Shown one piece after another: positions 1-64,000 of a DNA stretch of 64,000 nucleotides. Location of the stretch: NCBI GenBank assembly GCA_900553465.1, contig USDT01000001.1, positions 79,437 to 143,436 of the forward strand, read 5' to 3'. The stretch's first letter is position 1. Each line of letters begins with the position of its first letter. The notes under the pieces were generated by a model. That model was not told the origin of the DNA. It did no database searches and worked only from the letters and a program-made list of their open reading frames with translations. Made by a program: the position numbers and the translations under genes. The DNA is from an uncultured Prevotella sp. (GTDB lineage: Bacteria > Bacteroidota > Bacteroidia > Bacteroidales > Bacteroidaceae).

Positions 1-2116
1 CGTCGGGCACGAGTCCGAAGCTTAGCGCCAGCAGGTTCGACGTCACGGTGTTGTTGCTGTATGAGCGTTTCTCCTTATCCAGGAACTTATTGTTGTAGGC
101 TTCCTTGACCACAGCCGCCTGTTCGTCGAACTCGTTACGGTCGCCATCCTTGCCCATGAGAGAGGCAAACCAGGACATGGTCTTGAGCATATAATAATAG
201 TAAGCCGTACCTATCACCGCCTTGTCGGTAATCAGCGACGGTATCTGCGGGTCGTTGGCGGTGAACACTTCGGGCGGCGTGCACCAGTCACCGTAAACAT
301 CACGCGGCATGATATGGTCCGGGGTCAGATACTTGTCGCGCATATAATACAGCCACTTCTTCATCGAAGCGTAATGCTCGGTTATCGGTTGTATGTTGCC
401 GAACTGTGTGTAAAGCATCTTCGACACCGTGAGATAAGTGCCGGGCCACGTCATGTTGTCCGTGTAAGAGCTCCAGTAGCTCGGAGCGATGTCGGACACG
501 CTGCCGTCCTCGCGCTGGGTTATGCGTATGTCGTGCACCCATTTCGCGTACAGATTATTGTTGTCGAAGAGGAAGCTCTCGCCGTACGATCCGATGGCTC
601 TGTCGCCTGTCCACCCCATTCTCTCCGTACGTTGCGGGCAGTCGGTGGGCATGCCGCGGTAGTTGCTGCGCACACTCCAGTAGGCATTGTGGTAAATCTG
701 ATTTATCAGAGAGTCCGACGTCGCGAAATATCCGGTCTGCCGCATGTCGTCATAGAGCACTTGTCCCTCGAAGTCATCTGTAGAAGGCGTACCGGGATAA
801 TTGGTTATCTCCACATATCTGAAGCCATGAATGGCAAAGCATGGCACCCACGTCTCCGTTCCCTCGCCCTTCAATGTGTATTTGTCGGTGGCGAGTCCGC
901 CGCGCAGATTGTCCAGATTGACGCTTCCGTCATCGTTAAGGAACTCCGCGAAGCGCAGCTTCACTTCCCTGCCACGCTCACCCTTGACTTTCATTTTGAG
1001 GCGTCCGGAGAAGTTCTGTCCCATATCCAGAATATAGGTAGTGTCGTTAAGTCGGGTGACACCTGTCGGTCTGATAACGTCCATCACCTGTATATTATTG
1101 TTTATCTGCGCGCCGAGCTTTCCTTCCGGTGCGGCGGTCATGTCCACAGGCAGCCACGCGGAGTCGTCGAATCCGGCTTTGTCCCATCCCGGCATTTCTC
1201 GACGTGCGTCATACTCCTCGCCGTCATACTCGTTGTTAGCGCCTATCGCTCCGTGTGATGTCACCTTCCACGACGCGTCACTCACCACATATTCGCGGCT
1301 GCCGTCGCCATACTCAAGTTCCAGCTGGGCGATGAGCTTTGGAAATTCGGCCCTGTCGGTGCGGCGCATATGGAAGAAACGGCCGTTGCCCACAATCACT
1401 CCGATGGCATTGTCGCCCTTGCCTATCTCGCCGGTCAAGTCGAACGTATTGTATTTCACTTCCTTTCTGTAATCAGTAGGAGTGGGTGCCAGCTCCTGAC
1501 GGCCAATAGTCTTGCCGTTGATATGCAGTTTGTAAACACCAAGTCCGCAGATATACAATGTGGCTTTCGCCGGACGACGAGTCGTGCGGAAATCCTTTCT
1601 GAAATATCTGGCCGACAGTCTTGTGCAGTCGGCAGTTGGATTGTCCCACTCGAAAGCCTTGTCTAGCCCTATCCACTGCGCCTTCCATTCGCCGCCGTCG
1701 AGCAGTCCCATTGTCCAGCGGGCAGGCTTGCTCCATTCCGACTTGCCCTTATTCGTGGTGACGCACACCTTCCAGTAGCACGTCATACGGCTCTTCAGAG
1801 CCACTCCGCCATACGGTATGTACGTCGAATTGTCCGAACTGACTTCTCCCGAATCCCACAAATCTGCCTTGCCGGGCTTCAGTTTATCCATCGTAGAAGC
1901 CACGAGTATGCGATAAGAAGTCTGCATCACGTTGCGTCCCTTGTCGTTCAGTTCCCAGCTCAGTCGCGGCGACACGATGGCTATTCCCATAGGATTGACA
2001 ACCATCTCGCAGCGCAGATTGTCCACAGCCATGAGCTTGCTTGCGCCGGTCAGACACATTACAAGGATTAGAATCAATGTCTTTCTCACTATCACAGATT
2101 CGTATGGTTTCATCAT
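1..2116 (-). CDS. Alpha-L-rhamnosidase GH78, 3' end beyond window
   Basis: Exported enzyme hydrolysing terminal alpha-L-rhamnose. The frame is open from ATG at 2116 to the left edge (about 705 codons), so the C-terminus is missing. An N-terminal hydrophobic segment (residues 11-27) looks like a signal peptide. It is followed by a fibronectin-like N-terminal domain (SPRLSWELNDKGR), the rhamnosidase N domain (VGNGRFFHM) and the (alpha/alpha)6 catalytic barrel. The barrel holds the family signature DCPQRTERMGWTGD at residues 492-505, containing the acidic active-site residues. Two ATGs are adjacent (2116, 2113); the first is used here. It lies 348 bp downstream of rhaT on the same strand, so its product would feed the rha operon. 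It is distinct from the larger GH78 at 7987. Confidence 0.93.
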   Translation of the reverse strand, partial: MMKPYESVIVRKTLILILVMCLTGASKLMAVDNLRCEMVVNPMGIAIVSPRLSWELNDKGRNVMQTSYRILVASTMDKLKPGKADLWDSGEVSSDNSTYIPYGGVALKSRMTCYWKVCVTTNKGKSEWSKPARWTMGLLDGGEWKAQWIGLDKAFEWDNPTADCTRLSARYFRKDFRTTRRPAKATLYICGLGVYKLHINGKTIGRQELAPTPTDYRKEVKYNTFDLTGEIGKGDNAIGVIVGNGRFFHMRRTDRAEFPKLIAQLELEYGDGSREYVVSDASWKVTSHGAIGANNEYDGEEYDARREMPGWDKAGFDDSAWLPVDMTAAPEGKLGAQINNNIQVMDVIRPTGVTRLNDTTYILDMGQNFSGRLKMKVKGERGREVKLRFAEFLNDDGSVNLDNLRGGLATDKYTLKGEGTETWVPCFAIHGFRYVEITNYPGTPSTDDFEGQVLYDDMRQTGYFATSDSLINQIYHNAYWSVRSNYRGMPTDCPQRTERMGWTGDRAIGSYGESFLFDNNNLYAKWVHDIRITQREDGSVSDIAPSYWSSYTDNMTWPGTYLTVSKMLYTQFGNIQPITEHYASMKKWLYYMRDKYLTPDHIMPRDVYGDWCTPPEVFTANDPQIPSLITDKAVIGTAYYYYMLKTMSWFASLMGKDGDRNEFDEQAAVVKEAYNNKFLDKEKRSYSNNTVTSNLLALSFGLVPD

Positions 2117-2464
2117 TCTGAAGTTTAAAGTACGCAGGATAAGCGGTATTTTGTTAATGTCTTAAAGTTCTATGCATAACAGAAGTAACGTCGTGACAGT
2201 CGGCACATTGCGTCACACCTGTCAGATAAAGAACCAATGATGTTGCCGGACAGCGTGCCCAGTGTTTCCACATCCATCTGTACATGGCCACACCAGACAC
2301 TGCGACGGCGTCCGCGGCAGACAACCGCCATCCGACCCGGTCTTTCACTTATGTTATGCTCACGGGAGACAACGTCACCCGTGAGCACATCTATAAGTCG
2401 AAATTAATCAAACAGAAATAACAATATCGTAGCATGACCGGCACACATCCGGCCAGAAAACATG
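2117..2464. other. Gap between rhaT and GH78
   Basis: 348 bp without a credible gene. The short frames here lack homology-like features or a ribosome binding site. Its only clear structure is the hairpin at 2357-2387. No convincing TAnnTTTG promoter was found directly upstream of the GH78 gene. Confidence 0.6.
2357..2387 (-). terminator. Hairpin after rhaT
   Basis: A perfect 10-bp stem (TGCTCACGGG with CCCGTGAGCA) and an 11-nt loop, about 80 bp after the rhaT stop. It lacks a U tract, so it may be a transcript end or a processing/stability hairpin. Confidence 0.45.
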
Positions 2465-3496
2465 TCACTGCTGTGCCATGGCCACCACAATGATGGAGGC
2501 TATGAGTATGAGCAGGCCGGCAACAAGCACTCCGGCAGCCTTGCGTCCGCATCCGCGCCACTCTTTCAGGATAATGCCCCAGACGTTGCTGAATATCACA
2601 TTGAGCGACATGAGGATGCTCCACGAGAATGCCAGCAGCACCGGACTGTCGGTGAGGAAGCTCTTGCCCGTCTCAAGGCCGAAGAACTGCGAGTACCACA
2701 GCAAGCCGGCAAGGGCACAGAAAAGCACGTTGTTGGCCAGCACACGGCCGCTGCATGCGAAATATTCGCGGCCGGTATAGTTCTTTATGTTCTGCCGGAT
2801 GCAATATACGGCGTTGGTGCAGAAACCGCCGAGCGTAACGAGCAATATGACGGGAAGGCCTGCGAAGAGCGGATCCACGCCACCGTTGAGGGCTGCCTCC
2901 TTGATCGGTCCGCCGGCATCGAGACCCAGAGCGAAGCATGCGCTCATCACTCCGGCAAGCAAGGCCACGAGCAGACCCTTGGTAAGGGCGAAATCTTTTA
3001 CTGCCGCCTTCTTCTCTTCCTCACTCATATTGGCCGAGCGCAGGCTGCCTGCATAACCTATAACAGCAATGCCTGCAATGGTGATGCACACGCCACAGAG
3101 CAGCATGAGGCCGTCGCCGCGGAGCAGGTCGGTGCCGGCAAAGAGCGCCGGAAAGAGAGTTCCGAACGCAGCACACGTACCGAGAGCTATGCTCTGGCCC
3201 AAGGCGACACCGAGATAGCGCATGGAGAGGCCGAACGTCAGGCCGCCAACCCCCCAGAGAACACCATAGATGACGGCCTGAAGCGCTCCGCCCGAACTCC
3301 ACAACTGCCACAGACTGCCGCCCGCAGGAACGGCGAGCAACGCGCCAAGCAAGGGGAACACAAGCCATGCGAAGATGCCCTGAACCAACCAGAAGCTCTC
3401 CCACGACCATTCCTTAACCTTGTTAATGGGCACATAAGAACTGCTCTGACCGAAACTGCCGACCGCTATTATCAATAACCCTAACAAAACGTCCAT
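2465..3496 (-). CDS. rhaT: L-rhamnose/H+ symporter
   Basis: Inner-membrane importer of L-rhamnose, RhaT family (drug/metabolite transporter-like fold). The 343-aa length matches the family and about ten hydrophobic helices span the protein. The N-terminus (LLGLLIIAVGSFGQSSSYVP) and the segment LWGVGGLTFGLSMRYLGVALG are typical of RhaT. The start is 18 bp after the rhaA stop, so it is cotranscribed with rhaA and rhaB. It supplies substrate to the isomerase and kinase encoded just upstream. Confidence 0.95.
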   Translation of the reverse strand: MDVLLGLLIIAVGSFGQSSSYVPINKVKEWSWESFWLVQGIFAWLVFPLLGALLAVPAGGSLWQLWSSGGALQAVIYGVLWGVGGLTFGLSMRYLGVALGQSIALGTCAAFGTLFPALFAGTDLLRGDGLMLLCGVCITIAGIAVIGYAGSLRSANMSEEEKKAAVKDFALTKGLLVALLAGVMSACFALGLDAGGPIKEAALNGGVDPLFAGLPVILLVTLGGFCTNAVYCIRQNIKNYTGREYFACSGRVLANNVLFCALAGLLWYSQFFGLETGKSFLTDSPVLLAFSWSILMSLNVIFSNVWGIILKEWRGCGRKAAGVLVAGLLILIASIIVVAMAQQ

Positions 3497-3514
3497 GACA
3501 AAACAACCTTTTAT

Positions 3515-4768
3515 TTATTTACGCTTTGAGGTCACGTCGGCCTCGTATTTATCAACCTCAGCTATGAACTCCTCGCCCACAGGCACACCGTTGCGCAGAC
3601 AGAACATGTCCCATACGGCATTCCATGGCAACGACTTGCACTCCTCGAGCAACGCCAGACGCTCGAAGCCCTTGTCCTCGGCTTCGTAGCTGCGCAATGT
3701 ATGGAGCGGTTCGAGCAGCGCCTGGAGCAGACATTTCTGTGTGGCGCGGCTTCCGATGACATAGGCTCCGATGCGATTGATGGACGCGTCGAAGTAGTCG
3801 AGACCTATGTGCACGCGACCGAGGGCTCCGCAACGCACAATCTCCTTGCAGAGGTCGAGCGTGTCGTCGTTCATTATCGTTACGTGATCGCTGTCCCAAC
3901 GCACGGGACGGCTCACATGGAGCAGCACCTCCGGCACGAACAGCAGGAGCGAAGAGAGTTTGTCGGCCACACTCTCCGTCGGATGGAAGTGGCCTGTGTC
4001 GAGCGTGACGAGCTTCTGATGCTGCACGCCGTAACCTATATAGAAATCGTTTGAACCCACGGTGTAGCTCTCAAGACCTATGCCGAACACCTTGGACTCG
4101 ATGCTGTCCTTCATGTTCTTATACTCTGTTGCGAATATGCGGTCGAGCGAATCCTTGAGCAGTTCGCGATACATCATACGGTTGACCGTTATGTCCTTGC
4201 TGCCGTCGTGTATCCATAGGTTCATTATGCAGGGGTCATTCTGGCGGCGTCCCATCTCTTCGGCAATAGCACGGCAGCGCACTGTGTGCTCCACCCAGAA
4301 GTCGCGTATAGCCTTGTCGGGATTGGCCAGCGAGAGGTTTCCGCTCTTGGGATGAGAGAACGAGGTGGAGTTGAAGTCGAGCTTTATGCCGTTTTCAGCA
4401 GCCCACTGCATCCAGCTCTCGAAGTGTGACGGCTCAACCTGATCGCGGTCGACAAACTGTCCGCCGAAGTCACCGTATATCTCGTGCAGGCTCAGACGGT
4501 GACGGCCGGGAATGAACGACATGGCTTTCAGTATGTCCATGCGCACTTCCTCCATGTTGCGCGCCTTGCCGGGATAATTGCCCGTGGCCTGTATGCCGCC
4601 CGTGAGCGCGCCGCCCGACTCGAATCCTGTGACGTCGTCGGCCTGCCAGCAATGCATTGAGAGGGAAATATTCTGCAAGGCGTCCATCGCCTTGTCTGTA
4701 TCGATGCCCAGAACGGCATAGCGTTCCTTGGCTATCTCGTAGGCTTTGTTGATGAGTTGTTCTTTCAT
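3515..4768 (-). CDS. rhaA: L-rhamnose isomerase
   Basis: Cytosolic metal-dependent isomerase converting L-rhamnose to L-rhamnulose, the first catabolic step. The 417-aa length is normal for RhaA. Recognisable blocks are SLHEIYGDFGGQFVDRDQV, WIHDGSKDITVNR, LDTGHFHPTESVADKLSSL and HIGLDYFDASINRIGAYVIG; the conserved His/Asp/Glu residues in these form the metal and substrate site. It is the middle gene of rhaB-rhaA-rhaT, 104 bp after rhaB. In that gap a small GC hairpin (CCGGC/GCCGG, about 4851-4863) could adjust the kinase/isomerase ratio. Confidence 0.96.
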   Translation of the reverse strand: MKEQLINKAYEIAKERYAVLGIDTDKAMDALQNISLSMHCWQADDVTGFESGGALTGGIQATGNYPGKARNMEEVRMDILKAMSFIPGRHRLSLHEIYGDFGGQFVDRDQVEPSHFESWMQWAAENGIKLDFNSTSFSHPKSGNLSLANPDKAIRDFWVEHTVRCRAIAEEMGRRQNDPCIMNLWIHDGSKDITVNRMMYRELLKDSLDRIFATEYKNMKDSIESKVFGIGLESYTVGSNDFYIGYGVQHQKLVTLDTGHFHPTESVADKLSSLLLFVPEVLLHVSRPVRWDSDHVTIMNDDTLDLCKEIVRCGALGRVHIGLDYFDASINRIGAYVIGSRATQKCLLQALLEPLHTLRSYEAEDKGFERLALLEECKSLPWNAVWDMFCLRNGVPVGEEFIAEVDKYEADVTSKRK

Positions 4769-4872
4769 AATCAGGTTTTTTGTTTAAAATGGTTGTATGT
4801 AAATTATCGGTCAAGACGCAACGGCGGCCCGTCACGCCCGCCTAAAGCCGGCATAGGCCGGTATGAAAACGC

Positions 4873-6339
4873 TCAGGCGGTGAACGGCGCCCTGCGGTAT
4901 GCTTCTTCCCATGCGGCGGTGTCGGCCGGCATGTATGTCTTCAGGCTTACCGACCCGCGCACCATACGGCGCATGCCGGCTACGTCGGACGAATGTCCGG
5001 CAGCTACTGCCTGCATCATGATGTTGCCTATGGCTGTTGCCTCGGACGGGCCTGCTACGACAGGCACACCGATGGCATCGGCCGTCCACTGGTTCAACAG
5101 CTCATTGCAACTGCCACCGCCGATAACGTGCAGAACGCTGAGTGGTCGCTCGGACAGCTCGCGCAGACTGTCGAAGACATGACGGTAGCGCAAGGCAAGA
5201 CTCTCGAAGATGCAACGCACCAGACGTCCGCGCGTATCGGGCACAGGCTGGATGTGACTGCGGCAGAATGTCCGTATGGCCTCAACCATGTCGGACGGAT
5301 TAGAAAAAGAAGCTGCGTCGGGATTGATCAAACTACGGAACGGCTCTGCGGCACGTGCCTCGTCTATCAGCACGTCGTAGGGCACCGCACCCCATTGGGC
5401 ACGGCAGCGCTCAAGTATCCACAGGCCGCATATATTCTTCAGCAGGCGGATGGTACCGTTGACGCCGCCCTCATTGGTGAAGTTCAACTTTTGAGTGACG
5501 GCGCTGATGACGGGTGCATCAGTCTCGATACCCATCAGCGACCATGTGCCACTGCTGAGATAAGCAAAATCGCGGTCGGATGCCGGAACGGCGGCAACGG
5601 CAGAAGCGGTGTCGTGGCCGGCCACTGCTATCACCGGCACGGGGCCGAGCCCTGTCTGGCGCTGCACCTCTGGCGTGAGCACACCCACCTGGTTGCCCGG
5701 AAAGACGAAACGTCCGAAACTCTCCTCCGTCAGTCCCGTGGCCGCAAGAAGCGACGGCTCGAAACGGCGTGTGGCCGCATTGAGCAACTGGGAGGTGGAG
5801 GCTATGGTGTATTCGGTCACCATTTCGCCCGTGAGCATGTATGTTATGGCATCCGGCATGAACAACAGTTTGTGTGCGGCGGCCAGCGCACTGTCTGACG
5901 AACGGCGCATGGCGTCGAGCTGGAACAGAGTGTTGAAGTCCATCACCTGTATGCCGGTCTGACTGTAGACCGTCTCGCGCGGCACTTCCGAAAAGAAACG
6001 TTCTGCAGCTCCCGAGGTGAACGGATCGCGGTAGGCACGCGGAAGACGCAGGAAAGCGCCGTCCTCGCCGACACACACGAAGTCCACACCCCATGTGTCA
6101 ACGCCTATGGAGCATATCTCACAGTCGTCGCGACCGGCAACCAGCCTCAACCCTTCCACAACATTGCGGAACAGTTCGTAGATGTCCCAGTAGAACCGTC
6201 CGCCGTTCTCTATGAGATGGTTGGGGAAGCGGTTTATCTCCTCCAGCTCCAGACCGGACGGGAGAAAACTGCCGACTATCGTACGTCCGCTCGTTGCTCC
6301 GAGGTCAACTGCAAAGAAACATTTTCTTTTGTTGTTCAT
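4873..6339 (-). CDS. rhaB: Rhamnulokinase (FGGY family)
   Basis: Phosphorylates L-rhamnulose to L-rhamnulose-1-phosphate. The 488 aa have the two FGGY actin-like halves: the N-terminal nucleotide-binding start FFAVDLGATSGRTIVGSF (residues 8-25), VDTWGVDF near residue 80, and the C-terminal motif HVIGGGSCNELLNQWTADA followed by PVVAGPSEATAIGN. It is first in the rhamnose operon. The aldolase (RhaD) expected next in the pathway is not in this window, nor is an AraC-type rhamnose regulator. Confidence 0.95.
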   Translation of the reverse strand: MNNKRKCFFAVDLGATSGRTIVGSFLPSGLELEEINRFPNHLIENGGRFYWDIYELFRNVVEGLRLVAGRDDCEICSIGVDTWGVDFVCVGEDGAFLRLPRAYRDPFTSGAAERFFSEVPRETVYSQTGIQVMDFNTLFQLDAMRRSSDSALAAAHKLLFMPDAITYMLTGEMVTEYTIASTSQLLNAATRRFEPSLLAATGLTEESFGRFVFPGNQVGVLTPEVQRQTGLGPVPVIAVAGHDTASAVAAVPASDRDFAYLSSGTWSLMGIETDAPVISAVTQKLNFTNEGGVNGTIRLLKNICGLWILERCRAQWGAVPYDVLIDEARAAEPFRSLINPDAASFSNPSDMVEAIRTFCRSHIQPVPDTRGRLVRCIFESLALRYRHVFDSLRELSERPLSVLHVIGGGSCNELLNQWTADAIGVPVVAGPSEATAIGNIMMQAVAAGHSSDVAGMRRMVRGSVSLKTYMPADTAAWEEAYRRAPFTA

Positions 6340-6374
6340 TTGGTTATATAGCTTAGACTTCTAAATTGGCTGAG

Positions 6375-6382
6375 CAAATTTA
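6375..6382 (-). promoter_or_regulatory. Probable -7 box of the rha operon
   Basis: TAAATTTG on the minus strand, matching the Bacteroidota -7 consensus TAnnTTTG, 35 bp upstream of the rhaB start. No -33 TTTG lies 19-20 bp further upstream, which would suit a promoter that needs an activator (inference). Confidence 0.5.
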
Positions 6383-7015
6383 GCAATAACAACCATTACG
6401 GCGCGTATGTTTTTTGACTTAAAACATTCACTTTTTGACACAACACATAAAAGAGCATACAGAAAGCCATATATTAAAGGTATGAACTGCTCATAAGAAT
6501 GTCACAATACGCATAAAACAAGCACGATACGCTCGCAGAAAGCCGTCTTGGCAGAGTAGCGGCGCATGGTGGAACACGGCTGTCGGATATATAAAAAGTG
6601 ACATAAACCGCATATCGTCAGCGTCAGATCACACATAAGAATGGCATAATAATACATTATCCACCGTGATATGAAATAAAATATGCAACCGCGGAAAAGT
6701 TCTCCGGAGAAAAATATACGGCGACACAACGGCATGAAGCAAGAAGTGTGCGGACGGCGGAGATAATAACGGCCGGATGCGGAATAAGCCCCATGGCAGA
6801 GCGACAATGACAGCGAACGGCATACAGGCGACGGGCGCGGCACCAGGGAAAGCAACACACTATATATGACAAGGTTACGAAGCTCATATAATAAGGCTGA
6901 GAAGGATTGTCTAAGGGTCTTAAAAGCATCGGCACACGGAGCCGGAACTGCCCAAAAGAAACAGGCATAGGCGTGTGGAGCAAGAATAATACGGAATGGT
7001 GCTTTTCGCCTTCAA

Positions 7016-7438
7016 GACTGTATATTTATGCAATATCAAAAGTAAAAAATTTTGACAAAAAAAATTTTCAAAATAGAAAACGGAGCGCGACGGAACAGGC
7101 TTTATCAGACGGATTTTTCTTTTGCTCACCGTCGTATTTTTCTTCACGAATGACATAAAAAATCAGACGGCTCTGCGAAACAGCCTTTATCACCATGCGA
7201 TATGGGCTTGGTTATGGTGTGATATTGAGCATATCAGGCCCTGATATGGGCAATATCAGAGGCTGAAACAGACTGTTTCATAGCGCCATACAGAAGCTAT
7301 CGGATTGTCATAAAGCACAAGTGACTGGCTGTCAACACAATACGCAACCCTCTCAAAACTCGAGAATTTGCGACCGAGGAGACCGCTGCTCGAAAATATC
7401 GCCGTATTTTCGAGTTATCGATGAATATTTATGCAATT
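7016..7438 (+). repeat. Intergenic repeat element A
   Basis: Three-part element. An AT-rich block at 7040-7080 is followed by six 22-bp quasi-palindromic units at 7183-7314. The end module has a conserved stretch at 7341-7362 and a hairpin at 7389-7414 (CTCGAAAATA, 6-nt loop, TATTTTCGAG). The whole element recurs in inverted orientation at 33848-34280. The 41-nt AT block (7040-7080 versus 34216-34256) and the 22-nt block (7341-7362 versus 33933-33954) match perfectly; the rest aligns with scattered substitutions. It has no coding capacity. Confidence 0.88.
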
Positions 7439-7759
7439 ATGAGATCTGATTTTTGCATAAATATACAGAGACGTACTTAGAAATGAAAAGAGCACAAACA
7501 AAAACAACAGAGACTTGTCATAGTGTACTTTATGCTTATTATCTTTACGATATAAACAACAGCTGCAAAAGTCATAGATTTTTGCAAATAGGATTGTATT
7601 AACCATTTGTCCTTCCTGTCTGTATTCATCATTACATGACATTGCACAACAGTGCTGCGTAGTACAATATACGCCACAATGCCGTACTATACAGAATGAT
7701 ACTATTAATATGCTTTTTGAGAGAAACAAACAATGTAATATCAAAATAGCAGTGTTTAG

Positions 7760-7791
7760 TTTGAACGGGTTATCATTAATTCTTAAATTTG
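7760..7791 (+). promoter_or_regulatory. Promoter of the long GH78 gene
   Basis: TTTG at 7760-7763, a 20-bp spacer, and TAAATTTG at 7784-7791, close to the Bacteroidota sigma-ABfr consensus. It implies a 5' leader of roughly 190 nt before the start at 7987. Confidence 0.65.
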
Positions 7792-7986
7792 CATAAATAC
7801 ATTATTATAAAACTGACACTAACCACACCAACCGATAGTATCTATTTGTTTGTTATGACTTTGGTCAGGTCATGAATCCTCCCATGCCACAGGCGACAAA
7901 ATAAACATGGCAACCTGTATGCGTAAAGTGGCGGACGATGACACAGAGAATATTTATCATTAATATCAATATAATAACTATTAATC

Positions 7987-10900
7987 ATGAAACAAAACTA
8001 CATTCTTACACGCAATCCACGATTATGGTTGCTGATGTTAGGCGTATTGTTTGCAGGAGTAGCTCATGCTCTGACTGTAGAAAAGCTGCGCACCCTGTCG
8101 CTCACCAATCCAGTGGGCATAGACAAGGCGCCGACGTTCAGCTGGATATTGCAGTCGGACGAACGCGGAGTGATGCAGAAGAGCTACCGCATCATGGTGT
8201 GTTCAGACAGCGACTGCTCCAACATCGTGTGGGACTCCGGCGTTGTGGAGTCCGACCAGTCGGTGATGGTAAGTCCCAACCACACCTTCGCTCCTTCGAC
8301 ACGCTACTACTGGAAGGTCACAGTGACCGATAACAAGGGCAACGAGGCCACTTCTACAGAGAAGGCTTACTTCGAAACCGGACTCATGGGCACAGGATGG
8401 GACGGAGCCAAATGGATAAGATATTCCAAGAATCCGCTAGGATATATCGACGAGAACGAGATATCCGACTACTCAATAAGCTGCAAATTCGAGATCGCCA
8501 AGGTGGCAGCCGGCCTGTGCTTCGGTATGACCGACGAGAACAACTACTACATGTGGCAGTTCAACACCGAGGGTGACTATCCGCGCTTCCGTCCTCACCG
8601 CTGGCTGAACAACAGTCCGTCATGCCTCGAGGACGTAGACCTCACCGGAATCATCGACCTGAAGAACAATGAGGAATACACCCTGCGCATCGACATAACC
8701 GACAACGGCATGCTCGCAAAGACATATATCAACGACATTCTGATAGACGAGCGCCGCGGCGACTTCCCCTTCGGACGTATCGGATTCCGTGCTGCACGCT
8801 CCGAATACACCGAAAACCTGTATGAGGCCGCCTACTACGACGACTTCGACATAAGCGTGGACGGTGTGTCCGTATTCACCGAAGACTTCTCTGAAGGCAA
8901 CTCCACCTTCACGGCAGGAAGCGTGAAAGGCGGACGCCTCTACTTTGAAGGCACGGAGTCGGCACAATACTGCTGGCAGAAGGAAGGTGCCAAAGGTTCG
9001 GCCCGCGCACGCCTCACCAGAGCAGCCGACAGTGCCAAAGGATATGCCATCGAGTCGGACATCACTCTGATGAAAGGCAATGTGGGCGTAGTGTTCGCCT
9101 ATACCGCATCGAACAATTATTATATGTGGGCGCTCAACTGCAAGGACTACGACTATCCGGCCATACGACGCCATGTCTACAGCAACAGCACAACGCCATC
9201 CTACAGCGACACGCGCATCGACGCGTTCACAAAGGATGAAATCCTCGGCAAGCCCCACCGTCTGCGTATCGAAGTCATAGACAACACCGTGAAGACTTAC
9301 ATCGACGGCCAGCTCGTCGACACATACACCGCTTCCGGAAAGATTGTCGACGGCTACACTGGCTTCCGCACACATGCCGACGACGAGGGTCCGGCCTATG
9401 CCGACAACGTAAAGGTGACCACCATCGGCGCTGACGGCAATGAGACCGTGCGTCTGTCAGAGGACTTCGAGGGCAATGCTCCTATGTTCGACGGCACAAT
9501 AACTGAACACGACGGTTCTAACCAGCTTTATGTATACACCGCCAACGGCGAGCAGAGATTCATGGAAAGCTCCATGGGAGCAGCCTCTATGTTCAGAAAA
9601 GAGTTCACGGCCAAGGCACCCGTCAAGTCGGCCAAGCTCTACAGTTCTGCCCTCGGCATATACGACGTATTCATCAACGGCACCCGCGTAGGCCACGTTC
9701 ATGACGACGGAACAACCATCTACGACGAACTGAAACCGGGATGGACCGACTATGCAAAGAAGGTATTCTACAACACACACGACGTGACGACACTCGTTAA
9801 GGAAGGCGGCAACGCCATCGGAGCTACCGTAACATCGGGCTACTGGGCCGGCGGCATATGCCACGGACAGTATGGCGACAAGCCCGTGGCATTCATGGCC
9901 AAGCTCGTCATCGAGTACACTGACGGCTCGAAGGAGACTGTTGTGACCGATGCCTCATGGGCAACATACGACAACGGTGCACTGCGCAAGGGCGACATAT
10001 ACAACGGCGAGACCTACAACGCAACTCTTGAGGACGGCTGGACAAAGGCCGGCTACGACCAGTCTGCATGGCACGCCATCGTGTCGAGCCGCGACTTCAC
10101 CGGCGAAATATGCGCCTTCGAAGGTCCGGCGGCACGCATACGCACCTCGCTGACACGTCTGCCGGAGCACATCACCATCTACGAAGGCATCAAGCAGACA
10201 GGCACAGCCTATGGCATGGTGAACGTTGTGTCCGAGACAAGCAGCAACTCACCCGTGAAACTGAAGAAAGGCCAGACCGTAATCTACGACTTCGGCCAGA
10301 ACATGGTGGGCTGGGTGAGAGTGAACGTCAAGGGTAAGGCCGGCTGCACTCTCCGTGCGCGCTTCAGCGAAATGCTCAACGACAAGGGCGACACCAACCG
10401 TGGCGACGACGGCCCCGGCGGCAGTCTGTATCTCATCAACCTGCGTACTGCCAAGGCTTCCATGTACTACACACTTCGCGGCGACGAGGAAGGCGAGACC
10501 TACAGTCCTACAAATACCTACTACGGATTCCGCTACTGTGAGATAACTGCCGGCGACGACATCGAGATAAACGGCATCGAAGGACTTGTCGTAGGTGCCG
10601 ACAACGAGGAAGGCTCGTCGCTCACCACAAGCCACGACGCCGTAAACCAGCTATACAGCAACGTCATCTGGGGCCAGCGCGGCAACTTCATGAGCGTGCC
10701 GACCGACTGCCCGCAGCGCGACGAACGCCTCGGATGGACCGGCGACACACAGATATTCTGCCGCACGGCTGCATACAACGCCAACACCGCAGCCTTCTAT
10801 CACAAGTTCATGGGCGACATGCGCGACAGCCAGCGTTCCGACGGTGCCTATCCAGATGTGGCACCGATAGCATGGGTGGGCTACGGAAACGGCGCATGGG

Positions 10901-12255
10901 GCGACGCAGGTATCATTGTACCCTGGACCACTTATCTCATGCACGGCGACAAGAGCATCATCGAGGAGAACTACGAATCGATGGAGAAATACATGGACTG
11001 GATGGCAGCCCAGGCCGGCGACGGCTACAAATATCAGGGAGCCGGCACCAACTACGGCGACTGGGTATCGTTCGTACCGACCGATTCGCGCTACGTCAGT
11101 GTGTGCTACTATGCTTACGACGCACTGCTCATGAGCAAGATGTCGCAGGTTCTCAGCAAGGCACCCGGCGACGAGTACGCCATAAAGGCAGCCGAGTATG
11201 AGCAGCTCTACAACAACATAAAGGCCGAGTTCGCCACACGCTACATCAGCAATCGACTGCCCAAGCAGCACACACAGACGGGCTATCTGCTCGCGCTGCG
11301 CTTCGGTCTGCTGCCCGACGAAGCATCCGAACAGGCCACAATAAAGGCGCTCGCACGTGCCATAAGCTCCAACAACGAGACACTCAACACCGGATTCGTA
11401 GGCACAGGCATCATCAACACCACCCTCTCGCAGGTGGGACTCATCGACAAGGCCTACAACCTGTTGCTCCAGCGCAACTGTCCGTCATGGCTCTACAGCG
11501 TGGATCAGGGTGCCACAACAATATGGGAGCGCTGGAACTCCTACACCAAGGAGACCGGATTCCATAAGGATATATCCATGAACTCCTTCAACCACTACTC
11601 CTACGGAGCCGTGGCCGAGTGGATGTACAGATACATGGCAGGCATCGAGGCCGACGAACAGAACGCCGGATTCAAGCACATCATACTGCAGCCCTACCCC
11701 GACACACGCACCACACTGCCACAGGGACAGGAGCGCATCACCAGCGTCGATGCCACAGTAGCCTCCAACTACGGCAGCATAAAGAGCGCATGGCAGCTCG
11801 GAGCAGACGGTAGCCTCAGCTACAAAGTCACTGTTCCGGCCAACACCACCGCCCGTCTGCTCATGCCTGTGGCAGAAGGCAGCAAGGTGTATGAAGGCGG
11901 CAGACCGGCAGAAGAGTCGGAAGGCGTGAAGTATGAAGGCACAACCGACGACCGTGCTGTATTCACTCTCGGTTCGGGTAGCTACTCCTTCACCACCAAC
12001 ATCTCCACCGACATCAGCGCAGTAGAGACCGAAAACGGCATAAGGGTATATCCGAACCCCACCGACGGAGTGCTCCACATAGAGAGCGACGAGCCTGTGA
12101 CCGGTCTCACACTCAACGACATGGCCGGCCATCTCGTCAGCAAAGCCGAAGGCAAATGCGAAACCCTCGACCTGTCTTCTGTGAATACGGGCATGTATCT
12201 GCTCACAGTGAATACACAGAACAGCCAGAAGACATCAAAGATAATAAAGAAATGA
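7987..12255 (+). CDS. T9SS-exported multidomain alpha-L-rhamnosidase GH78
   Basis: Extracellular or surface enzyme removing alpha-L-rhamnose. At 1422 aa it is far longer than ordinary GH78 enzymes (about 900). Order seen: signal peptide (1-28); fibronectin-like N domain (to about 130); two LamG-like beta-sandwich insertions (roughly 150-290 and 340-480, each with an NNYYMW motif); the GH78 N-terminal sandwich (about 530-700); the catalytic barrel with DCPQRDERLGWTGD at 907-920; a C-terminal sandwich; and a T9SS sorting domain beginning at YPNPTDG (1355-1361) and ending in basic residues. The sorting domain implies outer-membrane export by the Por machinery. It has its own promoter and ends at a strong terminator, so it is probably monocistronic. 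The insertions may bind carbohydrate (inference). Confidence 0.95.
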   Translation: MKQNYILTRNPRLWLLMLGVLFAGVAHALTVEKLRTLSLTNPVGIDKAPTFSWILQSDERGVMQKSYRIMVCSDSDCSNIVWDSGVVESDQSVMVSPNHTFAPSTRYYWKVTVTDNKGNEATSTEKAYFETGLMGTGWDGAKWIRYSKNPLGYIDENEISDYSISCKFEIAKVAAGLCFGMTDENNYYMWQFNTEGDYPRFRPHRWLNNSPSCLEDVDLTGIIDLKNNEEYTLRIDITDNGMLAKTYINDILIDERRGDFPFGRIGFRAARSEYTENLYEAAYYDDFDISVDGVSVFTEDFSEGNSTFTAGSVKGGRLYFEGTESAQYCWQKEGAKGSARARLTRAADSAKGYAIESDITLMKGNVGVVFAYTASNNYYMWALNCKDYDYPAIRRHVYSNSTTPSYSDTRIDAFTKDEILGKPHRLRIEVIDNTVKTYIDGQLVDTYTASGKIVDGYTGFRTHADDEGPAYADNVKVTTIGADGNETVRLSEDFEGNAPMFDGTITEHDGSNQLYVYTANGEQRFMESSMGAASMFRKEFTAKAPVKSAKLYSSALGIYDVFINGTRVGHVHDDGTTIYDELKPGWTDYAKKVFYNTHDVTTLVKEGGNAIGATVTSGYWAGGICHGQYGDKPVAFMAKLVIEYTDGSKETVVTDASWATYDNGALRKGDIYNGETYNATLEDGWTKAGYDQSAWHAIVSSRDFTGEICAFEGPAARIRTSLTRLPEHITIYEGIKQTGTAYGMVNVVSETSSNSPVKLKKGQTVIYDFGQNMVGWVRVNVKGKAGCTLRARFSEMLNDKGDTNRGDDGPGGSLYLINLRTAKASMYYTLRGDEEGETYSPTNTYYGFRYCEITAGDDIEINGIEGLVVGADNEEGSSLTTSHDAVNQLYSNVIWGQRGNFMSVPTDCPQRDERLGWTGDTQIFCRTAAYNANTAAFYHKFMGDMRDSQRSDGAYPDVAPIAWVGYGNGAWGDAGIIVPWTTYLMHGDKSIIEENYESMEKYMDWMAAQAGDGYKYQGAGTNYGDWVSFVPTDSRYVSVCYYAYDALLMSKMSQVLSKAPGDEYAIKAAEYEQLYNNIKAEFATRYISNRLPKQHTQTGYLLALRFGLLPDEASEQATIKALARAISSNNETLNTGFVGTGIINTTLSQVGLIDKAYNLLLQRNCPSWLYSVDQGATTIWERWNSYTKETGFHKDISMNSFNHYSYGAVAEWMYRYMAGIEADEQNAGFKHIILQPYPDTRTTLPQGQERITSVDATVASNYGSIKSAWQLGADGSLSYKVTVPANTTARLLMPVAEGSKVYEGGRPAEESEGVKYEGTTDDRAVFTLGSGSYSFTTNISTDISAVETENGIRVYPNPTDGVLHIESDEPVTGLTLNDMAGHLVSKAEGKCETLDLSSVNTGMYLLTVNTQNSQKTSKIIKK

Positions 12256-12292
12256 CTGCATCCGGCATAATGTGAGATCATACAAAATCATT

Positions 12293-12328
12293 GCAGGAGG
12301 AAAGACATACTGCTTTCCTCCTGCTTTT
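12293..12328 (+). terminator. Rho-independent terminator after GH78
   Basis: A perfect 12-bp stem (GCAGGAGGAAAG with CTTTCCTCCTGC), an 8-nt loop and a TTTTGTTTTG tail, 38 bp after the stop codon. Confidence 0.9.
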
Positions 12329-12757
12329 GTTTTGTATTCATCCATCACAACTTCATGATCGGACAACTCATGCAATGGCACCGAAAGAATCACTGTTTCA
12401 CGCCATCCGTACTGCAGTATACCTGACTGCCGCACATAGACGTCGACATAACCAATAATGATATCGCCAAACAAGAGTTCTGCAATATAATATTCATGTC
12501 TGGCATAAACTGTAAAGTCAACTTTTTCATTCCACAAAACCATATTAACAAAAAAATTGTTTAATATTGCAATAACATACAAGCGCAGCCCGCCATTGCC
12601 CACACCTTAACGACGCATACGGCCACAGGCTGTGCCTTTCACGGCCACAGGACGGTCGTCACAGTGCATACACGAATGAGCTATGCGCTGCCTATACTGA
12701 CCATAATCCCAATAACTGCGGTTAACCGCCTGCATCCTTTTACCTAATATTAACGAT
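12329..12757. other. Gap upstream of GH106
   Basis: About 430 bp. A minus-strand frame (12235-12603) runs through the terminator and back into the GH78 gene, and is judged spurious. No clear promoter box pair was seen ahead of the GH106 start. Confidence 0.5.
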
Positions 12758-15715
12758 ATGGATTACAAAAGAAACTGTTTTGGAGCATTGCTGTCTGTGC
12801 TTATGTGCGTGTGCCATAACCTAAACGGCATGTCACACAATATGAATTTCCACGATAAATACGATGAACTCAAGGCCAACTTCAAACAGCCTGCTCAGAA
12901 ATATGGAGTGAACTGCTGGTGGTGGTGGCTGAACGGAAACGTCACCAAAGAAGCCATCAGAAAGGATCTGGAAGCCATGAGGCTTAAAAACTTCCAAGGC
13001 GCCATGATATTCGATGCAGGTGGTCATAACCAGCGCGGGAACAAAGACATACCATCCGGACCGACCTTCGCTTCAAAGGAATGGATAGAACTTTTCTCTT
13101 ATGCCTTGGACGAAGCGAAACGACTTGGACTGGTTATGGGATTTAACATTCAGAGCGGATGGAATCTGGGAGGACCATGTGTCACTCCACAATATTCCGC
13201 AAAACAACTGACATACACCGAACGGCTGGTTACTGGCGGAAAGACAATCAGCATACAACTGGACAACCCGCGAAAGCATAATGATTTCTACAAAGACATT
13301 GCCGTACTTGCCTTTCCCGCAGAAGAAGAGAACAAGACACTGAAGCGCATATCCAAGCTGGATCTGAAGATGGGATACCATGAATTGGGCGGCTCGGCTC
13401 CCGATTGCCGTTTCCTGCTTGAAGACGAACCTCAAGACAAGCCTGCCGGAAACGCTAAGGACATCTTCATGGTTAGTCTGAAGAATGTCCTGAACATAAG
13501 CGACAGAATGGACGATAAAGGTGTTCTGCGATGGGATGCTCCCGAAGGAAAGTGGAACATACTGCGCATCGGCTACACCTGCACGCGCTCGGTTGTCTCG
13601 ACATCCAGCGGCAAATGGCAGGGCAGCGTACTGGATTACATGAGCAAGGACGCTTTCGACTTTTACTGGAACACCGTAGTAGAACCCATCTTCAGCGCAA
13701 TAGGTGAAGAACATCTGGGGACAACACTCAAGTTCATGGAAACAGACAGCTGGGAATGTGGAGGCATGAACTGGACCGACTCCTTCGCAGAGGAATTCCG
13801 TGATTACTGCGGATATGATCTGACCGCATTTCTCCCCGTCTTCGCAGGACACATCATCGAGAACATGGATGTATCAAATGCATTCCTTGCCGATTTCAGA
13901 AAGACCATGGGCCATCTGGTTGCCATAAACCATTATGCACGCTTTGCCGAGCATGCCCACAAATACAACATGGGCATACAGCCCGAATCGGCAGGACCGC
14001 ATGCAGGGCCGCTGGACGGTATAAAGAACTACGGCTTCAGCGACATCATGATGAGCGAGTTCTGGGCTCCTTCTCCACATCGTCCCAAACCTGAAAACCG
14101 ATTCTTCATAAAGCAGGCTTCGTCTGCCGCACACATCTACGGAAAAAGGATCGTCGGTGCCGAATCCTTCACAACGATCGGCCCGCACTGGAATGACGAA
14201 CTGTGGCATGACCAGAAGCCTTCGTTCGATCACGAAATATGCGCGGGCCTCAACAGGGTCTATCTCCACACATTCACCTGCTCTCCAAAAGAACAGGGCC
14301 TGCCCGGACAGGAATATTTCGCCGGGACACACATCAATCCTCAAGTGACATGGTGGAGCAAGTCTTCTCCTTTCTTCGACTACATAAGCCGCGTTCAATC
14401 GCTTGTACAGGAAGGCGACTTCGTGGCGGACGTACTGTATTATTACGGAGACCATGTTCCTAACGTGTTTCCTTACAAGCACTCTGATCCGGCGGGCGCG
14501 ATGTTCGGCTTCGACTATGACGTTACGGATGAGACCATTTTGCTTAGGCTGGATGTCAGAAACGGCGAGATAGTCACGCCAAACAAGAGAAGATACAAAA
14601 TACTTGTGCTGCCCGACCACAGGGTTCTGTCGTTGGCCGTACTGCGAAAACTGGAGAATCTGATAAGTAAAGGTGCGACAGTTCTTGGATACAAGCCTGT
14701 GAAGGCAGTGTCGCTGGTTGGAGGAAAAGACGGTGCAAAAGAGTTTGCCAGACTCTCCGAACAGATATGGGGAACGGCCGAAGACTCCGTCGGACAACAC
14801 GTATATGGCAAAGGAAAAGTGGTATGGGGCATGACCTCCAAGGAATATCTGCTGTCGCAGGATGTCCGGAGAGACTTCTCTATTCAGGGAAACAACAGCA
14901 AAGACGATTATGACTACATACATTATACAATCGGAGACACTCACATATATTTTGTAAGCAACCAGACAGGACTCAGCCGTAACGTCATGGCCGACTTCCG
15001 TGTCTGCGGTATGCAACCTGAGATATGGAACGCTTTGGACGGCAGCATAAGCGAGGCCAGGGCTTTCCGTCAGGCAGACGGCATCACAACCATACCGCTG
15101 ACGCTCGACCCTTACGGCTCCGTCATAATCGTATTCCACAAGAATATCAGCAAGAAAAGACAGGGAGACAGACAGCGCAACGGTTTGGAATATAACACCA
15201 TTCAGACACTGGAAGGAGCATGGACGGTCGATTTTGATACAGAATGGGGCGGTCCTGGAGAGGTGACATTCAGCGAACTCACCGACTGGACCTCACATCC
15301 GGATAAGGGAATAAAGTATTATTCAGGCACCGCTGTTTACAAAAAGAGCTTCAAGACAACCTTCGACAAGAAAACGGACAAGCGCTACTTCCTGCAACTC
15401 GGCGACGTAAAAGATGTAGGCATCGCCTCCATACGACTCAACGGCAATGACAATGGCATAGTCTGGACCAAACCGTTCCGCGTCGAGGTGACCGATGATC
15501 TGACCGACGGAGACAACATACTGGAAGTGGAGGTTGTCAATTCATGGTATAACCGTGTTGCCGGCGACGAGATGTCGGCCACTCCACATAAATACACAAA
15601 GACGAACATTGTGCTGGGCCACGACTTCAGAGGCGCTTCATTAAAGGACATTCCGTTAGAACCGTCAGGACTTCTCAGCCCTGTTACCATATCGACAGGC
15701 GAAGAATCCGACTGA
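12758..15715 (+). CDS. Alpha-L-rhamnosidase GH106
   Basis: Exo-acting rhamnosidase of family GH106, found in pectin (RG-I and RG-II) and related glycan degraders. The 985-aa protein has a hydrophobic leader (residues about 7-25), then the hallmark CWWWWLNGNVTKEAIRKDLE near residue 53. The central TIM-barrel region includes NMGIQPESAGPHAG, IMMSEFWAPS and IVGAESFT, whose glutamates are candidates for catalysis. The C-terminus (about 800-960) is a galactose-binding-like sandwich (YSGTAVYKKSF, LRLNGND-type pattern). Starts at 12779 or later would truncate the leader, so 12758 is kept. It stands alone, 0.5 kb after the GH78 gene and 0.6 kb before GH35. Confidence 0.93.
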   Translation: MDYKRNCFGALLSVLMCVCHNLNGMSHNMNFHDKYDELKANFKQPAQKYGVNCWWWWLNGNVTKEAIRKDLEAMRLKNFQGAMIFDAGGHNQRGNKDIPSGPTFASKEWIELFSYALDEAKRLGLVMGFNIQSGWNLGGPCVTPQYSAKQLTYTERLVTGGKTISIQLDNPRKHNDFYKDIAVLAFPAEEENKTLKRISKLDLKMGYHELGGSAPDCRFLLEDEPQDKPAGNAKDIFMVSLKNVLNISDRMDDKGVLRWDAPEGKWNILRIGYTCTRSVVSTSSGKWQGSVLDYMSKDAFDFYWNTVVEPIFSAIGEEHLGTTLKFMETDSWECGGMNWTDSFAEEFRDYCGYDLTAFLPVFAGHIIENMDVSNAFLADFRKTMGHLVAINHYARFAEHAHKYNMGIQPESAGPHAGPLDGIKNYGFSDIMMSEFWAPSPHRPKPENRFFIKQASSAAHIYGKRIVGAESFTTIGPHWNDELWHDQKPSFDHEICAGLNRVYLHTFTCSPKEQGLPGQEYFAGTHINPQVTWWSKSSPFFDYISRVQSLVQEGDFVADVLYYYGDHVPNVFPYKHSDPAGAMFGFDYDVTDETILLRLDVRNGEIVTPNKRRYKILVLPDHRVLSLAVLRKLENLISKGATVLGYKPVKAVSLVGGKDGAKEFARLSEQIWGTAEDSVGQHVYGKGKVVWGMTSKEYLLSQDVRRDFSIQGNNSKDDYDYIHYTIGDTHIYFVSNQTGLSRNVMADFRVCGMQPEIWNALDGSISEARAFRQADGITTIPLTLDPYGSVIIVFHKNISKKRQGDRQRNGLEYNTIQTLEGAWTVDFDTEWGGPGEVTFSELTDWTSHPDKGIKYYSGTAVYKKSFKTTFDKKTDKRYFLQLGDVKDVGIASIRLNGNDNGIVWTKPFRVEVTDDLTDGDNILEVEVVNSWYNRVAGDEMSATPHKYTKTNIVLGHDFRGASLKDIPLEPSGLLSPVTISTGEESD

Positions 15716-15996
15716 CAGCGGCATAACCGTACGGCCATATCTCGCACATGACAGGTGACATACCCGCTTAACACATACCGGCACCAGAATCTTCTGCATA
15801 TTTATGCACATTGCCCTTCACGCTGTGTATAAATATGCAGAAGTCTTTATCGCAACTCTCCTATACCGCCGTTTTTACGTACGGATGAACTTTCTGGCGC
15901 AAATACCCGACTCTCAGACACATCACGCAAACTACCGGCAATTATCGGTTTAAACCATTCACATCATCCGTATGACATGTCATGCACTACGGAATG

Positions 15997-16084
15997 GGCC
16001 GTTCCGCAGTGTGAAAAAGTACATATCATGGCATGATATAGCACATATCGCATGATCATAAAGCCCGTTCTGCACCATAAAAAA
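15997..16084. repeat. 22-bp quasi-palindromic repeat array F
   Basis: Four consecutive 22-bp units (15997, 16019, 16041, 16063). The best has CATATCATGGCATGATATA, i.e. TATCA-N5-TGATA. Only the array is recognisable here; the conserved flanks of elements A and B are not evident. Confidence 0.75.
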
Positions 16085-16149
16085 GACGTTATTACACATC
16101 AGGAAACCACGCAATGCCTTCACACACACTTGTATATGTGTATGTAATT

Positions 16150-16180
16150 TTTGATATTTGCAAATAAAATATTAATTTTG
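16150..16180 (+). promoter_or_regulatory. Promoter of the GH35-GH43 pair
   Basis: TTTG (16150-16153), a spacer of exactly 19 bp, then TAATTTTG (16173-16180): a full Bacteroidota consensus. The predicted leader is about 135 nt. Confidence 0.75.
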
Positions 16181-16323
16181 CATGAGGGCATTGCCGCAAG
16201 CGTCCATAACGGTATGTATTTCCACGATTTGCGTCAAAGCCATTCTCTACTGACACCGGGACACCTCCGGCAGTCACGGCCCTACAACACCGTGGCTGAA
16301 GAAACAAAAACCTAAAAACCAAA

Positions 16324-18678
16324 ATGATGAAATCATCCTTTCTACGCACCCTGCTGCTCGTGGCCATAATGGCATTCGCGAGCCGCACTACATGTGCCGC
16401 CGACAACGATGGCGGTACGTTCACCGCCGGCAACAAGACGTTTCTGCTCAACGGCAAACCCTTCGTGGTAAAGGCAGCCGAACTGCACTACCCGCGCATT
16501 CCGCGCCCTTACTGGGAGCACCGCATCAAGATGTGCCGCGCACTCGGCATGAACACCATCTGCCTCTACGTGTTCTGGAACATACACGAACAGCGTGAAG
16601 GCGAATTCAACTTCACCGGACAGAACGACATTGCGGCCTTCTGCCGCCTGGCACAAGAGAACGGCATGTACGTCATCGTGCGCCCCGGACCTTACGTGTG
16701 CGCCGAGTGGGAGATGGGCGGACTGCCCTGGTGGCTGCTCAAGAAGAAGGATATACGTCTGCGCGAGCAGGACCCTTACTTCATGGACCGCGTATCCAAG
16801 TTCATGGCGAAGGTTGGCGAACAGCTCGCTCCGCTCACCATTCAGAACGGAGGACCGATAATCATGGTGCAGGTGGAGAACGAATACGGCTCCTACGGCG
16901 AGGATAAGGCTTACGTGAGTGCCATACGTGATATCGTGCGCCAGTCGGGATTCGACAAGGTCACGCTCTTCCAGTGCGACTGGGCAAGCAACTTCACACG
17001 CAACGGACTTGACGATCTGGTGTGGACAATGAACTTCGGCACGGGCTCCGACATCGACAGTCAGTTCAGCCGTCTGCGCGAACTGCGGCCCGAGTCGCCG
17101 CTGATGTGCTCGGAGTTCTGGAGCGGATGGTTCGACAAATGGGGCGCCCGCCACGAGACACGCCCCGCATCGGCAATGGTGGCAGGCATAGACGAGATGC
17201 TGTCCAAAGGCATTTCGTTCTCGCTCTACATGACCCACGGCGGCACATCGTTCGGCCACTGGGCCGGCGCCAACTCACCGGGATTCGCTCCAGACGTGAC
17301 ATCCTACGACTACGACGCACCCATCAACGAATACGGACAGGCCACACCAAAATACTACGAGTTGCGCCGCACAATGGAGAAATACTCCGACAAGCGTCTG
17401 CCCTCCGTACCCAAGCCGGCCGCAGAGCTGATAAGCATTCCGCGCTTCAGCCTCAACGAATACGCACCCCTGGTGTTCGGCACCGACAGTATGTGCGTAG
17501 CACGCAGTCCGCTGACCTTCGAAGAGCTTGACATGGGATGGGGAACGGTAATCTACTCCACCTCTCTGCCTGAGATAAACACACCGTCCACGCTCGCCAT
17601 GAAAGACGCTCACGACTACGCCATGGTTTATGTGAACGGCCGCTACATAGGCCGCACCGACCGCGTACGCAACGAAACAACAGTCAGTCTGCCGCCAGTG
17701 AGCCGTGGCAGTAGGCTCGACATCGTTGTCGAAGGTATGGGACGCATCAACTTCGGCCGCGCCATAAAAGACTTCAAGGGACTCACCGGCGAAGTGACAC
17801 TCATGGCCAACGTCGATGGAGACGACGTGACATGGAAGTTGAACGACTGGACCATGCGCACCCTGCCCGACTCCTACGACCACACCCTACGCGTCTTCAC
17901 GCGCTGCAATAACGGCGCGTCGATGGGACTGAAGCTCGATTCGCGTGCCGGATACTACCGCGGTTTCTTCAATCTGAAGAAGACCGGCGACACATTCATC
18001 AACATGGAAACTTGGGGCAAGGGCCTCGTATATATAAACGGACACGCCATCGGCCGCTTCTGGAGCATCGGTCCGCAGCAGACTCTATACGTTCCGGGAT
18101 GCTGGCTGAAGAAAGGACGCAACGAGATTGTGGTGCTCGACGTGGCAGGACCTGTCATGACTGAAATATGGGGACAGGACCGTCCCGAGCTCGACAAGCT
18201 GCAGACGGAGAAGAGCAACCGCCACAACAATCCGGGCGACCGCCCCGACCTCAACTCGGCAACGCCCGCAGCGGCAGGCCAGTTCGCACAAGGACGCGCA
18301 TGGCAGACCGTGAAGTTCAATGCTCCGGCACGCGGACGCTATCTGGCCATTGAGTGTTCGTCAACCCACGACGGCAGCGAGATGGCGGCAATAGCCGAAA
18401 TCTACGTGCAGGATACCGACGGACGACGCATCGACCGCAGCTCATGGAGCACGAAGTATGCCGACAGCGAGGACGCCGACAACGGCAACCACACGGGCGA
18501 CAAGGCGTTCGACCTTCAGGAATCCACATGGTGGAGCACCACCTACGGCGCATCCATGCCACATCTGCTTGTCATCGACATGGGTGCCGAACAGACCATC
18601 GGCGCGCTGGAGTATCTGCCCGCCACAGGACAGGACGCCGCCGGACTGACCAAGGACTACCGCATATTCGTATATTGA
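16324..18678 (+). CDS. Beta-galactosidase GH35 with C-terminal F5/8-type domain
   Basis: Exported exo-beta-galactosidase. The 784 aa start with a signal peptide (to about residue 25, ending in ASRTTCAA). The TIM barrel includes ELHYPRIPRPYWEHRIKMCR and VRPGPYVCAEWEMGGLPWWL. The proton donor is E187 in QVENEYG and the nucleophile is E264 in CSEFWSGWFDKWG. Jelly-roll domains follow (VYINGHAIGRFWSIGP). The last about 140 residues form a discoidin-like/CBM32-type module (HDGSEMAAIAEIYVQD, WWSTTYGASMPHLLVIDMG). First gene of a pair with the GH43 gene 64 bp downstream. Confidence 0.95.
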   Translation: MMKSSFLRTLLLVAIMAFASRTTCAADNDGGTFTAGNKTFLLNGKPFVVKAAELHYPRIPRPYWEHRIKMCRALGMNTICLYVFWNIHEQREGEFNFTGQNDIAAFCRLAQENGMYVIVRPGPYVCAEWEMGGLPWWLLKKKDIRLREQDPYFMDRVSKFMAKVGEQLAPLTIQNGGPIIMVQVENEYGSYGEDKAYVSAIRDIVRQSGFDKVTLFQCDWASNFTRNGLDDLVWTMNFGTGSDIDSQFSRLRELRPESPLMCSEFWSGWFDKWGARHETRPASAMVAGIDEMLSKGISFSLYMTHGGTSFGHWAGANSPGFAPDVTSYDYDAPINEYGQATPKYYELRRTMEKYSDKRLPSVPKPAAELISIPRFSLNEYAPLVFGTDSMCVARSPLTFEELDMGWGTVIYSTSLPEINTPSTLAMKDAHDYAMVYVNGRYIGRTDRVRNETTVSLPPVSRGSRLDIVVEGMGRINFGRAIKDFKGLTGEVTLMANVDGDDVTWKLNDWTMRTLPDSYDHTLRVFTRCNNGASMGLKLDSRAGYYRGFFNLKKTGDTFINMETWGKGLVYINGHAIGRFWSIGPQQTLYVPGCWLKKGRNEIVVLDVAGPVMTEIWGQDRPELDKLQTEKSNRHNNPGDRPDLNSATPAAAGQFAQGRAWQTVKFNAPARGRYLAIECSSTHDGSEMAAIAEIYVQDTDGRRIDRSSWSTKYADSEDADNGNHTGDKAFDLQESTWWSTTYGASMPHLLVIDMGAEQTIGALEYLPATGQDAAGLTKDYRIFVY

Positions 18679-18686
18679 CAACGGAA

Positions 18687-18710
18687 TATGGCCGTACACA
18701 TGCGGCCATA
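18687..18710 (+). other. Intercistronic hairpin GH35/GH43
   Basis: An 8-bp stem (TATGGCCG with CGGCCATA) and an 8-nt loop in the 64-bp gap. It has no U tract, so it is more likely an mRNA processing or stability element than a terminator. Confidence 0.4.
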
Positions 18711-18742
18711 CATGAAACTAAAACAACCAAAAACAGCATATA

Positions 18743-20659
18743 ATGAGGAAAAGACTATTTGTAATAATTGCGGCCATAATCTCTCTGACAACGGCCACCA
18801 CACGCGCAGCAGCCGTTGAGGAGAAGGACATGGCCGGCTATCTTTTTGTTTATTTCACAGGCAACGACATAAGCCAGGAGGCCATCTGCTTCGCCCTTAG
18901 CAACGACGGACTGTCGTGGCACAAGCTCAACGGCGGCCGCCCGGTGATCGACTCGAAGGTCATCAGCTCCACAGGCGGAGTGCGCGACCCGCACATCCTG
19001 CGCGGCGAGGACGGCCATACGTTCTACATGGTGGCCACCGACATGGTGTCGGCCAACGGTTGGGACTCCAACCGCGCCATGGTTCTGCTCAAGTCGGAGG
19101 ACCTCATCAACTGGTCGCACTCCATTATCAACATACAGCAGACCTACGAAGGACAGGACGATCTGAAGCGTGTGTGGGCACCGCAGACCATCTATGATCA
19201 CAAGACTAACAAATACATGATATACTGGTCGATGAAACACGGCGACGGACCGGACATCATCTATTACGCATATGCCAACGACTCGTTCACCGGACTTACG
19301 GGCGAGCCGCGTCCGTTGTTCATCCCCGCCGACCGCAAGTCGTGCATCGACGGCGACATTGTGTATAAGGACGGGAAATATCATCTGTTCTACAAGACCG
19401 AAGGACACGGCAACGGAATAAAGGTTGCCGTCACCGACGAACTGACATCCGGCCGATGGACCGAAAGCCCCGACTACAAACAGCAGACCGATCAGGCCGT
19501 GGAGGGCGCGGGAACATTCAAGCTGTCGGGCAGCGACAAGTACATACTGATGTACGACATGTACATGAACGGCCGCTACCAGTTCACTGAAACCACCGAC
19601 CTGGAGCACTTCCGCGTGATAGACAGCGACGTAACGATGGACTTCCATCCGCGCCACGGCACGGTGATGGCCGTCACACGCGACGAGATGAAGCGCCTCA
19701 CCGACAAGTGGGGACTGCCCGAAGGTGTAACAATTCCGCGCAACCCGGTGCTCACCGGATTTCATGCCGACCCTGAGATTCTCTATTCCGAACAGACCGG
19801 CCGCTACTACATCTACTCCACTACCGACGGCGTGCCGGGCTGGGGCGGTGCTCATTTCACTGTGTTCGAGTCGTCCGACACCCGAAACTGGACCGAAGCT
19901 GGCACCGTACTCGACCTGAAGGCGGGCGACGCCGTATGGGCCGACGGCAACGCATGGGCACCGTGCATCATCGAGAAAAAGATAAAAGGCCGGTACAAAT
20001 ATTTCTTCTACTACAGCGGAAACTCCAAGGACGGCAAGGGCAAACAGATAGGCGTGGCAACCGGCGACACACCCACAGGACCGTTCAAGGACTCGGGCAA
20101 GCCGATGATAACCGATTCGCCGGTGGGCCACGGACAGCAGATAGACGTCGATGTTTTTACCGATCCGGTGTCTGGCAAATCGTATCTGTACTGGGGCAAC
20201 GGCTATATGGCAGGCGCGGAGCTCAACAAGGACATGATGTCGATAAAGAAAAAGACTCTCACGGTGATGACTCCGCAGGGCGGAACGCTTCAGGATTACG
20301 CCTACCGCGAGGCACCGTATGTGTTCTACCGCAACGGAATATATTACTTCATGTGGTCGGTCGATGACACCGGTTCGCCCAACTATCATGTGGCTTACGG
20401 CACATCGCGCTCGCCGCTCGGCCCGATAGAGGTGGCCGAACAGCCGGTGGTGCTCAGCCAGAAGCCTGAGCAGGGCATATACGGAACGGCACACAACTCG
20501 GTGATATGCCTGCCGGGGAGCGACGAATGGCTCATCGTCTATCACCGCATCAACCGCAACTATCTGAACGACTCGCCGGGAACGCACCGCGAAGTGTGCA
20601 TCGACCGTCTGGAATTCAACGCCGACGGCACCATACACCCGGTTGTTCCGACACCCTGA
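18743..20659 (+). CDS. Tandem GH43-type double beta-propeller glycosidase
   Basis: Probable arabinan or arabinogalactan-debranching enzyme (arabinofuranosidase or exo-galactanase are both possible). A signal peptide (to about residue 23) is followed by two five-bladed propellers. Domain 1 (about 30-325) has GVRDPHILRGEDG and RVWAPQTIYDHKTN. Domain 2 (about 330-638) has the full GH43 acidic set: the base in FHADPEIL (about 340), an Asp in QQIDVDVFTDP, and the acid Glu in YREAPYVFYRNG. Domain 1 keeps RDP, but its other catalytic positions are less clear. Cotranscribed with the GH35 gene. Usual GH43 enzymes are about half this length. Confidence 0.88.
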   Translation: MRKRLFVIIAAIISLTTATTRAAAVEEKDMAGYLFVYFTGNDISQEAICFALSNDGLSWHKLNGGRPVIDSKVISSTGGVRDPHILRGEDGHTFYMVATDMVSANGWDSNRAMVLLKSEDLINWSHSIINIQQTYEGQDDLKRVWAPQTIYDHKTNKYMIYWSMKHGDGPDIIYYAYANDSFTGLTGEPRPLFIPADRKSCIDGDIVYKDGKYHLFYKTEGHGNGIKVAVTDELTSGRWTESPDYKQQTDQAVEGAGTFKLSGSDKYILMYDMYMNGRYQFTETTDLEHFRVIDSDVTMDFHPRHGTVMAVTRDEMKRLTDKWGLPEGVTIPRNPVLTGFHADPEILYSEQTGRYYIYSTTDGVPGWGGAHFTVFESSDTRNWTEAGTVLDLKAGDAVWADGNAWAPCIIEKKIKGRYKYFFYYSGNSKDGKGKQIGVATGDTPTGPFKDSGKPMITDSPVGHGQQIDVDVFTDPVSGKSYLYWGNGYMAGAELNKDMMSIKKKTLTVMTPQGGTLQDYAYREAPYVFYRNGIYYFMWSVDDTGSPNYHVAYGTSRSPLGPIEVAEQPVVLSQKPEQGIYGTAHNSVICLPGSDEWLIVYHRINRNYLNDSPGTHREVCIDRLEFNADGTIHPVVPTP

Positions 20660-20972
20660 AACGCCTCCGCGTCAGCAGTACACGCACCCCGTCACTGCCA
20701 CGGAAGCCGCCGCACACCGCACCAAAATGCACAAAACGCCACAACTGCGCACTGCGGCGACAATAAAATAAGCGAAAAAGCATACGGTATTTGTTTTTTT
20801 CGTATATTTGCACCAAGAATTTTAAGCAAATCACAATAAGGATTATTCCGTTGTGAAAACATCAGGTATGCCCATCGACCTTAACGGTGGGCACTTTTCA
20901 TGAAATGCCGGCTGCGGCGCCGGTATGTCTTTATAAATCAGGCAATAACAATTCATTCTTCCCATAAACGCT
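20660..20972. other. Leader region of the U32 gene
   Basis: 313 bp. A plus-strand -7 box TATATTTG lies at 20803-20810 without a matching -33. Downstream, the leader carries two small hairpins: TGCCCA/TGGGCA at 20868-20892 and CCGGC/GCCGG around 20908-20923. No gene is seen. Confidence 0.5.
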
Positions 20973-22229
20973 ATGGAACATACAATCAACGACTTTGAAA
21001 TAATGGCTCCCGTGGGCTCACGCGAAAGTCTGGCGGCTGCCATACAGGCCGGAGCCGACTCTGTTTATTTCGGCGTGGAACAGCTCAACATGAGATCGCA
21101 CTCGGCAAACCACTTCACCATCGACGACCTGCACGAGATAGCTGCCACCTGCACCGAGCACGGCATAAAGAGTTATCTCACGGTGAACACGATAATCTAC
21201 GGCGAGGACATCGACACAATGCACCAAATAATCGACGCCGCACACGAGGCGAACATCACCGCAGTGATAGCCAGCGACGTGGCTGTGATGACCTACTGCA
21301 ACAAGAAAGGCGTGGAGGTGCACCTCTCCACACAGCTCAACATAAGCAATGTCGAGGCACTGAAGTTCTACGCCCAGTTTGCCGACGTGGTTGTTCTGGC
21401 GCGCGAACTCAACATGGACCAGGTGGCGGAGATATACCGTCAGATAGAGGAACAGGACATCCGTGGACCGAAAGGCGAGCAGGTGCGCATAGAGATGTTC
21501 TGCCACGGCGCGCTGTGCATGGCCGTTAGCGGCAAGTGCTACATGAGTCTCGACAACACGGGACGCTCCGCCAACCGCGGCGAATGTATGCAGATATGCC
21601 GCCGCTCGTACACCGTAACCGACAACGAGACGGGCTGTCAGCTCGAGATAGACAACAAGTACATCATGAGTCCGAAGGACCTGAAGACCATACGTTTCAT
21701 CGACCGCATGATGAAGTCGGGCGTAAGGGTGTTCAAGATTGAGGGACGCGCACGCGGACCGGAGTATGTATATAACGTGGTGAAGTGCTACAAGGAAGCC
21801 ATCGCCGCCGTCCTCGAAGGCACATTCACTGAAGAGAAGAAGGACGCATGGGACGAACGGCTCGCCACCGTGTTCAACCGCGGATTCTGGGACGGCTATT
21901 ATCAGGGCCAGCGCCTAGGCGAATGGAACAAGAACTACGGCTCGAATGCCACCGAACGCAAGGTTTACGTGGGCCGCGGAGTGAAATACTTCTCCAAACT
22001 CGGTGTGGCTGAGTTCTCATGCGAGGCCTGCGAGTTCTCCGTAGGCGACCAGATGCTCATAACAGGTCCTACGACAGGAGTGATGTATGTCACCGTTGAG
22101 GAGATTCACGACGACACTCACGCCGTGCAGACAGCGCAGAAAGGCACACGTGTGTCGTTCCGTGTGCCGGACAAGGTGCGTCCGAGCGACAAGCTGTTCA
22201 AGCTGGTAAAGGTGGAAGGAAAACAATAA
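20973..22229 (+). CDS. U32 family protein (TrhP/YegQ-like)
   Basis: U32 family member. In the best-studied relatives (TrhP) the role is prephenate-dependent hydroxylation of tRNA uridine 34, rather than the proteolysis the family name suggests. The 418 aa have no signal peptide. The N-terminal barrel begins IMAPVGSRESLAAAIQAGAD. The U32 signature EMFCHGALCMAVSGKCYMS is near residue 175, followed by further cysteines (RGECMQICRR) that suit an Fe-S or metal site, and by the conserved MSPKDLKTI and FKIEGRARGPEY. The C-terminal part (about 330-415) is a small beta domain. Single gene with its own leader. Confidence 0.9.
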   Translation: MEHTINDFEIMAPVGSRESLAAAIQAGADSVYFGVEQLNMRSHSANHFTIDDLHEIAATCTEHGIKSYLTVNTIIYGEDIDTMHQIIDAAHEANITAVIASDVAVMTYCNKKGVEVHLSTQLNISNVEALKFYAQFADVVVLARELNMDQVAEIYRQIEEQDIRGPKGEQVRIEMFCHGALCMAVSGKCYMSLDNTGRSANRGECMQICRRSYTVTDNETGCQLEIDNKYIMSPKDLKTIRFIDRMMKSGVRVFKIEGRARGPEYVYNVVKCYKEAIAAVLEGTFTEEKKDAWDERLATVFNRGFWDGYYQGQRLGEWNKNYGSNATERKVYVGRGVKYFSKLGVAEFSCEACEFSVGDQMLITGPTTGVMYVTVEEIHDDTHAVQTAQKGTRVSFRVPDKVRPSDKLFKLVKVEGKQ

Positions 22230-22299
22230 TCTGACAACCATTCAAACTCTACATATACAGTATAATATTCATAAATAAAAGAATATACAAACATACAAC

Positions 22300-23514
22300 A
22301 TGAGAAAACTGTTTATATTTCTTTTTCTGTCGGTATTTTGTATGGCCTACGCCCAGGAAGAACACATAGACGGAACATTTGTAGCCCACATGATGAATAC
22401 CGACGCCGAAGACCTGAAATGTGATATACGCCAGGGAAACATAACGGAGTCTGACATACAGGAGCTGATGGACAACGGACGATACGTACTATCCGTCACA
22501 CACACAAAGTTCGGAACAATCATCTTACATAAGAAGAACACTGACTCAGTAGAACAGTGTTTCGCAAAAATCCCTGCATGGAATCTGAAAAAAGAGAGCA
22601 AGAAGTGGCAGAAGAAAGGCTTCGTCTTGGATTACTATAATGACGAACAAGAATACGCTGTATTAAAGAAAGACCCGAAAATAACAGAGCAGAAGTTCTT
22701 CGGATCAATGAATAATAAGAAGCTGAAGAAGCTGAATAAGAAAGGTTTTTATGTATTCGCAGCTTCTTTTGCGACTTATTATGCCCAGAACGGACATGAC
22801 GATATTGTGGAACAGAACATGGTTTACTGCAGGGATAACAAGAAGATGTATGATGATTTCAAGAAAATGGCAGCGGATTCATGGGTTGTAGGAAGTGTCA
22901 GTAAATTCTATAACCGGTTCGGAAACTCGACAAGCTATCATGTAATATACAACAAAATGAGGAACGGATATGACGGAATGCAGGCCATTTCCTGCTCCGA
23001 CACACAGGAAGACCTTGCGGAGTTCCTCAAACCACGCGTAAAGGAAGGATACAATATAAGCCGTATATGGTGCGGATGGGAGAATCGTGACTACGCTGCA
23101 CTGGATGCGCGGGTAGCTGCTGCCTACGACGATGAGTACAATGTATTTGACATCCTCACCGGACTGACAACGTCCGTCGTCAACCTTGCTACGGGCAATG
23201 TCGGCACAACATCCGTGCCAAGCAGTGGAGGCGAAGCAACCACGAGCTCCGGCAGTACAGCCAACGGAAGTAGCGGAAAAACAACTGCCGGCAAGTGCAG
23301 ACGCTGCGGCGGATCAGGCAAATGTTCGCCGACAAGCGGAGGAGGAAGAAAGAATGCATGCCACGGAAGCGGATTGTGCGGATATTGCAACGGCACAGGA
23401 TGGATAAAAGCCGGAGCATCTGAAACAAAATGTAATGCATGCAACGGAAAAGGAAAATGCAAAACGTGTAACGGAACCGGAAAATGTCCGGTATGTCACG
23501 GAACCGGACACTGA
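22300..23514 (+). CDS. Secreted protein with DnaJ-like cysteine-rich tail
   Basis: Unknown function. The 404 aa start with a signal peptide (residues 1-19, cut after AYA). Residues 20-290 contain repeated short beta-rich segments with a recurring KKGFV/KKGFYV pattern. A Ser/Gly/Thr linker (about 300-330) leads to the tail at 331-404, with CRRCGGSGKC, CGYCNGTG, CNACNGKGKC and CKTCNGTGKCPVCHGTG. These are CxxCxGxG units like the zinc-binding centre of DnaJ, but here on an exported protein with no J domain. Zinc binding is likely; the partner is unknown. It is less GC-rich than its neighbours. It is followed by a terminator and starts 70 bp after the U32 gene. Confidence 0.8.
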   Translation: MRKLFIFLFLSVFCMAYAQEEHIDGTFVAHMMNTDAEDLKCDIRQGNITESDIQELMDNGRYVLSVTHTKFGTIILHKKNTDSVEQCFAKIPAWNLKKESKKWQKKGFVLDYYNDEQEYAVLKKDPKITEQKFFGSMNNKKLKKLNKKGFYVFAASFATYYAQNGHDDIVEQNMVYCRDNKKMYDDFKKMAADSWVVGSVSKFYNRFGNSTSYHVIYNKMRNGYDGMQAISCSDTQEDLAEFLKPRVKEGYNISRIWCGWENRDYAALDARVAAAYDDEYNVFDILTGLTTSVVNLATGNVGTTSVPSSGGEATTSSGSTANGSSGKTTAGKCRRCGGSGKCSPTSGGGRKNACHGSGLCGYCNGTGWIKAGASETKCNACNGKGKCKTCNGTGKCPVCHGTGH

Positions 23515-23537
23515 CAATAGAAACTGTTTTTCTTAAG

Positions 23538-23584
23538 AATGCATGCGCCGTTATGCTATCACAAGCAGCGGCGCATGCATTTTT
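23538..23584 (+). terminator. Terminator after the cysteine-rich protein
   Basis: A 13-bp perfect stem (AATGCATGCGCCG with CGGCGCATGCATT), an 18-nt loop and a T tail, 24 bp after the stop. Confidence 0.85.
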
Positions 23585-23789
23585 CATTTCCGGTTTTCAC
23601 ATCGCGTGAACGTATCTTTTTAATACCCCACAAACGGAAACCGCTATCTATTACTTTGATGTTCATTAATACATAAATCCCCGCGCACATTACGCCCGAT
23701 ACCATTATGCCATGAAAGATAACACATACGGCTGTTCATCATGGATATACCGAAAGCCGGAAACAGCCTTTCGCGCCATTCCCAACACC

Positions 23790-24255
23790 ACCCGCGCTGC
23801 GCAGATTTTTGCAAATTTATCTTAACATCTGTTCACATTCAGCAAGTTTCATTTAACGTTTCATTTTTCTCCTTACAGAAAATCGCGGACCGGCAAACAC
23901 GCCTCTAACAGCCCGTCCGAACCGAATGGCGAAGCGGTTGCGGGCAGACCGCTTTGCGAAAGAGACTGTTTCAGGGTGCGATAAAGACTGTTTCAGGGCA
24001 TGATATGGACTGTTTCAAGGTGTGATATAGACTTTATCAGCACACAAAATGGCCTGTTTCATGAGCTGAAACAGGCCATTTCGCAATATAGAAAAATATC
24101 AGTCAAAAAGCGTTATGGTATAAGCGGCTGAATGTCAGAGTATTACGCATAATCAGAAAATCCACGTTTTTTCGCGCCAAACGGCTCCCAGTACGCTCCG
24201 AAGCGATTTTTCCGCGATTTCCGCCGCGATTATTTAACATCTCCGACTCCGTTTT
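23790..24255 (+). repeat. Intergenic repeat element C
   Basis: Lies between convergent genes. The left flank (about 23806-23885: TTTTTGCAAATT then TTAACATC, GTTCACATTC) and right flank (TTTAAC near 24233, then TCTCCGAC) match element D at 41600-42040. The centre has five 22-bp units (23964-24073). Unit 5 lies inside a perfect 15-bp hairpin: arms 24047-24061 and 24067-24081 around the loop TGAGC. No coding capacity. The remaining intergenic sequence (23585-23790, 24256-24342) shows nothing recognisable. Confidence 0.85.
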
Positions 24256-24342
24256 TCGTTTTTTTATATTTCGGTACTTGATGTCTTCATCTTGTCGAAT
24301 TCATTCCGTAAGCATACACGCAGCGTGCTCCGCAAAAGACCG

Positions 24343-25494
24343 TCACTTACCCAGTTTTCCCGTGGTCCACAACAGATAGACCATGCAGACGAGCAGCGGA
24401 ATGAGGCCGGCCACCTGCCCGAACGCGTCGGACAGCACACCCATGAAGGGCATGACGACCGCTCCACCCGACACTCCCATTATCATAAGCGCCGATATCT
24501 CGTTGGCCTTGGCGGGCCTGTGCTGGAGCGCATAGGAGAATATGATGGAGAAAACGTTTGCACATGCGAAGCTCACAACGACTATGAGCACCGACAACAG
24601 CCACAGCTCGTGCACGAAAAGCATTGCCACAAACGCCACAATGGCCACCACCATGCTGACGCGCATGAAGCGTTTGCCGGCAATCCTGGCAAGTATGAAC
24701 GTGCCGGCGAAGGTGCCGACGGTCTTCGCTACGAAGTAAAGACTCGTGCCCAGTCCTGCCTCACTCAGAGGCAGACCGGCTTTCTCCATGAGCAGTTTGG
24801 GGATGCTCGTGTTCAAACCCACGTCGATGCCCACGATGGCGAGGATGCCGATGAAAAGCAGAAGTATGATTTTGTCGGTGAACAACGACACTGCTGAGCG
24901 GAAACTTGCGGTCTGTTCCTTCTCCGGAGTGTCGCGTTCGATGGACAACAGAAGCCACAGACCAGCCAGCACCGTGACAACAGCATAGGCCGCGAATATG
25001 AGTTTCCAGTTGCCGAAGAACGATGCCGCCACACCGGCTATCACCGGACCGAGGAACGAGGAGATGGCTTTAACGAACTGACCGAGCGTCAGTACGCTTG
25101 CCACTCTGTCGCCTGCGACCACCTGAGCCACCATAGGATTGAGCGACACTTGCAGTATCGTGTTGCCTATTCCCAGCAGAGCGAAGGCCATGAGCGCACA
25201 GGTGAAGCTGTAGGACAGCAGCGGCATTATCATAGCCACGGCCGTCATGGCCATCGACAGCAGCACTGTGTTGCGGCGGCCTATGCGGCTCATCATTATG
25301 CCGGTGGGAATGGAGCACACCGCAAACCACAGGAACACCATCATGGGAATGAGATTTGCGAGCGTGTCGGACAGCATGAAGTCCTTCTTCACATAGTTTG
25401 TGGCAATGCCGACCACATCGACAAAGCCCATGACAAAGAACCCGAAAAGAATCGGGAGAAGCCTCAGCCATGAATATTCACTGTTCTTTCCCAT
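24343..25494 (-). CDS. MFS sugar transporter, likely for mannose
   Basis: A 383-aa membrane protein with about twelve hydrophobic helices. It begins SWLRLLPILFGFFVMGFVD, typical of the FucP/GlcP-like sugar:H+ branch of the major facilitator family. MMSRIGRRN is the MFS loop 2-3 motif. It starts 6 bp after the GH92 stop and is the last gene of PMI-ROK-GH92-MFS, so the likely substrate is mannose released by GH92 (inference from context; the family also carries glucose, fucose and galactose). Confidence 0.88.
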   Translation of the reverse strand: MGKNSEYSWLRLLPILFGFFVMGFVDVVGIATNYVKKDFMLSDTLANLIPMMVFLWFAVCSIPTGIMMSRIGRRNTVLLSMAMTAVAMIMPLLSYSFTCALMAFALLGIGNTILQVSLNPMVAQVVAGDRVASVLTLGQFVKAISSFLGPVIAGVAASFFGNWKLIFAAYAVVTVLAGLWLLLSIERDTPEKEQTASFRSAVSLFTDKIILLLFIGILAIVGIDVGLNTSIPKLLMEKAGLPLSEAGLGTSLYFVAKTVGTFAGTFILARIAGKRFMRVSMVVAIVAFVAMLFVHELWLLSVLIVVVSFACANVFSIIFSYALQHRPAKANEISALMIMGVSGGAVVMPFMGVLSDAFGQVAGLIPLLVCMVYLLWTTGKLGK

Positions 25495-25500
25495 AGCGTC

Positions 25501-27861
25501 TTAGTTTTTAACAGTCTTGTCCATTATCACTTCCAGCTTGCCACCCTTCACCACATCGCTGAACGGCAGGTGCACTCCGTCCATACGTTTGCCGTTGAGC
25601 ACATAGCTGTTCACGTAGGCATCGCTGCCCGTGTTGCCTTGGGTGGTTATCGTGAATGTGCGGCCGGGATAATATTTTCTGTTGAGATGTATGGTTATCT
25701 TGTCAAACAGAGGTGCTCCCAGACTGAACGACGGGTTGGTGTCGGTGAGTCCCTTCACGTCGAACAGACCCATTGACGAGATGACATACCACGCTCCGAG
25801 CTGGCCCTGGTCTTCGTCCTGACCATAGCCATAGCCGTGAATGCCGTCTGTTCCGTAGAATTCGTTGAGTATGGCGCGCACCCATTTCTGTGTGAGTTCG
25901 GGGCGTCCGGCCTCGTTGAACAGCCACGATATGTGCAGACACGGCTGGTTGCCCTGGTTGTATAAGGTCTGAAGACCGGCAAACGCGCCCACTTCAGTTC
26001 CGCCGCTGAATATCTTTTTCTGTGAGAGAGTGAAGATGCTGTCGAGCCGCGCGTTGAATACGTCTGCGCCGACCTTTGCCACCAGACCTTTCACATCGTG
26101 GGGAACATAGAACGTGTATTGCCATGCGTTGCCCTCCTGGAAACCGCGCCACACCTCCATCGGGTTGAAGTTGTCGATGAATTTGCCGTCGGCCTTCTTC
26201 GGACGGATGAAGTCGCACGACGTGTCGTACAGTCTTTCCCATCCTTTGGAAAGATACATCAGCCGGTCATAATTCTTTTTGTCGCCGATGCTATTGGCCC
26301 ACTGTGCCATCACCCATGCGCTGTAAGAGGCCTCCAGTGTGTGCGATGCCGAGAACGAATAGGTATCGGCGTTCTCCTCTCCGCGGTCGCGGTGGGGCAC
26401 ATATCCGTATTTCAGGAAGTCGGCCGTGGTGGCCTTGCCTGCTCCCAACGGTCGGTTCTCGCCGTCAAGTTCGTTTTTCAGACACGCCTCATACGCCAGT
26501 TTGGTGTCAAAGTCGCGTATGCCGCACTGATAGGCTGCGGCTATTATGGTGCTCAGAAGGTTTGTACCCACACCCGAAACGTAGCGGTTGTTTGCCAGAC
26601 CGTCGGCCAGCCAGCCCGCGTCCTTATAGGCCTGGAGATGCGTGCTGACATATTGCGTCATGTATTCCGGATAAGCCAGGATCCACAACTGCGACAGATT
26701 CCACTGCGCTCCCCACGCCGCGTCGGTGTTATATACGTTATACAGCGGCTTGCCGTCCTTCATAGGGAGCTGCCCGACAGTGCCGTCGTTGCGCGGATAG
26801 GCACCGTTGGCGTCGCTCGCCAGTCCACGGCCGAGCAGCGCATGATACAGTCCGGTGTAGAATTTCACTTTGTCTTCCTTCTTCTGAGTCTCCACCTCGA
26901 TGCGTCCCAGATAGTCGTTCCATGCCTTGTGCGACTGTTCGCGCACCTTGTCGAACGTCATTTTCTCCGCCTCTGCCGTAAGATTGGCGCGGGCGTTCTC
27001 TACAGATGTGTAAGAAAGACCTATCTTCACCGTCACCGGTTCGGTCTTGTCCATGGCGAAGGTGAAATACATTCCTGCGCCTACACCCTTGCTTTCGCCT
27101 GCTCCCTGCTGTTGGTTCTCGCCGTTGTAGCTGCCGTATGCGGCCGGTTTACTGTCCATCACGGCCGAGAAATAGAGCGGGACGGTGGCTCCGGGCTGGT
27201 ATTTCTTCACATACTCAGGTTCTGTTATGACCCATCCTTCCACACGTCCGTCGGCAGTGTAGCGCACATAAGCATCCTTCACCGCGCCGCTTTCGCCCTG
27301 CCGGTTTCCGATGTTGAACAGTATGTGGTTGTCCTTTCCTGCCGGGAAAGTGAACCGCTGGAACGCCACGCGAGGCGTAGCCGTAACCTCAGCCTTTATA
27401 TCATAGTCGTCGAGCAGCACCGAGTAGTAGCCCGCCGTGGCCACTTCGTTCTTGCGGTCGAAGCGCGAGCGGTAGCCCTTCTTCTCCTTGTCGGTTGGCA
27501 GACCGGGCACAGTGACGAGTCTGCCTTTGGTAGGCATGAGCACAATTCCGCCCACCTGGAACTCGTGAAGACACGGAAATCCCTCTATCGTATTCTCACG
27601 ATAGTCATATCCTGTGGCCTCCCATCCCGACGGGTTGCCGAGACTTCCGTTGGTGGAAGGGCCCGGCTTGGCCAGTCCGAAAGGCATTGCACCGGGTGCG
27701 AAATGAAACCAACGGCAGTGCGCCGTTCCTATTCTCGGCTCCACATATCTGGTCCAGTCCTCATGAGAACGTGCGCCGGCGGTGGAGCAATTCATGAATA
27801 CGGCGCCAAGGAACAACAGTCCCGATAATATCTTTTTCATAGTCTTATCCTTCGTTTTCAT
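25501..27861 (-). CDS. GH92 alpha-mannosidase
   Basis: Exported calcium-dependent exo-alpha-mannosidase acting on mannans or N-glycan-type mannosides. The 786-aa length is normal for GH92. A signal peptide covers about residues 1-30. Family blocks: RWFHFAPGAMPFGLAKPGPS, HISWLFNEAGRPELTQKW and, around residue 680, the acidic GYGQDEDQGQLGAWYVISS, which carries catalytic acid/base residues. The ATG at 27861 overlaps the ROK stop as ATGA, which favours this start over the in-frame ATG at 27840. It is translationally coupled to the kinase gene. Confidence 0.95.
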   Translation of the reverse strand: MKTKDKTMKKILSGLLFLGAVFMNCSTAGARSHEDWTRYVEPRIGTAHCRWFHFAPGAMPFGLAKPGPSTNGSLGNPSGWEATGYDYRENTIEGFPCLHEFQVGGIVLMPTKGRLVTVPGLPTDKEKKGYRSRFDRKNEVATAGYYSVLLDDYDIKAEVTATPRVAFQRFTFPAGKDNHILFNIGNRQGESGAVKDAYVRYTADGRVEGWVITEPEYVKKYQPGATVPLYFSAVMDSKPAAYGSYNGENQQQGAGESKGVGAGMYFTFAMDKTEPVTVKIGLSYTSVENARANLTAEAEKMTFDKVREQSHKAWNDYLGRIEVETQKKEDKVKFYTGLYHALLGRGLASDANGAYPRNDGTVGQLPMKDGKPLYNVYNTDAAWGAQWNLSQLWILAYPEYMTQYVSTHLQAYKDAGWLADGLANNRYVSGVGTNLLSTIIAAAYQCGIRDFDTKLAYEACLKNELDGENRPLGAGKATTADFLKYGYVPHRDRGEENADTYSFSASHTLEASYSAWVMAQWANSIGDKKNYDRLMYLSKGWERLYDTSCDFIRPKKADGKFIDNFNPMEVWRGFQEGNAWQYTFYVPHDVKGLVAKVGADVFNARLDSIFTLSQKKIFSGGTEVGAFAGLQTLYNQGNQPCLHISWLFNEAGRPELTQKWVRAILNEFYGTDGIHGYGYGQDEDQGQLGAWYVISSMGLFDVKGLTDTNPSFSLGAPLFDKITIHLNRKYYPGRTFTITTQGNTGSDAYVNSYVLNGKRMDGVHLPFSDVVKGGKLEVIMDKTVKN

Positions 27862-28961
27862 AATAATCCTTTCTTCTTCAATTCACTTACGGCAAACCAA
27901 TATGCGCCGAGCGCGATGGCACGGCTTGCTCCCAGACGCGAGACGGCAACGCCTATGCGGCTGTCGGTACGGTATTCCACGGTGCGTCCGGTGCCCGGCA
28001 CTGTCACCATCTTGCTGCTGTTCCCAAGAAAAGCGGCCGCTTCAGTCGGGTCTTCCAGATTATACGGCTTCGCAATGAGGCGGTTGAAGCGCGCTCCGGC
28101 GAACGTTCCTGTCTCGGCGCGGAGCTCCTTCATCAGCGCGGGAAGTATATACTTGGATGCTCCCGCCAGTCCTCCGCCTATGACGACAAGGCCGTCTATG
28201 AGCGTCACTGCCGCCGCGATGGTGTATCCCGCCACCTCGCCCAACTCGGCAAAAGCGGCTTTCGCTGCCTCGGCATCGCCCTCGCGGGTGCCTTCGGCTA
28301 TGTCGAATATGTCCTTGGGAGTGAGTGGTGAACGGTCGCCGGAGAGCGAAGCGTATATCCGTTGTATGGCGCGTATGCTCACACTTTCCTCAGCTATCAT
28401 GCCCTCATGCCTGTTGTTGGGCATGCACCACAGATTGCCGCCCACCTGATTGTCGCCACGCAGCAGCTCGCCGTCTATCACTACGCCGCCTCCGAAGCCT
28501 GTGCCCAGCGTCACACCGACAAGATTCCTGTAGCGGCGCGAGTTGCCGGCGGCCTGCAAACGGGCGTTCACCTCGGGCAGCATGCCTGCCAACGCCTCAC
28601 CGTAGGCAAAGAGACAGCCGTCGTTGTTAATGAATACGGGAATGCCGAAATGGTCCTCAAGAAACGGACCGAGCGCCACACCACCGCGGAATGCGGGGAA
28701 ATTGGGCAGGTCGCCTATGATGCCTGCCTCGTAGTCGGCAGGTCCGGGAAAGGCGAAACTTATGGCTTTGGGCGGTTCGGGCAACAGTGTGCGCACCGTC
28801 TCAAAGCCCTTTTTAATGACTTCCAGACACTCGTCCAGATTGTCGGTGACCGAAGGCAGCGTCACGGGAGCGACTATTTCCTCCGGTCCACGGCTGGCGG
28901 AGAACACCAGATTGGTGCCTCCCGCGTCCAGCGTCATGACTATAGGATATTGTGTTTTCAT
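27858..28961 (-). CDS. ROK-family hexokinase lacking the zinc motif
   Basis: Sugar kinase of the ROK family; from context it probably makes mannose-6-phosphate in the cytosol. The 367 aa contain the ATP-binding start LDAGGTNLVFSASRG, the sugar-binding NNDGCLFAYGEAL and the phosphate-2 motif VTLGTGFGGGVVIDGELL. The Cys-rich zinc motif usual in ROK enzymes (CxCGxxGCxE) is absent; the region instead reads GGNLWCMPNNRHEG. It lies 37 bp after the isomerase gene and overlaps GH92 by 4 bp. Specificity between mannose, glucose and fructose cannot be read from sequence. Confidence 0.88.
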   Translation of the reverse strand: MKTQYPIVMTLDAGGTNLVFSASRGPEEIVAPVTLPSVTDNLDECLEVIKKGFETVRTLLPEPPKAISFAFPGPADYEAGIIGDLPNFPAFRGGVALGPFLEDHFGIPVFINNDGCLFAYGEALAGMLPEVNARLQAAGNSRRYRNLVGVTLGTGFGGGVVIDGELLRGDNQVGGNLWCMPNNRHEGMIAEESVSIRAIQRIYASLSGDRSPLTPKDIFDIAEGTREGDAEAAKAAFAELGEVAGYTIAAAVTLIDGLVVIGGGLAGASKYILPALMKELRAETGTFAGARFNRLIAKPYNLEDPTEAAAFLGNSSKMVTVPGTGRTVEYRTDSRIGVAVSRLGASRAIALGAYWFAVSELKKKGLL

Positions 28962-28998
28962 AATGTTACGGTTTCTGTTATCGGTTTATGGTTTAAGT

Positions 28999-30738
28999 CT
29001 ATTGTCTGAAGCGCACGTAGGCTTTTATCGTTCCGCACTCCGTTCCCTCGGCCTCGCCGTAAGGACGGATGACATATTCGCCCACCGACGCGGGGATGAT
29101 GAACGTCTCGGCGTAGTGAACCACGAACGGTTCGAACGCATCCGACGGGCTCTCCACCACCGCCTCTCTGCCCTCAACGAGGTTGAGCACCTGCACGCCT
29201 CCGTCGGTATTGTGGGTGACAGGGCCCGTGAACCAGTGGCGGCGGGTCTCTATGAACTCGTTCTCATGCAGTCCGGTGCGCTCCTCGCGCCATCCGTCGC
29301 CCTGCCCTAACGGCTCTATGTGGTTTACAAGATTGCGGCGCACGAAGTCGGTCTGCCGCTCCCACTGTATCACGTGCGACCCGTGGCCGATGTTGATAGG
29401 CCGTGGCAGTCCGTCAAGACCGAGGCGTCCCCAGTCCCACAATTTGAATGTGAAGATGCTTGGCGTGGCACTTATCTCCAACACCATGGCCTCAGCGCCC
29501 GAGCAATGGATGGTTCCATTGGGTATGAGGAAGTGGTCGTGCTTCTTCGCCGGCCAGCGATTGACATACTTCTCGGCATCGAACGGCCGGCCCGTCTCCT
29601 GCGATTCGTTGAGCGCGGCTATCATCTCGTCGGGATCAACACCCGTCTTCAGACCGAGGAACACCGTCGCGCCTTCCTTCGCATCGAGCAAATAGTAGCT
29701 CTCGTCCTGCGTGTAATATATGCCGAACGTGTCGCGTATGTATTGCGTTGTGGGATGAACCTGAAGGCTGAGGTTGCCTCCGCCCATGGTGTCGAGGAAG
29801 TCGAAGCGTATCGGGAAATCCTGACCGAAGCGCGACTCTACAGGTCCGCCCAACAAGTCGCGGGTGTTGTGGAACACCAGATTGTTGGCAGGCATCTCGA
29901 AAAGTACGCCGTTCACGTCGAAGTAGAGGCTGTTTTCCTCAGGCACACAGTCGAAGCACCAACCGTAGTTCTGGCGTTCCGGGTCGAGCCCGCACACACG
30001 CTTCATCCACTGTCCGCCCCATGGCGCAGGGTCGAAGAACGGTACTACGCGGAACGGACGGTGCGCAGTCTTGTCCAGTCCCTCACGCAGCAGACTGCCC
30101 CTTATCATCTTCGGCTCGCCCGCCGTGTGCGTATCCATCCAGTAGTCGGCCTTGCCGAGCAGCTGTTTTTTCAGTCTGTCGCATACTATCCAATCCACGA
30201 AATATCCGCGTTTGTACTGATACGACGCGCCCTCGGCCTTGTTCTCCACACCCAGACCGTTTATCTCATGACGGCGCGAACGCAGTTGTATCTCCCATCG
30301 TGCCATATCCACATACACCGTGCGGTCGGCATCGGGTGCCACCAGAGCCGCTCCGTGACCGTAAACCACCGTGAATCCATCGGCAGCCCTCACCTTGCGG
30401 CGCGCCTCTTCGGTCTTTTCAGGGTCGAGAAAATCGGCATACGAGAAGTTGGAACGATAGCCGAACAGCCGGTCGTCCGTTACATACGGATATGTCATAC
30501 GCTCTATTTCGGCCACCGGTTTGAACAGCTCTGCCGTATCAATCCAGCAGTCGGCATGGAGCGCTTCGAAGCCTTTGCGCAGCTCGTCATGATATACTCC
30601 CTGATAACATTCTATCACCATCGTGCACCGTCCGGCGGGCATACAGTCCCTCAATTCGCGGCAAATGTTGTCCCATCCTTTCCACAACTCACCGTCGAGC
30701 TTCGTTGCCGGCGACTTGTCATAATTGCTTTTATACAT
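28999..30738 (-). CDS. Class I mannose-6-phosphate isomerase-like, with extra N-terminal domain
   Basis: Likely interconverts mannose-6-phosphate and fructose-6-phosphate. At 579 aa it is much longer than short PMIs (about 320). The cupin half starts near residue 235 and keeps the zinc-site pattern: H328 in LSLQVHP, E346 in QDESYYLL and H411 in NGTIHCSG. Residues 1-215 are an extra domain with MVIECYQGVYHDELRKGFEA, VVYGHGAALV and VYVDMARWEIQLR. This is faintly like a kinase or phosphoribulokinase-type fold, but has no P-loop GKS/T, so a catalytic role is doubtful. First gene of the mannose operon. Confidence 0.82.
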   Translation of the reverse strand: MYKSNYDKSPATKLDGELWKGWDNICRELRDCMPAGRCTMVIECYQGVYHDELRKGFEALHADCWIDTAELFKPVAEIERMTYPYVTDDRLFGYRSNFSYADFLDPEKTEEARRKVRAADGFTVVYGHGAALVAPDADRTVYVDMARWEIQLRSRRHEINGLGVENKAEGASYQYKRGYFVDWIVCDRLKKQLLGKADYWMDTHTAGEPKMIRGSLLREGLDKTAHRPFRVVPFFDPAPWGGQWMKRVCGLDPERQNYGWCFDCVPEENSLYFDVNGVLFEMPANNLVFHNTRDLLGGPVESRFGQDFPIRFDFLDTMGGGNLSLQVHPTTQYIRDTFGIYYTQDESYYLLDAKEGATVFLGLKTGVDPDEMIAALNESQETGRPFDAEKYVNRWPAKKHDHFLIPNGTIHCSGAEAMVLEISATPSIFTFKLWDWGRLGLDGLPRPINIGHGSHVIQWERQTDFVRRNLVNHIEPLGQGDGWREERTGLHENEFIETRRHWFTGPVTHNTDGGVQVLNLVEGREAVVESPSDAFEPFVVHYAETFIIPASVGEYVIRPYGEAEGTECGTIKAYVRFRQ

Positions 30739-30831
30739 AAGAAATAACTGTTTTCTAATACATCAGCGCCTTTCGCGGCGTCTGAAAGATTGTTTACCGG
30801 TAATAAATCAGTGTGTCTTCATTGTATCAGA

Positions 30832-30871
30832 CTGCGGCCAACCGCCGCAGTGAACACCAAAAGCAAAGTTA
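30832..30871 (-). promoter_or_regulatory. -7 box and leader hairpin of mannose operon
   Basis: TAACTTTG (30864-30871, minus strand) fits TAnnTTTG; no good -33 at the usual distance. Just downstream is a perfect 7-bp hairpin (CTGCGGC, loop GGTTG, GCCGCAG at 30832-30850), at or near the 5' end of the transcript, where it could stabilise the mRNA. Confidence 0.45.
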
Positions 30872-31064
30872 AACATTTATTTTATACGACACGCAATTTT
30901 GCCCCGCGGATTTGCTCCTACCCACTTTTTTAATTGCCAGCGGTGCCGGAGAGACTGCAAAACACACGGTATGCCGCATGACCGACAGGCCTTAGCCAAG
31001 GCACAGAGGACAATTAAATAAGCTTAATTGCGTAAAACATTCCTCATAGTTCGATTCTTTTAGA

Positions 31065-31072
31065 TACTTTTG
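31065..31072 (+). promoter_or_regulatory. -7 box of GH51
   Basis: TACTTTTG, matching TAnnTTTG, 62 bp upstream of the GH51 start. No -33 box at 19-20 bp. Confidence 0.5.
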
Positions 31073-31134
31073 CATACAATACGTGCTGGACGCAGTGCGT
31101 TTATATCAACAGATAACTAAAACCGTAATACTAT

Positions 31135-33666
31135 ATGAAACGAATTTTTACGCTCTGCCTGTCGGCTTTGCTCATGACAGGACACAGCCTGGCGCAGAAC
31201 GCCGACATGACACTCAACGTGGACATGGCGTCACGTGGCGCAGAGGTACCGGCGTCGATGTACGGCATATTCTTCGAGGAAATAAACCATGCAGGCGACG
31301 GCGGACTGTACGCAGAGATGCTCATGAACCGCAGTTTTGAGGAAAGGGTGATGCCGGAAGGCTACAAGGTGATGAACGGCGAGCTGGTACCGCCCGACGT
31401 GAAGAACCACCTGACGGGCAAATCCACGCCGGGCCGATACAGATGGGGCACCGACCCTTATCCCGGATGGGAACTGAGAAAGATTGGCGAAGCCGAAGCC
31501 GAGGCGACACTCGTGACCGAACAGCCCAACTTCGCCACCGCACCCACATCGATGAAGATAGACATCAGTCGCATGGGCAACGGCGTATCACTGATAAACA
31601 AAGGCTACTGGGGCATAGCACTGAAGCAGGGCGAGAGCTACAAGTTGCGTATGTTCGTGCGCTGCACGGCCGGAGGAGGAAACATGAAAGTGAACCTCAC
31701 CGACGGCGGAAGCCGAACGTTGGGCGGCAAGTCGTTTAAACTGAAGGCCGACGGCAAGTGGCACGAATACAAGGCCACGCTGAAAGCCACGACCACCATC
31801 TCCACAGCGCAGCTCGCCATCAGCCTGCCCGCCGAAGGAACTTACTTCTTCGACTACGTGTCGCTCTTCCCAAAAGACACCTACAAGGGCCGTCCCAACG
31901 GCATGCGCAAGGATGTGGCGGCCATGATAGAGGGTCTTCAGCCGGCATTCATCAGATGGCCGGGCGGATGCATCGTGGAAGGCATAACGCTCAACAACCG
32001 CGTGGAGTGGAAGAAAACACTGGGCGACCCGGCGTCGCGACAGGGACAATATGACACGTGGGGATATCACAACACTTATGGTTTCGGCTATAAGGAGTTC
32101 CTCGACTTCTGCGAAGACACCGGCACCAAGGGCATGTACGTGTGCAATGTGGGCATAGGATGCCAGGCACGTACCGGTGAGGCGTGCTCAGACAAGGAAG
32201 CAGAAGAATATCTTCAGGACGCACTCGACGCCATAGAGTATGCCATCGGCCCGACCGACAGCCAATGGGGAGCACGCCGGGCAGCCGACGGTCATCCGAA
32301 ACCTTACCCGCTCGCCTACGTCGAGATAGGCAACGAGAACTCCGGTCCGCTCTACGACCGCCGCTTCAACATGTTCTACGATGCCATCAAGGCGCGCTAT
32401 CCGCAGCTCACGCTCATCTCCAACCACGGACTGGGAGGCATAGGCGGAGCACGCAAGACCGACATGGTGGACCCTCACTGGTATGTAGCGCCTGAATTCT
32501 TCTTCAAGAACGCCGGTATATTCGACAATCACGAGCGTGGCAAGTACAAGGTTTACGTGGGCGAATATGCCTGCAACCAGGGCGTGGGCGGCGGCAACAT
32601 GCTGGCCGCACTGAGCGAGGCAGCGTTCATCACAGGCATGGAACGCAACTCAGACCTCGTGACAATGGCGTCGTACGCGCCGCTGTTCGAAAACAGGAAC
32701 GACCGCGCATGGCCCACCAACCTGATATGGATGTCGAACGACGCCGTGGTGGGACGCTCGTCATACTACGTGCAGAAGATGTTCGCGGAGAACCGTCCGT
32801 CGTACAATCTCAACACCGACTTCACGGCAACGGCCGAGGAAGTGGAGCCGTTCATCGAACAGGAGGGATACGTGGGATTCGGTACATGGAGCACGCAGAC
32901 GCGCTTCCGCAACCTCACCATAACCGATCCGCAGGGCAACACAGTGAAGGCCGACATGACCGACCCGTCACAATGGGCAACCGGACTGGGCAGCTGGCGG
33001 CAAAAGGACGGCGAGTATGCTCAGACAGGAACCGAAAACCGCACGTCGCTGATATGGAAAAACGGCAAGGCTGGCAAGGGAAGCGTCATAGAGTTTGAGG
33101 TGAACAAGACGTCCGGAGCAGAGGGATTCCTCTTCTATTTCGGCCTCACCGACCCGAGCCTGAAAAAGGGATGGATGCTCAACGTGGGCGGATGGGGCAA
33201 CGTGGAGACTGCCATCGAAAACCTCTTCGACAACAACTCTACGGTGGCATCGGCCAGAATAAAGGATTCGCTCGACAGCGGACAGTGGCACAAGGTGCGC
33301 ATAGTGATAACCGACCACGGCGCCGACTACTACATGGACGGCCGGCTGACACTCTCGCACAAGAACGAACCGCTGAAGCGCAAGTTCTGCATAGCCGGAT
33401 ACGACAGCAACAGCGACGAGATAATAGTAAAAGTGGTGAACGCCTCCGACCGCCGGTGCACCACCCGTATAAACCTGCTCAACGGCGACGTGGAGCCTGA
33501 AGGACGCGTCATAACACTCAGCGCGGAGAGCAAACGCGACGAAAACTCGTTTGAGCAGCCGTTCAGAATATCGCCCGTGGAAAGCACGTTCGGCGGATTC
33601 GCACGCTCGTTCAGCTACGACTTCAAGCCCAACTCGCTGACCATACTGCGCATAAAGAAGAAATAA
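31135..33666 (+). CDS. Alpha-L-arabinofuranosidase GH51 with C-terminal LamG-like domain
   Basis: Exported enzyme releasing arabinofuranose from arabinan, arabinoxylan or arabinogalactan. The 843 aa start with a signal peptide (to about residue 21, SLAQ). The conserved N-terminal block is MYGIFFEEINHAGDGGLYAE. A CBM4-like sandwich follows (about 115-245), then the TIM barrel with acid/base E401 in YVEIGNENSG and nucleophile E477 in YVGEYACNQG. Residues about 600-760 form a LamG-like insert (GFLFYFGLTD, YYMDGRLTLS) before the last beta-strands, so the protein is longer than simple GH51s (about 500-660). Single gene closed by a terminator. Confidence 0.95.
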   Translation: MKRIFTLCLSALLMTGHSLAQNADMTLNVDMASRGAEVPASMYGIFFEEINHAGDGGLYAEMLMNRSFEERVMPEGYKVMNGELVPPDVKNHLTGKSTPGRYRWGTDPYPGWELRKIGEAEAEATLVTEQPNFATAPTSMKIDISRMGNGVSLINKGYWGIALKQGESYKLRMFVRCTAGGGNMKVNLTDGGSRTLGGKSFKLKADGKWHEYKATLKATTTISTAQLAISLPAEGTYFFDYVSLFPKDTYKGRPNGMRKDVAAMIEGLQPAFIRWPGGCIVEGITLNNRVEWKKTLGDPASRQGQYDTWGYHNTYGFGYKEFLDFCEDTGTKGMYVCNVGIGCQARTGEACSDKEAEEYLQDALDAIEYAIGPTDSQWGARRAADGHPKPYPLAYVEIGNENSGPLYDRRFNMFYDAIKARYPQLTLISNHGLGGIGGARKTDMVDPHWYVAPEFFFKNAGIFDNHERGKYKVYVGEYACNQGVGGGNMLAALSEAAFITGMERNSDLVTMASYAPLFENRNDRAWPTNLIWMSNDAVVGRSSYYVQKMFAENRPSYNLNTDFTATAEEVEPFIEQEGYVGFGTWSTQTRFRNLTITDPQGNTVKADMTDPSQWATGLGSWRQKDGEYAQTGTENRTSLIWKNGKAGKGSVIEFEVNKTSGAEGFLFYFGLTDPSLKKGWMLNVGGWGNVETAIENLFDNNSTVASARIKDSLDSGQWHKVRIVITDHGADYYMDGRLTLSHKNEPLKRKFCIAGYDSNSDEIIVKVVNASDRRCTTRINLLNGDVEPEGRVITLSAESKRDENSFEQPFRISPVESTFGGFARSFSYDFKPNSLTILRIKKK

Positions 33667-33697
33667 GCGACGCCCTCAGCGCTGACATAAACCGCAG

Positions 33698-33742
33698 AGC
33701 CATGCCGCCGGAAGAAAATAAAACCCGGAGGCATGGCTTTTT
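33698..33742 (+). terminator. Terminator after GH51
   Basis: Stem AGCCATGCCGCCGG with CCCGGAGGCATGGCT (about 14 bp, one mismatch) around an A-rich loop, followed by a T run. Confidence 0.85.
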
Positions 33743-33847
33743 CCGTTACGCACCGCTGAGCCCGTCATATCATAAGAAACAACGCAGGACACTGCGCCTC
33801 GCAGTTTATGCTTCTCCGTTGCAGAAATGAATAAATATACAAAAATA

Positions 33848-34280
33848 CGGACACGGAAATGAATAAATATTCACCCATAACTCGAAAATACTCGCGTATT
33901 TTCGAGCAACCGCATCTTCGGCCGCAAATTCGCGAGTTTTGAGAGGGTTGCGTACGGCTCTGACAGTCAGCCACTTGCGTTTTATTGCAGTCCGACTGTC
34001 TCCAAATCGTGCCACGAAACAGCCTGTTTCAGCCTCTGATATTGCCCATATCATCCCCTGATAAGCTTAATATCACGCTCTGACTAAGCCAATATCAGAC
34101 CGTGATAAAGCCTGTTTCGCGGAGCCGTCTGATTTTTCATGCCGTTCTTGACGGAAAATACGGCTGCCCGTGAAAGAGACATCCGGCTGATAAAGCCCGT
34201 ATCGTCCCTCTCCGTTTTTCTATTTTGAAAATTTTTTTTGTCAAAATTTTTTACTTCGGGAATGTATAAATATGCAGTCC
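33848..34280 (-). repeat. Intergenic repeat element B (inverted copy of A)
   Basis: Read on the minus strand it has the same order as element A: AT-rich block (34216-34256, 41 nt identical to A), five 22-bp units (34022-34131), a 22-nt identical block (33933-33954), then a hairpin at 33881-33906 (CTCGAAAATAC, loop TCGC, GTATTTTCGAG). The hairpin loop differs from A while the stem is kept. The remaining sequence to sufE (34281-34459) contains only a -7 box. Confidence 0.88.
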
Positions 34281-34414
34281 GGCGACATCGCGTCAGCCGG
34301 GCAGACTCCCATAACATCACCTCATAACCGCCCGCCACGCCACCACAACCGCAGCCATGCGCCGCGGCAGGACAATTATTCGGGACAACAGGCCGGATAT
34401 TGGAAAAAAATCAC

Positions 34415-34422
34415 TAAGTTTG
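34415..34422 (+). promoter_or_regulatory. -7 box of sufE
   Basis: TAAGTTTG, 37 bp upstream of the sufE start. No -33 at the standard spacing. Confidence 0.45.
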
Positions 34423-34459
34423 CATTATATATCCAACAAACATAAACGTACACAAGACA

Positions 34460-34891
34460 ATGACAATAAATGAAGCACAAGACGAGGTGATAGAGGAATT
34501 CTCCGGATTCACCGACTGGATGGACAAGTATCAGATGCTCATAGACCTGGGCGGCGACCTTGAGCCGCTGGACGAGCGCTACAAGACAGAACAGAACCTC
34601 ATAGACGGCTGCCAGAGCCGTGTGTGGCTGCAGGCCGACTACGACGGCAGCGTGATAAACTTCACTGCGGAGAGCGATGCGCTCATCGTGAAGGGCATCA
34701 TAGCACTGCTCATACAGGTGCTCAGCGGACACACACCGAAAGAGATACTCGACGCCGACCTGTATTTCATAGAGCGCATCGGACTGAAAGACCATCTGTC
34801 GCCCACACGCTCCAACGGTCTGCTGGCCATGGTGAAGCAGATACGCATGTACGCACTGGCGTTCAGCGAGAAGAACGGCGGCGCGCAATGA
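34460..34891 (+). CDS. sufE: SufE family sulfur-transfer protein
   Basis: Cytosolic sulfur acceptor that takes persulfide from the cysteine desulfurase SufS for Fe-S cluster assembly. The 143-aa length is typical. The active cysteine is C51 in LIDGCQSRVWL, and the C-terminal block GLKDHLSPTRSNGLLAMVKQ is the usual SufE ending. No other suf gene is nearby, so it is a detached locus. The next gene is 67 bp downstream and may be cotranscribed by chance. Confidence 0.93.
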   Translation: MTINEAQDEVIEEFSGFTDWMDKYQMLIDLGGDLEPLDERYKTEQNLIDGCQSRVWLQADYDGSVINFTAESDALIVKGIIALLIQVLSGHTPKEILDADLYFIERIGLKDHLSPTRSNGLLAMVKQIRMYALAFSEKNGGAQ

Positions 34892-34958
34892 CCACCTGAC
34901 TGCCTGAAGAAACCTACGAACTGTTATTCATAAAAAACTACCTAAATAAAAAACAACG

Positions 34959-37103
34959 ATGAAAAGATTTCTCATACCGCTGGCTCTTGCAGCAATAGCA
35001 GTTGCCGCACCGGCACAACAGAAGCGAGAGAAAACGACGTTCCAGACGTCAGGACAATGGAAACCCGTGACGGACATCAGAGCCGACGTGGTTATGGTTT
35101 ACGGAACAGACGACCGGCCGGGCATGACCTTCAGGCAGAGAGTGCAGTCGTGGCGCGACAGAGGCTACACCACGCATTTCATGACAGGCATTGCCTGGGG
35201 CGGCTATCAGGACTACTTCACCGGCAAATGGGACGGCAAATGGCACCTGGACGAGGGACAGAAGACCATGCGTGGCGACACAATATGGCACGGACACCTC
35301 ATTCCCTACATCGTACCGACAAAGAACTATCTGAAGTATTTCAAGGAACGGCAGATAAAACCCGTTATAGATGCGGGCATAGACGCCATATTCCTCGAGG
35401 AACCGGAGTTCTGGGCGCGCAGCGGATACAGCGAGTCGTTCAAGCGCGAATGGAAGGACTACTACGGATTCGACTGGCGGCCGCAGCACGAGTCGGCCGA
35501 GAACACGTATCTGTCGAACAAACTTAAATATCATCTCTACTACCGTGCGCTCGACGAGGCGTTCACCTACGCCAAGCAGTACGGCCGCGAGAAGGGCATG
35601 GACGTGCGCTGCTATGTGCCCACACACTCGCTACTCAACTACTCGCAGTGGCAGATAGTGTCGCCGGAAGCGTCGCTCGCATCGATGGAAAGCTGCGACG
35701 GCTACATCGCACAGGTGTGGACCGGCACGTCGCGCGAGCCCAACTACTTCAACGGCAAAGCGCGCGAACGTGTGTTCGAGACGGCTTTTCTGGAGTACGG
35801 ATGCATGGAGTCGATGACACGACCCACTGGCCGCAAGATGTTCTTCCTCACCGATCCGATAGAGGACCGCGCCAAAGACTGGCAGGACTATAAGCGCAAC
35901 TATCAGGCCACATTCACCGCGCAGCTGCTCTATCCGCAGATTGCCGACTACGAAGTGATGCCCTGGCCCGACCGTATATACGAAGGACTCTACCGCGTAA
36001 GCGCCAACAGCAAGGAGAAAGCACGCATCCCGCGCTTCTACTCAACGCAGATGCAGGTGATGATAAACACGCTGAACAACATGCCGTTGTCCGACAACCG
36101 CGTAAGCGGATCACAGGGTGTGAGCGTGCTCATGGCCAATTCGCTCATGTTCCAGCGCTCTCCGCAACCCGTGGAGGGTTATGACGACCCGCAGCTGAGC
36201 AACTTCTACGGCGAGGCTCTGCCGCTTCTCAAGCGCGGAATACCGGTTTCGGTGGTTCACATAGAGAACACGGGATATGCCGATACGTGGAAGAACACAA
36301 AGGTGCTGCTCATGTCTTACTCGAACATGAAGCCGCTCGACGCCGAATATCACAAGCACATCGCACAGTGGGTGGCTGACGGCGGACAGCTGATATACAG
36401 CGGACGCGACGATGATCCGTACCAGAGCGTGCTGGAATGGTGGAACCAGAACGGCAACGAATACAAGGCTCCGTCCGAACATCTGTTCGAGTTGATGGGC
36501 ATGCCGCGCAATGCTGCCGAGGGAACTTACGAATATGGCAAGGGCAAAGTATATGTCCTGCGCCACGACCCGAAGGAGTATGTACTCGAGAAAGGCGGCG
36601 ACGCCAAACTCATGGAGACCGTGCGCGAGGCATACGGCAAGCTCGACATAAAGAATTCGTTCTATCTCGAACGCGGATGCTACACTCTTGCGGCAGTCGT
36701 TGACGAGAGCGAGGCGGGCGACTCTCCGCTCACTCTCAAAGGCAAGTTCATCGATCTGTTCGACCCTGAGCTACCCGTGCTGCGTGAGAAGACCGTAAAA
36801 CCGGGTGAGCAGGCGTTCCTTTTCGACATCTCAAGAGTGAAAGACAAGAAACAGCCACAGGTTCTTGCCGCAGCGTCGCGCCAGTATGACGAGCAGCGTA
36901 CAGCCAACAGCTACTCGTTCGTGGCAAAGAGTCCGGCACAGACATCCAACGTAATGCGCATACTCCTGCCCAAGAAGGCGAAGAGTGTGAAAGTAGAAGG
37001 CACAAAAGATTGCACATGGGATTGGAACTCCAATGACCTGAACACACTGCTGCTGAAGTTTGAGAACAACCCCGACGGCGTGAAGGTGAACATCACATGG
37101 TGA
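34959..37103 (+). CDS. Exported putative glycoside hydrolase, family not recognised
   Basis: A 714-aa protein with a signal peptide (residues 1-19, cut at APA). The visible layout resembles GH42-type enzymes. There is a TIM-barrel-like first part (to about 390) with AGIDAIFLEEPEFW (E147, E148 and E150 are candidate catalytic acids) and KMFFLTDPIEDRA. A glutamine-amidotransferase-like middle follows (VLLMSYSNMKPL, WVADGGQLIYSGRDDD, about 440-500). A beta-sandwich end runs from about 590 to 714. No family was assigned with confidence. Aromatic-rich patches (WDGKWHLDEG) would suit sugar binding. It lies in a stretch of GH51 and GH43-like genes. Confidence 0.65.
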   Translation: MKRFLIPLALAAIAVAAPAQQKREKTTFQTSGQWKPVTDIRADVVMVYGTDDRPGMTFRQRVQSWRDRGYTTHFMTGIAWGGYQDYFTGKWDGKWHLDEGQKTMRGDTIWHGHLIPYIVPTKNYLKYFKERQIKPVIDAGIDAIFLEEPEFWARSGYSESFKREWKDYYGFDWRPQHESAENTYLSNKLKYHLYYRALDEAFTYAKQYGREKGMDVRCYVPTHSLLNYSQWQIVSPEASLASMESCDGYIAQVWTGTSREPNYFNGKARERVFETAFLEYGCMESMTRPTGRKMFFLTDPIEDRAKDWQDYKRNYQATFTAQLLYPQIADYEVMPWPDRIYEGLYRVSANSKEKARIPRFYSTQMQVMINTLNNMPLSDNRVSGSQGVSVLMANSLMFQRSPQPVEGYDDPQLSNFYGEALPLLKRGIPVSVVHIENTGYADTWKNTKVLLMSYSNMKPLDAEYHKHIAQWVADGGQLIYSGRDDDPYQSVLEWWNQNGNEYKAPSEHLFELMGMPRNAAEGTYEYGKGKVYVLRHDPKEYVLEKGGDAKLMETVREAYGKLDIKNSFYLERGCYTLAAVVDESEAGDSPLTLKGKFIDLFDPELPVLREKTVKPGEQAFLFDISRVKDKKQPQVLAAASRQYDEQRTANSYSFVAKSPAQTSNVMRILLPKKAKSVKVEGTKDCTWDWNSNDLNTLLLKFENNPDGVKVNITW

Positions 37104-37156
37104 CACGACAGGTCACATGAAGCAACATAAAAAACCATATAAACATACATAACGCT

Positions 37157-37183
37157 ACGAAGCCGGCACCCTGCGCGCCGGCT
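37157..37183 (+). terminator. GC-rich hairpin before the TrmH-type gene
   Basis: A perfect 9-bp stem GAAGCCGGC / GCCGGCTTC with a 9-nt loop, between two plus-strand genes. It has no U tract, so termination is uncertain. Confidence 0.4.
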
Positions 37184-37209
37184 TCGCTGCCTGAAAACAA
37201 CAACGGAAA

Positions 37210-37758
37210 ATGAGAAAACTCAGAACAATAGAGATGCAACGGCTCACGATAGATGAGTTCAAACAGTCGGAAAAACTACCGCTCACGGTGGTGCTCGACG
37301 ACGTGCGCTCGCTCCACAACGTGGGAGCTGTGTTCCGTACGTGCGACGCCTTCCGTGTGGAACGCGTATGTCTGTGCGGCATAACGGCCACACCACCCAA
37401 CGCGGAGATACACAAGACGGCACTCGGAGGCGAGGACTCAGTGGACTGGACCTACTATCCCACAGCCGTGGAAGCCGTGAAACGCCTGCACGACGAGGGC
37501 TATGTCATCGCGTCGGTGGAACAGGCCGAAGGTTCGACAATGCTCGACCGGCTTACTCTCGACACGTCGCGCCGCTACGCAGTGGTGCTGGGCAACGAGG
37601 TGAAAGGCGTAAACCAGGAAGTAGTAGATCTCTCCGACATGTGCATAGAGATACCGCAGTTCGGCACAAAACACTCGCTCAACGTGAGCGTTGCGGGCGG
37701 AATCATAGTGTGGGAGTTTGCAAAGAAACTCATGGAAACGTCGATAGCGCGCGACTAA
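37210..37758 (+). CDS. TrmH/SpoU-family RNA 2'-O-methyltransferase
   Basis: SPOUT-class methylase of tRNA or rRNA, SAM-dependent, cytosolic. The 182 aa show the three family motifs: motif 1 LDDVRSLHNVGAVFRTCDAF (about 30-49), motif 2 YAVVLGNEVKGVNQEVVDL, and motif 3 IEIPQFGTKHSLNVSVAGGI with the trefoil-knot SAM site. The short length resembles TrmL/TrmH-like proteins without an N-terminal substrate domain. The exact RNA target cannot be read from sequence. Confidence 0.9.
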   Translation: MRKLRTIEMQRLTIDEFKQSEKLPLTVVLDDVRSLHNVGAVFRTCDAFRVERVCLCGITATPPNAEIHKTALGGEDSVDWTYYPTAVEAVKRLHDEGYVIASVEQAEGSTMLDRLTLDTSRRYAVVLGNEVKGVNQEVVDLSDMCIEIPQFGTKHSLNVSVAGGIIVWEFAKKLMETSIARD

Positions 37759-37913
37759 CAGAACTGAACCTCACCACCATAAAGCCGTACACGTACATGT
37801 GCGGCACACCGTCCGCAACACAAGCGCGGCGGACGGATGCCTTGAACAGCAGGCCGACTTACACAGAAAAAGCCTGAACTGACCGCATTCAACACTACAA
37901 TCATACAACGACT

Positions 37914-38942
37914 ATGAAGAAACTATTCCTTTTGATCGCGTTGGCCATGCTCACATTCAGCACAGGCCACTCGCAGACAGCATTCGACATGAAGCACATC
38001 CCCGCACCGTTGTTCCGCTGTCCGATATACGACGGCGCAGCCGATCCGGCCATACAGTGGAACCCGGAACGCAACGAGTGGTGGATATTCTACACACAGA
38101 GAAGGGCCAATGTGCCTAACCTGCCCGGCGTGGCCTACTGTTACGGAACGAAGATAGGCATTGCCGCAAGCTCAGACAACGGCCGAAGCTGGTACTACAT
38201 AGGCCACGCCAACCTGCCGGAACCCGACCAGGGCGAGAACACTTTCTGGGCTCCGGACGTGTTTGTGGACGGAGACACATATTATATGATAGTCACTTAC
38301 ATCACTGGAGTGCACCTGAACTGGGGCGGAAAAACAAGAATGCTCTTCTACAAAAGCAAGGACCTGATAAACTGGGAACTGGTGGAAGAGATAAAGAACA
38401 CTGATGGCTGCATAGACGGACAGGCATGGAAGATGCCTGACGGAAGCTGGAAGATGTGGTACAAAAGCCCTGACGCCCAGACATATTCGGCCACAAGCAA
38501 GGACCTGAAAAGCTGGACCACAACAGGAAACTGCGAAATAAAGGCTAACGGACACGAAGCACCGATAGTATTCTATTGGAAAGGGAAGTACTGGAACATC
38601 ATAGACGAGTGTAACCTGGGCTACGTGGGACTGCACTGTTACGAATCGGACGATGCGACGAACTGGACATACAACACATCCATACTCAACACTCCGGGCA
38701 TGCGTCCTGACGACAACGACCAGGGACGCCACTGCGATGTAGTGGTAGTGGACGACCGTGCGTTCATCGTTTACTTCACTCATCCGGGACGGGTTTATGC
38801 TTCCAACGGTGTGGAAATAGAAGAAAACACATGGGAATACAAGAGGTCTTCACTGCAGATGGCCGAACTTGAGCTTGTTGACGGAAAGATTGTGTGCGAC
38901 AGAGACAAATCTTCCGTACAACGGCTGAACTCTAAGAAATGA
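37914..38942 (+). CDS. Exported GH43-like five-bladed propeller protein
   Basis: A 342-aa protein with signal peptide (1-20, GHSQ). Propeller motifs: GAADPAIQWNPERNEWWIFY (first-blade acidic residue in ADP), FWAPDVFVDGDTYYMIVTY, and NGHEAPIVFYWKGKYW (candidate acid Glu). This fits the GH43/GH117-like clan, probably acting on arabino- or galacto-configured glycans, but the subfamily is not recognised. It has its own terminator and lies 155 bp after the TrmH-type gene. Confidence 0.75.
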   Translation: MKKLFLLIALAMLTFSTGHSQTAFDMKHIPAPLFRCPIYDGAADPAIQWNPERNEWWIFYTQRRANVPNLPGVAYCYGTKIGIAASSDNGRSWYYIGHANLPEPDQGENTFWAPDVFVDGDTYYMIVTYITGVHLNWGGKTRMLFYKSKDLINWELVEEIKNTDGCIDGQAWKMPDGSWKMWYKSPDAQTYSATSKDLKSWTTTGNCEIKANGHEAPIVFYWKGKYWNIIDECNLGYVGLHCYESDDATNWTYNTSILNTPGMRPDDNDQGRHCDVVVVDDRAFIVYFTHPGRVYASNGVEIEENTWEYKRSSLQMAELELVDGKIVCDRDKSSVQRLNSKK

Positions 38943-38981
38943 ACCGGAAACATCTGGAAGACTGACAGAATAAAAGAAACG

Positions 38982-39016
38982 ACTCCCCATAGGCAATGTT
39001 CTTATGGGGAGTTTTT
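38982..39016 (+). terminator. Terminator after the GH43-like gene
   Basis: A 10-bp perfect stem ACTCCCCATA / TATGGGGAGT, an 11-nt loop and TTTTTG tail. Confidence 0.9.
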
Positions 39017-39089
39017 GTGTATCAGAGCATGCCAACAAAGAGATTCATCTGCATAATTGTAATAAAACAATAGAAATATACAGTAAAAT

Positions 39090-39120
39090 ATTGCATTTCG
39101 GAATTAAATATATACTTTTG
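39090..39120 (+). promoter_or_regulatory. cstA promoter
   Basis: ATTG at 39090-39093, a 19-bp spacer, TACTTTTG at 39113-39120: near-consensus Bacteroidota promoter with a leader of about 57 nt. Confidence 0.75.
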
Positions 39121-39183
39121 CATGACAAATGTTCAAACACATCGCGGAGTGCTCCGCACTGTTAACTAAAAACAAACCGACCT

Positions 39184-40647
39184 ATGATAACTTTTCTTAT
39201 CAGCGTGATAGCCCTTGTTGTGGGCTATGTGATTTACGGACGCGTGGTAGAGCACGTGTTCGGTCCCGACAACCGTCCTACGCCTGCCGTGAGCAAGGCC
39301 GACGGCGTTGACTACATCGTTCTGCCGGGATGGAAGACATTTATGATACAATTTCTCAACATCGCGGGCACCGGTCCGATATTCGGAGCAATAATGGGTG
39401 CGAAGTTCGGACCGTCTGCTTATCTGTGGATTGTCTTCGGATGCATCTTCGCCGGAGCCGTGCACGACTACTTCAGCGGCATGCTCTCGGTGCGTCACGG
39501 AGGCGCCGGTCTGCCCGAACTTGTGGGAGTCTATCTCGGCAAAGGAACAAAAAAGGTGATGCTTGTATTCTCGGTGTTCATGCTGATGATGGTGGGTGCG
39601 GTGTTCGTTTACAGTCCGGCACTCATCCTGGGCGACATCTGCGGCGACTCGCTCACGTGGGTTTACGCATGGTGCATCATCATCTTTGCCTACTATTTCC
39701 TCGCAACGCTGCTGCCGATCGACAAGATAATCGGCAAGATATATCCACTCTTCGCCGTCGCGATGCTCTTCATGGCGGTGGCACTCATGGTGGTGCTGAT
39801 AGTGAAATGGCCGTCGCTGCCCGAACTGACGGACGGTCTATCAAACATGAATCCAGCTGCCGGACCGATATTTCCGTGCCTGTTCATAACCATTGCGTGC
39901 GGAGCGGTGAGCGGATTCCACGCCACTCAGAGCCCGCTCATGGCGCGTTGTGCCGGCAGTGAGAAGCAGGGACGCCCGCTGTTCTACGGAGCGATGATAA
40001 CAGAAGGCATCGTTGCGCTGATATGGGCCACGGTTTCGATGTACTTCTTCTACGGCGGTGCGGCGCAGGAACTGGGCGAACCGCTCACGCTTCAGGCGCC
40101 GGAGGTAGTCACTTCGGTATCGTCGGGCTGGCTCGGACTGCTTGGCGGCGCACTGGCAATACTCGGTGTGGTGGCCGCCCCGATAACAAGCGGCGACACG
40201 GCACTGCGCAGCGCGCGACTCATCATAGCCGAAGCGCTGGGCATGGAGCAGCACAGTGTGCGCCGGCGCATATACATCTGCATCCCGCTCTTTGCCGCCA
40301 CGCTCGGTCTGCTGTGGTTCAACATAGCCGACGCCGACGGTTTCAACGTGGTGTGGGGATGGTTCGGATGGGCCAACCAGACGCTCGCCGTGTTCACACT
40401 ATGGACCATCACTGTATATCTCGCCATAAAGTCGAAGCCTTACATCGTGACGCTCATCCCGGCAATGTTCATGACTGCCGTGTGCACGGCGTTCCCAGCG
40501 GTGTCCAAGAACGCACTTGGCATGAGCCCGACGGGCGGATACGCCATAGCTGCAACGGCCTTCGTGCTCTCAGGAGTGCTGTTCGCCATATGGATGTCGC
40601 GCCGGAAAAAGACGCAGACGGCAAAGGAAGGAGAAGACCGGGAATAA
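39184..40647 (+). CDS. cstA: Carbon starvation protein CstA family transporter
   Basis: Inner-membrane transporter of the CstA family, linked in other bacteria to uptake of peptides or pyruvate under carbon limitation. It has 487 aa with about thirteen hydrophobic segments, shorter than the roughly 700-aa enterobacterial CstA but like the short Bacteroidota form. Conserved blocks: FLNIAGTGPIFGAIMGAKFG, GAVHDYFSGMLSVRHGGAGL, and SGFHATQSPLMARC. A charged tail (RRKKTQTAKEGEDRE) ends the protein. Single gene with its own promoter and terminator. Confidence 0.93.
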   Translation: MITFLISVIALVVGYVIYGRVVEHVFGPDNRPTPAVSKADGVDYIVLPGWKTFMIQFLNIAGTGPIFGAIMGAKFGPSAYLWIVFGCIFAGAVHDYFSGMLSVRHGGAGLPELVGVYLGKGTKKVMLVFSVFMLMMVGAVFVYSPALILGDICGDSLTWVYAWCIIIFAYYFLATLLPIDKIIGKIYPLFAVAMLFMAVALMVVLIVKWPSLPELTDGLSNMNPAAGPIFPCLFITIACGAVSGFHATQSPLMARCAGSEKQGRPLFYGAMITEGIVALIWATVSMYFFYGGAAQELGEPLTLQAPEVVTSVSSGWLGLLGGALAILGVVAAPITSGDTALRSARLIIAEALGMEQHSVRRRIYICIPLFAATLGLLWFNIADADGFNVVWGWFGWANQTLAVFTLWTITVYLAIKSKPYIVTLIPAMFMTAVCTAFPAVSKNALGMSPTGGYAIAATAFVLSGVLFAIWMSRRKKTQTAKEGEDRE

Positions 40648-40709
40648 CCGGAAAGACAACGGAAAGAAGAAAACAACGGCGGCGGAAAACCGCAGAGCCG
40701 ATAAAATAT

Positions 40710-40748
40710 AAACCCTGCCACGCTATGATAACAGTGTGGCAGGGTTTC
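40710..40748. terminator. Bidirectional terminator, cstA / CBM9-like gene
   Basis: A 12-bp perfect stem AAACCCTGCCAC / GTGGCAGGGTTT with a 14-nt loop. A/T flanks on both sides let it serve both convergent genes. Confidence 0.8.
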
Positions 40749-40840
40749 TGATTATGCTACGACGTGCGGCGTAACGGCGCATCATGCGTCAGCGGAACGC
40801 CGCAGTGTGATTTTATAACGGGGAAAACTACTCAGCACCG

Positions 40841-41503
40841 TCACAGAAAACGCAGCGTGCCGAAGAACGCAGGACAGTGGAAATCGGGACGCGGCAGACT
40901 GATGGCGTTCCACGACAGGAAGTGAGGACGGGGCAGAAGGTCGCCGCACTTGTAGAAATTGGCACGCATGGTGCGGCCGTCGAGCGGTGCGGCGGCGTGC
41001 ATGAAGAATGCCGACACGGGCACTCTCAGTGCCACCTGCCACGTCTGTTGTCCGGCGCGGGTGTCGAAAGGAGCGCGTCCGAGCGACGCCCAGCGGTCCA
41101 CACCGTCGAGTATCTGCCGCGGCGCATGGCTTCGTCCGTTCCGTCCCTCGCCGCCTCCTATGAGCAGCTGTCCGGCACAGTTGCACTCTACATTGTAATA
41201 AATGCCGTCGTCAACGGGCGACACGAAGAACTCCACGCAAGAGTCTTCCCACACGCGGCCGTTGTCTTCAGGCGCCACAGCGCGCACAGCCTCCTCACTA
41301 ACCACGTAATGCAGCAGTATGGCGTCGCCCGTATGGGCTATGCGGAACGCCGCCTCAGGACGGTAGGGCCAGTCGGGCCAGTTGAGCGAATCAATCTTCT
41401 GAAACTCCACTCCGGCCTCATCCATCAGCGCGGGAATGTCAGCAGCCGCCACAACCGCGGCGTCGAGCCGTGTCACAGACAATTCTTTCATATCTTTGTT
41501 CAT
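40841..41503 (-). CDS. CBM9-like domain protein without signal peptide
   Basis: A 220-aa protein made of one carbohydrate-binding family 9-like sandwich: DWPYRPEAAFRIAHTGDAILL, the acidic WEDSCVEFFVSP near the middle, and the C-terminal MRANFYKCGDLLPRPHFLSW, a pattern common to CBM9-like proteins in Bacteroidota. No leader peptide and no attached catalytic domain are seen, so it is probably cytosolic and its role is unknown. Single gene, converging on cstA. Confidence 0.78.
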   Translation of the reverse strand: MNKDMKELSVTRLDAAVVAAADIPALMDEAGVEFQKIDSLNWPDWPYRPEAAFRIAHTGDAILLHYVVSEEAVRAVAPEDNGRVWEDSCVEFFVSPVDDGIYYNVECNCAGQLLIGGGEGRNGRSHAPRQILDGVDRWASLGRAPFDTRAGQQTWQVALRVPVSAFFMHAAAPLDGRTMRANFYKCGDLLPRPHFLSWNAISLPRPDFHCPAFFGTLRFL

Positions 41504-41599
41504 TTAAAACCGTTTGATGTGTATTCCTTTTTCATCCGCGACAAACGCCGCAACAGCCCTGCGACGCCTGTCAGCCACCGGCAGAAAGAACCACCCGTG

Positions 41600-42040
41600 G
41601 CGCGCACGTTTTTGCAAATTTCTGTTAACATCCGTTCACATTCCGCGTATCGGATTTAACACTTCATTTTTCTCATTCTGTAAAAATCTACTGCCTCTTC
41701 CGCCTCTCAAACAGCCCGTTCTATATAAACTGCCGGGCCGGCAACCTGCGAACGATTTGCAAGAATGCCTTTTTCGCACCCTGAAACAGACAATATCAGG
41801 GGCTGATATGCACTATATCAGCACCCGATATGGACTTAATCAGAGTGCAAAACAGTCCGTTTCGCACAGCGGAGGAGAAGACATTGGAATGAATTATTCC
41901 GCAAATGGCTGTTTATCAACGTATTACCTGAATCGCGAAAAATTGCGATTTTCCGCACAGAATTGTTCTCCGTGGATTTCAGAGCGGTTTTCGGGCGTTT
42001 ACGACGACGAAAATTTAACTTCTCCGACAGCGATTTATGT
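41600..42040 (+). repeat. Intergenic repeat element D
   Basis: Same flanks as element C: left at 41608-41690 (TTTTTGCAAATT, TTAACATC, GTTCACATTC, then ACTTCATTTTTCTC), right near 42014-42028 (ATTTAAC, TCTCCGAC). It has five 22-bp units at 41767-41876, then a short hairpin (AATCGC/GCGATT) around 41932-41955. It sits between two minus-strand genes and fills nearly all of the 588-bp gap. Confidence 0.85.
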
Positions 42041-42091
42041 ATTTTTATACAACGGCTGCGCGGCCTTATGCCGCCGTCATATCATCATACG

Positions 42092-43174
42092 TCACAGGCA
42101 CGACTCCACGAAGGCACGCATCTCTCCGGCGTGCTCCTCGGCGCTCTGCAACAGCTTCAGCTGAGCACGTGTACGCACAAGGTTGTGCAGTTCGTACTGT
42201 GTTTTGTAGTAAGTGTCGCCGTTGATGTAGTCGGTCAGGAACCTCACGCACTGCATATAGGGGAACAGCGCAGCGGCGTATGGCAGATGGTCGGTCTCGA
42301 CAGGCAGCAGGAAACTGCGCGCCGACTCGATGTATCCGCGCGTGAATGCACGGAATATGTCCATATTAAAGCTGACGTTCTCAAGGTTGGGATCGTCCTC
42401 AAGGCCCGTGTTCGCAGCCGAGCGGAGGAAATCGCCGTAGTCGGAGAAGATGTAGTTGGGCATCACCGTGTCGAGGTCTATCACGCAGAGCACGCTGCCG
42501 TCCTCGTCGAACATGATGTTGTTCACCTTCGTGTCGCAGTGGCACACACGTTTGGGCAGCACGCCTTCGCGGTGAAGACGTTCGGCCACGCACATGTCTT
42601 TGGCTCTTCGCTCCACCTCGCCGAGTATGTCGCGCACACCCTTCACGCGTCCTGCGGCGTCGGCCTCAACGGCATCGCTCAGCTGACGCAGGCGGAACTC
42701 CATGTTGTGGAAGTCGGGAATAATCTCGCCCGGCATCTCCGGTATGTCGGCAAGCATGGCTTCGAAGCGTCCGAAAGCCAGACCGGCACGCTGCGAGTAG
42801 TCGGCGTTCACGATGTCGAACGTCTTGGCGCGCGGTATGAACTCCGTCATGCGCCAGTAGTTGTCGCCCTCGCGGCGGTAGGTTTTTCCGTCGTCCGCAG
42901 CCACCACAGTGAGCGTCTTGCGGCCGATGTCGCCCTCGCCCGCCTCGCGCAGTTTGCGGCGTATGTGGTCGGTCACGGCCACGATGTTGCGCTGCAACAT
43001 GTCAACGTCGGTGAATATGGCCGTATTGATGCGCTGCAGAACATAGTCGGGCGCATCCTCCTCGGCGGTCTTCACCCTGTAGGTGTCGTTTATCAGTCCC
43101 GCCCCGAGCGGCTCCACACTCACGGGTGTGCCCTTGGTAAGGAAATGTGAGACAATCGATAAAAGGTCATTCAT
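42092..43174 (-). CDS. Phosphotransferase, N-acetylhexosamine kinase-like
   Basis: Cytosolic kinase of the aminoglycoside-phosphotransferase fold, in the group that includes anomeric N-acetylhexosamine 1-kinase (NahK). The 360 aa start with PLGAGLINDTYRV (nucleotide loop). The catalytic loop is VCHCDTKVNNIMF and the metal-binding VIDLDTVM follows. The substrate is probably a sugar or amino sugar, but cannot be fixed. No glycan phosphorylase partner is adjacent. Single gene between element D and the rubredoxin terminator. Confidence 0.82.
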   Translation of the reverse strand: MNDLLSIVSHFLTKGTPVSVEPLGAGLINDTYRVKTAEEDAPDYVLQRINTAIFTDVDMLQRNIVAVTDHIRRKLREAGEGDIGRKTLTVVAADDGKTYRREGDNYWRMTEFIPRAKTFDIVNADYSQRAGLAFGRFEAMLADIPEMPGEIIPDFHNMEFRLRQLSDAVEADAAGRVKGVRDILGEVERRAKDMCVAERLHREGVLPKRVCHCDTKVNNIMFDEDGSVLCVIDLDTVMPNYIFSDYGDFLRSAANTGLEDDPNLENVSFNMDIFRAFTRGYIESARSFLLPVETDHLPYAAALFPYMQCVRFLTDYINGDTYYKTQYELHNLVRTRAQLKLLQSAEEHAGEMRAFVESCL

Positions 43175-43524
43175 AATCAGACTGGTTAATGGTTATTTGG
43201 TTTTGGGTTTCGTCCTGGCGTGTTGTTCATGAATGCACGCCTCATTCTTATGTCAGGGCCATGGCCTCCGCCGTCCGCGCGGTGCTCCGTTCCGCCAGGT
43301 TTTCAGGTCGTCATCGCGACGGCTGAATCCGTCAGTTTCACGTAGCAGGACGCACAAAACGCCATGAGGCACATCATCACGACCGCCCCGAAGGCCGGCC
43401 GCTGTCCGATGCCCGTCCCGGGGAGCACGGACCGAAATAAAAAACACGCGATGCCGTCTCCTTGCGGAGAGCCACGCGTGTTATACTGAACTAAAAATCT
43501 TTTTCCTCGTTTATATGTATAGTA
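43175..43524. other. Gap between kinase gene and rubredoxin
   Basis: 350 bp. It contains the rubredoxin terminator (43437-43482). A 64-codon minus-strand frame (43253-43447) runs into that terminator and has no recognisable product. Nothing else is seen. Confidence 0.5.
43437..43482 (-). terminator. Rubredoxin terminator
   Basis: On the minus strand: AACACGCG, an inner TCTCC/GGAGA stem, CGCGTGTT, then TTTTATTT. It lies about 45 bp after the rubredoxin stop. Confidence 0.8.
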
Positions 43525-43689
43525 TTAATCCTCTGCCGGAGAGAAATCGTCTGTTCCTACTCCACAAAGCGGGCATACCCAATCTTCGGGCAGATCCTCA
43601 AATGCTGTTCCGGGAGCTATGCCGTTCTCTGGATCTCCCACCTCAGGGTCATATACATATCCACATGTATCACATACATACTTCTTCAT
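43525..43689 (-). CDS. Rubredoxin
   Basis: A 54-aa iron-sulfur electron carrier: one iron held by C6, C9, C39 and C42 ([15 protein letters not shown] and [14 protein letters not shown]). The frame continues 21 codons upstream to 43752, but the start at 43689 gives the standard rubredoxin N-terminus and the upstream part is not family-like. It probably serves oxidative-stress or anaerobic electron transfer. Small single gene next to the AT-rich SIR2 gene. Confidence 0.95.
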
Positions 43690-43722
43690 AATTCTCTTTT
43701 CTATTAATTTGTTATCGCGACA

Positions 43723-43763
43723 GCGACCGCCAACCGTTGGCGTCGCCCGCATTCACAAAGATA
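43723..43763 (-). promoter_or_regulatory. Rubredoxin -7 box and leader hairpin
   Basis: TATCTTTG on the minus strand (43756-43763). Just downstream in the leader is a GC-rich hairpin at 43723-43746 (GCGAC...GTCGC with inner GCCAA/TTGGC). Confidence 0.45.
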
Positions 43764-43932
43764 GTTATTTATCGCTCATCATCATCCATACCGTCTTGTT
43801 TTTTGTATATTTTAACCAAAATATCATCATCATAATAAAAATATATTATATAAAATAAAAACTTTCATGAAACACATAACACTTTGTAAAAAAGTTCATA
43901 TCACACAATAAACTTCATTGTTATCTATCAAA

Positions 43933-43964
43933 TAAGAAATGGTACATAGATGTACCGTTTCTTA
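43933..43964 (-). terminator. Terminator of the SIR2-domain gene
   Basis: A 15-bp stem with one G-U-type mismatch (TAAGAAACGGTACAT / ATGTACCATTTCTTA on the minus strand) and a 2-nt loop, about 110 bp after the stop, followed by TTTG. Confidence 0.65.
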
Positions 43965-44074
43965 TATATAATATATATTTTTGATATATTTTTTTATATC
44001 TCACAGTTTTCATTGTTTATATTTTCTGCAAAATATAATATGGAAAATCTCATTTTTAACTGTACTATTATTAT

Positions 44075-46402
44075 CTAATAATTACATTTTTTCAAAATAT
44101 CATCAATTATTTGTAACTTTCTTCTGATTCCATGATTCCAGTTTTTCGAAGCATATTCCTCATTTAACCATTTTTTTGATATTCTTAAATAATATATTGT
44201 TTTTTCATTATTTACTTTATAAAAATATCTGATGGCTTGATCTGCAAACGTTATTGCATGGAATGTCTTACGTTGATCATCTTCGTAACATTTATGCAAA
44301 ATATTCATACTTTCATCTAATATTTTTTCTGTTTCAGAAGTCAATGAAATATCATAATTAGCTTCAAAAAGAATAATGGCATGTGAATTCCTAATAGAAA
44401 AATATTTATTATTTGTCATAATTTTAGCTCTATCTATCCATTCAAAAGCAGATTTATATTGTTTCTTACTAGACAAATATAATGCACCTTGTTGAAGTAC
44501 ATACGGATTTTCATAATCATACAAAAAAGCTTGCTCATAAAAATTTTTTCCTTTCTTCCAATCTGGGAATGCCAATAATATTAATTCTTTATCAAACGCA
44601 TACTTTTTAAACTTACTGTAATTACAAATTTGAACTTGAGGTACATTATTTATGACACCATTAATTACTTTTGATAACAAATTCTTACTTGAATATTTTA
44701 ATATTATATCTGCAAAATAATATGATCTCGGATAATAATAATCCATATTAATATCATATATTGGATCTTCAAATTCATTTAATAAATCTTCAAGTTGTTC
44801 TTTTATACTATAAATATACTTATAATCTATACTTTGATTATCATTAAAATAACTATATGCAACCTCCATGGATAAAGGAACACGACAATAATGCATATAG
44901 GCACATAAGATAAGAAATTCCGCTAAAATTTCATTATCTTTTTCCATCTCCTCTATAATACTTTTATATCTTTCTTTTATAGTTTCTCCTTTTATATTTC
45001 TAATTACAAATTCAAAAATGGAATCATCTTTATATTTGTTATTCATTTCCTTTTTTAAGGAATTCCCTTTTATTTCAATAGGCAACATGTCATAAACTCC
45101 CTGAATGTCTATATCTGAAAGTTCTGTAACATTTATAATTTCAAACAAATTACTATTAATATGATTACTTACAATTTCAAAGTTATGACTTCTATCTATT
45201 CCTATTAATTTTATATTCGTTGCTTTAGATAATATTAAAAATGCATCTACTGCATCTGTAAAATCCTCAATAACTATTAGAGCTTTTTCTCTTCCTAACA
45301 ATTTTAAAATATAATCAGCCTTTGTAACTGTTAAATCAGAAAAAAATAACTTTATTGCAAAACCATTAGCTGAATAAACAGACTGCATCACTAAAGTAGA
45401 TTTTCCAGAAAGAGGAGCTCCTATAATCACAAGATTTTTATTAGGGTTATGAATTGCATTTAGTATCTTTTTATAATAAGACGTTTTATAAATATTATTA
45501 CTCATTATATCACTCCAAATAGGAGGCATTCCTTTAAAAAAATCAATAATGGGTCTTGTTAATAACCCTTTATTGGTTTCAGGTACAAGATTAGATTTAA
45601 ATAAGTCTTGTAATATTTTATGTCCTGTTTTTGAAGTTTTAATTTGAGAATTGTATAAATTGGGGATAGATTCTAAAAACTCTTTAATATCTGAATTTAT
45701 TATACTAAAACCCATTGCATGAAAATACTCAATATCATCAGCTGATGGTTCATATAATAAAATCCATTTTTCTTTTTGTGCTTTCTCAAAAGTATTATGA
45801 GAAGTTACTGCCTGTATTACAGAATTATCATTAAAACTATATCCTATGAATAATGTTGGATATTTTTCTATAGAATGAGAAACATAATTCCAAATTCTTG
45901 GTACATTATTATATATATTAGCTAAAGATGAAGTATCAAATATATATGTATTTGATCCGCTATCTACATTACCATGTAAAGGTAAATAATTTATAGCCCC
46001 GAAATCTGGCGACTCGCCATTATTACGTTGATCATTTAAAAAAGCATTACTATTTTTTTCTATAATTTTAGGTATTAAATTATCAATATTTGTTGTATAA
46101 ATTGCTTTTATATTTACCAGATTCATATTATAATATAAATCTGGTAAATACTTCACACTAAATCTTTCTGTTAGATATTCTCTATATTCTTTCTTTTTTG
46201 TCTTATCTAGAATGGTACATAATTTTGATAATGTATCCATTTTTTTTCCAAATTTTTCATTTAATTCTTCTAACAATTTATTACCTAAAGGCAACTCCCT
46301 ATCAAAAGCATCCTTTGCATAAATTGAAAAACCAGCTCCAACAAAAATATTAATTCCATTACTAATGGCATTAGATAAAGAATATTTATTTTCTATTTTC
46401 AT
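44075..46402 (-). CDS. SIR2-like / P-loop NTPase / TPR-like protein, candidate anti-phage sensor
   Basis: A 775-aa cytosolic protein. The N-terminal SIR2-like domain (about 1-250) keeps the NAD-site residues: VGAGFS (21-26), TTNID (N105, D107), LPLHGNVD (H143) and GYSFND (187-192), as in NAD-depleting defence proteins. A P-loop NTPase follows: Walker A GAPLSGKST (328-336) and Walker B-like ALIVIED (374-380). The region from about 480 to 775 is helical, with TPR-like repeats (YENPYVLQQGALYLSSKKQY). This SIR2-STAND-sensor order is known in antiviral STAND (Avs-type) proteins; the defence role is inferred. The gene is far more AT-rich than both neighbours, with different codon choice, and stands alone 64 bp from the beta-helix gene: signs of transfer. 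A plain regulatory STAND protein is the alternative. Confidence 0.85.
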   Translation of the reverse strand: MKIENKYSLSNAISNGINIFVGAGFSIYAKDAFDRELPLGNKLLEELNEKFGKKMDTLSKLCTILDKTKKKEYREYLTERFSVKYLPDLYYNMNLVNIKAIYTTNIDNLIPKIIEKNSNAFLNDQRNNGESPDFGAINYLPLHGNVDSGSNTYIFDTSSLANIYNNVPRIWNYVSHSIEKYPTLFIGYSFNDNSVIQAVTSHNTFEKAQKEKWILLYEPSADDIEYFHAMGFSIINSDIKEFLESIPNLYNSQIKTSKTGHKILQDLFKSNLVPETNKGLLTRPIIDFFKGMPPIWSDIMSNNIYKTSYYKKILNAIHNPNKNLVIIGAPLSGKSTLVMQSVYSANGFAIKLFFSDLTVTKADYILKLLGREKALIVIEDFTDAVDAFLILSKATNIKLIGIDRSHNFEIVSNHINSNLFEIINVTELSDIDIQGVYDMLPIEIKGNSLKKEMNNKYKDDSIFEFVIRNIKGETIKERYKSIIEEMEKDNEILAEFLILCAYMHYCRVPLSMEVAYSYFNDNQSIDYKYIYSIKEQLEDLLNEFEDPIYDINMDYYYPRSYYFADIILKYSSKNLLSKVINGVINNVPQVQICNYSKFKKYAFDKELILLAFPDWKKGKNFYEQAFLYDYENPYVLQQGALYLSSKKQYKSAFEWIDRAKIMTNNKYFSIRNSHAIILFEANYDISLTSETEKILDESMNILHKCYEDDQRKTFHAITFADQAIRYFYKVNNEKTIYYLRISKKWLNEEYASKNWNHGIRRKLQIIDDILKKCNY

Positions 46403-46466
46403 ATATTAATTATTTAGTTATTCTTTGTATAAAGTATAAAACAAAATCACAAATAGCGGTCAACGC

Positions 46467-47711
46467 TCAGGGATTCACCGTCACATTATACAGTTCCTCG
46501 TTCTTGTCAACACACGCCACGGCCTGTATGACGGCTTTAGGATTCTGTATGGTGAAAGGCGCATCGGCCGTGTAGTTTCTCATACGGCAGCCGAAGAGCG
46601 TCACCGTCAGCTTGCGGTCGCCGCGCACGAGCATGAAATCGTATGACGAACCGATGGTGGTCAGCGCACCGTTGCCGCCCGAGAAAGCCTCAACATTGAC
46701 GAACGACGTGTGGCCCTCGCCCTCAACTATCAGCGGATGAACGTCCTTTATGTCTGCTCCTGCGTTGGCTATCACTGATCCCTGGGCTATCTGCCAGTTG
46801 CGGTTCTTGGTGTTTGCGCCGGTCTTGTGTATGCCAACGGTCACGCAGTCTAGGTTGAAGTTGGTGAGTTGTCCGTAAGACTCAGGACCGAGAAACACCC
46901 CGCCGTAGGTGCCGAAGGTGAAAACGTCGATGAGCTGTGCGTTGTCCGTATGGTTTATAGCGTAGCAGAACGAGCCCCGTCGCATCACGGCGTCGATGAC
47001 ATCACGGCTGAAACTGCGGCCGAACTCGCGCATGTTGGACGGATTGACATGGCAGTTGAGTATGCGCGGAATATCGTAACAATAGTCTATCCTTATGAAT
47101 TCGCCGCTGAGTGGGTAGCCGTAGCAGTGCTGAAATATCATCTGCTCGCAGGGATGGGACGGCACGGCGTTGAAGTCCATAGCCACATACTCACCGTAGA
47201 ACGTGAGGTCGGTCATGTTCACGGCGTTCACACTCTGCGTATGACTCACCTGTATTGTGGGCGGATAGGCAATGATGCGCGACGAATCGTTGTATGTCTG
47301 CTCGGGATACCAGAACTGTATACCGCGTATCTGCGTGGCTGACTCAACGGTGATGAATGGCCTTTCGGTATCGGTTATCCTGAAGAGCGAGCCAATGGGA
47401 TGCGGCCTATCGGGATGGCGTGTGCCTCGTCCCACGGGCGCATGGCTTCCTATGAGCGACACGTTGCGCCTCAACACTATGCCTCCGTCCACGGCATAGC
47501 CGTCCTCCACAGGCTCAACCCACAGCGCCTGTCCCGATCGTGAGGCCCAGTCGATGGCTTTCTGAAGGTTCTGACGGTTAGCCTCGGGTGTATTGCCGGG
47601 CAGCACTCCGAACTCCTGTATGCTCTTCATAGTGCCGGTCTGTGCCGGACAACGGCCTGCCACGAGCATGAGGCAGACCATGAGAAACGAAAGTATGCGG
47701 GCGTGTGTCAT
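46467..47711 (-). CDS. Exported beta-helix protein, pectate-lyase-3/GH28-related
   Basis: A 414-aa protein with signal peptide (1-23, RCPAQ). It begins with the pectate-lyase-3-type pattern SIQEFGVLPGNTPEANRQNLQKAIDWA, followed by repeated short beta-strand rungs (RGIQFWYPEQ, MTDLTFYGEY, HGT-like AINHTDNAQLIDVFTFGTY) typical of a right-handed parallel beta-helix. The GH28 catalytic Asp triad is not evident, so hydrolase activity is uncertain; it may bind or cleave uronate-rich glycans. It lies 33 bp after the LacI gene on the same strand and so is probably cotranscribed with it, beside the glucuronate operon. Confidence 0.72.
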   Translation of the reverse strand: MTHARILSFLMVCLMLVAGRCPAQTGTMKSIQEFGVLPGNTPEANRQNLQKAIDWASRSGQALWVEPVEDGYAVDGGIVLRRNVSLIGSHAPVGRGTRHPDRPHPIGSLFRITDTERPFITVESATQIRGIQFWYPEQTYNDSSRIIAYPPTIQVSHTQSVNAVNMTDLTFYGEYVAMDFNAVPSHPCEQMIFQHCYGYPLSGEFIRIDYCYDIPRILNCHVNPSNMREFGRSFSRDVIDAVMRRGSFCYAINHTDNAQLIDVFTFGTYGGVFLGPESYGQLTNFNLDCVTVGIHKTGANTKNRNWQIAQGSVIANAGADIKDVHPLIVEGEGHTSFVNVEAFSGGNGALTTIGSSYDFMLVRGDRKLTVTLFGCRMRNYTADAPFTIQNPKAVIQAVACVDKNEELYNVTVNP

Positions 47712-47744
47712 AAGAAATGGTTTAAGGTTTATGAATGATTAGCG

Positions 47745-48815
47745 TCAGACGAGAACCGTACGGTAGAAGTCGACGTTGTATTTTGTGAGTATGTCCATAG
47801 GCACGAACGTATCGCGCTGGGCCGGACGGACATGATATATTAGATGGTCTATCACGGTCTGGGCACACAGCGACAGTACGTTCTCCGTGTGCTGGGTGAT
47901 GAGAAACTGCACGGTGCCGTCCTTCAGTCCTTCGACATTTCTCGGCAGATGGTCGAAACCGATGAGCACTGTCTGTCCGCTTCGCCCCTCCGACTTCAGA
48001 TATTCGGCCACGAGATGCACACGCGAGGTGAATGTTATTATATGGTTCACGTCGGGATGCTCCATAAAGAAGCGGCGCAGCACGGTGCGGTTATATTCCT
48101 TGTCGTAAGGATGTATGTGCTGATGAATAAGTTCCGTTTGCGGCGCATGTTCCTCAAGATACTGTCTGAAGCCAGCGTAGCGGCTCTCGGCAGAGTTGTT
48201 TGCACTCTCCAGATCCTTGTGTATGTGGAACACCGCTATCTTTCCGGCGCTGCATCTGTCGGTGAGCAGATGGGCCGCCAGATATCCGCTGCGGAACATG
48301 TGCAGGCCGAAGTAGGCCAGATAATTGCAGACCGGCAGACACGAGTCTATCAGAAGGCAGGGTATATCCTTGCTGTGTAGCGTTTCCATAATGGCACGAG
48401 CACGCGTCTGGAAGGTAGGAGCCATGACCACGGCATCAGGCCTTTGCTCCATCACACATGTGAAACACTCGTCCATAGAGCGTTCGGAGAACAGGTCGTA
48501 CTTGAACATCTGTATACTTATATGGAACGGTTCGGCCTTCTTCTGCGCCGCCGTGATGCCTTTGGCCACAAGATCCCAGTATTCGCCCGGAGCATATTCG
48601 GGAATCATGCACGCCATGAGATATTTCTTCTGCGAGGCGAGCAGCGATGCGTGCACGTTGGGTTTGTAGCCTATCTGCCGCGCAATCTTCATCACCTTCT
48701 CGCGGCTTGCCTCCGACACTTCGCCCCGATTATGGAGCACACGGTCCACCGTGCCCTTCGACACTCCGGCCAGCGTCGCTATGTCTTTTACTGTTATGCG
48801 TTTCTCCTCATTCAT
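47745..48815 (-). CDS. LacI-family transcriptional regulator
   Basis: A 356-aa repressor-type regulator. The LacI helix-turn-helix is at residues 8-28 (VKDIATLAGVSKGTVDRVLH) with the hinge HASLLASQKKY. The periplasmic-binding-protein-like sensor domain follows (ACMIPEYAPGEYWDLVAKGI through VLIGFDHLPRNVEGLKDG). It is divergent from the uxaC operon 424 bp away, so the likely job is control of glucuronate catabolism and of the beta-helix gene in response to a uronate intermediate (inference). No palindromic operator was identified with confidence. Confidence 0.92.
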   Translation of the reverse strand: MNEEKRITVKDIATLAGVSKGTVDRVLHNRGEVSEASREKVMKIARQIGYKPNVHASLLASQKKYLMACMIPEYAPGEYWDLVAKGITAAQKKAEPFHISIQMFKYDLFSERSMDECFTCVMEQRPDAVVMAPTFQTRARAIMETLHSKDIPCLLIDSCLPVCNYLAYFGLHMFRSGYLAAHLLTDRCSAGKIAVFHIHKDLESANNSAESRYAGFRQYLEEHAPQTELIHQHIHPYDKEYNRTVLRRFFMEHPDVNHIITFTSRVHLVAEYLKSEGRSGQTVLIGFDHLPRNVEGLKDGTVQFLITQHTENVLSLCAQTVIDHLIYHVRPAQRDTFVPMDILTKYNVDFYRTVLV

Positions 48816-49238
48816 GTCAGAACGGTTTTGTTGTATGTGTTATCAGGTTCTGCAAATATAATACATAATTATCATAAACCGTATCAAAAGCCGCAAGTAG
48901 TTTCAGTTCATTTTCAATAAGACCACAACGGCACACCAATCATATGTCATAGAGTGTAAGGAGTGTGCATTTTCCGTGCACGGGCACGAAACACACCAAA
49001 TGAAAGCCGCCATATACGTCACGGCATAAGGCCGAGAGGCTTGCATCAGCCCGTATATATCACATTATCAGCCGTTTATATCAGTACATCCATATTCCGT
49101 CATCAGCACCGCAGAACAGTGATATACGGACGATGGCAAATATTAAAGTTCTTTAAAATCGGATAAACGTGCACGAACACGGAGAAATATATTTATATTT
49201 GCCGGAGCTTTAGTTAATTTACCTCACAACCATCCGTA
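48816..49238. promoter_or_regulatory. Divergent control region, LacI gene / uxaC operon
   Basis: 423 bp. It has a minus-strand -7 box TATATTTG at 48853-48860 (LacI gene) and a plus-strand -7 box TATATTTG at 49194-49201 (uxaC), neither with a clear -33. Repeat array G lies between. Operator-like sequence TAAACGTGCACGAAC (49163-49177) is only partly symmetric, so it is not claimed as an operator. Confidence 0.5.
49036..49123. repeat. 22-bp repeat array G
   Basis: About four degenerate units with ATCAG recurring every 21-22 bp (CATCAGCC, TATCAGCC, CATCCATA, ATCAGCAC), then CAGTGATATACG. It is the weakest member of the family, recognised by period and core sequence. Confidence 0.5.
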
Positions 49239-50636
49239 ATGTTTATAAACAAAGACTTCATGCTGACGAACGACGCCGCCAAGGAACTCTACCACACCGC
49301 GGCGGAGCATCAGCCCATCATAGATTATCACTGTCATCTCGATCCTAAGATGATAGCCGAGAACCATCAGTTTGACAATCTGGCCGAGATATGGCTCGGA
49401 GGCGACCACTACAAGTGGAGGGCCATGCGTGGCAACGGCATCGACGAGGAATATATCACAGGCGGCAGGAGCGACTACGAGAAATTCGAGAAGTGGGCGG
49501 CGACCGTGCCCTACACCATGCGCAATCCGCTGTATCACTGGACTCACATGGAGCTGAGCCGGGTATTCGGCATCGACACGATACTGAAACCGGAGACAGC
49601 ACGCGAGATTTACGACGCCTGCACGGCCATGCTGCATACCGAGGAGTTCCGTGCGCAGAACATAATGAAGCGTTTCAACGTCGAGGTGGTGTGCACTACG
49701 GACGATCCGGCGGACAGTCTGGAGCATCACGTCTATCTGAAAAACCATCCCATAAGCACACGAGTATATCCCACATGGCGGCCCGACAAGGCGCTGGGCA
49801 TTGACAATCCCGCAACGTACAGGGCTTACATGGAGAAGCTGGGCGAGGCTGCCGGCATGGAAATACACTCATACACCGACCTGCTGACGGCACTGCGCCG
49901 GCGTCACGACTTCTTCGCGTCGCTGGGATGCCGGCTGTCCGACCACGGCATGGACAACTTCTACGCCGACGATTTCACCGAGACCGAGGTGAACCGCGTG
50001 TTCAACAAGGTGATGGAAGGCCATACTCCGGACGCCGCGGAGGTATCTTTATTCAGAAGCGCATTGCTCTACGAGCTCGCCATAATGGACTGGGAAAAGG
50101 GCTGGGCACAGCAATATCACATCAGCGTGGTGCGCAACAGCTCGACACGTATGTACCGTATGCTCGGACCGGACACAGGATTCGACGCAATAATGGAGGT
50201 GAACTGCTCCATCACCGGACACCGTTTCTTCGACCGGCTCGACCGTGAAGGCAAGCTCACAAAGACTATTCTCTACAGTCTTAATCCGAAAGATAACGAG
50301 GTGCTTGCCACACTTGCCTACACATACAACGACTCGACGGTGGCAGGAAAGATGCAACTAGGTTCGGGATGGTGGTTCCTCGACCAGGAGGACGGCATGC
50401 GCAAGCAGATGAACACACTGTCGGCCATGGGACTGCTGAGCCGCTTTGTGGGCATGCTGACAGACTCGAGGAGCTTCCTTTCATATCCGCGCCACGAGTA
50501 TTTCCGCCGCATACTCTGCGACATGATAGGCAAAGACATAGAGGAAGGCAAGCTGCCAGGCAGCGAGATGGACTTCATCCGTCAGATGGTGGCCGACATT
50601 TCATACAACAACGCGAAACGATATTTCAACTTCTGA
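49239..50636 (+). CDS. uxaC: Glucuronate/galacturonate isomerase
   Basis: Cytosolic isomerase converting D-glucuronate to D-fructuronate (or D-galacturonate to D-tagaturonate). The 465-aa length is typical of UxaC. The amidohydrolase-fold metal motif is H31/H33 in IIDYHCHLDP, followed by IWLGGDHYKWRAMRGNG. First gene of uxaC-kdgK-eda-exuT-SDR-uxuA. Because the operon contains the mannonate branch (UxuA) and not the altronate branch, glucuronate is the likely substrate in vivo. Confidence 0.96.
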   Translation: MFINKDFMLTNDAAKELYHTAAEHQPIIDYHCHLDPKMIAENHQFDNLAEIWLGGDHYKWRAMRGNGIDEEYITGGRSDYEKFEKWAATVPYTMRNPLYHWTHMELSRVFGIDTILKPETAREIYDACTAMLHTEEFRAQNIMKRFNVEVVCTTDDPADSLEHHVYLKNHPISTRVYPTWRPDKALGIDNPATYRAYMEKLGEAAGMEIHSYTDLLTALRRRHDFFASLGCRLSDHGMDNFYADDFTETEVNRVFNKVMEGHTPDAAEVSLFRSALLYELAIMDWEKGWAQQYHISVVRNSSTRMYRMLGPDTGFDAIMEVNCSITGHRFFDRLDREGKLTKTILYSLNPKDNEVLATLAYTYNDSTVAGKMQLGSGWWFLDQEDGMRKQMNTLSAMGLLSRFVGMLTDSRSFLSYPRHEYFRRILCDMIGKDIEEGKLPGSEMDFIRQMVADISYNNAKRYFNF

Positions 50637-50661
50637 ACAGAAAATATAAACACAAATATAT

Positions 50662-51702
50662 ATGGCAAAGATCGTGACTTTCGGCGAGATAATGCTTCGT
50701 CTCGCCACTCCGGGCTACCTGCGTTTCAGTCAGGCCGGTGAGTTGAGCGCCACTTTCGGCGGTGGCGAGGCCAACGTGGCGGTGTCGCTTGCAAACTACG
50801 GCATGGACGTTGAGTTCGTGACACGTCTGCCCGAGAACGACATAGCACAGGCATGCGTTAAGGATCTGCGCAAGCATGGAGTGAAAACGGACAATATAAT
50901 ATATGGTGGCACGCGCCTGGGAATATATTTTCTTGAGACGGGCGCAGTGGCAAGAGCAAGCAAAGTGATATACGACAGGGCTCATTCTGCGGTGTCTGAG
51001 ATAGAGCCGGGCATGATAGACTGGGACAAAGTGTTCGAAGGTGCCGAGTGGTTCCACTGGACCGGCATCACACCGGCAATCAGCCAGGGTGCGGCGGACG
51101 TATGCCTGGAGGCCATAAAGGCCGCCAACAGACTGGGACTCACAGTGTCGTGCGACCTCAACTACAGGAAGAACCTCTGGAAATACGGCCGTACGGCGGC
51201 AGAGGTTATGCCTGCACTGGTGGAGGGATGCGACGTCATACTCGGCAACGAGGAGGACGCCGAGAAGGTGTTCGGCATAAAACCCGAAGGATTCGACGCC
51301 ACGGCAACGGACGGTGACGTGCGTGCAGCCGAGTTTGAAAGCGTATGCGAGCAGCTCATGCGCCGCTTCGGAAAGGCCAGGAAAGTGGTAATCACGCTGC
51401 GCGGATCGGTGAACGCCAACCACAACACGTGGGGCGGAGTACTCTACGACGGCAAGACGCTCTATCAGTCGCCGCGCTACGACATAACACACATCGTCGA
51501 CCGTGTGGGCGGAGGCGACTCGTTCATGGGAGGACTGATATACGGTCTGATGACACATCCGGGCAACGACCAGTACGCACTCGACTTCGCGGCAGCGGCA
51601 TCGTGCCTCAAGCATACCATATACGGCGACTACAACGAAGTGAGCGTCGGCGAAGTGGAGAACCTGATGAAAGGTGACGGCTCAGGAAGAGTTTCAAGAT
51701 AA
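50662..51702 (+). CDS. kdgK: 2-keto-3-deoxygluconate kinase
   Basis: PfkB-family kinase making 2-keto-3-deoxy-6-phosphogluconate from KDG. The 346 aa start with KIVTFGEIMLRLATPGYLRF, have the glycine motif FGGGEANVAVSLANYG, and the C-terminal PfkB signature VDRVGGGDSFMGGLI with catalytic base D286. It lies 25 bp after uxaC and 23 bp before eda. It acts on the product of UxuA, encoded at the operon's end. Confidence 0.95.
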   Translation: MAKIVTFGEIMLRLATPGYLRFSQAGELSATFGGGEANVAVSLANYGMDVEFVTRLPENDIAQACVKDLRKHGVKTDNIIYGGTRLGIYFLETGAVARASKVIYDRAHSAVSEIEPGMIDWDKVFEGAEWFHWTGITPAISQGAADVCLEAIKAANRLGLTVSCDLNYRKNLWKYGRTAAEVMPALVEGCDVILGNEEDAEKVFGIKPEGFDATATDGDVRAAEFESVCEQLMRRFGKARKVVITLRGSVNANHNTWGGVLYDGKTLYQSPRYDITHIVDRVGGGDSFMGGLIYGLMTHPGNDQYALDFAAAASCLKHTIYGDYNEVSVGEVENLMKGDGSGRVSR

Positions 51703-51725
51703 GAAAATAAAAAACATTATTATAT

Positions 51726-52397
51726 ATGGCAACATTCAGCAAAATGCAGGTGCTGGACACCATCTGCCGCACAGGCATGGTGCCTGTATTCTATAACAGC
51801 GACACGGAAGTGGCGTGCCGCGTACTGAAAGCATGCTACGAGGGCGGCGTGAGAGTGTTCGAGTTTACCAACCGCGGCGACTTCGCGCTTGAGGTGTTCA
51901 CCGCCCTGATGAAGTTCTGCCGCAAGGAGTGTCCGGAGATGATTCTGGGCGTGGGATCGGTGATCGACGCACCAACAGCCGCACTCTATCTGCAGAACGG
52001 CGCCAACTTCGTCGTCGGACCATATCTCAACGCCGAGGTGGCGCGGCTGTGCAACCGCCGGCTTGTGCCCTACACTCCCGGCTGCGGATCGGCAACCGAG
52101 ATAGGCGAGGCACACGAGCTGGGCTGCGACCTGGTGAAGATATTCCCGGCAGGAAGCGTGGGCGGTCCGTCGTTCGTGAAGAACGTCATGGCTCCGCTGC
52201 CCTGGTCGATGATAATGGCAACGGGAGCCGTAGAGCCGACAGAGGAGAACCTCACGGCATGGATGAAGGCCGGCACGACATGTGTGGGCATGGGTTCGAA
52301 ACTGTTTCCGAAGGACCGCATAGCTGCCGGCGACTGGAACTACATAACAGAGAAGTGCCGTTATGCGCTCGACATCATAAGCCGGGCAAGACAATGA
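51726..52397 (+). CDS. eda: KDPG/KHG aldolase
   Basis: Class I aldolase splitting 2-keto-3-deoxy-6-phosphogluconate into pyruvate and glyceraldehyde-3-phosphate. 223 aa. The Schiff-base lysine is K138 in [15 protein letters not shown]. The general acid/base is E46 with R50 in FEFTNRG, a variant of the usual ExTxR. Further blocks are LGVGSVIDA and [13 protein letters not shown]. It follows kdgK directly, so kinase and aldolase are coupled. Confidence 0.95.
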
Positions 52398-52426
52398 CCT
52401 GAAACAACAAACCGAAAACCTGAAAT

Positions 52427-53878
52427 ATGAACAAGACCAGCAATCCACTCACACAGAAAATGACCAACTACAGATGGACCATCTGCATAATGATGTTCCT
52501 GGCTCTTACCATAAACTACCTCGACCGACAGGTGCTATCGCTCACATGGGACGAATTCATAAAACCTGAGTTCCACTGGAACGAGATTCATTACGGATAT
52601 GTCACGGCAACATTCTCCATAGTATATGCCATCGGCATGCTGTTTGCCGGCCGTGCGGTTGACTGGCTCGGCACGAAGGCGGGCTTTCTCTGGTCCATCG
52701 GCATATGGTCGGCCGGAGCGTGTCTGCACGCATTGTGCGGCATTGCCACGGAGTTCTGCACCGGTCTGGAGGACAAGACACAACTCATAGCAGCAACGGG
52801 CGACATGGCAGTGATGATAGCCACAGCGAGCATGTACTTCTTTCTGGCGGCGCGCTGCGTGCTTGCCATAGGCGAGGCGGGCTATTTTCCGGCTGCCGTG
52901 AAGGTGACGGCCGAGTATTTCCCGAAGCGCGACCGCGCCTTCGCCACATCCATATTCAACGCCGGAGCATCCATCGGCGCACTCGTGGCACCGCTCACCA
53001 TACCGCTGCTGGCAAAGCACTGGGGCTGGGAGATGGCGTTTGTCATCATCGGTGTGATGGGTTTTGTGTGGATGGGCTTCTGGGTGTTCATGTACAAACC
53101 ACCGCGTGAGAGCAGGTTCGTAAACGATGCCGAGCTCGAATATATCGAACAGGACAAGAAACTGGAAGCCGAAATGATGGCCGAACAGAAGGCCGGCAGC
53201 GAAGAGAAGAAGATGCCGCTGTTGCAGTGTTTCAAGTACAGACAGACGTGGGCGTTCGTACTCGGCAAGTTCTGTACGGACGGTGTGTGGTGGTTTTTCC
53301 TCTTCTGGACACCGTCATATCTCAACACCCAGTTCGGCATAAAGACTTCCGAAGGTCTTGGCATGGCGCTCATCTTCACGCTGTATGCCATCACCATGCT
53401 GTCGCTCTGGGGCGGAAAGCTCCCCACGATATTCATCAACCGTACCGGATCCAATCCTTATGCGGCACGCATGAGAGCCATGCTCATCTTCGCGTTTGTG
53501 CCGTTGGTGGTGCTCTTCGCGCAACCGTTGGGCACACTGTCGCCATGGTTCCCGGTGGTGCTCATAGGTCTTGGATGCGCCGCACACCAGTCGTGGTCGG
53601 CCAATATATACACAACCGTGAGCGACATGTTCCCGAAGAAGGCCATCGCCACCGTCACAGGCATCGGCGGAATGGCGGGAGGCGTGAGCTCGATGCTCAT
53701 GCAGACATGTGCGGGCAACCTGTTTGTATATGCCGACAACGTGCAGCTCGAGTTCATGGGATTCACAGGCAAGCCGGCAGGATACTTCATAATATTCTGC
53801 ATCTGCTCGGTGGCTTATCTCGTGGGATGGACCATCATGAAGACGCTTGTGCCGAAATACAAGCTCATAACCGACTGA
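52427..53878 (+). CDS. exuT: MFS hexuronate transporter
   Basis: Inner-membrane anion:cation symporter-type MFS permease importing glucuronate/galacturonate. 483 aa, about twelve helices. The N-terminal NYRWTICIMMFLALTINYLD is the typical ExuT start, and helix 2-3 has FAGRAVDWLGTKAG. A longer-than-usual loop after helix 3 (EFCTGLEDKTQLIAATGD) and a charged central loop (residues about 230-260) are notable. It sits in the middle of the uronate operon. Confidence 0.92.
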   Translation: MNKTSNPLTQKMTNYRWTICIMMFLALTINYLDRQVLSLTWDEFIKPEFHWNEIHYGYVTATFSIVYAIGMLFAGRAVDWLGTKAGFLWSIGIWSAGACLHALCGIATEFCTGLEDKTQLIAATGDMAVMIATASMYFFLAARCVLAIGEAGYFPAAVKVTAEYFPKRDRAFATSIFNAGASIGALVAPLTIPLLAKHWGWEMAFVIIGVMGFVWMGFWVFMYKPPRESRFVNDAELEYIEQDKKLEAEMMAEQKAGSEEKKMPLLQCFKYRQTWAFVLGKFCTDGVWWFFLFWTPSYLNTQFGIKTSEGLGMALIFTLYAITMLSLWGGKLPTIFINRTGSNPYAARMRAMLIFAFVPLVVLFAQPLGTLSPWFPVVLIGLGCAAHQSWSANIYTTVSDMFPKKAIATVTGIGGMAGGVSSMLMQTCAGNLFVYADNVQLEFMGFTGKPAGYFIIFCICSVAYLVGWTIMKTLVPKYKLITD

Positions 53879-53983
53879 CGCACACAGCAGCCGACGTCGC
53901 GCCATGCACCGACGCAGGCATTGCGGCGACGGCAGGACATAGATAAAAGGAATAAAAGAAGAGTGAACAATAAATGACATGAT

Positions 53984-54793
53984 ATGAATTTGTTTAGCGT
54001 AAAAGACAGAGTGATCGTCATAACCGGAGCCACCGGCGTGCTGGGACGCGCCATGGTGAGCCATTTTGCCGGGGAAGGTGCGAAGGTAGTGATACTCGGC
54101 CGCAACACTGAGGTTGGCAACCGGCTGGCGGAAGAGGCACACACCAAAGGCGGAGAGGCAATGTTTCTCGCCACCGACGTGCTCGACAGGGCAAAACTGG
54201 AAGACAACTACGCCACCATAATGGACACATACGGACGCATCGACGTGCTGATAAACGCTGCCGGAGGCAATATGCCGGGAGCGACGATAGCGCCCGACAA
54301 GACTTTCTTCGACCTCGACACCGAAGCCGTGCGACAGGTGGTTGACCTCAACCTCTTCGGCACAGTGCTGCCCACGATGGTCTTTGCAGAGGCCATGGTG
54401 AAACAGCAGTCCGGTTCGATAATAAACATTGCGTCCGAAGCCGGCCTGCGTCCGCTGACACGTGTAGCAGGATATGGCGTGGCAAAGGCGGCAGTGATAA
54501 ACTTCACAAAATACATGTGCGGCGAACTCGCATCGAAGTTCGGACCGGGACTGCGCGTGAACGCAGTGGCTCCGGGCTTCTTCCTGACAGAACAGAACCG
54601 CACACTGCTCACAGACAAAGACGGTAACCTTACGAAGCGCGCCGAAACTATAATAGCCCACACTCCGTTCAGACGGTTCGGCGAACCGGAAGAACTGCTG
54701 GGCACACTGCAGTGGCTGGCCAGCGATGCATCACGGTTTGTATCAGGCACAGTGACTGTGGTGGACGGCGGTTTCGACGCTTTCTCAATATAA
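53984..54793 (+). CDS. uxuB: SDR oxidoreductase, probable fructuronate reductase
   Basis: NAD(P)-dependent short-chain dehydrogenase, probably reducing D-fructuronate to D-mannonate. 269 aa. Cofactor site TGATGVLG (14-21), NAAGG (91-95), and catalytic S151, Y164 and K168 (AGYGVAK). It lies between exuT and uxuA, exactly where the pathway needs mannonate oxidoreductase. The enterobacterial UxuB is a different, long-chain polyol-dehydrogenase-type enzyme, so this is an SDR replacement. The symbol reflects role, not homology. Confidence 0.85.
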   Translation: MNLFSVKDRVIVITGATGVLGRAMVSHFAGEGAKVVILGRNTEVGNRLAEEAHTKGGEAMFLATDVLDRAKLEDNYATIMDTYGRIDVLINAAGGNMPGATIAPDKTFFDLDTEAVRQVVDLNLFGTVLPTMVFAEAMVKQQSGSIINIASEAGLRPLTRVAGYGVAKAAVINFTKYMCGELASKFGPGLRVNAVAPGFFLTEQNRTLLTDKDGNLTKRAETIIAHTPFRRFGEPEELLGTLQWLASDASRFVSGTVTVVDGGFDAFSI

Positions 54794-54811
54794 ACACACA
54801 AAAACCGTACG

Positions 54812-54890
54812 CGATATTCTTCCTGCCGCATAAACGATATACAAGACACTGTTCCCTGCGAGGAACAATGCGGCGGAGGAATATCGTTTT
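54812..54890 (+). promoter_or_regulatory. Long branched hairpin upstream of uxuA
   Basis: Outer arms 54812-54831 and 54868-54886 pair over about 19 bp with one mismatch and one bulge (CGATATTC...GAATATCG, GCCGCAT/ATGCGGC). An inner hairpin GTTCC/GGAAC (54851-54866) fills the loop. The stem is followed by TTTT, 27 bp before uxuA, so it could act as a partial terminator or as a leader structure controlling uxuA. Confidence 0.65.
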
Positions 54891-54916
54891 AATGAAACAA
54901 CAAAACAGAACGATAT

Positions 54917-56089
54917 ATGTATTTATGCAAGCAGTCATGGCGATGGTACGGGCCGGACGACCCTGTGAGCCTGTGGGACATACGCCAGGCAGGAGCCACC
55001 GACGTGGTGCACGCTCTGCACCACATACCCAACGGAGAGGTGTGGACCATAGACGAGATAATGCGTAGAAAGACGCTCATAGCCGAGACAGGACTCGTGT
55101 GGAGCGTTGTGGAAAGCGTGCCTGTGCACGAGGACATCAAGACACAGACGGGCGACTACCACCGTTATATAGACAACTACAAGACGACACTGCGCAACCT
55201 GGCGGAGTGCGGCATAAGGTGCGTGACATACAACTTCATGCCCGTGCTCGACTGGACCCGCACCGACCTGGCCTTCAGAATGCCCGACGGCTCGAGGGCT
55301 CTGCGCTTCGAGAAGGCGGCGCTGATGGCTTTCGACCTGTACATTCTGAAAAGACAGGCAGCCGAGAGCGAATATACTGACGCGGAGAAACACACGGCAC
55401 GCCTGCGCTACGAGCAGATGTCGGACGACGAGAAACAGCAGCTCACGCGCAACATCATAGCAGGTCTGCCGGGAGCGGAGGAGAGTTTCACGCTCGACCA
55501 GTTCAGAGAGGCGCTCGACCGTTACCGCGACATAGACGCCACACGGCTGCGCGACAACCTGGTTTACTTCCTTTCGGAGATAGCGCCCGTGGCAGACGAG
55601 ACAGGCACAAGCCTCGTGATACATCCCGACGACCCGCCGTTCCCGCTCTTCGGACTGCCGCGCATACTCTCGACAGCCGACGACTTCAGACAGCTGACGG
55701 AGCGTGTGCCCAACCCGTCGAACGGACTTTGTCTGTGCACAGGCTCGTTCGGAGTGCGCGCCGACAACGATCTGGTAGCGATGATGTATGAGTTCGGCGA
55801 CCGCATAAACTTCGTTCATCTGCGCAGCACATGCCGCGACGAAGAAGGAAATTTCCATGAGGCCAACCATCTTGAGGGCGATGTGGACATGTATGGCATG
55901 ATGAAGGCACTGCTCGAGGTGGAACAGCGCCGCAAGGTGTCCATACCGGTGCGTCCCGACCACGGCCATCAGATGATAGACGACCTACGCAAACACACCA
56001 ACCCCGGCTATTCGTGCATAGGCCGCTTGCGCGGACTGGCTGAGCTACGCGGACTGGAACGGGGCATCGCGCTGTCGCTTTTCAGATAG
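54917..56089 (+). CDS. uxuA: Mannonate dehydratase
   Basis: Cytosolic Fe/Mn-dependent enzyme that dehydrates D-mannonate to 2-keto-3-deoxygluconate. The 390-aa length is normal. Family blocks: [20 protein letters not shown] near the N-terminus, [33 protein letters not shown] (metal-binding His), [14 protein letters not shown] and [13 protein letters not shown]. Last gene of the glucuronate operon; its product goes to KdgK. It is preceded by a long hairpin and followed by another. Confidence 0.96.
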
Positions 56090-56142
56090 GATATACAGAA
56101 CGGCGTGCTGCCACGGCAGCATCGCTCCCGACAAATAAAGAC

Positions 56143-56180
56143 ACGGGGCCATGCACATAACAATAAGTGCATGGCCCCGT
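56143..56180 (+). terminator. Hairpin closing the glucuronate operon
   Basis: A perfect 14-bp stem ACGGGGCCATGCAC / GTGCATGGCCCCGT with a 10-nt loop, 53 bp after uxuA. There is no U tract, but it is the strongest structure in the gap. Confidence 0.7.
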
Positions 56181-57000
56181 ACATATTATAATATGTCCTG
56201 TAGAAATTCCGTAAGGACGGTTTTTTATTCATAAATCACCATGGAAGGACGAGGAACATCCAGACAACACGGAATGGCACAGACAGCGACGGACTTTTCC
56301 TCACGTAGTAATAAATTCACATTGCCGCAAACAGAAAATCTTCCTCCCACGGCAGACGCAAACTTCCCGTGGCTTTTCTCACACCTCATGAAGGGCTTTT
56401 TAAAGAAAACCCGCACGACGTACTTACAGATTTTCTTGACTTTTTTTTGACAAAATAAAATCGGGAAAGAGATGTAAAGAAATGTTAAACCAAGGGTTAT
56501 AAAGGCTGTTTCGCTCAGTATCGCCTTATGGCATACCCTATACCACAGTTCATAACAGTCAGTCCTGCTTTCCGATAATGCCCGTTTTATGGTCTGGTTC
56601 AGCCTGTATCACGGTGCGGTTTGGTGCATTTCAGCCCATGAAACGGACTTAATCGCATGCTGAAACGGTGCTTATCGCAGGGCGATAGAATATCCTTTAA
56701 ACACAAGTCTCTGATATTCAATATTTTATATCAACCTCTCATAATTCGCGAATTTGCGTCAGACGGAGAGTCAGCGCGCAAATACTCGCTGATTTTTTGG
56801 GGTAGAACTGAAAACTCAGACGGAAAAAACACAGGATGCTGAAAAACTGTAAGTGCCCCATATTGTTTTCATTCCGACAGAAGAAAACAACGATTATTCG
56901 GGATAGGAACCGCAGTTTCTTTTATCGTAGCAATCCCCGACGGATTTCTACCGGGCCATTATTATATAACCGTACGAAACTGAAGGCTGCGGATAAAAAC
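56181..57000. other. Convergent gap uxuA / GT9
   Basis: Apart from repeat element E (56425-56840), nothing recognisable. Short plus-strand frames (56241, 56657, 56836) lack ribosome binding sites and run across the repeat, so they are not called as genes. Confidence 0.5.
56425..56840 (+). repeat. Intergenic repeat element E
   Basis: Diverged copy with the order of element A. The AT-rich left block (TTTTTTTTGACAAAATAAAA, 56441-56460) is followed by 22-bp units, clearest at 56602-56689 (four units, e.g. GTGCATTTCAGCCCATGAAACG minus ends). The right end module (CCTCTCATAATTCGCGAATT, 56735-56754) corresponds to 7348-7368 of element A. Confidence 0.75.
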
Positions 57001-57034
57001 AATAAGGAGATGTCTGATCCGGCATCTCCTTATT
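57001..57034 (-). terminator. Terminator after GT9
   Basis: A 12-bp perfect stem AATAAGGAGATG / CATCTCCTTATT with a 10-nt loop. On the minus strand it is followed by GTTTTTATC, 42 bp after the GT9 stop. Confidence 0.8.
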
Positions 57035-57075
57035 ATATATATGTATAATCTATGTCTTGTCTGACATGCGTCGCC

Positions 57076-58128
57076 TTATCGAACGAGCACGCGGTCCACT
57101 CTGTCGGCAACGCTGACGGGTTGTATGGAAGTAAGGCAGGCGTAGTCGCCACGCAGACACGGACGGTTGCCCGATATGCTGCAAGGACGGCATGGCATGT
57201 CGGTCTGCACCACATCGTCGGGACGCTGATGCCATCCCATGTATCCTGCAAGCGGATGAGTGGCTCCCCAGATGCTCACAACCGGCGTTCCGGCAATCGA
57301 GGCGAGGTGCATGTTGGCACTGTCCATACTGAGCATCACGTCGAGATGACTCATGAGTATGAGTTCGTTGTATATCGATCCGAGCGCGGCCGAAGCGTTG
57401 ATGCAGTTCTTTCGGCCCTCGGCAAGTGCATCGAGCGCACGGCGTTCCTTGTCGCTGTTGTTGCCGAAGAAGAATATACGGCACGAGGGATGGCGTCGGG
57501 ACAGTTCGTCTATCACTCTTTCCATGAGCTCCAACGGATAGGCCTTGCCCTGATATGCTGCGAACGGCGCCACACCTATCCATTGCTGGAAAGGCTTTTT
57601 CTCGCCCACAAGAGCGGATATGAGGCGTATGTTACCGCCTGCGGGCGGAAACATCGAGGTGAAATCCAGATCTATAGGATAGCCGAGGCGTGCCAGAACG
57701 TCGGCATACAGCTCGAACACCGGCGGCAGCTGCACCATCTGTTTGCCTGTGGTGGCCACAAGCTGTCGGCGTTCGCGGCGGTGCTTGTCGATGTGTTCCA
57801 CGCGGTAGCGGTCGATGTTGAAACGCATGCGCAGATATCCGGAGCGCAGCACATTGTGCAGATCGGCTATTGCGGTGAACTGCTTTGCGGTGAGGCGCCT
57901 GTAAAGCGCGTTGAGACCTTTCACTCCGCGGTATTCGTTTTTCAGGTCGGCCTCCATGAAGCCTACATTCGGCGCGATTCTATCGAAGAACACTCTTGCG
58001 AATGGACTGCTGAGCACCGTGATGCGCAGATGCGGATAGCGGCGCGCCAGCGACCATACCACGGGTACTGTCATGGCCACGTCTCCGAGGCCCGAGAATC
58101 TCATTATCAGCAGGTGGTCAGTTTTCAT
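57076..58128 (-). CDS. Glycosyltransferase family 9 (heptosyltransferase-like)
   Basis: A 350-aa cytosolic/peripheral enzyme of the ADP-heptose:LPS heptosyltransferase family, probably adding a core sugar to lipopolysaccharide. N-terminal LLIMRFSGLGDVAMTVPVV (about 6-24) and C-terminal SMDSANMHLASIAGTPVVSIWGAT-type donor-site block (D/S and His conserved). A Cys-rich end (CRPCSISGNRPCLRGDYACL) is usual in the Bacteroidota form. It follows the DUF4254 gene by 40 bp and shares its promoter. Confidence 0.92.
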   Translation of the reverse strand: MKTDHLLIMRFSGLGDVAMTVPVVWSLARRYPHLRITVLSSPFARVFFDRIAPNVGFMEADLKNEYRGVKGLNALYRRLTAKQFTAIADLHNVLRSGYLRMRFNIDRYRVEHIDKHRRERRQLVATTGKQMVQLPPVFELYADVLARLGYPIDLDFTSMFPPAGGNIRLISALVGEKKPFQQWIGVAPFAAYQGKAYPLELMERVIDELSRRHPSCRIFFFGNNSDKERRALDALAEGRKNCINASAALGSIYNELILMSHLDVMLSMDSANMHLASIAGTPVVSIWGATHPLAGYMGWHQRPDDVVQTDMPCRPCSISGNRPCLRGDYACLTSIQPVSVADRVDRVLVR

Positions 58129-58168
58129 GACGTCTTGGATGATGAATTTTTATTGGGTGAGAACGTGT

Positions 58169-58771
58169 TTATTTCTTGTAGAACACAGGATTTGTAGAAG
58201 GATCATTGTACATTTTCATCTGTCTGTACACCTTCATGTGCTTGCGTCCTGCAGCAATGTCATCGAGCAGAGTGTCTATGGCCGAGGACAGGTCACGCTT
58301 CTGTTCAAGCAGCACGGCGAGCCTTGCCTTGCATTTCTCGATATGTTCGGCCGATACGTCGGTGCGCATGGTCTGCTCATGCATGTGGTATATCTTGAGT
58401 TCAAGGATGGACAGACGGTCTATTGCCCACGCCGGACTCTCTGTGTTTACGGTGGCATCGGGCAGCGCTTTCACGTTGCTGTACTTGTGCATGAAGTACG
58501 AATCTATCTGCTCCACAATGTCCGTGCGGTCCTGACTGGAGCGGTCGATGCGCCTTGTGAGCGACAGTGCCTCCACAGGATTTATGTGCGGATCGCGTAT
58601 GATGTCCTCGAAATGCCACCGCACGGTGTCAATCCAGCATTTGAGATAGAGTCTGTTCTCAATCTCATCTCTGTCGTAAGGATTGCTGATTGCCGTATCA
58701 ACGTTGTCTTTCACGTGATAGTCGTTTATCGCCTGACAGAACACGCGGCTGCAAAGTTGTGTAAATGACAT
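58169..58771 (-). CDS. DUF4254 domain protein
   Basis: A 200-aa mostly helical protein without signal peptide or membrane segment. It matches the Bacteroidota DUF4254 family by LWCWIDTVRWHFEDIIRDP-like N-terminal block (here KCWIDTVRWHFEDIIRDPHI) and ESPAWAIDRLSILELKIYHM. Function unknown. In related genomes it is repeatedly placed beside a GT9 gene, as here, suggesting a role in envelope-glycan assembly. First gene of the pair, with a good promoter. Confidence 0.85.
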   Translation of the reverse strand: MSFTQLCSRVFCQAINDYHVKDNVDTAISNPYDRDEIENRLYLKCWIDTVRWHFEDIIRDPHINPVEALSLTRRIDRSSQDRTDIVEQIDSYFMHKYSNVKALPDATVNTESPAWAIDRLSILELKIYHMHEQTMRTDVSAEHIEKCKARLAVLLEQKRDLSSAIDTLLDDIAAGRKHMKVYRQMKMYNDPSTNPVFYKK

Positions 58772-58862
58772 TCTGTTTAGATTTAAATGTAATCAGTTTT
58801 GATACACGGCCACAGCGTCACGCACATGACTTTTCTGTCCGCGACACCGGCTCATGTACATG

Positions 58863-58894
58863 CAAATATAGCTTAAAAGGGGCAAACATGCAAA
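58863..58894 (-). promoter_or_regulatory. Promoter of DUF4254-GT9
   Basis: On the minus strand: TTTG (58891-58894), a 20-bp spacer and TATATTTG (58863-58870). The leader is about 85 nt. The rest of the 384-bp divergent gap to acpP holds no gene. Confidence 0.7.
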
Positions 58895-59070
58895 TAAATA
58901 GAACGATTTTTCGCACCTTGGCACCGCTGAAAACGCTGTCACACAGCGTTGTGCATGCCGATATGCGCCCGTAGTGTTATGATAATCAGACTGAAAGAAG
59001 GAAAAGGTGGTCTTTTTTTGCACAATTGTTATGTATTTGTGCAAAGATGCGTCGATTTTTCAAAAAAATA

Positions 59071-59102
59071 TTTGTCCATGTAAATAAAAAGTTGTTCCTT
59101 TG
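59071..59102 (+). promoter_or_regulatory. Promoter of acpP-fabF-rnc
   Basis: TTTG (59071-59074), a 20-bp spacer and TTCCTTTG (59095-59102; consensus TAnnTTTG with one change). The leader is about 47 nt. Confidence 0.6.
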
Positions 59103-59155
59103 CAACGATTTACAAAAATAGGATATTATTTACAAACACTTTAAAATTTAAAATT

Positions 59156-59392
59156 ATGTCAGAAATCGAATCTAAAGTAAAAGCCATTATCGTTGACAAA
59201 CTCGGTGTTGATGAAGCAGACGTAAAGCCTGAAGCAAGTTTCACAAACGACCTTGGTGCAGACTCTCTGGACACCGTTGAGCTCATCATGGAATTCGAAA
59301 AGGAATTCGGTATCTCTATTCCAGACGATAAGGCTGAAAAGATAGCAACTGTTGGCGACGCAATCAGCTATATCGAGGAAAATACAAAATAA
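59156..59392 (+). CDS. acpP: Acyl carrier protein
   Basis: A 78-aa carrier of growing fatty-acyl chains. The phosphopantetheine attachment site is S37 in [13 protein letters not shown]. The protein is strongly acidic and has the standard length. Codon use is biased to preferred codons (GTT, CTG, GAA), as expected for a very highly expressed gene. First in acpP-fabF-rnc, with a structured gap before fabF. Confidence 0.98.
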
Positions 59393-59411
59393 ACTTTCCT
59401 GAAGTTTATTC

Positions 59412-59558
59412 TTTATGGCTTATGGTTAATGAGCTGTAATTTCGTTTCGTTTTTGACATATGCCGGTGTTTGTCGTTTTTTATGACAAATATTCAAGACA
59501 AATGCCCTGAAGAATGAAATTATCGGAACTCATTCACCATAAACCATAAATTTTTTAT
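59412..59558 (+). promoter_or_regulatory. Large attenuator-like hairpin between acpP and fabF
   Basis: Arms 59412-59433 and 59529-59550 pair at 20 of 22 positions (TTTATGG...CCATAAA). Inside, TAATTTC/GAAATTA (59437-59443, 59516-59522) and TTTGTC/GACAAA (59469-59474, 59484-59489) extend the fold. The right arm is followed by TTTTTTATT. It looks like a partial terminator letting acpP be expressed above fabF (inference). Confidence 0.7.
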
Positions 59559-59582
59559 TCTAACATAATCAAAATCAATATA

Positions 59583-60845
59583 ATGGAATTAAAAAGAGTA
59601 GTAGTAACAGGCCTTGGTGCTGTAACACCGGTGGGAAACAGCGTCGAAGAGACATGGAACAACCTCATTGCCGGTAAAAGCGGTGCCGCTCCTATTACAC
59701 AGTTTGATTGCTCTAAGTTCAAATCCCAGTTTGCATGCGAGGTGAAGAACCTCAACATCAACGACTACATCGACCGCAAGGAAGCGCGCAAGATGGACCG
59801 TTACACACAGTTTGCCATCATCTCGGCCATGCAGGCAGTGAAAGACAGCGGCATGGATCTGGAGACAATCGACAAGAACCGTGTCGGCGTGGTATTCGGT
59901 GTAGGCATCGGTGGTATCAAGACATTCGAGGACGAAGTGTCTTACTACGCACAGAACAAAGAGAACGGACCTAAATTCAATCCTTTCTTTATTCCGAAAA
60001 TGATTGCAGACATCGCGTCTGGACACATATCAATCATGTATGGTTTCCATGGTCCGAACTATACAACAACATCGGCATGTGCTTCTTCTACAAACGCACT
60101 GGCCGACGCATTCAACCTCATACGCCTGGGCAAGGCCGACATGATTGTCAGCGGTGGTGCCGAAGCAGCTATCTGCGCATGCGGTGTAGGCGGTTTCAAC
60201 GCCATGCACGCACTCTCCACACGCAACGACGATCCAGAACACGCATCACGTCCGTTCAGCGCAAGCCGCGACGGATTCGTAATGGGTGAGGGCGCAGGAT
60301 GTCTCATCCTCGAGGAACTGGAGCATGCTAAGGCACGCGGTGCTAAGATCTACGCCGAAATGGTAGGCGAAGGCATGAGCGCCGACGCTCACCACATCAC
60401 AGCATCTCATCCGGAAGGACTTGGTGCAAAGCTCGTGATGGAAGCCGCTCTGGCCGACGCCGGACTCAAACCGGAGGACATCGACTACATCAACGTGCAC
60501 GGAACATCAACACCTGTAGGCGACGTTTCTGAGGCAAAAGCCATCAAGGAAGTGTTCGGCGAGGCTGCATACAAGCTGAACATCAGCTCTACAAAGTCAA
60601 TGACTGGCCACCTGCTTGGTGCTGCCGGTGCAGTAGAAGCAATGGTTTCTGTTCTTTCTGTAAAGAACGACATCATTCCTCCTACAATCAACCACGACGA
60701 GGACGACAAGGACGAAAACGTGGACTACAACCTCAACTTCACTTTCAACAAGGCACAGAAAAGAGAAGTAAGGGCCGCACTGAGCAACACATTCGGTTTC
60801 GGCGGTCACAATGCATGTGTAGTATTCAAGAAATATGCTGAATAA
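59583..60845 (+). CDS. fabF: Beta-ketoacyl-ACP synthase II
   Basis: Condensing enzyme that elongates acyl-ACP with malonyl-ACP. The 420-aa length is normal. Catalytic triad: C166 in TTSACASSTNALADA, His in NVHGTSTPVGD and His in SKSMTGHLLGAAGAVE. The C-terminal NTFGFGGHNACVVFKK is the usual thiolase-fold end. Its last 11 bases overlap the rnc start, so the two are translationally coupled. Confidence 0.97.
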   Translation: MELKRVVVTGLGAVTPVGNSVEETWNNLIAGKSGAAPITQFDCSKFKSQFACEVKNLNINDYIDRKEARKMDRYTQFAIISAMQAVKDSGMDLETIDKNRVGVVFGVGIGGIKTFEDEVSYYAQNKENGPKFNPFFIPKMIADIASGHISIMYGFHGPNYTTTSACASSTNALADAFNLIRLGKADMIVSGGAEAAICACGVGGFNAMHALSTRNDDPEHASRPFSASRDGFVMGEGAGCLILEELEHAKARGAKIYAEMVGEGMSADAHHITASHPEGLGAKLVMEAALADAGLKPEDIDYINVHGTSTPVGDVSEAKAIKEVFGEAAYKLNISSTKSMTGHLLGAAGAVEAMVSVLSVKNDIIPPTINHDEDDKDENVDYNLNFTFNKAQKREVRAALSNTFGFGGHNACVVFKKYAE

Positions 60846-61824
60846 TATTATAGACCGGATAAAGCTCCCCTTCCGAAAGGAAAAGGAGCTTTATTTGTCT
60901 TTATACCGGATCATCGGATTCTATCCGCACGACATCTCGCTCTACAAGCTCGCGCTCATGCACAAAAGCATGTTCAAACGCAATGAGAAAGGCAAGCCCG
61001 TGAACAACGAAAGGCTCGAATTTCTCGGCGATGCCATACTCGATGCGACCGTCGGCGACATAGTCTATCGCCATTTCCCGGGCAAACGCGAAGGCTTCCT
61101 CACAAACACAAGAAGCAAACTCGTGCAGCGCGAAATGCTCAACAAGCTGGCACAGGAAATGGGGATAAACCAGCTGATATGCTACAGCAGCCACGGTTCT
61201 TCGCACAACAGCTACATGGGCGGCAACGCTTTCGAGGCTCTCGTGGGAGCAATATATCTCGACCGGGGCTACGACGCCTGTATGCGATTCATGAAAAAAC
61301 GCATACTCAGTGAGATGGTGAACATCGACAAGGTTGCCTATCGCGAGGTGAACTTCAAAAGCAAACTCATAGAGTGGAGCCAGAAAAACCGCGTGATGCT
61401 CGAGTTCAAGATCATCGAACAGAAGAAAGACGAGCAGGGAAGCCCGATGTTCAGATATGCCGTTGAGATAGAAGGCATTGCCGGATGTGAGGGCACCGGA
61501 TACAGCAAGAAGGAAAGCCAGCAGATGGCATCGAAGCTCACACTGGCAAGACTGCGCAAGGAACCGCAGTTCATCGACGAGATATTCGCGGCCAAAACCA
61601 ACCGCACAAAGATGGAGGAAGAGCCCACCGCAGCACTGCCCGACACAGGCGACAACAGCACTCCACAGCCCGTAGAAGACAGACCGGTGAGCACAAACAC
61701 CACAGACACCGCTGTCGACGACAACGAATTCGACCTGAGCAACATAAGCATGAAACGCCTCGGACGCGAGGACATCATAGCACGGGCCGAAGCACTCGCC
61801 TACGCCGACACAAAAACATCCTGA
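60835..61824 (+). CDS. rnc: Ribonuclease III
   Basis: Double-strand-specific endoribonuclease for rRNA and mRNA processing. The 329 aa contain the signature ERLEFLGDA (59-67) with metal-binding E62 and D66, and the second acidic site in NAFEALVGAIYLDRGY. A double-stranded-RNA-binding domain covers about 170-245 (GCEGTGYSKKESQQMASKL). A low-complexity acidic tail of about 80 residues (TAALPDTGDNSTPQPVE onward) makes it longer than the usual 220-250 aa. The start overlaps fabF. The acpP-fabF-rnc order is common in bacteria. Confidence 0.95.
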   Translation: MLNNIIDRIKLPFRKEKELYLSLYRIIGFYPHDISLYKLALMHKSMFKRNEKGKPVNNERLEFLGDAILDATVGDIVYRHFPGKREGFLTNTRSKLVQREMLNKLAQEMGINQLICYSSHGSSHNSYMGGNAFEALVGAIYLDRGYDACMRFMKKRILSEMVNIDKVAYREVNFKSKLIEWSQKNRVMLEFKIIEQKKDEQGSPMFRYAVEIEGIAGCEGTGYSKKESQQMASKLTLARLRKEPQFIDEIFAAKTNRTKMEEEPTAALPDTGDNSTPQPVEDRPVSTNTTDTAVDDNEFDLSNISMKRLGREDIIARAEALAYADTKTS

Positions 61825-61890
61825 CACAGCCGGACAGAATCATTTAGGAAGCAGCAGAGATACAGCTCTGCCACACCAAAAACAAATATA

Positions 61891-61927
61891 AAAAAGAGGA
61901 TATGCTTATTGACACATCCTCTTTTAT
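61891..61927. terminator. Bidirectional terminator, rnc / lipoprotein
   Basis: A 10-bp stem AAAAGAGGAT / ATCCTCTTTT with a 14-nt loop and A/T tails both sides, between convergent genes. Confidence 0.8.
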
Positions 61928-61975
61928 AACCTTTATTATATAATACGCATCAGCGAATTTATTTTTACCAAGGAA

Positions 61976-62368
61976 TCAATATATCTTTTGGTATTGTTGT
62001 TCTCCCCAGAAAATATAACCGCCACGATATTCAAGAGTTGTTGTCCAATTCGGATCAACAACACCATCTGTATTCATCTTCACTCCTTTCAGCTTTATTG
62101 TATTGCCTTTGAACGAATAAGTATACTCTGCATAAGAAGAAGTAATACCCTTCTTGTTTACTAATTCATATCGCCCCGTTTTATCTCTGTCAAATGTATA
62201 ATACAAATAAATATTATCATAAGTATAACAATAGGTTCCGTAAAAATCTTCTCCTATAGTTGTACCTTCATCTTCATCATCACTTCCACATGCAGCCAAA
62301 CAACCTGCAATAAAAATTACACTAAGCATTACATATAACGCTCCTCTTAATTTCAATAACTTTTTCAT
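61976..62368 (-). CDS. Small lipoprotein, unknown function
   Basis: A 130-aa protein with a lipoprotein signal peptide: hydrophobic stretch then lipobox LAAC (Cys about residue 27), followed by the acidic GSDDEDEG typical of Bacteroidota lipoproteins routed toward the cell surface. The mature part is a short beta-rich domain (EYTYSFKGNTIKLKGVKM) of lipocalin-like or DUF-type appearance, not recognised. It lies 97 bp after the larger lipoprotein gene on the same strand. Confidence 0.8.
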   Translation of the reverse strand: MKKLLKLRGALYVMLSVIFIAGCLAACGSDDEDEGTTIGEDFYGTYCYTYDNIYLYYTFDRDKTGRYELVNKKGITSSYAEYTYSFKGNTIKLKGVKMNTDGVVDPNWTTTLEYRGGYIFWGEQQYQKIY

Positions 62369-62465
62369 ACGATAATTAATTTGTTATACGTTGGTGAAAT
62401 TAAATCCGCATAAATCCAATTTCACCAACATATAAAGAATACATTTCTAAAATCTCAACCTATCA

Positions 62466-63476
62466 TTATTTTTGCAACACAACGTTATTGCGTTTCTGCA
62501 GATGTTTGAGCATTCTAAACAGTTTTGTTCCTGCTTTCTTTGCTTTGGGACCTGCATAATGCTTTGCAGAAGATGAAGCCATCTTACTTCTCACATCATT
62601 GATCGCAGTATAGGCATAATCTTGTATCTCCCCGTCTATATTTTCACTCTTTATTGTGCCGTCGCTGTTCAGTTCATAGCTTACGTTAGTTTCATACGGT
62701 TCATAGCTTTCACCGTCTTCTGTATATTCGTTAATTATTATTTCCGGCAAGTTCTTAGGACCGACACCGAACAAACCGACAATTGCTACAGAAGAAATAT
62801 CGTAATCTATCAGGTAATAACTCAAGACAACAGGAATCTGTCTTGCTTTGTTTTCCATACCTTCATTATATGTTATGTCATATTTATCTATGGTTTCAGA
62901 CTTTTCTCCATTTTCATAATCTACATATTTGGTTGTTATGTTCACGAGATTATCATTACTCCAGGTATAAGTCGATTTTCCGGTGCCTGAATATTTAAAT
63001 TCAATTCCTTCATATATTTCTTTCTCGTCAGAAGTAAGAGTCGTAGATGTAATATGGTTGCTTTTGTCATAAGTGAACGATATGCTCAAACTGCCGCTTG
63101 ATACTTCTCCTTCTTCATTCTCGTTCCACGAACCGGACAATTTTGTAATGTATCCTTTTTGATTGAAAGCAACCTTCATTCCCATGCCTTCAGAATCAAA
63201 GTAAACGGAATTATCACTATAATCTATTTCCACTTCCTTGAACGGTCCGTCATAATAATCGTATGTTTCAACAACGTTGCAACGTTTCTTTTCATCATAA
63301 TGGAAAATGTACTGACCTGCCTGAGTAAGCAACTTGTCAGAGAAGGTCACAGAAGGCCCGCCGGGATTAGAGCCACCGCTGTTTTCTTCTTCATCATCAC
63401 CACATGAAGAGAATGCCACCGAACACAGTGCCAATGCTATGCCTGGCACAATTGAAAAGATAAATTTTTTGTTCAT
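62466..63476 (-). CDS. Lipoprotein, DUF4595-like
   Basis: A 336-aa lipoprotein. The signal peptide ends in FSSC (Cys at about 25), then GDDEEENSGG, an acidic surface-export-type signal. The mature part has repeated beta-hairpins of the form YDEKKRCNVVETY, YSGTGKSTYTWSNDNLVNI and YELNSDGTIKSENID, the pattern of DUF4595/RHS-like repeat proteins in Bacteroidales. The C-terminus is unusually basic (KAKKAGTKLFRMLKHLQKR). Function unknown. Less GC-rich than the glycan genes. Confidence 0.75.
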   Translation of the reverse strand: MNKKFIFSIVPGIALALCSVAFSSCGDDEEENSGGSNPGGPSVTFSDKLLTQAGQYIFHYDEKKRCNVVETYDYYDGPFKEVEIDYSDNSVYFDSEGMGMKVAFNQKGYITKLSGSWNENEEGEVSSGSLSISFTYDKSNHITSTTLTSDEKEIYEGIEFKYSGTGKSTYTWSNDNLVNITTKYVDYENGEKSETIDKYDITYNEGMENKARQIPVVLSYYLIDYDISSVAIVGLFGVGPKNLPEIIINEYTEDGESYEPYETNVSYELNSDGTIKSENIDGEIQDYAYTAINDVRSKMASSSAKHYAGPKAKKAGTKLFRMLKHLQKRNNVVLQK

Positions 63477-64000
63477 TTCTAATCTGTTTTTTCGTTAAAT
63501 ATATCGACAAATTATTGAGATTAATATGCAATAGAATACTTCTGATATTTTCAATTATTTCTTGAATCCGACAGCAGAAGTCATGACTGTCATAAGTAAA
63601 ATTTATTAACTGTTTCGGCAGCAAAAATAAATAAATGTAAACACAGCCACAAATGGCAAATTTGCAGATTGGTATCAGACATCGGAGAATATTGTCCAAC
63701 TGGTAAAAATATGATATTAAATGGTTAAATATTTTCCGATACACATTTCAATAATAAAACATGCCGCATCCGACAACGCCATACTGCATACCCTTATATG
63801 AACTCCCTGCCACTATTGACCGCCCAATCGCCATTGCATACCTTTGCATCGCATTCAGGGAAAATCCCATGCGGAGGACACTCTTTCATGCAAAGAACAG
63901 CCACAAGGAGGCAGAGCCCGCACCTTATATAATATGAGGCGCACACGGAGCCAGGGCCGGCAAGGCTCCCACGCACACCGTCCGGACGGAACAAGGGCGG
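63477..64000. other. Right-end gap with an outward promoter
   Basis: 524 bp with no supported gene. An AT-rich minus-strand frame (63397-63744) overlaps the start of the lipoprotein gene and is rejected. A promoter at 63816-63846 reads rightward. An ATG at 63934 stays open to the edge (22 codons), but too little is visible to call it. Confidence 0.5.
63816..63846 (+). promoter_or_regulatory. Rightward promoter at window edge
   Basis: TTG (63816-63818), a 20-bp spacer, TACCTTTG (63839-63846). It points to a gene or RNA beyond 64000. Confidence 0.5.

Follow-up and report, generated by a model that had tools for sequence, protein, structure and literature searches.

The gene at 44075..46402 on the minus strand most probably encodes a SIR2-STAND (Avs5-like) receptor that acts in abortive infection as a single-gene system, a reading to which we give a probability of about 0.8. 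In the window, i.e., the whole 64-kb stretch of DNA from an uncultured Prevotella sp. that was analyzed, a single 775-amino-acid (aa) open reading frame (ORF) had been noted here as a candidate antiphage gene. The ORF is intact, with an ATG start and without an internal stop codon, and its strand, which the original prediction had left unstated, is the minus strand, on which all features of the protein given below also lie. A defense role, as originally proposed, is well supported because the predicted fold matches Avs5, enterobacterial relatives occupy the P4 hotspot, and the gene is an accessory one that appears to stand alone. The NADase activity, the assembly into an oligomer or filament, the phage trigger, and the sensor function of the repeat are predicted.

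Of 7995 candidates scored in a protein search, 380 were relatives at E ≤ 1e-3. The best 120 of these, the window protein aside, showed 51-79% identity, and the closest gene relatives, where named, were from Bacteroidales-type genomes. When one genome per species was scanned, 43 loci were obtained, 33 of which (L001-L032 and L034) contained near full-length members. Alignment A2 comprised 38 rows, namely, the window protein, 8 database proteins, and 29 of the 33 loci; the remaining four (L004-L007) were omitted at row choice, independently of any result. These 38 family members were 768-807 aa long, and the named rows spanned seven phyla (Bacteroidota, Bacillota, Acidobacteriota, Myxococcota, Armatimonadota, Thermodesulfobacteriota, and Pseudomonadota). 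The tree followed phylum with 9 changes versus a mean of 18.6 for shuffled labels, with some mixing, e.g., of Alishewanella with Desulfuromonas. The gene is sporadic: in the order of the L001 genome (G001, titled Prevotellaceae), 1 of 393 genomes was matched at E ≤ 1e-30, and this was G001 itself. At E ≤ 1e-5, none of 50,697 phage records was matched, and plasmids gave a single match among 72,556. No relative emerged from the 27 stretches of a pattern-based locus search with the window protein alone, an NCBIfam search of the 775-aa protein (E ≤ 1) returned no family, and a literature search of limited scope found no paper devoted to a SIR2-nSTAND5 family.

The SIR2 effector domain covers residues 1-250 (45653..46402). 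Pfam SIR2_2 matched residues 100-235 above its cut-off (5.8e-16), and all motifs of the NAD site, which had been described as intact, were present: GAGFS (residues 22-26), TTNID (residues 103-107; 46082..46096), H143-G144, and GYSFND (residues 187-192). T103, T104, N105, and D107 were kept in 38/38 rows of A2, as was H143 (45974..45976), whose LHG motif aligns with the LHG of ThsA; G22, G24, G187, and D192 were also invariant. In all, 15 of 23 counted positions were invariant across the 38 rows. The whole protein was modeled by AlphaFold with a mean pLDDT of 81.1 and a pTM of 0.63. The presence of a SIR2 pocket had been named as a check on the prediction, and the model has a clear SIR2 fold, superposable on defense NADases, with the fold match beginning at residue 1-2. 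Because of this clear fold, matches of the SIR2 tail to Pfam Bac_thur_toxin (0.0061, below cut-off) and to a PDB cytolysin (0.0051) were taken as chance.

The superposition on defense NADases also bears on another explanation, in which the SIR2 domain produces a signal or modifies proteins, and the gene serves in stress regulation instead of defense. STAND-TPR proteins do act as regulators as well, and the structure of a maltose-system regulator (8bob) was matched at an E-value of 1.1e-4. However, the likeness of the SIR2 part to defense NADases, together with the sporadic occurrence, the foreign composition, the hotspot position in enterobacteria, and the lack of recurring neighbors, makes such a role very unlikely.

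The SIR2 domain is followed by a STAND NTPase region at about residues 284-470 (44993..45553), the end of which is an estimate. Pfam nSTAND_NTPase5 (nSTAND5) matched residues 287-388 with an E-value of 2.2e-10 (41 bits versus a cut-off of 34), whereas nSTAND3 (PF20720) stayed below its cut-off (18 versus 27.2 bits). The Walker A motif GAPLSGKST was found as predicted, at residues 328-336 (45395..45421), with G328, G333, K334, and T336 in 38/38 rows. The Walker B motif (ALIVIED) had been called weak. It is indeed weak, with E379 (45266..45268) as its acid, yet an acid occupies this position in 38/38 rows (D in 28 and E in 10). R404 was kept in 35/38 rows and Q637 in 38/38. When residues 257-775 were modeled separately, the pLDDT was 89.4 and the pTM was 0.85. 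Two further matches were set aside: PADLOC mad8 (0.0049), the sole PADLOC match reported for the 775-aa protein at E ≤ 1, covers the P-loop part alone, and the RecA chains in the A2 profile search of solved structures are summed P-loop repeats.

Structure prediction and a search against defense families, another check proposed at the outset, gave EfAvs5 (9jap) as the best full-length Foldseek match among solved structures, at 3.0e-23 over 880 columns. A second Avs5 structure, 9nc9, was matched at 7.3e-17. The TM-scores were low despite these E-values (0.29 for 9jap and 0.28 for 9nc9), and in the STAND-repeat half EfAvs5, with a VIA score of 15.2, was tied with unrelated helical chains (14.9 and 14.4), whereas 9nc9 scored 12.6. 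Known members of Avs5 (AVAST type 5) are EfAvs5, EcAvs5, and PaAvs5-1 to -3. Like Avs5, the gene combines SIR2, STAND, and a helical repeat in one protein of similar size, and the two have in common an HG (or NG) SIR2 site, a Walker A motif, a single-acid Walker B motif, and a conserved Arg and Gln. The short C terminus and weak Walker B had been taken as signs of a branch apart from the large Avs proteins. This argument fails for Avs5, which is also small (771 positions in the PADLOC model, 769 aa in the AVAST5 filament chain, and 869 aa in EfAvs5) and has a likewise weak Walker B; the available text on PaAvs5-1 gives a motif with a single acid, IIFIE with Glu410 (PMC12931631).

Set beside the Avs5 features given in the available part of the same source (PMC12931631), the protein has an N-terminal SIR2 domain with GAGxS, TTNxD, and HG/NG, a STAND domain with Walker A, the constant acid, and the largely constant R404, a C-terminal helical repeat region in the models, and the same folds in the same order as solved Avs5, albeit at low TM-scores. 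It differs in its NTPase model: nSTAND3 is stated there for the tested PaAvs5, and here it is nSTAND5 that exceeds its cut-off. No match to the PADLOC Avs5 profile (PDLC02170) was reported for the window protein at E ≤ 1 (the program removes most matches beyond about 0.1), and Avs5 was absent among the 25 most frequent families matched by the 38 members at E ≤ 0.1, outside of which lay 7 families with one member each. Solved Avs5 structures were likewise absent from a phmmer search with the window protein (E ≤ 1), from the A1 profile search (E ≤ 10), and from the best 60 of 252 matches of the wider A2 profile. As reference material, the PADLOC Avs5 profile was searched in 299 genomes of the phylum of Kluyvera (G006) at E ≤ 1e-15; none of them matched, but neither did any of 14 control genomes, so this negative carries no weight. 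Among 197 genomes from the same order as Kluyvera, PF20720 gave three strong matches. These proteins (L056, L057, and L058) are about 750 aa long, with nSTAND3 at 163-177 bits and a restriction-endonuclease-like N terminus, and were rejected as reference Avs5 since the N terminus is not SIR2-like. Because the nSTAND3 and PADLOC profiles were not matched by the window protein above the thresholds used, the gene is not filed as Avs5, although it probably works like Avs5.

Alternatively, the family may be true Avs5, e.g., members of the fourth clade in the published tree, with the differences reflecting deep divergence within Avs5. We consider this a serious possibility, at somewhat less than even odds. 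Failing one Avs5 profile means little, because the three tested Pseudomonas Avs5 proteins, one per clade, share 18-21% identity in the available text (PMC12931631), and the anatomy and key residues of the family are those of Avs5. Six SIR2 proteins that form a second ring (L037, L038, and L040-L043; ORFs of 829-873 aa; alignment A3) point in the same direction: the A3 and A2 profiles align over 737 columns at 100% probability, and L037 matches EfAvs5 by sequence (6.8e-6). Against a place within Avs5 stand the missing PADLOC matches of the window protein and among the most frequent families of the 38 members, the nSTAND3 score of the window protein below cut-off, and a pattern of conservation opposite to that of Avs5. 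In the second ring itself, nSTAND5 was clear in L037, L038, and L040, barely above cut-off in L042, below it in L041, and absent from L043, and a tblastn search of plasmids with L043 returned a single partial match. The six A3 proteins are the sole comparison in the family tree, where they are split off by a branch of 5 changes per column, a length that carries a long-branch warning, and the tree thus places the family neither within nor outside Avs5.

The pattern of conservation concerns above all the C terminus, where a TPR-like helical repeat at residues 591-775 (44078..44632) is the proposed sensor. Successive helices run from about residue 560 to the C-terminal end in both AlphaFold models. 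Pfam reported no TPR model in the window protein; among more distant relatives, TPR was above cut-off in L040 and below it in L037, L041, and L042. The TPR-like C terminus of the original prediction thus stands as a helical repeat in models, without a Pfam TPR match. In A2, the mean pairwise identity was 0.390 for SIR2 (residues 1-250), 0.359 for the NTPase (residues 284-440), 0.312 for the middle region (residues 441-590), and 0.183 for the SIR2-STAND linker. Residues 591-775 reached 0.413, the highest value among the main regions, with 0.475 for residues 591-690 and 0.338 for residues 691-775. The identity of the C terminus was above that of the NTPase in 633 of 703 pairs and above that of SIR2 in 477 of 703 (the pairs are not independent), and its excess over SIR2 is small. 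In the six rows of A3, the C terminus (0.245) was below SIR2 (0.283). The Avs5 C-terminal domain is described as poorly conserved in the available text, and its last helices are required for immunity (PMC12931631). As judged from A2, the pattern in this family is the opposite of that reported for Avs5, most clearly so for residues 591-690.

Because the C terminus hardly varies in length and is, of the main regions, conserved best over seven phyla, one may tentatively regard the family as distinct from Avs5, namely, as pan-bacterial SIR2-nSTAND5 receptors that read one conserved ligand. We regard this as rather unlikely. If it were true, the receptor would sense a near-universal phage fold, or a change in the host caused by many phages, rather than phage proteins that vary. 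Alternatively, the true reader could be the more variable parts, namely, the final 85 residues and the linker. A conserved presumed sensor, unlike that of Avs5, is also a poorer fit to variable phage proteins and in this respect counts against the Avs5-like receptor that we favor.

For that Avs5-like receptor, the following course is proposed by analogy with Avs5. At rest, the C-terminal helical repeat would be folded on the STAND NTPase and hold it closed. Binding of a phage-made protein to the C-terminal part would then open the NTPase, and ATP-bound subunits would assemble and bring the SIR2 domains together. The assembled SIR2 domains would hydrolyze NAD+ to ADP-ribose and nicotinamide, by which infection would be stopped and the cell arrested or killed. 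Activation of Avs5 presumably proceeds through filaments, judging from the titles of structures 9jap and 9nc9 and of a cited reference. For PaAvs5-1, the available text reports that Asn110, Asp112, Glu202, and the Walker A Gly/Lys are required, that Glu410 to Ala abolishes function while Gln is tolerated, and that the C-terminal helices are required (PMC12931631). In the same text, infection lowered NAD+ threefold at 10 min and raised ADP-ribose, and both were back to base by 15 min (PMC12931631). The residues of the window protein in these motifs are N105, D107, G333/K334, and E379. From motif and spacing, R404 and Q637 would correspond to Arg438 and Gln677 of PaAvs5-1.

Other SIR2 defense proteins fit less well. 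DSR2, of the DSR1/DSR2 kind, has SIR2 and then a long repeat arm without a STAND NTPase; ThsA of Thoeris combines SIR2 with a SLOG nucleotide sensor and has a TIR partner gene. The window protein differs from DSR1/DSR2 in the STAND domain with Walker A at residues 287-388 after SIR2, and from ThsA in having STAND instead of SLOG (none among 9 Pfam families) and no recurring partner in 33 loci. The SAMD9 family is given as AlbA-SIR2-STAND-TPR-OB in the available part of PMC5445408. In contrast to the core of human SAMD9, the window protein shows no sign of AlbA, SAM, or OB (Pfam, 9 families; models), and there is no room for AlbA or OB because the SIR2 fold is already matched from residue 1-2 onward and helices form the C-terminal end of the model. 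The likeness to SAMD9 is not special to this gene, because PaAvs5 has a similar resemblance according to the available text of PMC12931631.

The gene is foreign-looking and accessory. Its GC content of 24.7% compares with a mean of 53.0% (SD 3.9) elsewhere in the 64 kb and is below the minimum (38.1%) of 226 sliding 2328-bp windows from the rest of this DNA, which bears out the abrupt drop in composition relative to both sides noted earlier. Directly downstream is a rubredoxin gene (54 aa; 43528-43689, minus strand), and the AT-rich stretch starts between it and the SIR2 gene. On the other side, a gene for a beta-helix protein and one for a LacI-type regulator lie in line (46467-48815 for the two), beside an apparent uronate locus (49239 onward). 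An insertion between rubredoxin and the uronate locus had been proposed; composition is the one observation that favors it, the immediate neighbor is the beta-helix gene, and the gene edges showed no clear target duplication, the repeats there being short and mostly AT-rich. A tRNA search of the window found none. A pattern scan placed a terminator-like hairpin at 43941..43956 (minus strand), about 120 bases beyond the stop codon, a weak signal with 2 such hairpins in the scan versus 1.0 (SD 1.2) in shuffles; promoter-like sites at the gene edges numbered 23 versus 25.0 expected. Another AT-rich coding stretch, of two lipoprotein-like ORFs with 33-38% GC, was seen near the window end (61976-63476).

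Searches with flanking genes identified no close relative of the host, whether through the beta-helix protein, the 42092 gene, or the LacI-type protein. The beta-helix protein matched 22/393 genomes at E ≤ 0.001, with 17 strong places at 58-69% identity; when 12 window proteins, rubredoxin included, were compared with these 17 regions (five on contigs of <8 kb), the beta-helix protein alone was found. The 42092 gene was present in 6/12 and 3/3 genomes at 53-60% identity, and the LacI-type protein matched 33/393 genomes at E ≤ 1e-60 with at most 43% identity.

An AT-rich island in a GC-richer chromosome might also be a dead import, i.e., a foreign gene without function in its present host. Cut-short or broken relatives do exist, namely, L033 (7986-8879; 297 aa), L036 (7392-7637; an 81-aa frame in a match of about 3 kb), and the copy of E. 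coli P276M, annotated as three pieces. Broken copies are common among accessory defense genes. The full-length frame of the window gene, the retention of all catalytic residues, and a length equal to that of relatives in seven phyla make a dead import hardly credible.

The genomic context of the relatives agrees with a gene that functions by itself. Neighbors in the 33 loci were clustered using up to 4 ORFs per side (fewer at contig ends), picked mechanically, so that GC-rich loci may contain false ORFs. No gene was common to more than two loci; the recurring ones were four genes of L004 and L018, apparently one neighborhood, and one gene of L032 and L034. Thus, the gene appears to act alone, in line with the single-gene system first suggested. 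It was >5 GC points below its flanks in 29/31 loci, with a mean difference of 13 points; the other 2 of the 33 loci were dropped because the flanks were too short.

In Kluyvera, the gene is flanked by psu and a tyrosine integrase; an Ogr/Delta gene precedes psu, and tRNA-Leu is found on the far side of the integrase. This locus is probably a P4-like satellite because of psu, the integrase, and the adjoining genes. The same gene was found at 95-99% DNA identity in 12/5426 E. coli genomes; in the 3 of the 12 copies inspected, it is located between a psu remnant beside IS1 and an integrase, with tRNA-Leu beyond. The psu-int place of P4 satellites is an antiphage hotspot, and the E. coli relative WP_073461782.1 occupies it; the available text describes 18 systems cloned plus a P4 set, of which seven systems were protective (PMC9122126; Rousset et al. 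2022). STAND-repeat proteins with SIR2 are mentioned there at the hotspot and have the same anatomy as the window protein (PMC9122126, available part). Unlike these relatives, the window gene had no integrase or psu noticed among its neighboring ORFs in an informal look.

A position between psu and an integrase in Kluyvera, and beside an integrase in L031, would also suit a toxin-like gene that serves to maintain mobile elements and has no part in phage sensing. We find this improbable, as no partner recurs in the 33 loci and the STAND-repeat anatomy is that of a receptor. One other locus, L014, adjoins a restriction-modification set with Vsr. In a sample of 135 neighboring ORFs (the first three per side of ≥80 aa, with L004, L016, and L017 excluded), the integrase family was found in 3 (best 25 of 119 families), and AbiEi, AbiEii, and methylase models were found in a single ORF each (best 25 of 166 families). 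Many neighbors are ordinary genes, such as those for ATP synthase, pyruvate dehydrogenase, and polysaccharides; since relatives are often amid ordinary genes and these are raw counts without a chance control, the island signal is not general.

SIR2-armed NLR-like receptors tested in print include, in the available text, Avs5 of E. coli, E. fergusonii, and Pseudomonas aeruginosa (PMC12931631). Here, a widespread family in seven phyla is described whose member in the window is unmatched by the PADLOC Avs5 profile and whose presumed sensor is fairly constant, which raises the question of what an NLR-like protein with a constant sensor recognizes. The second-ring SIR2 proteins (L037, L038, and L040-L043) are further candidate defense genes. 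In addition, the family adds to the likeness of bacterial SIR2-STAND proteins with human SAMD9.
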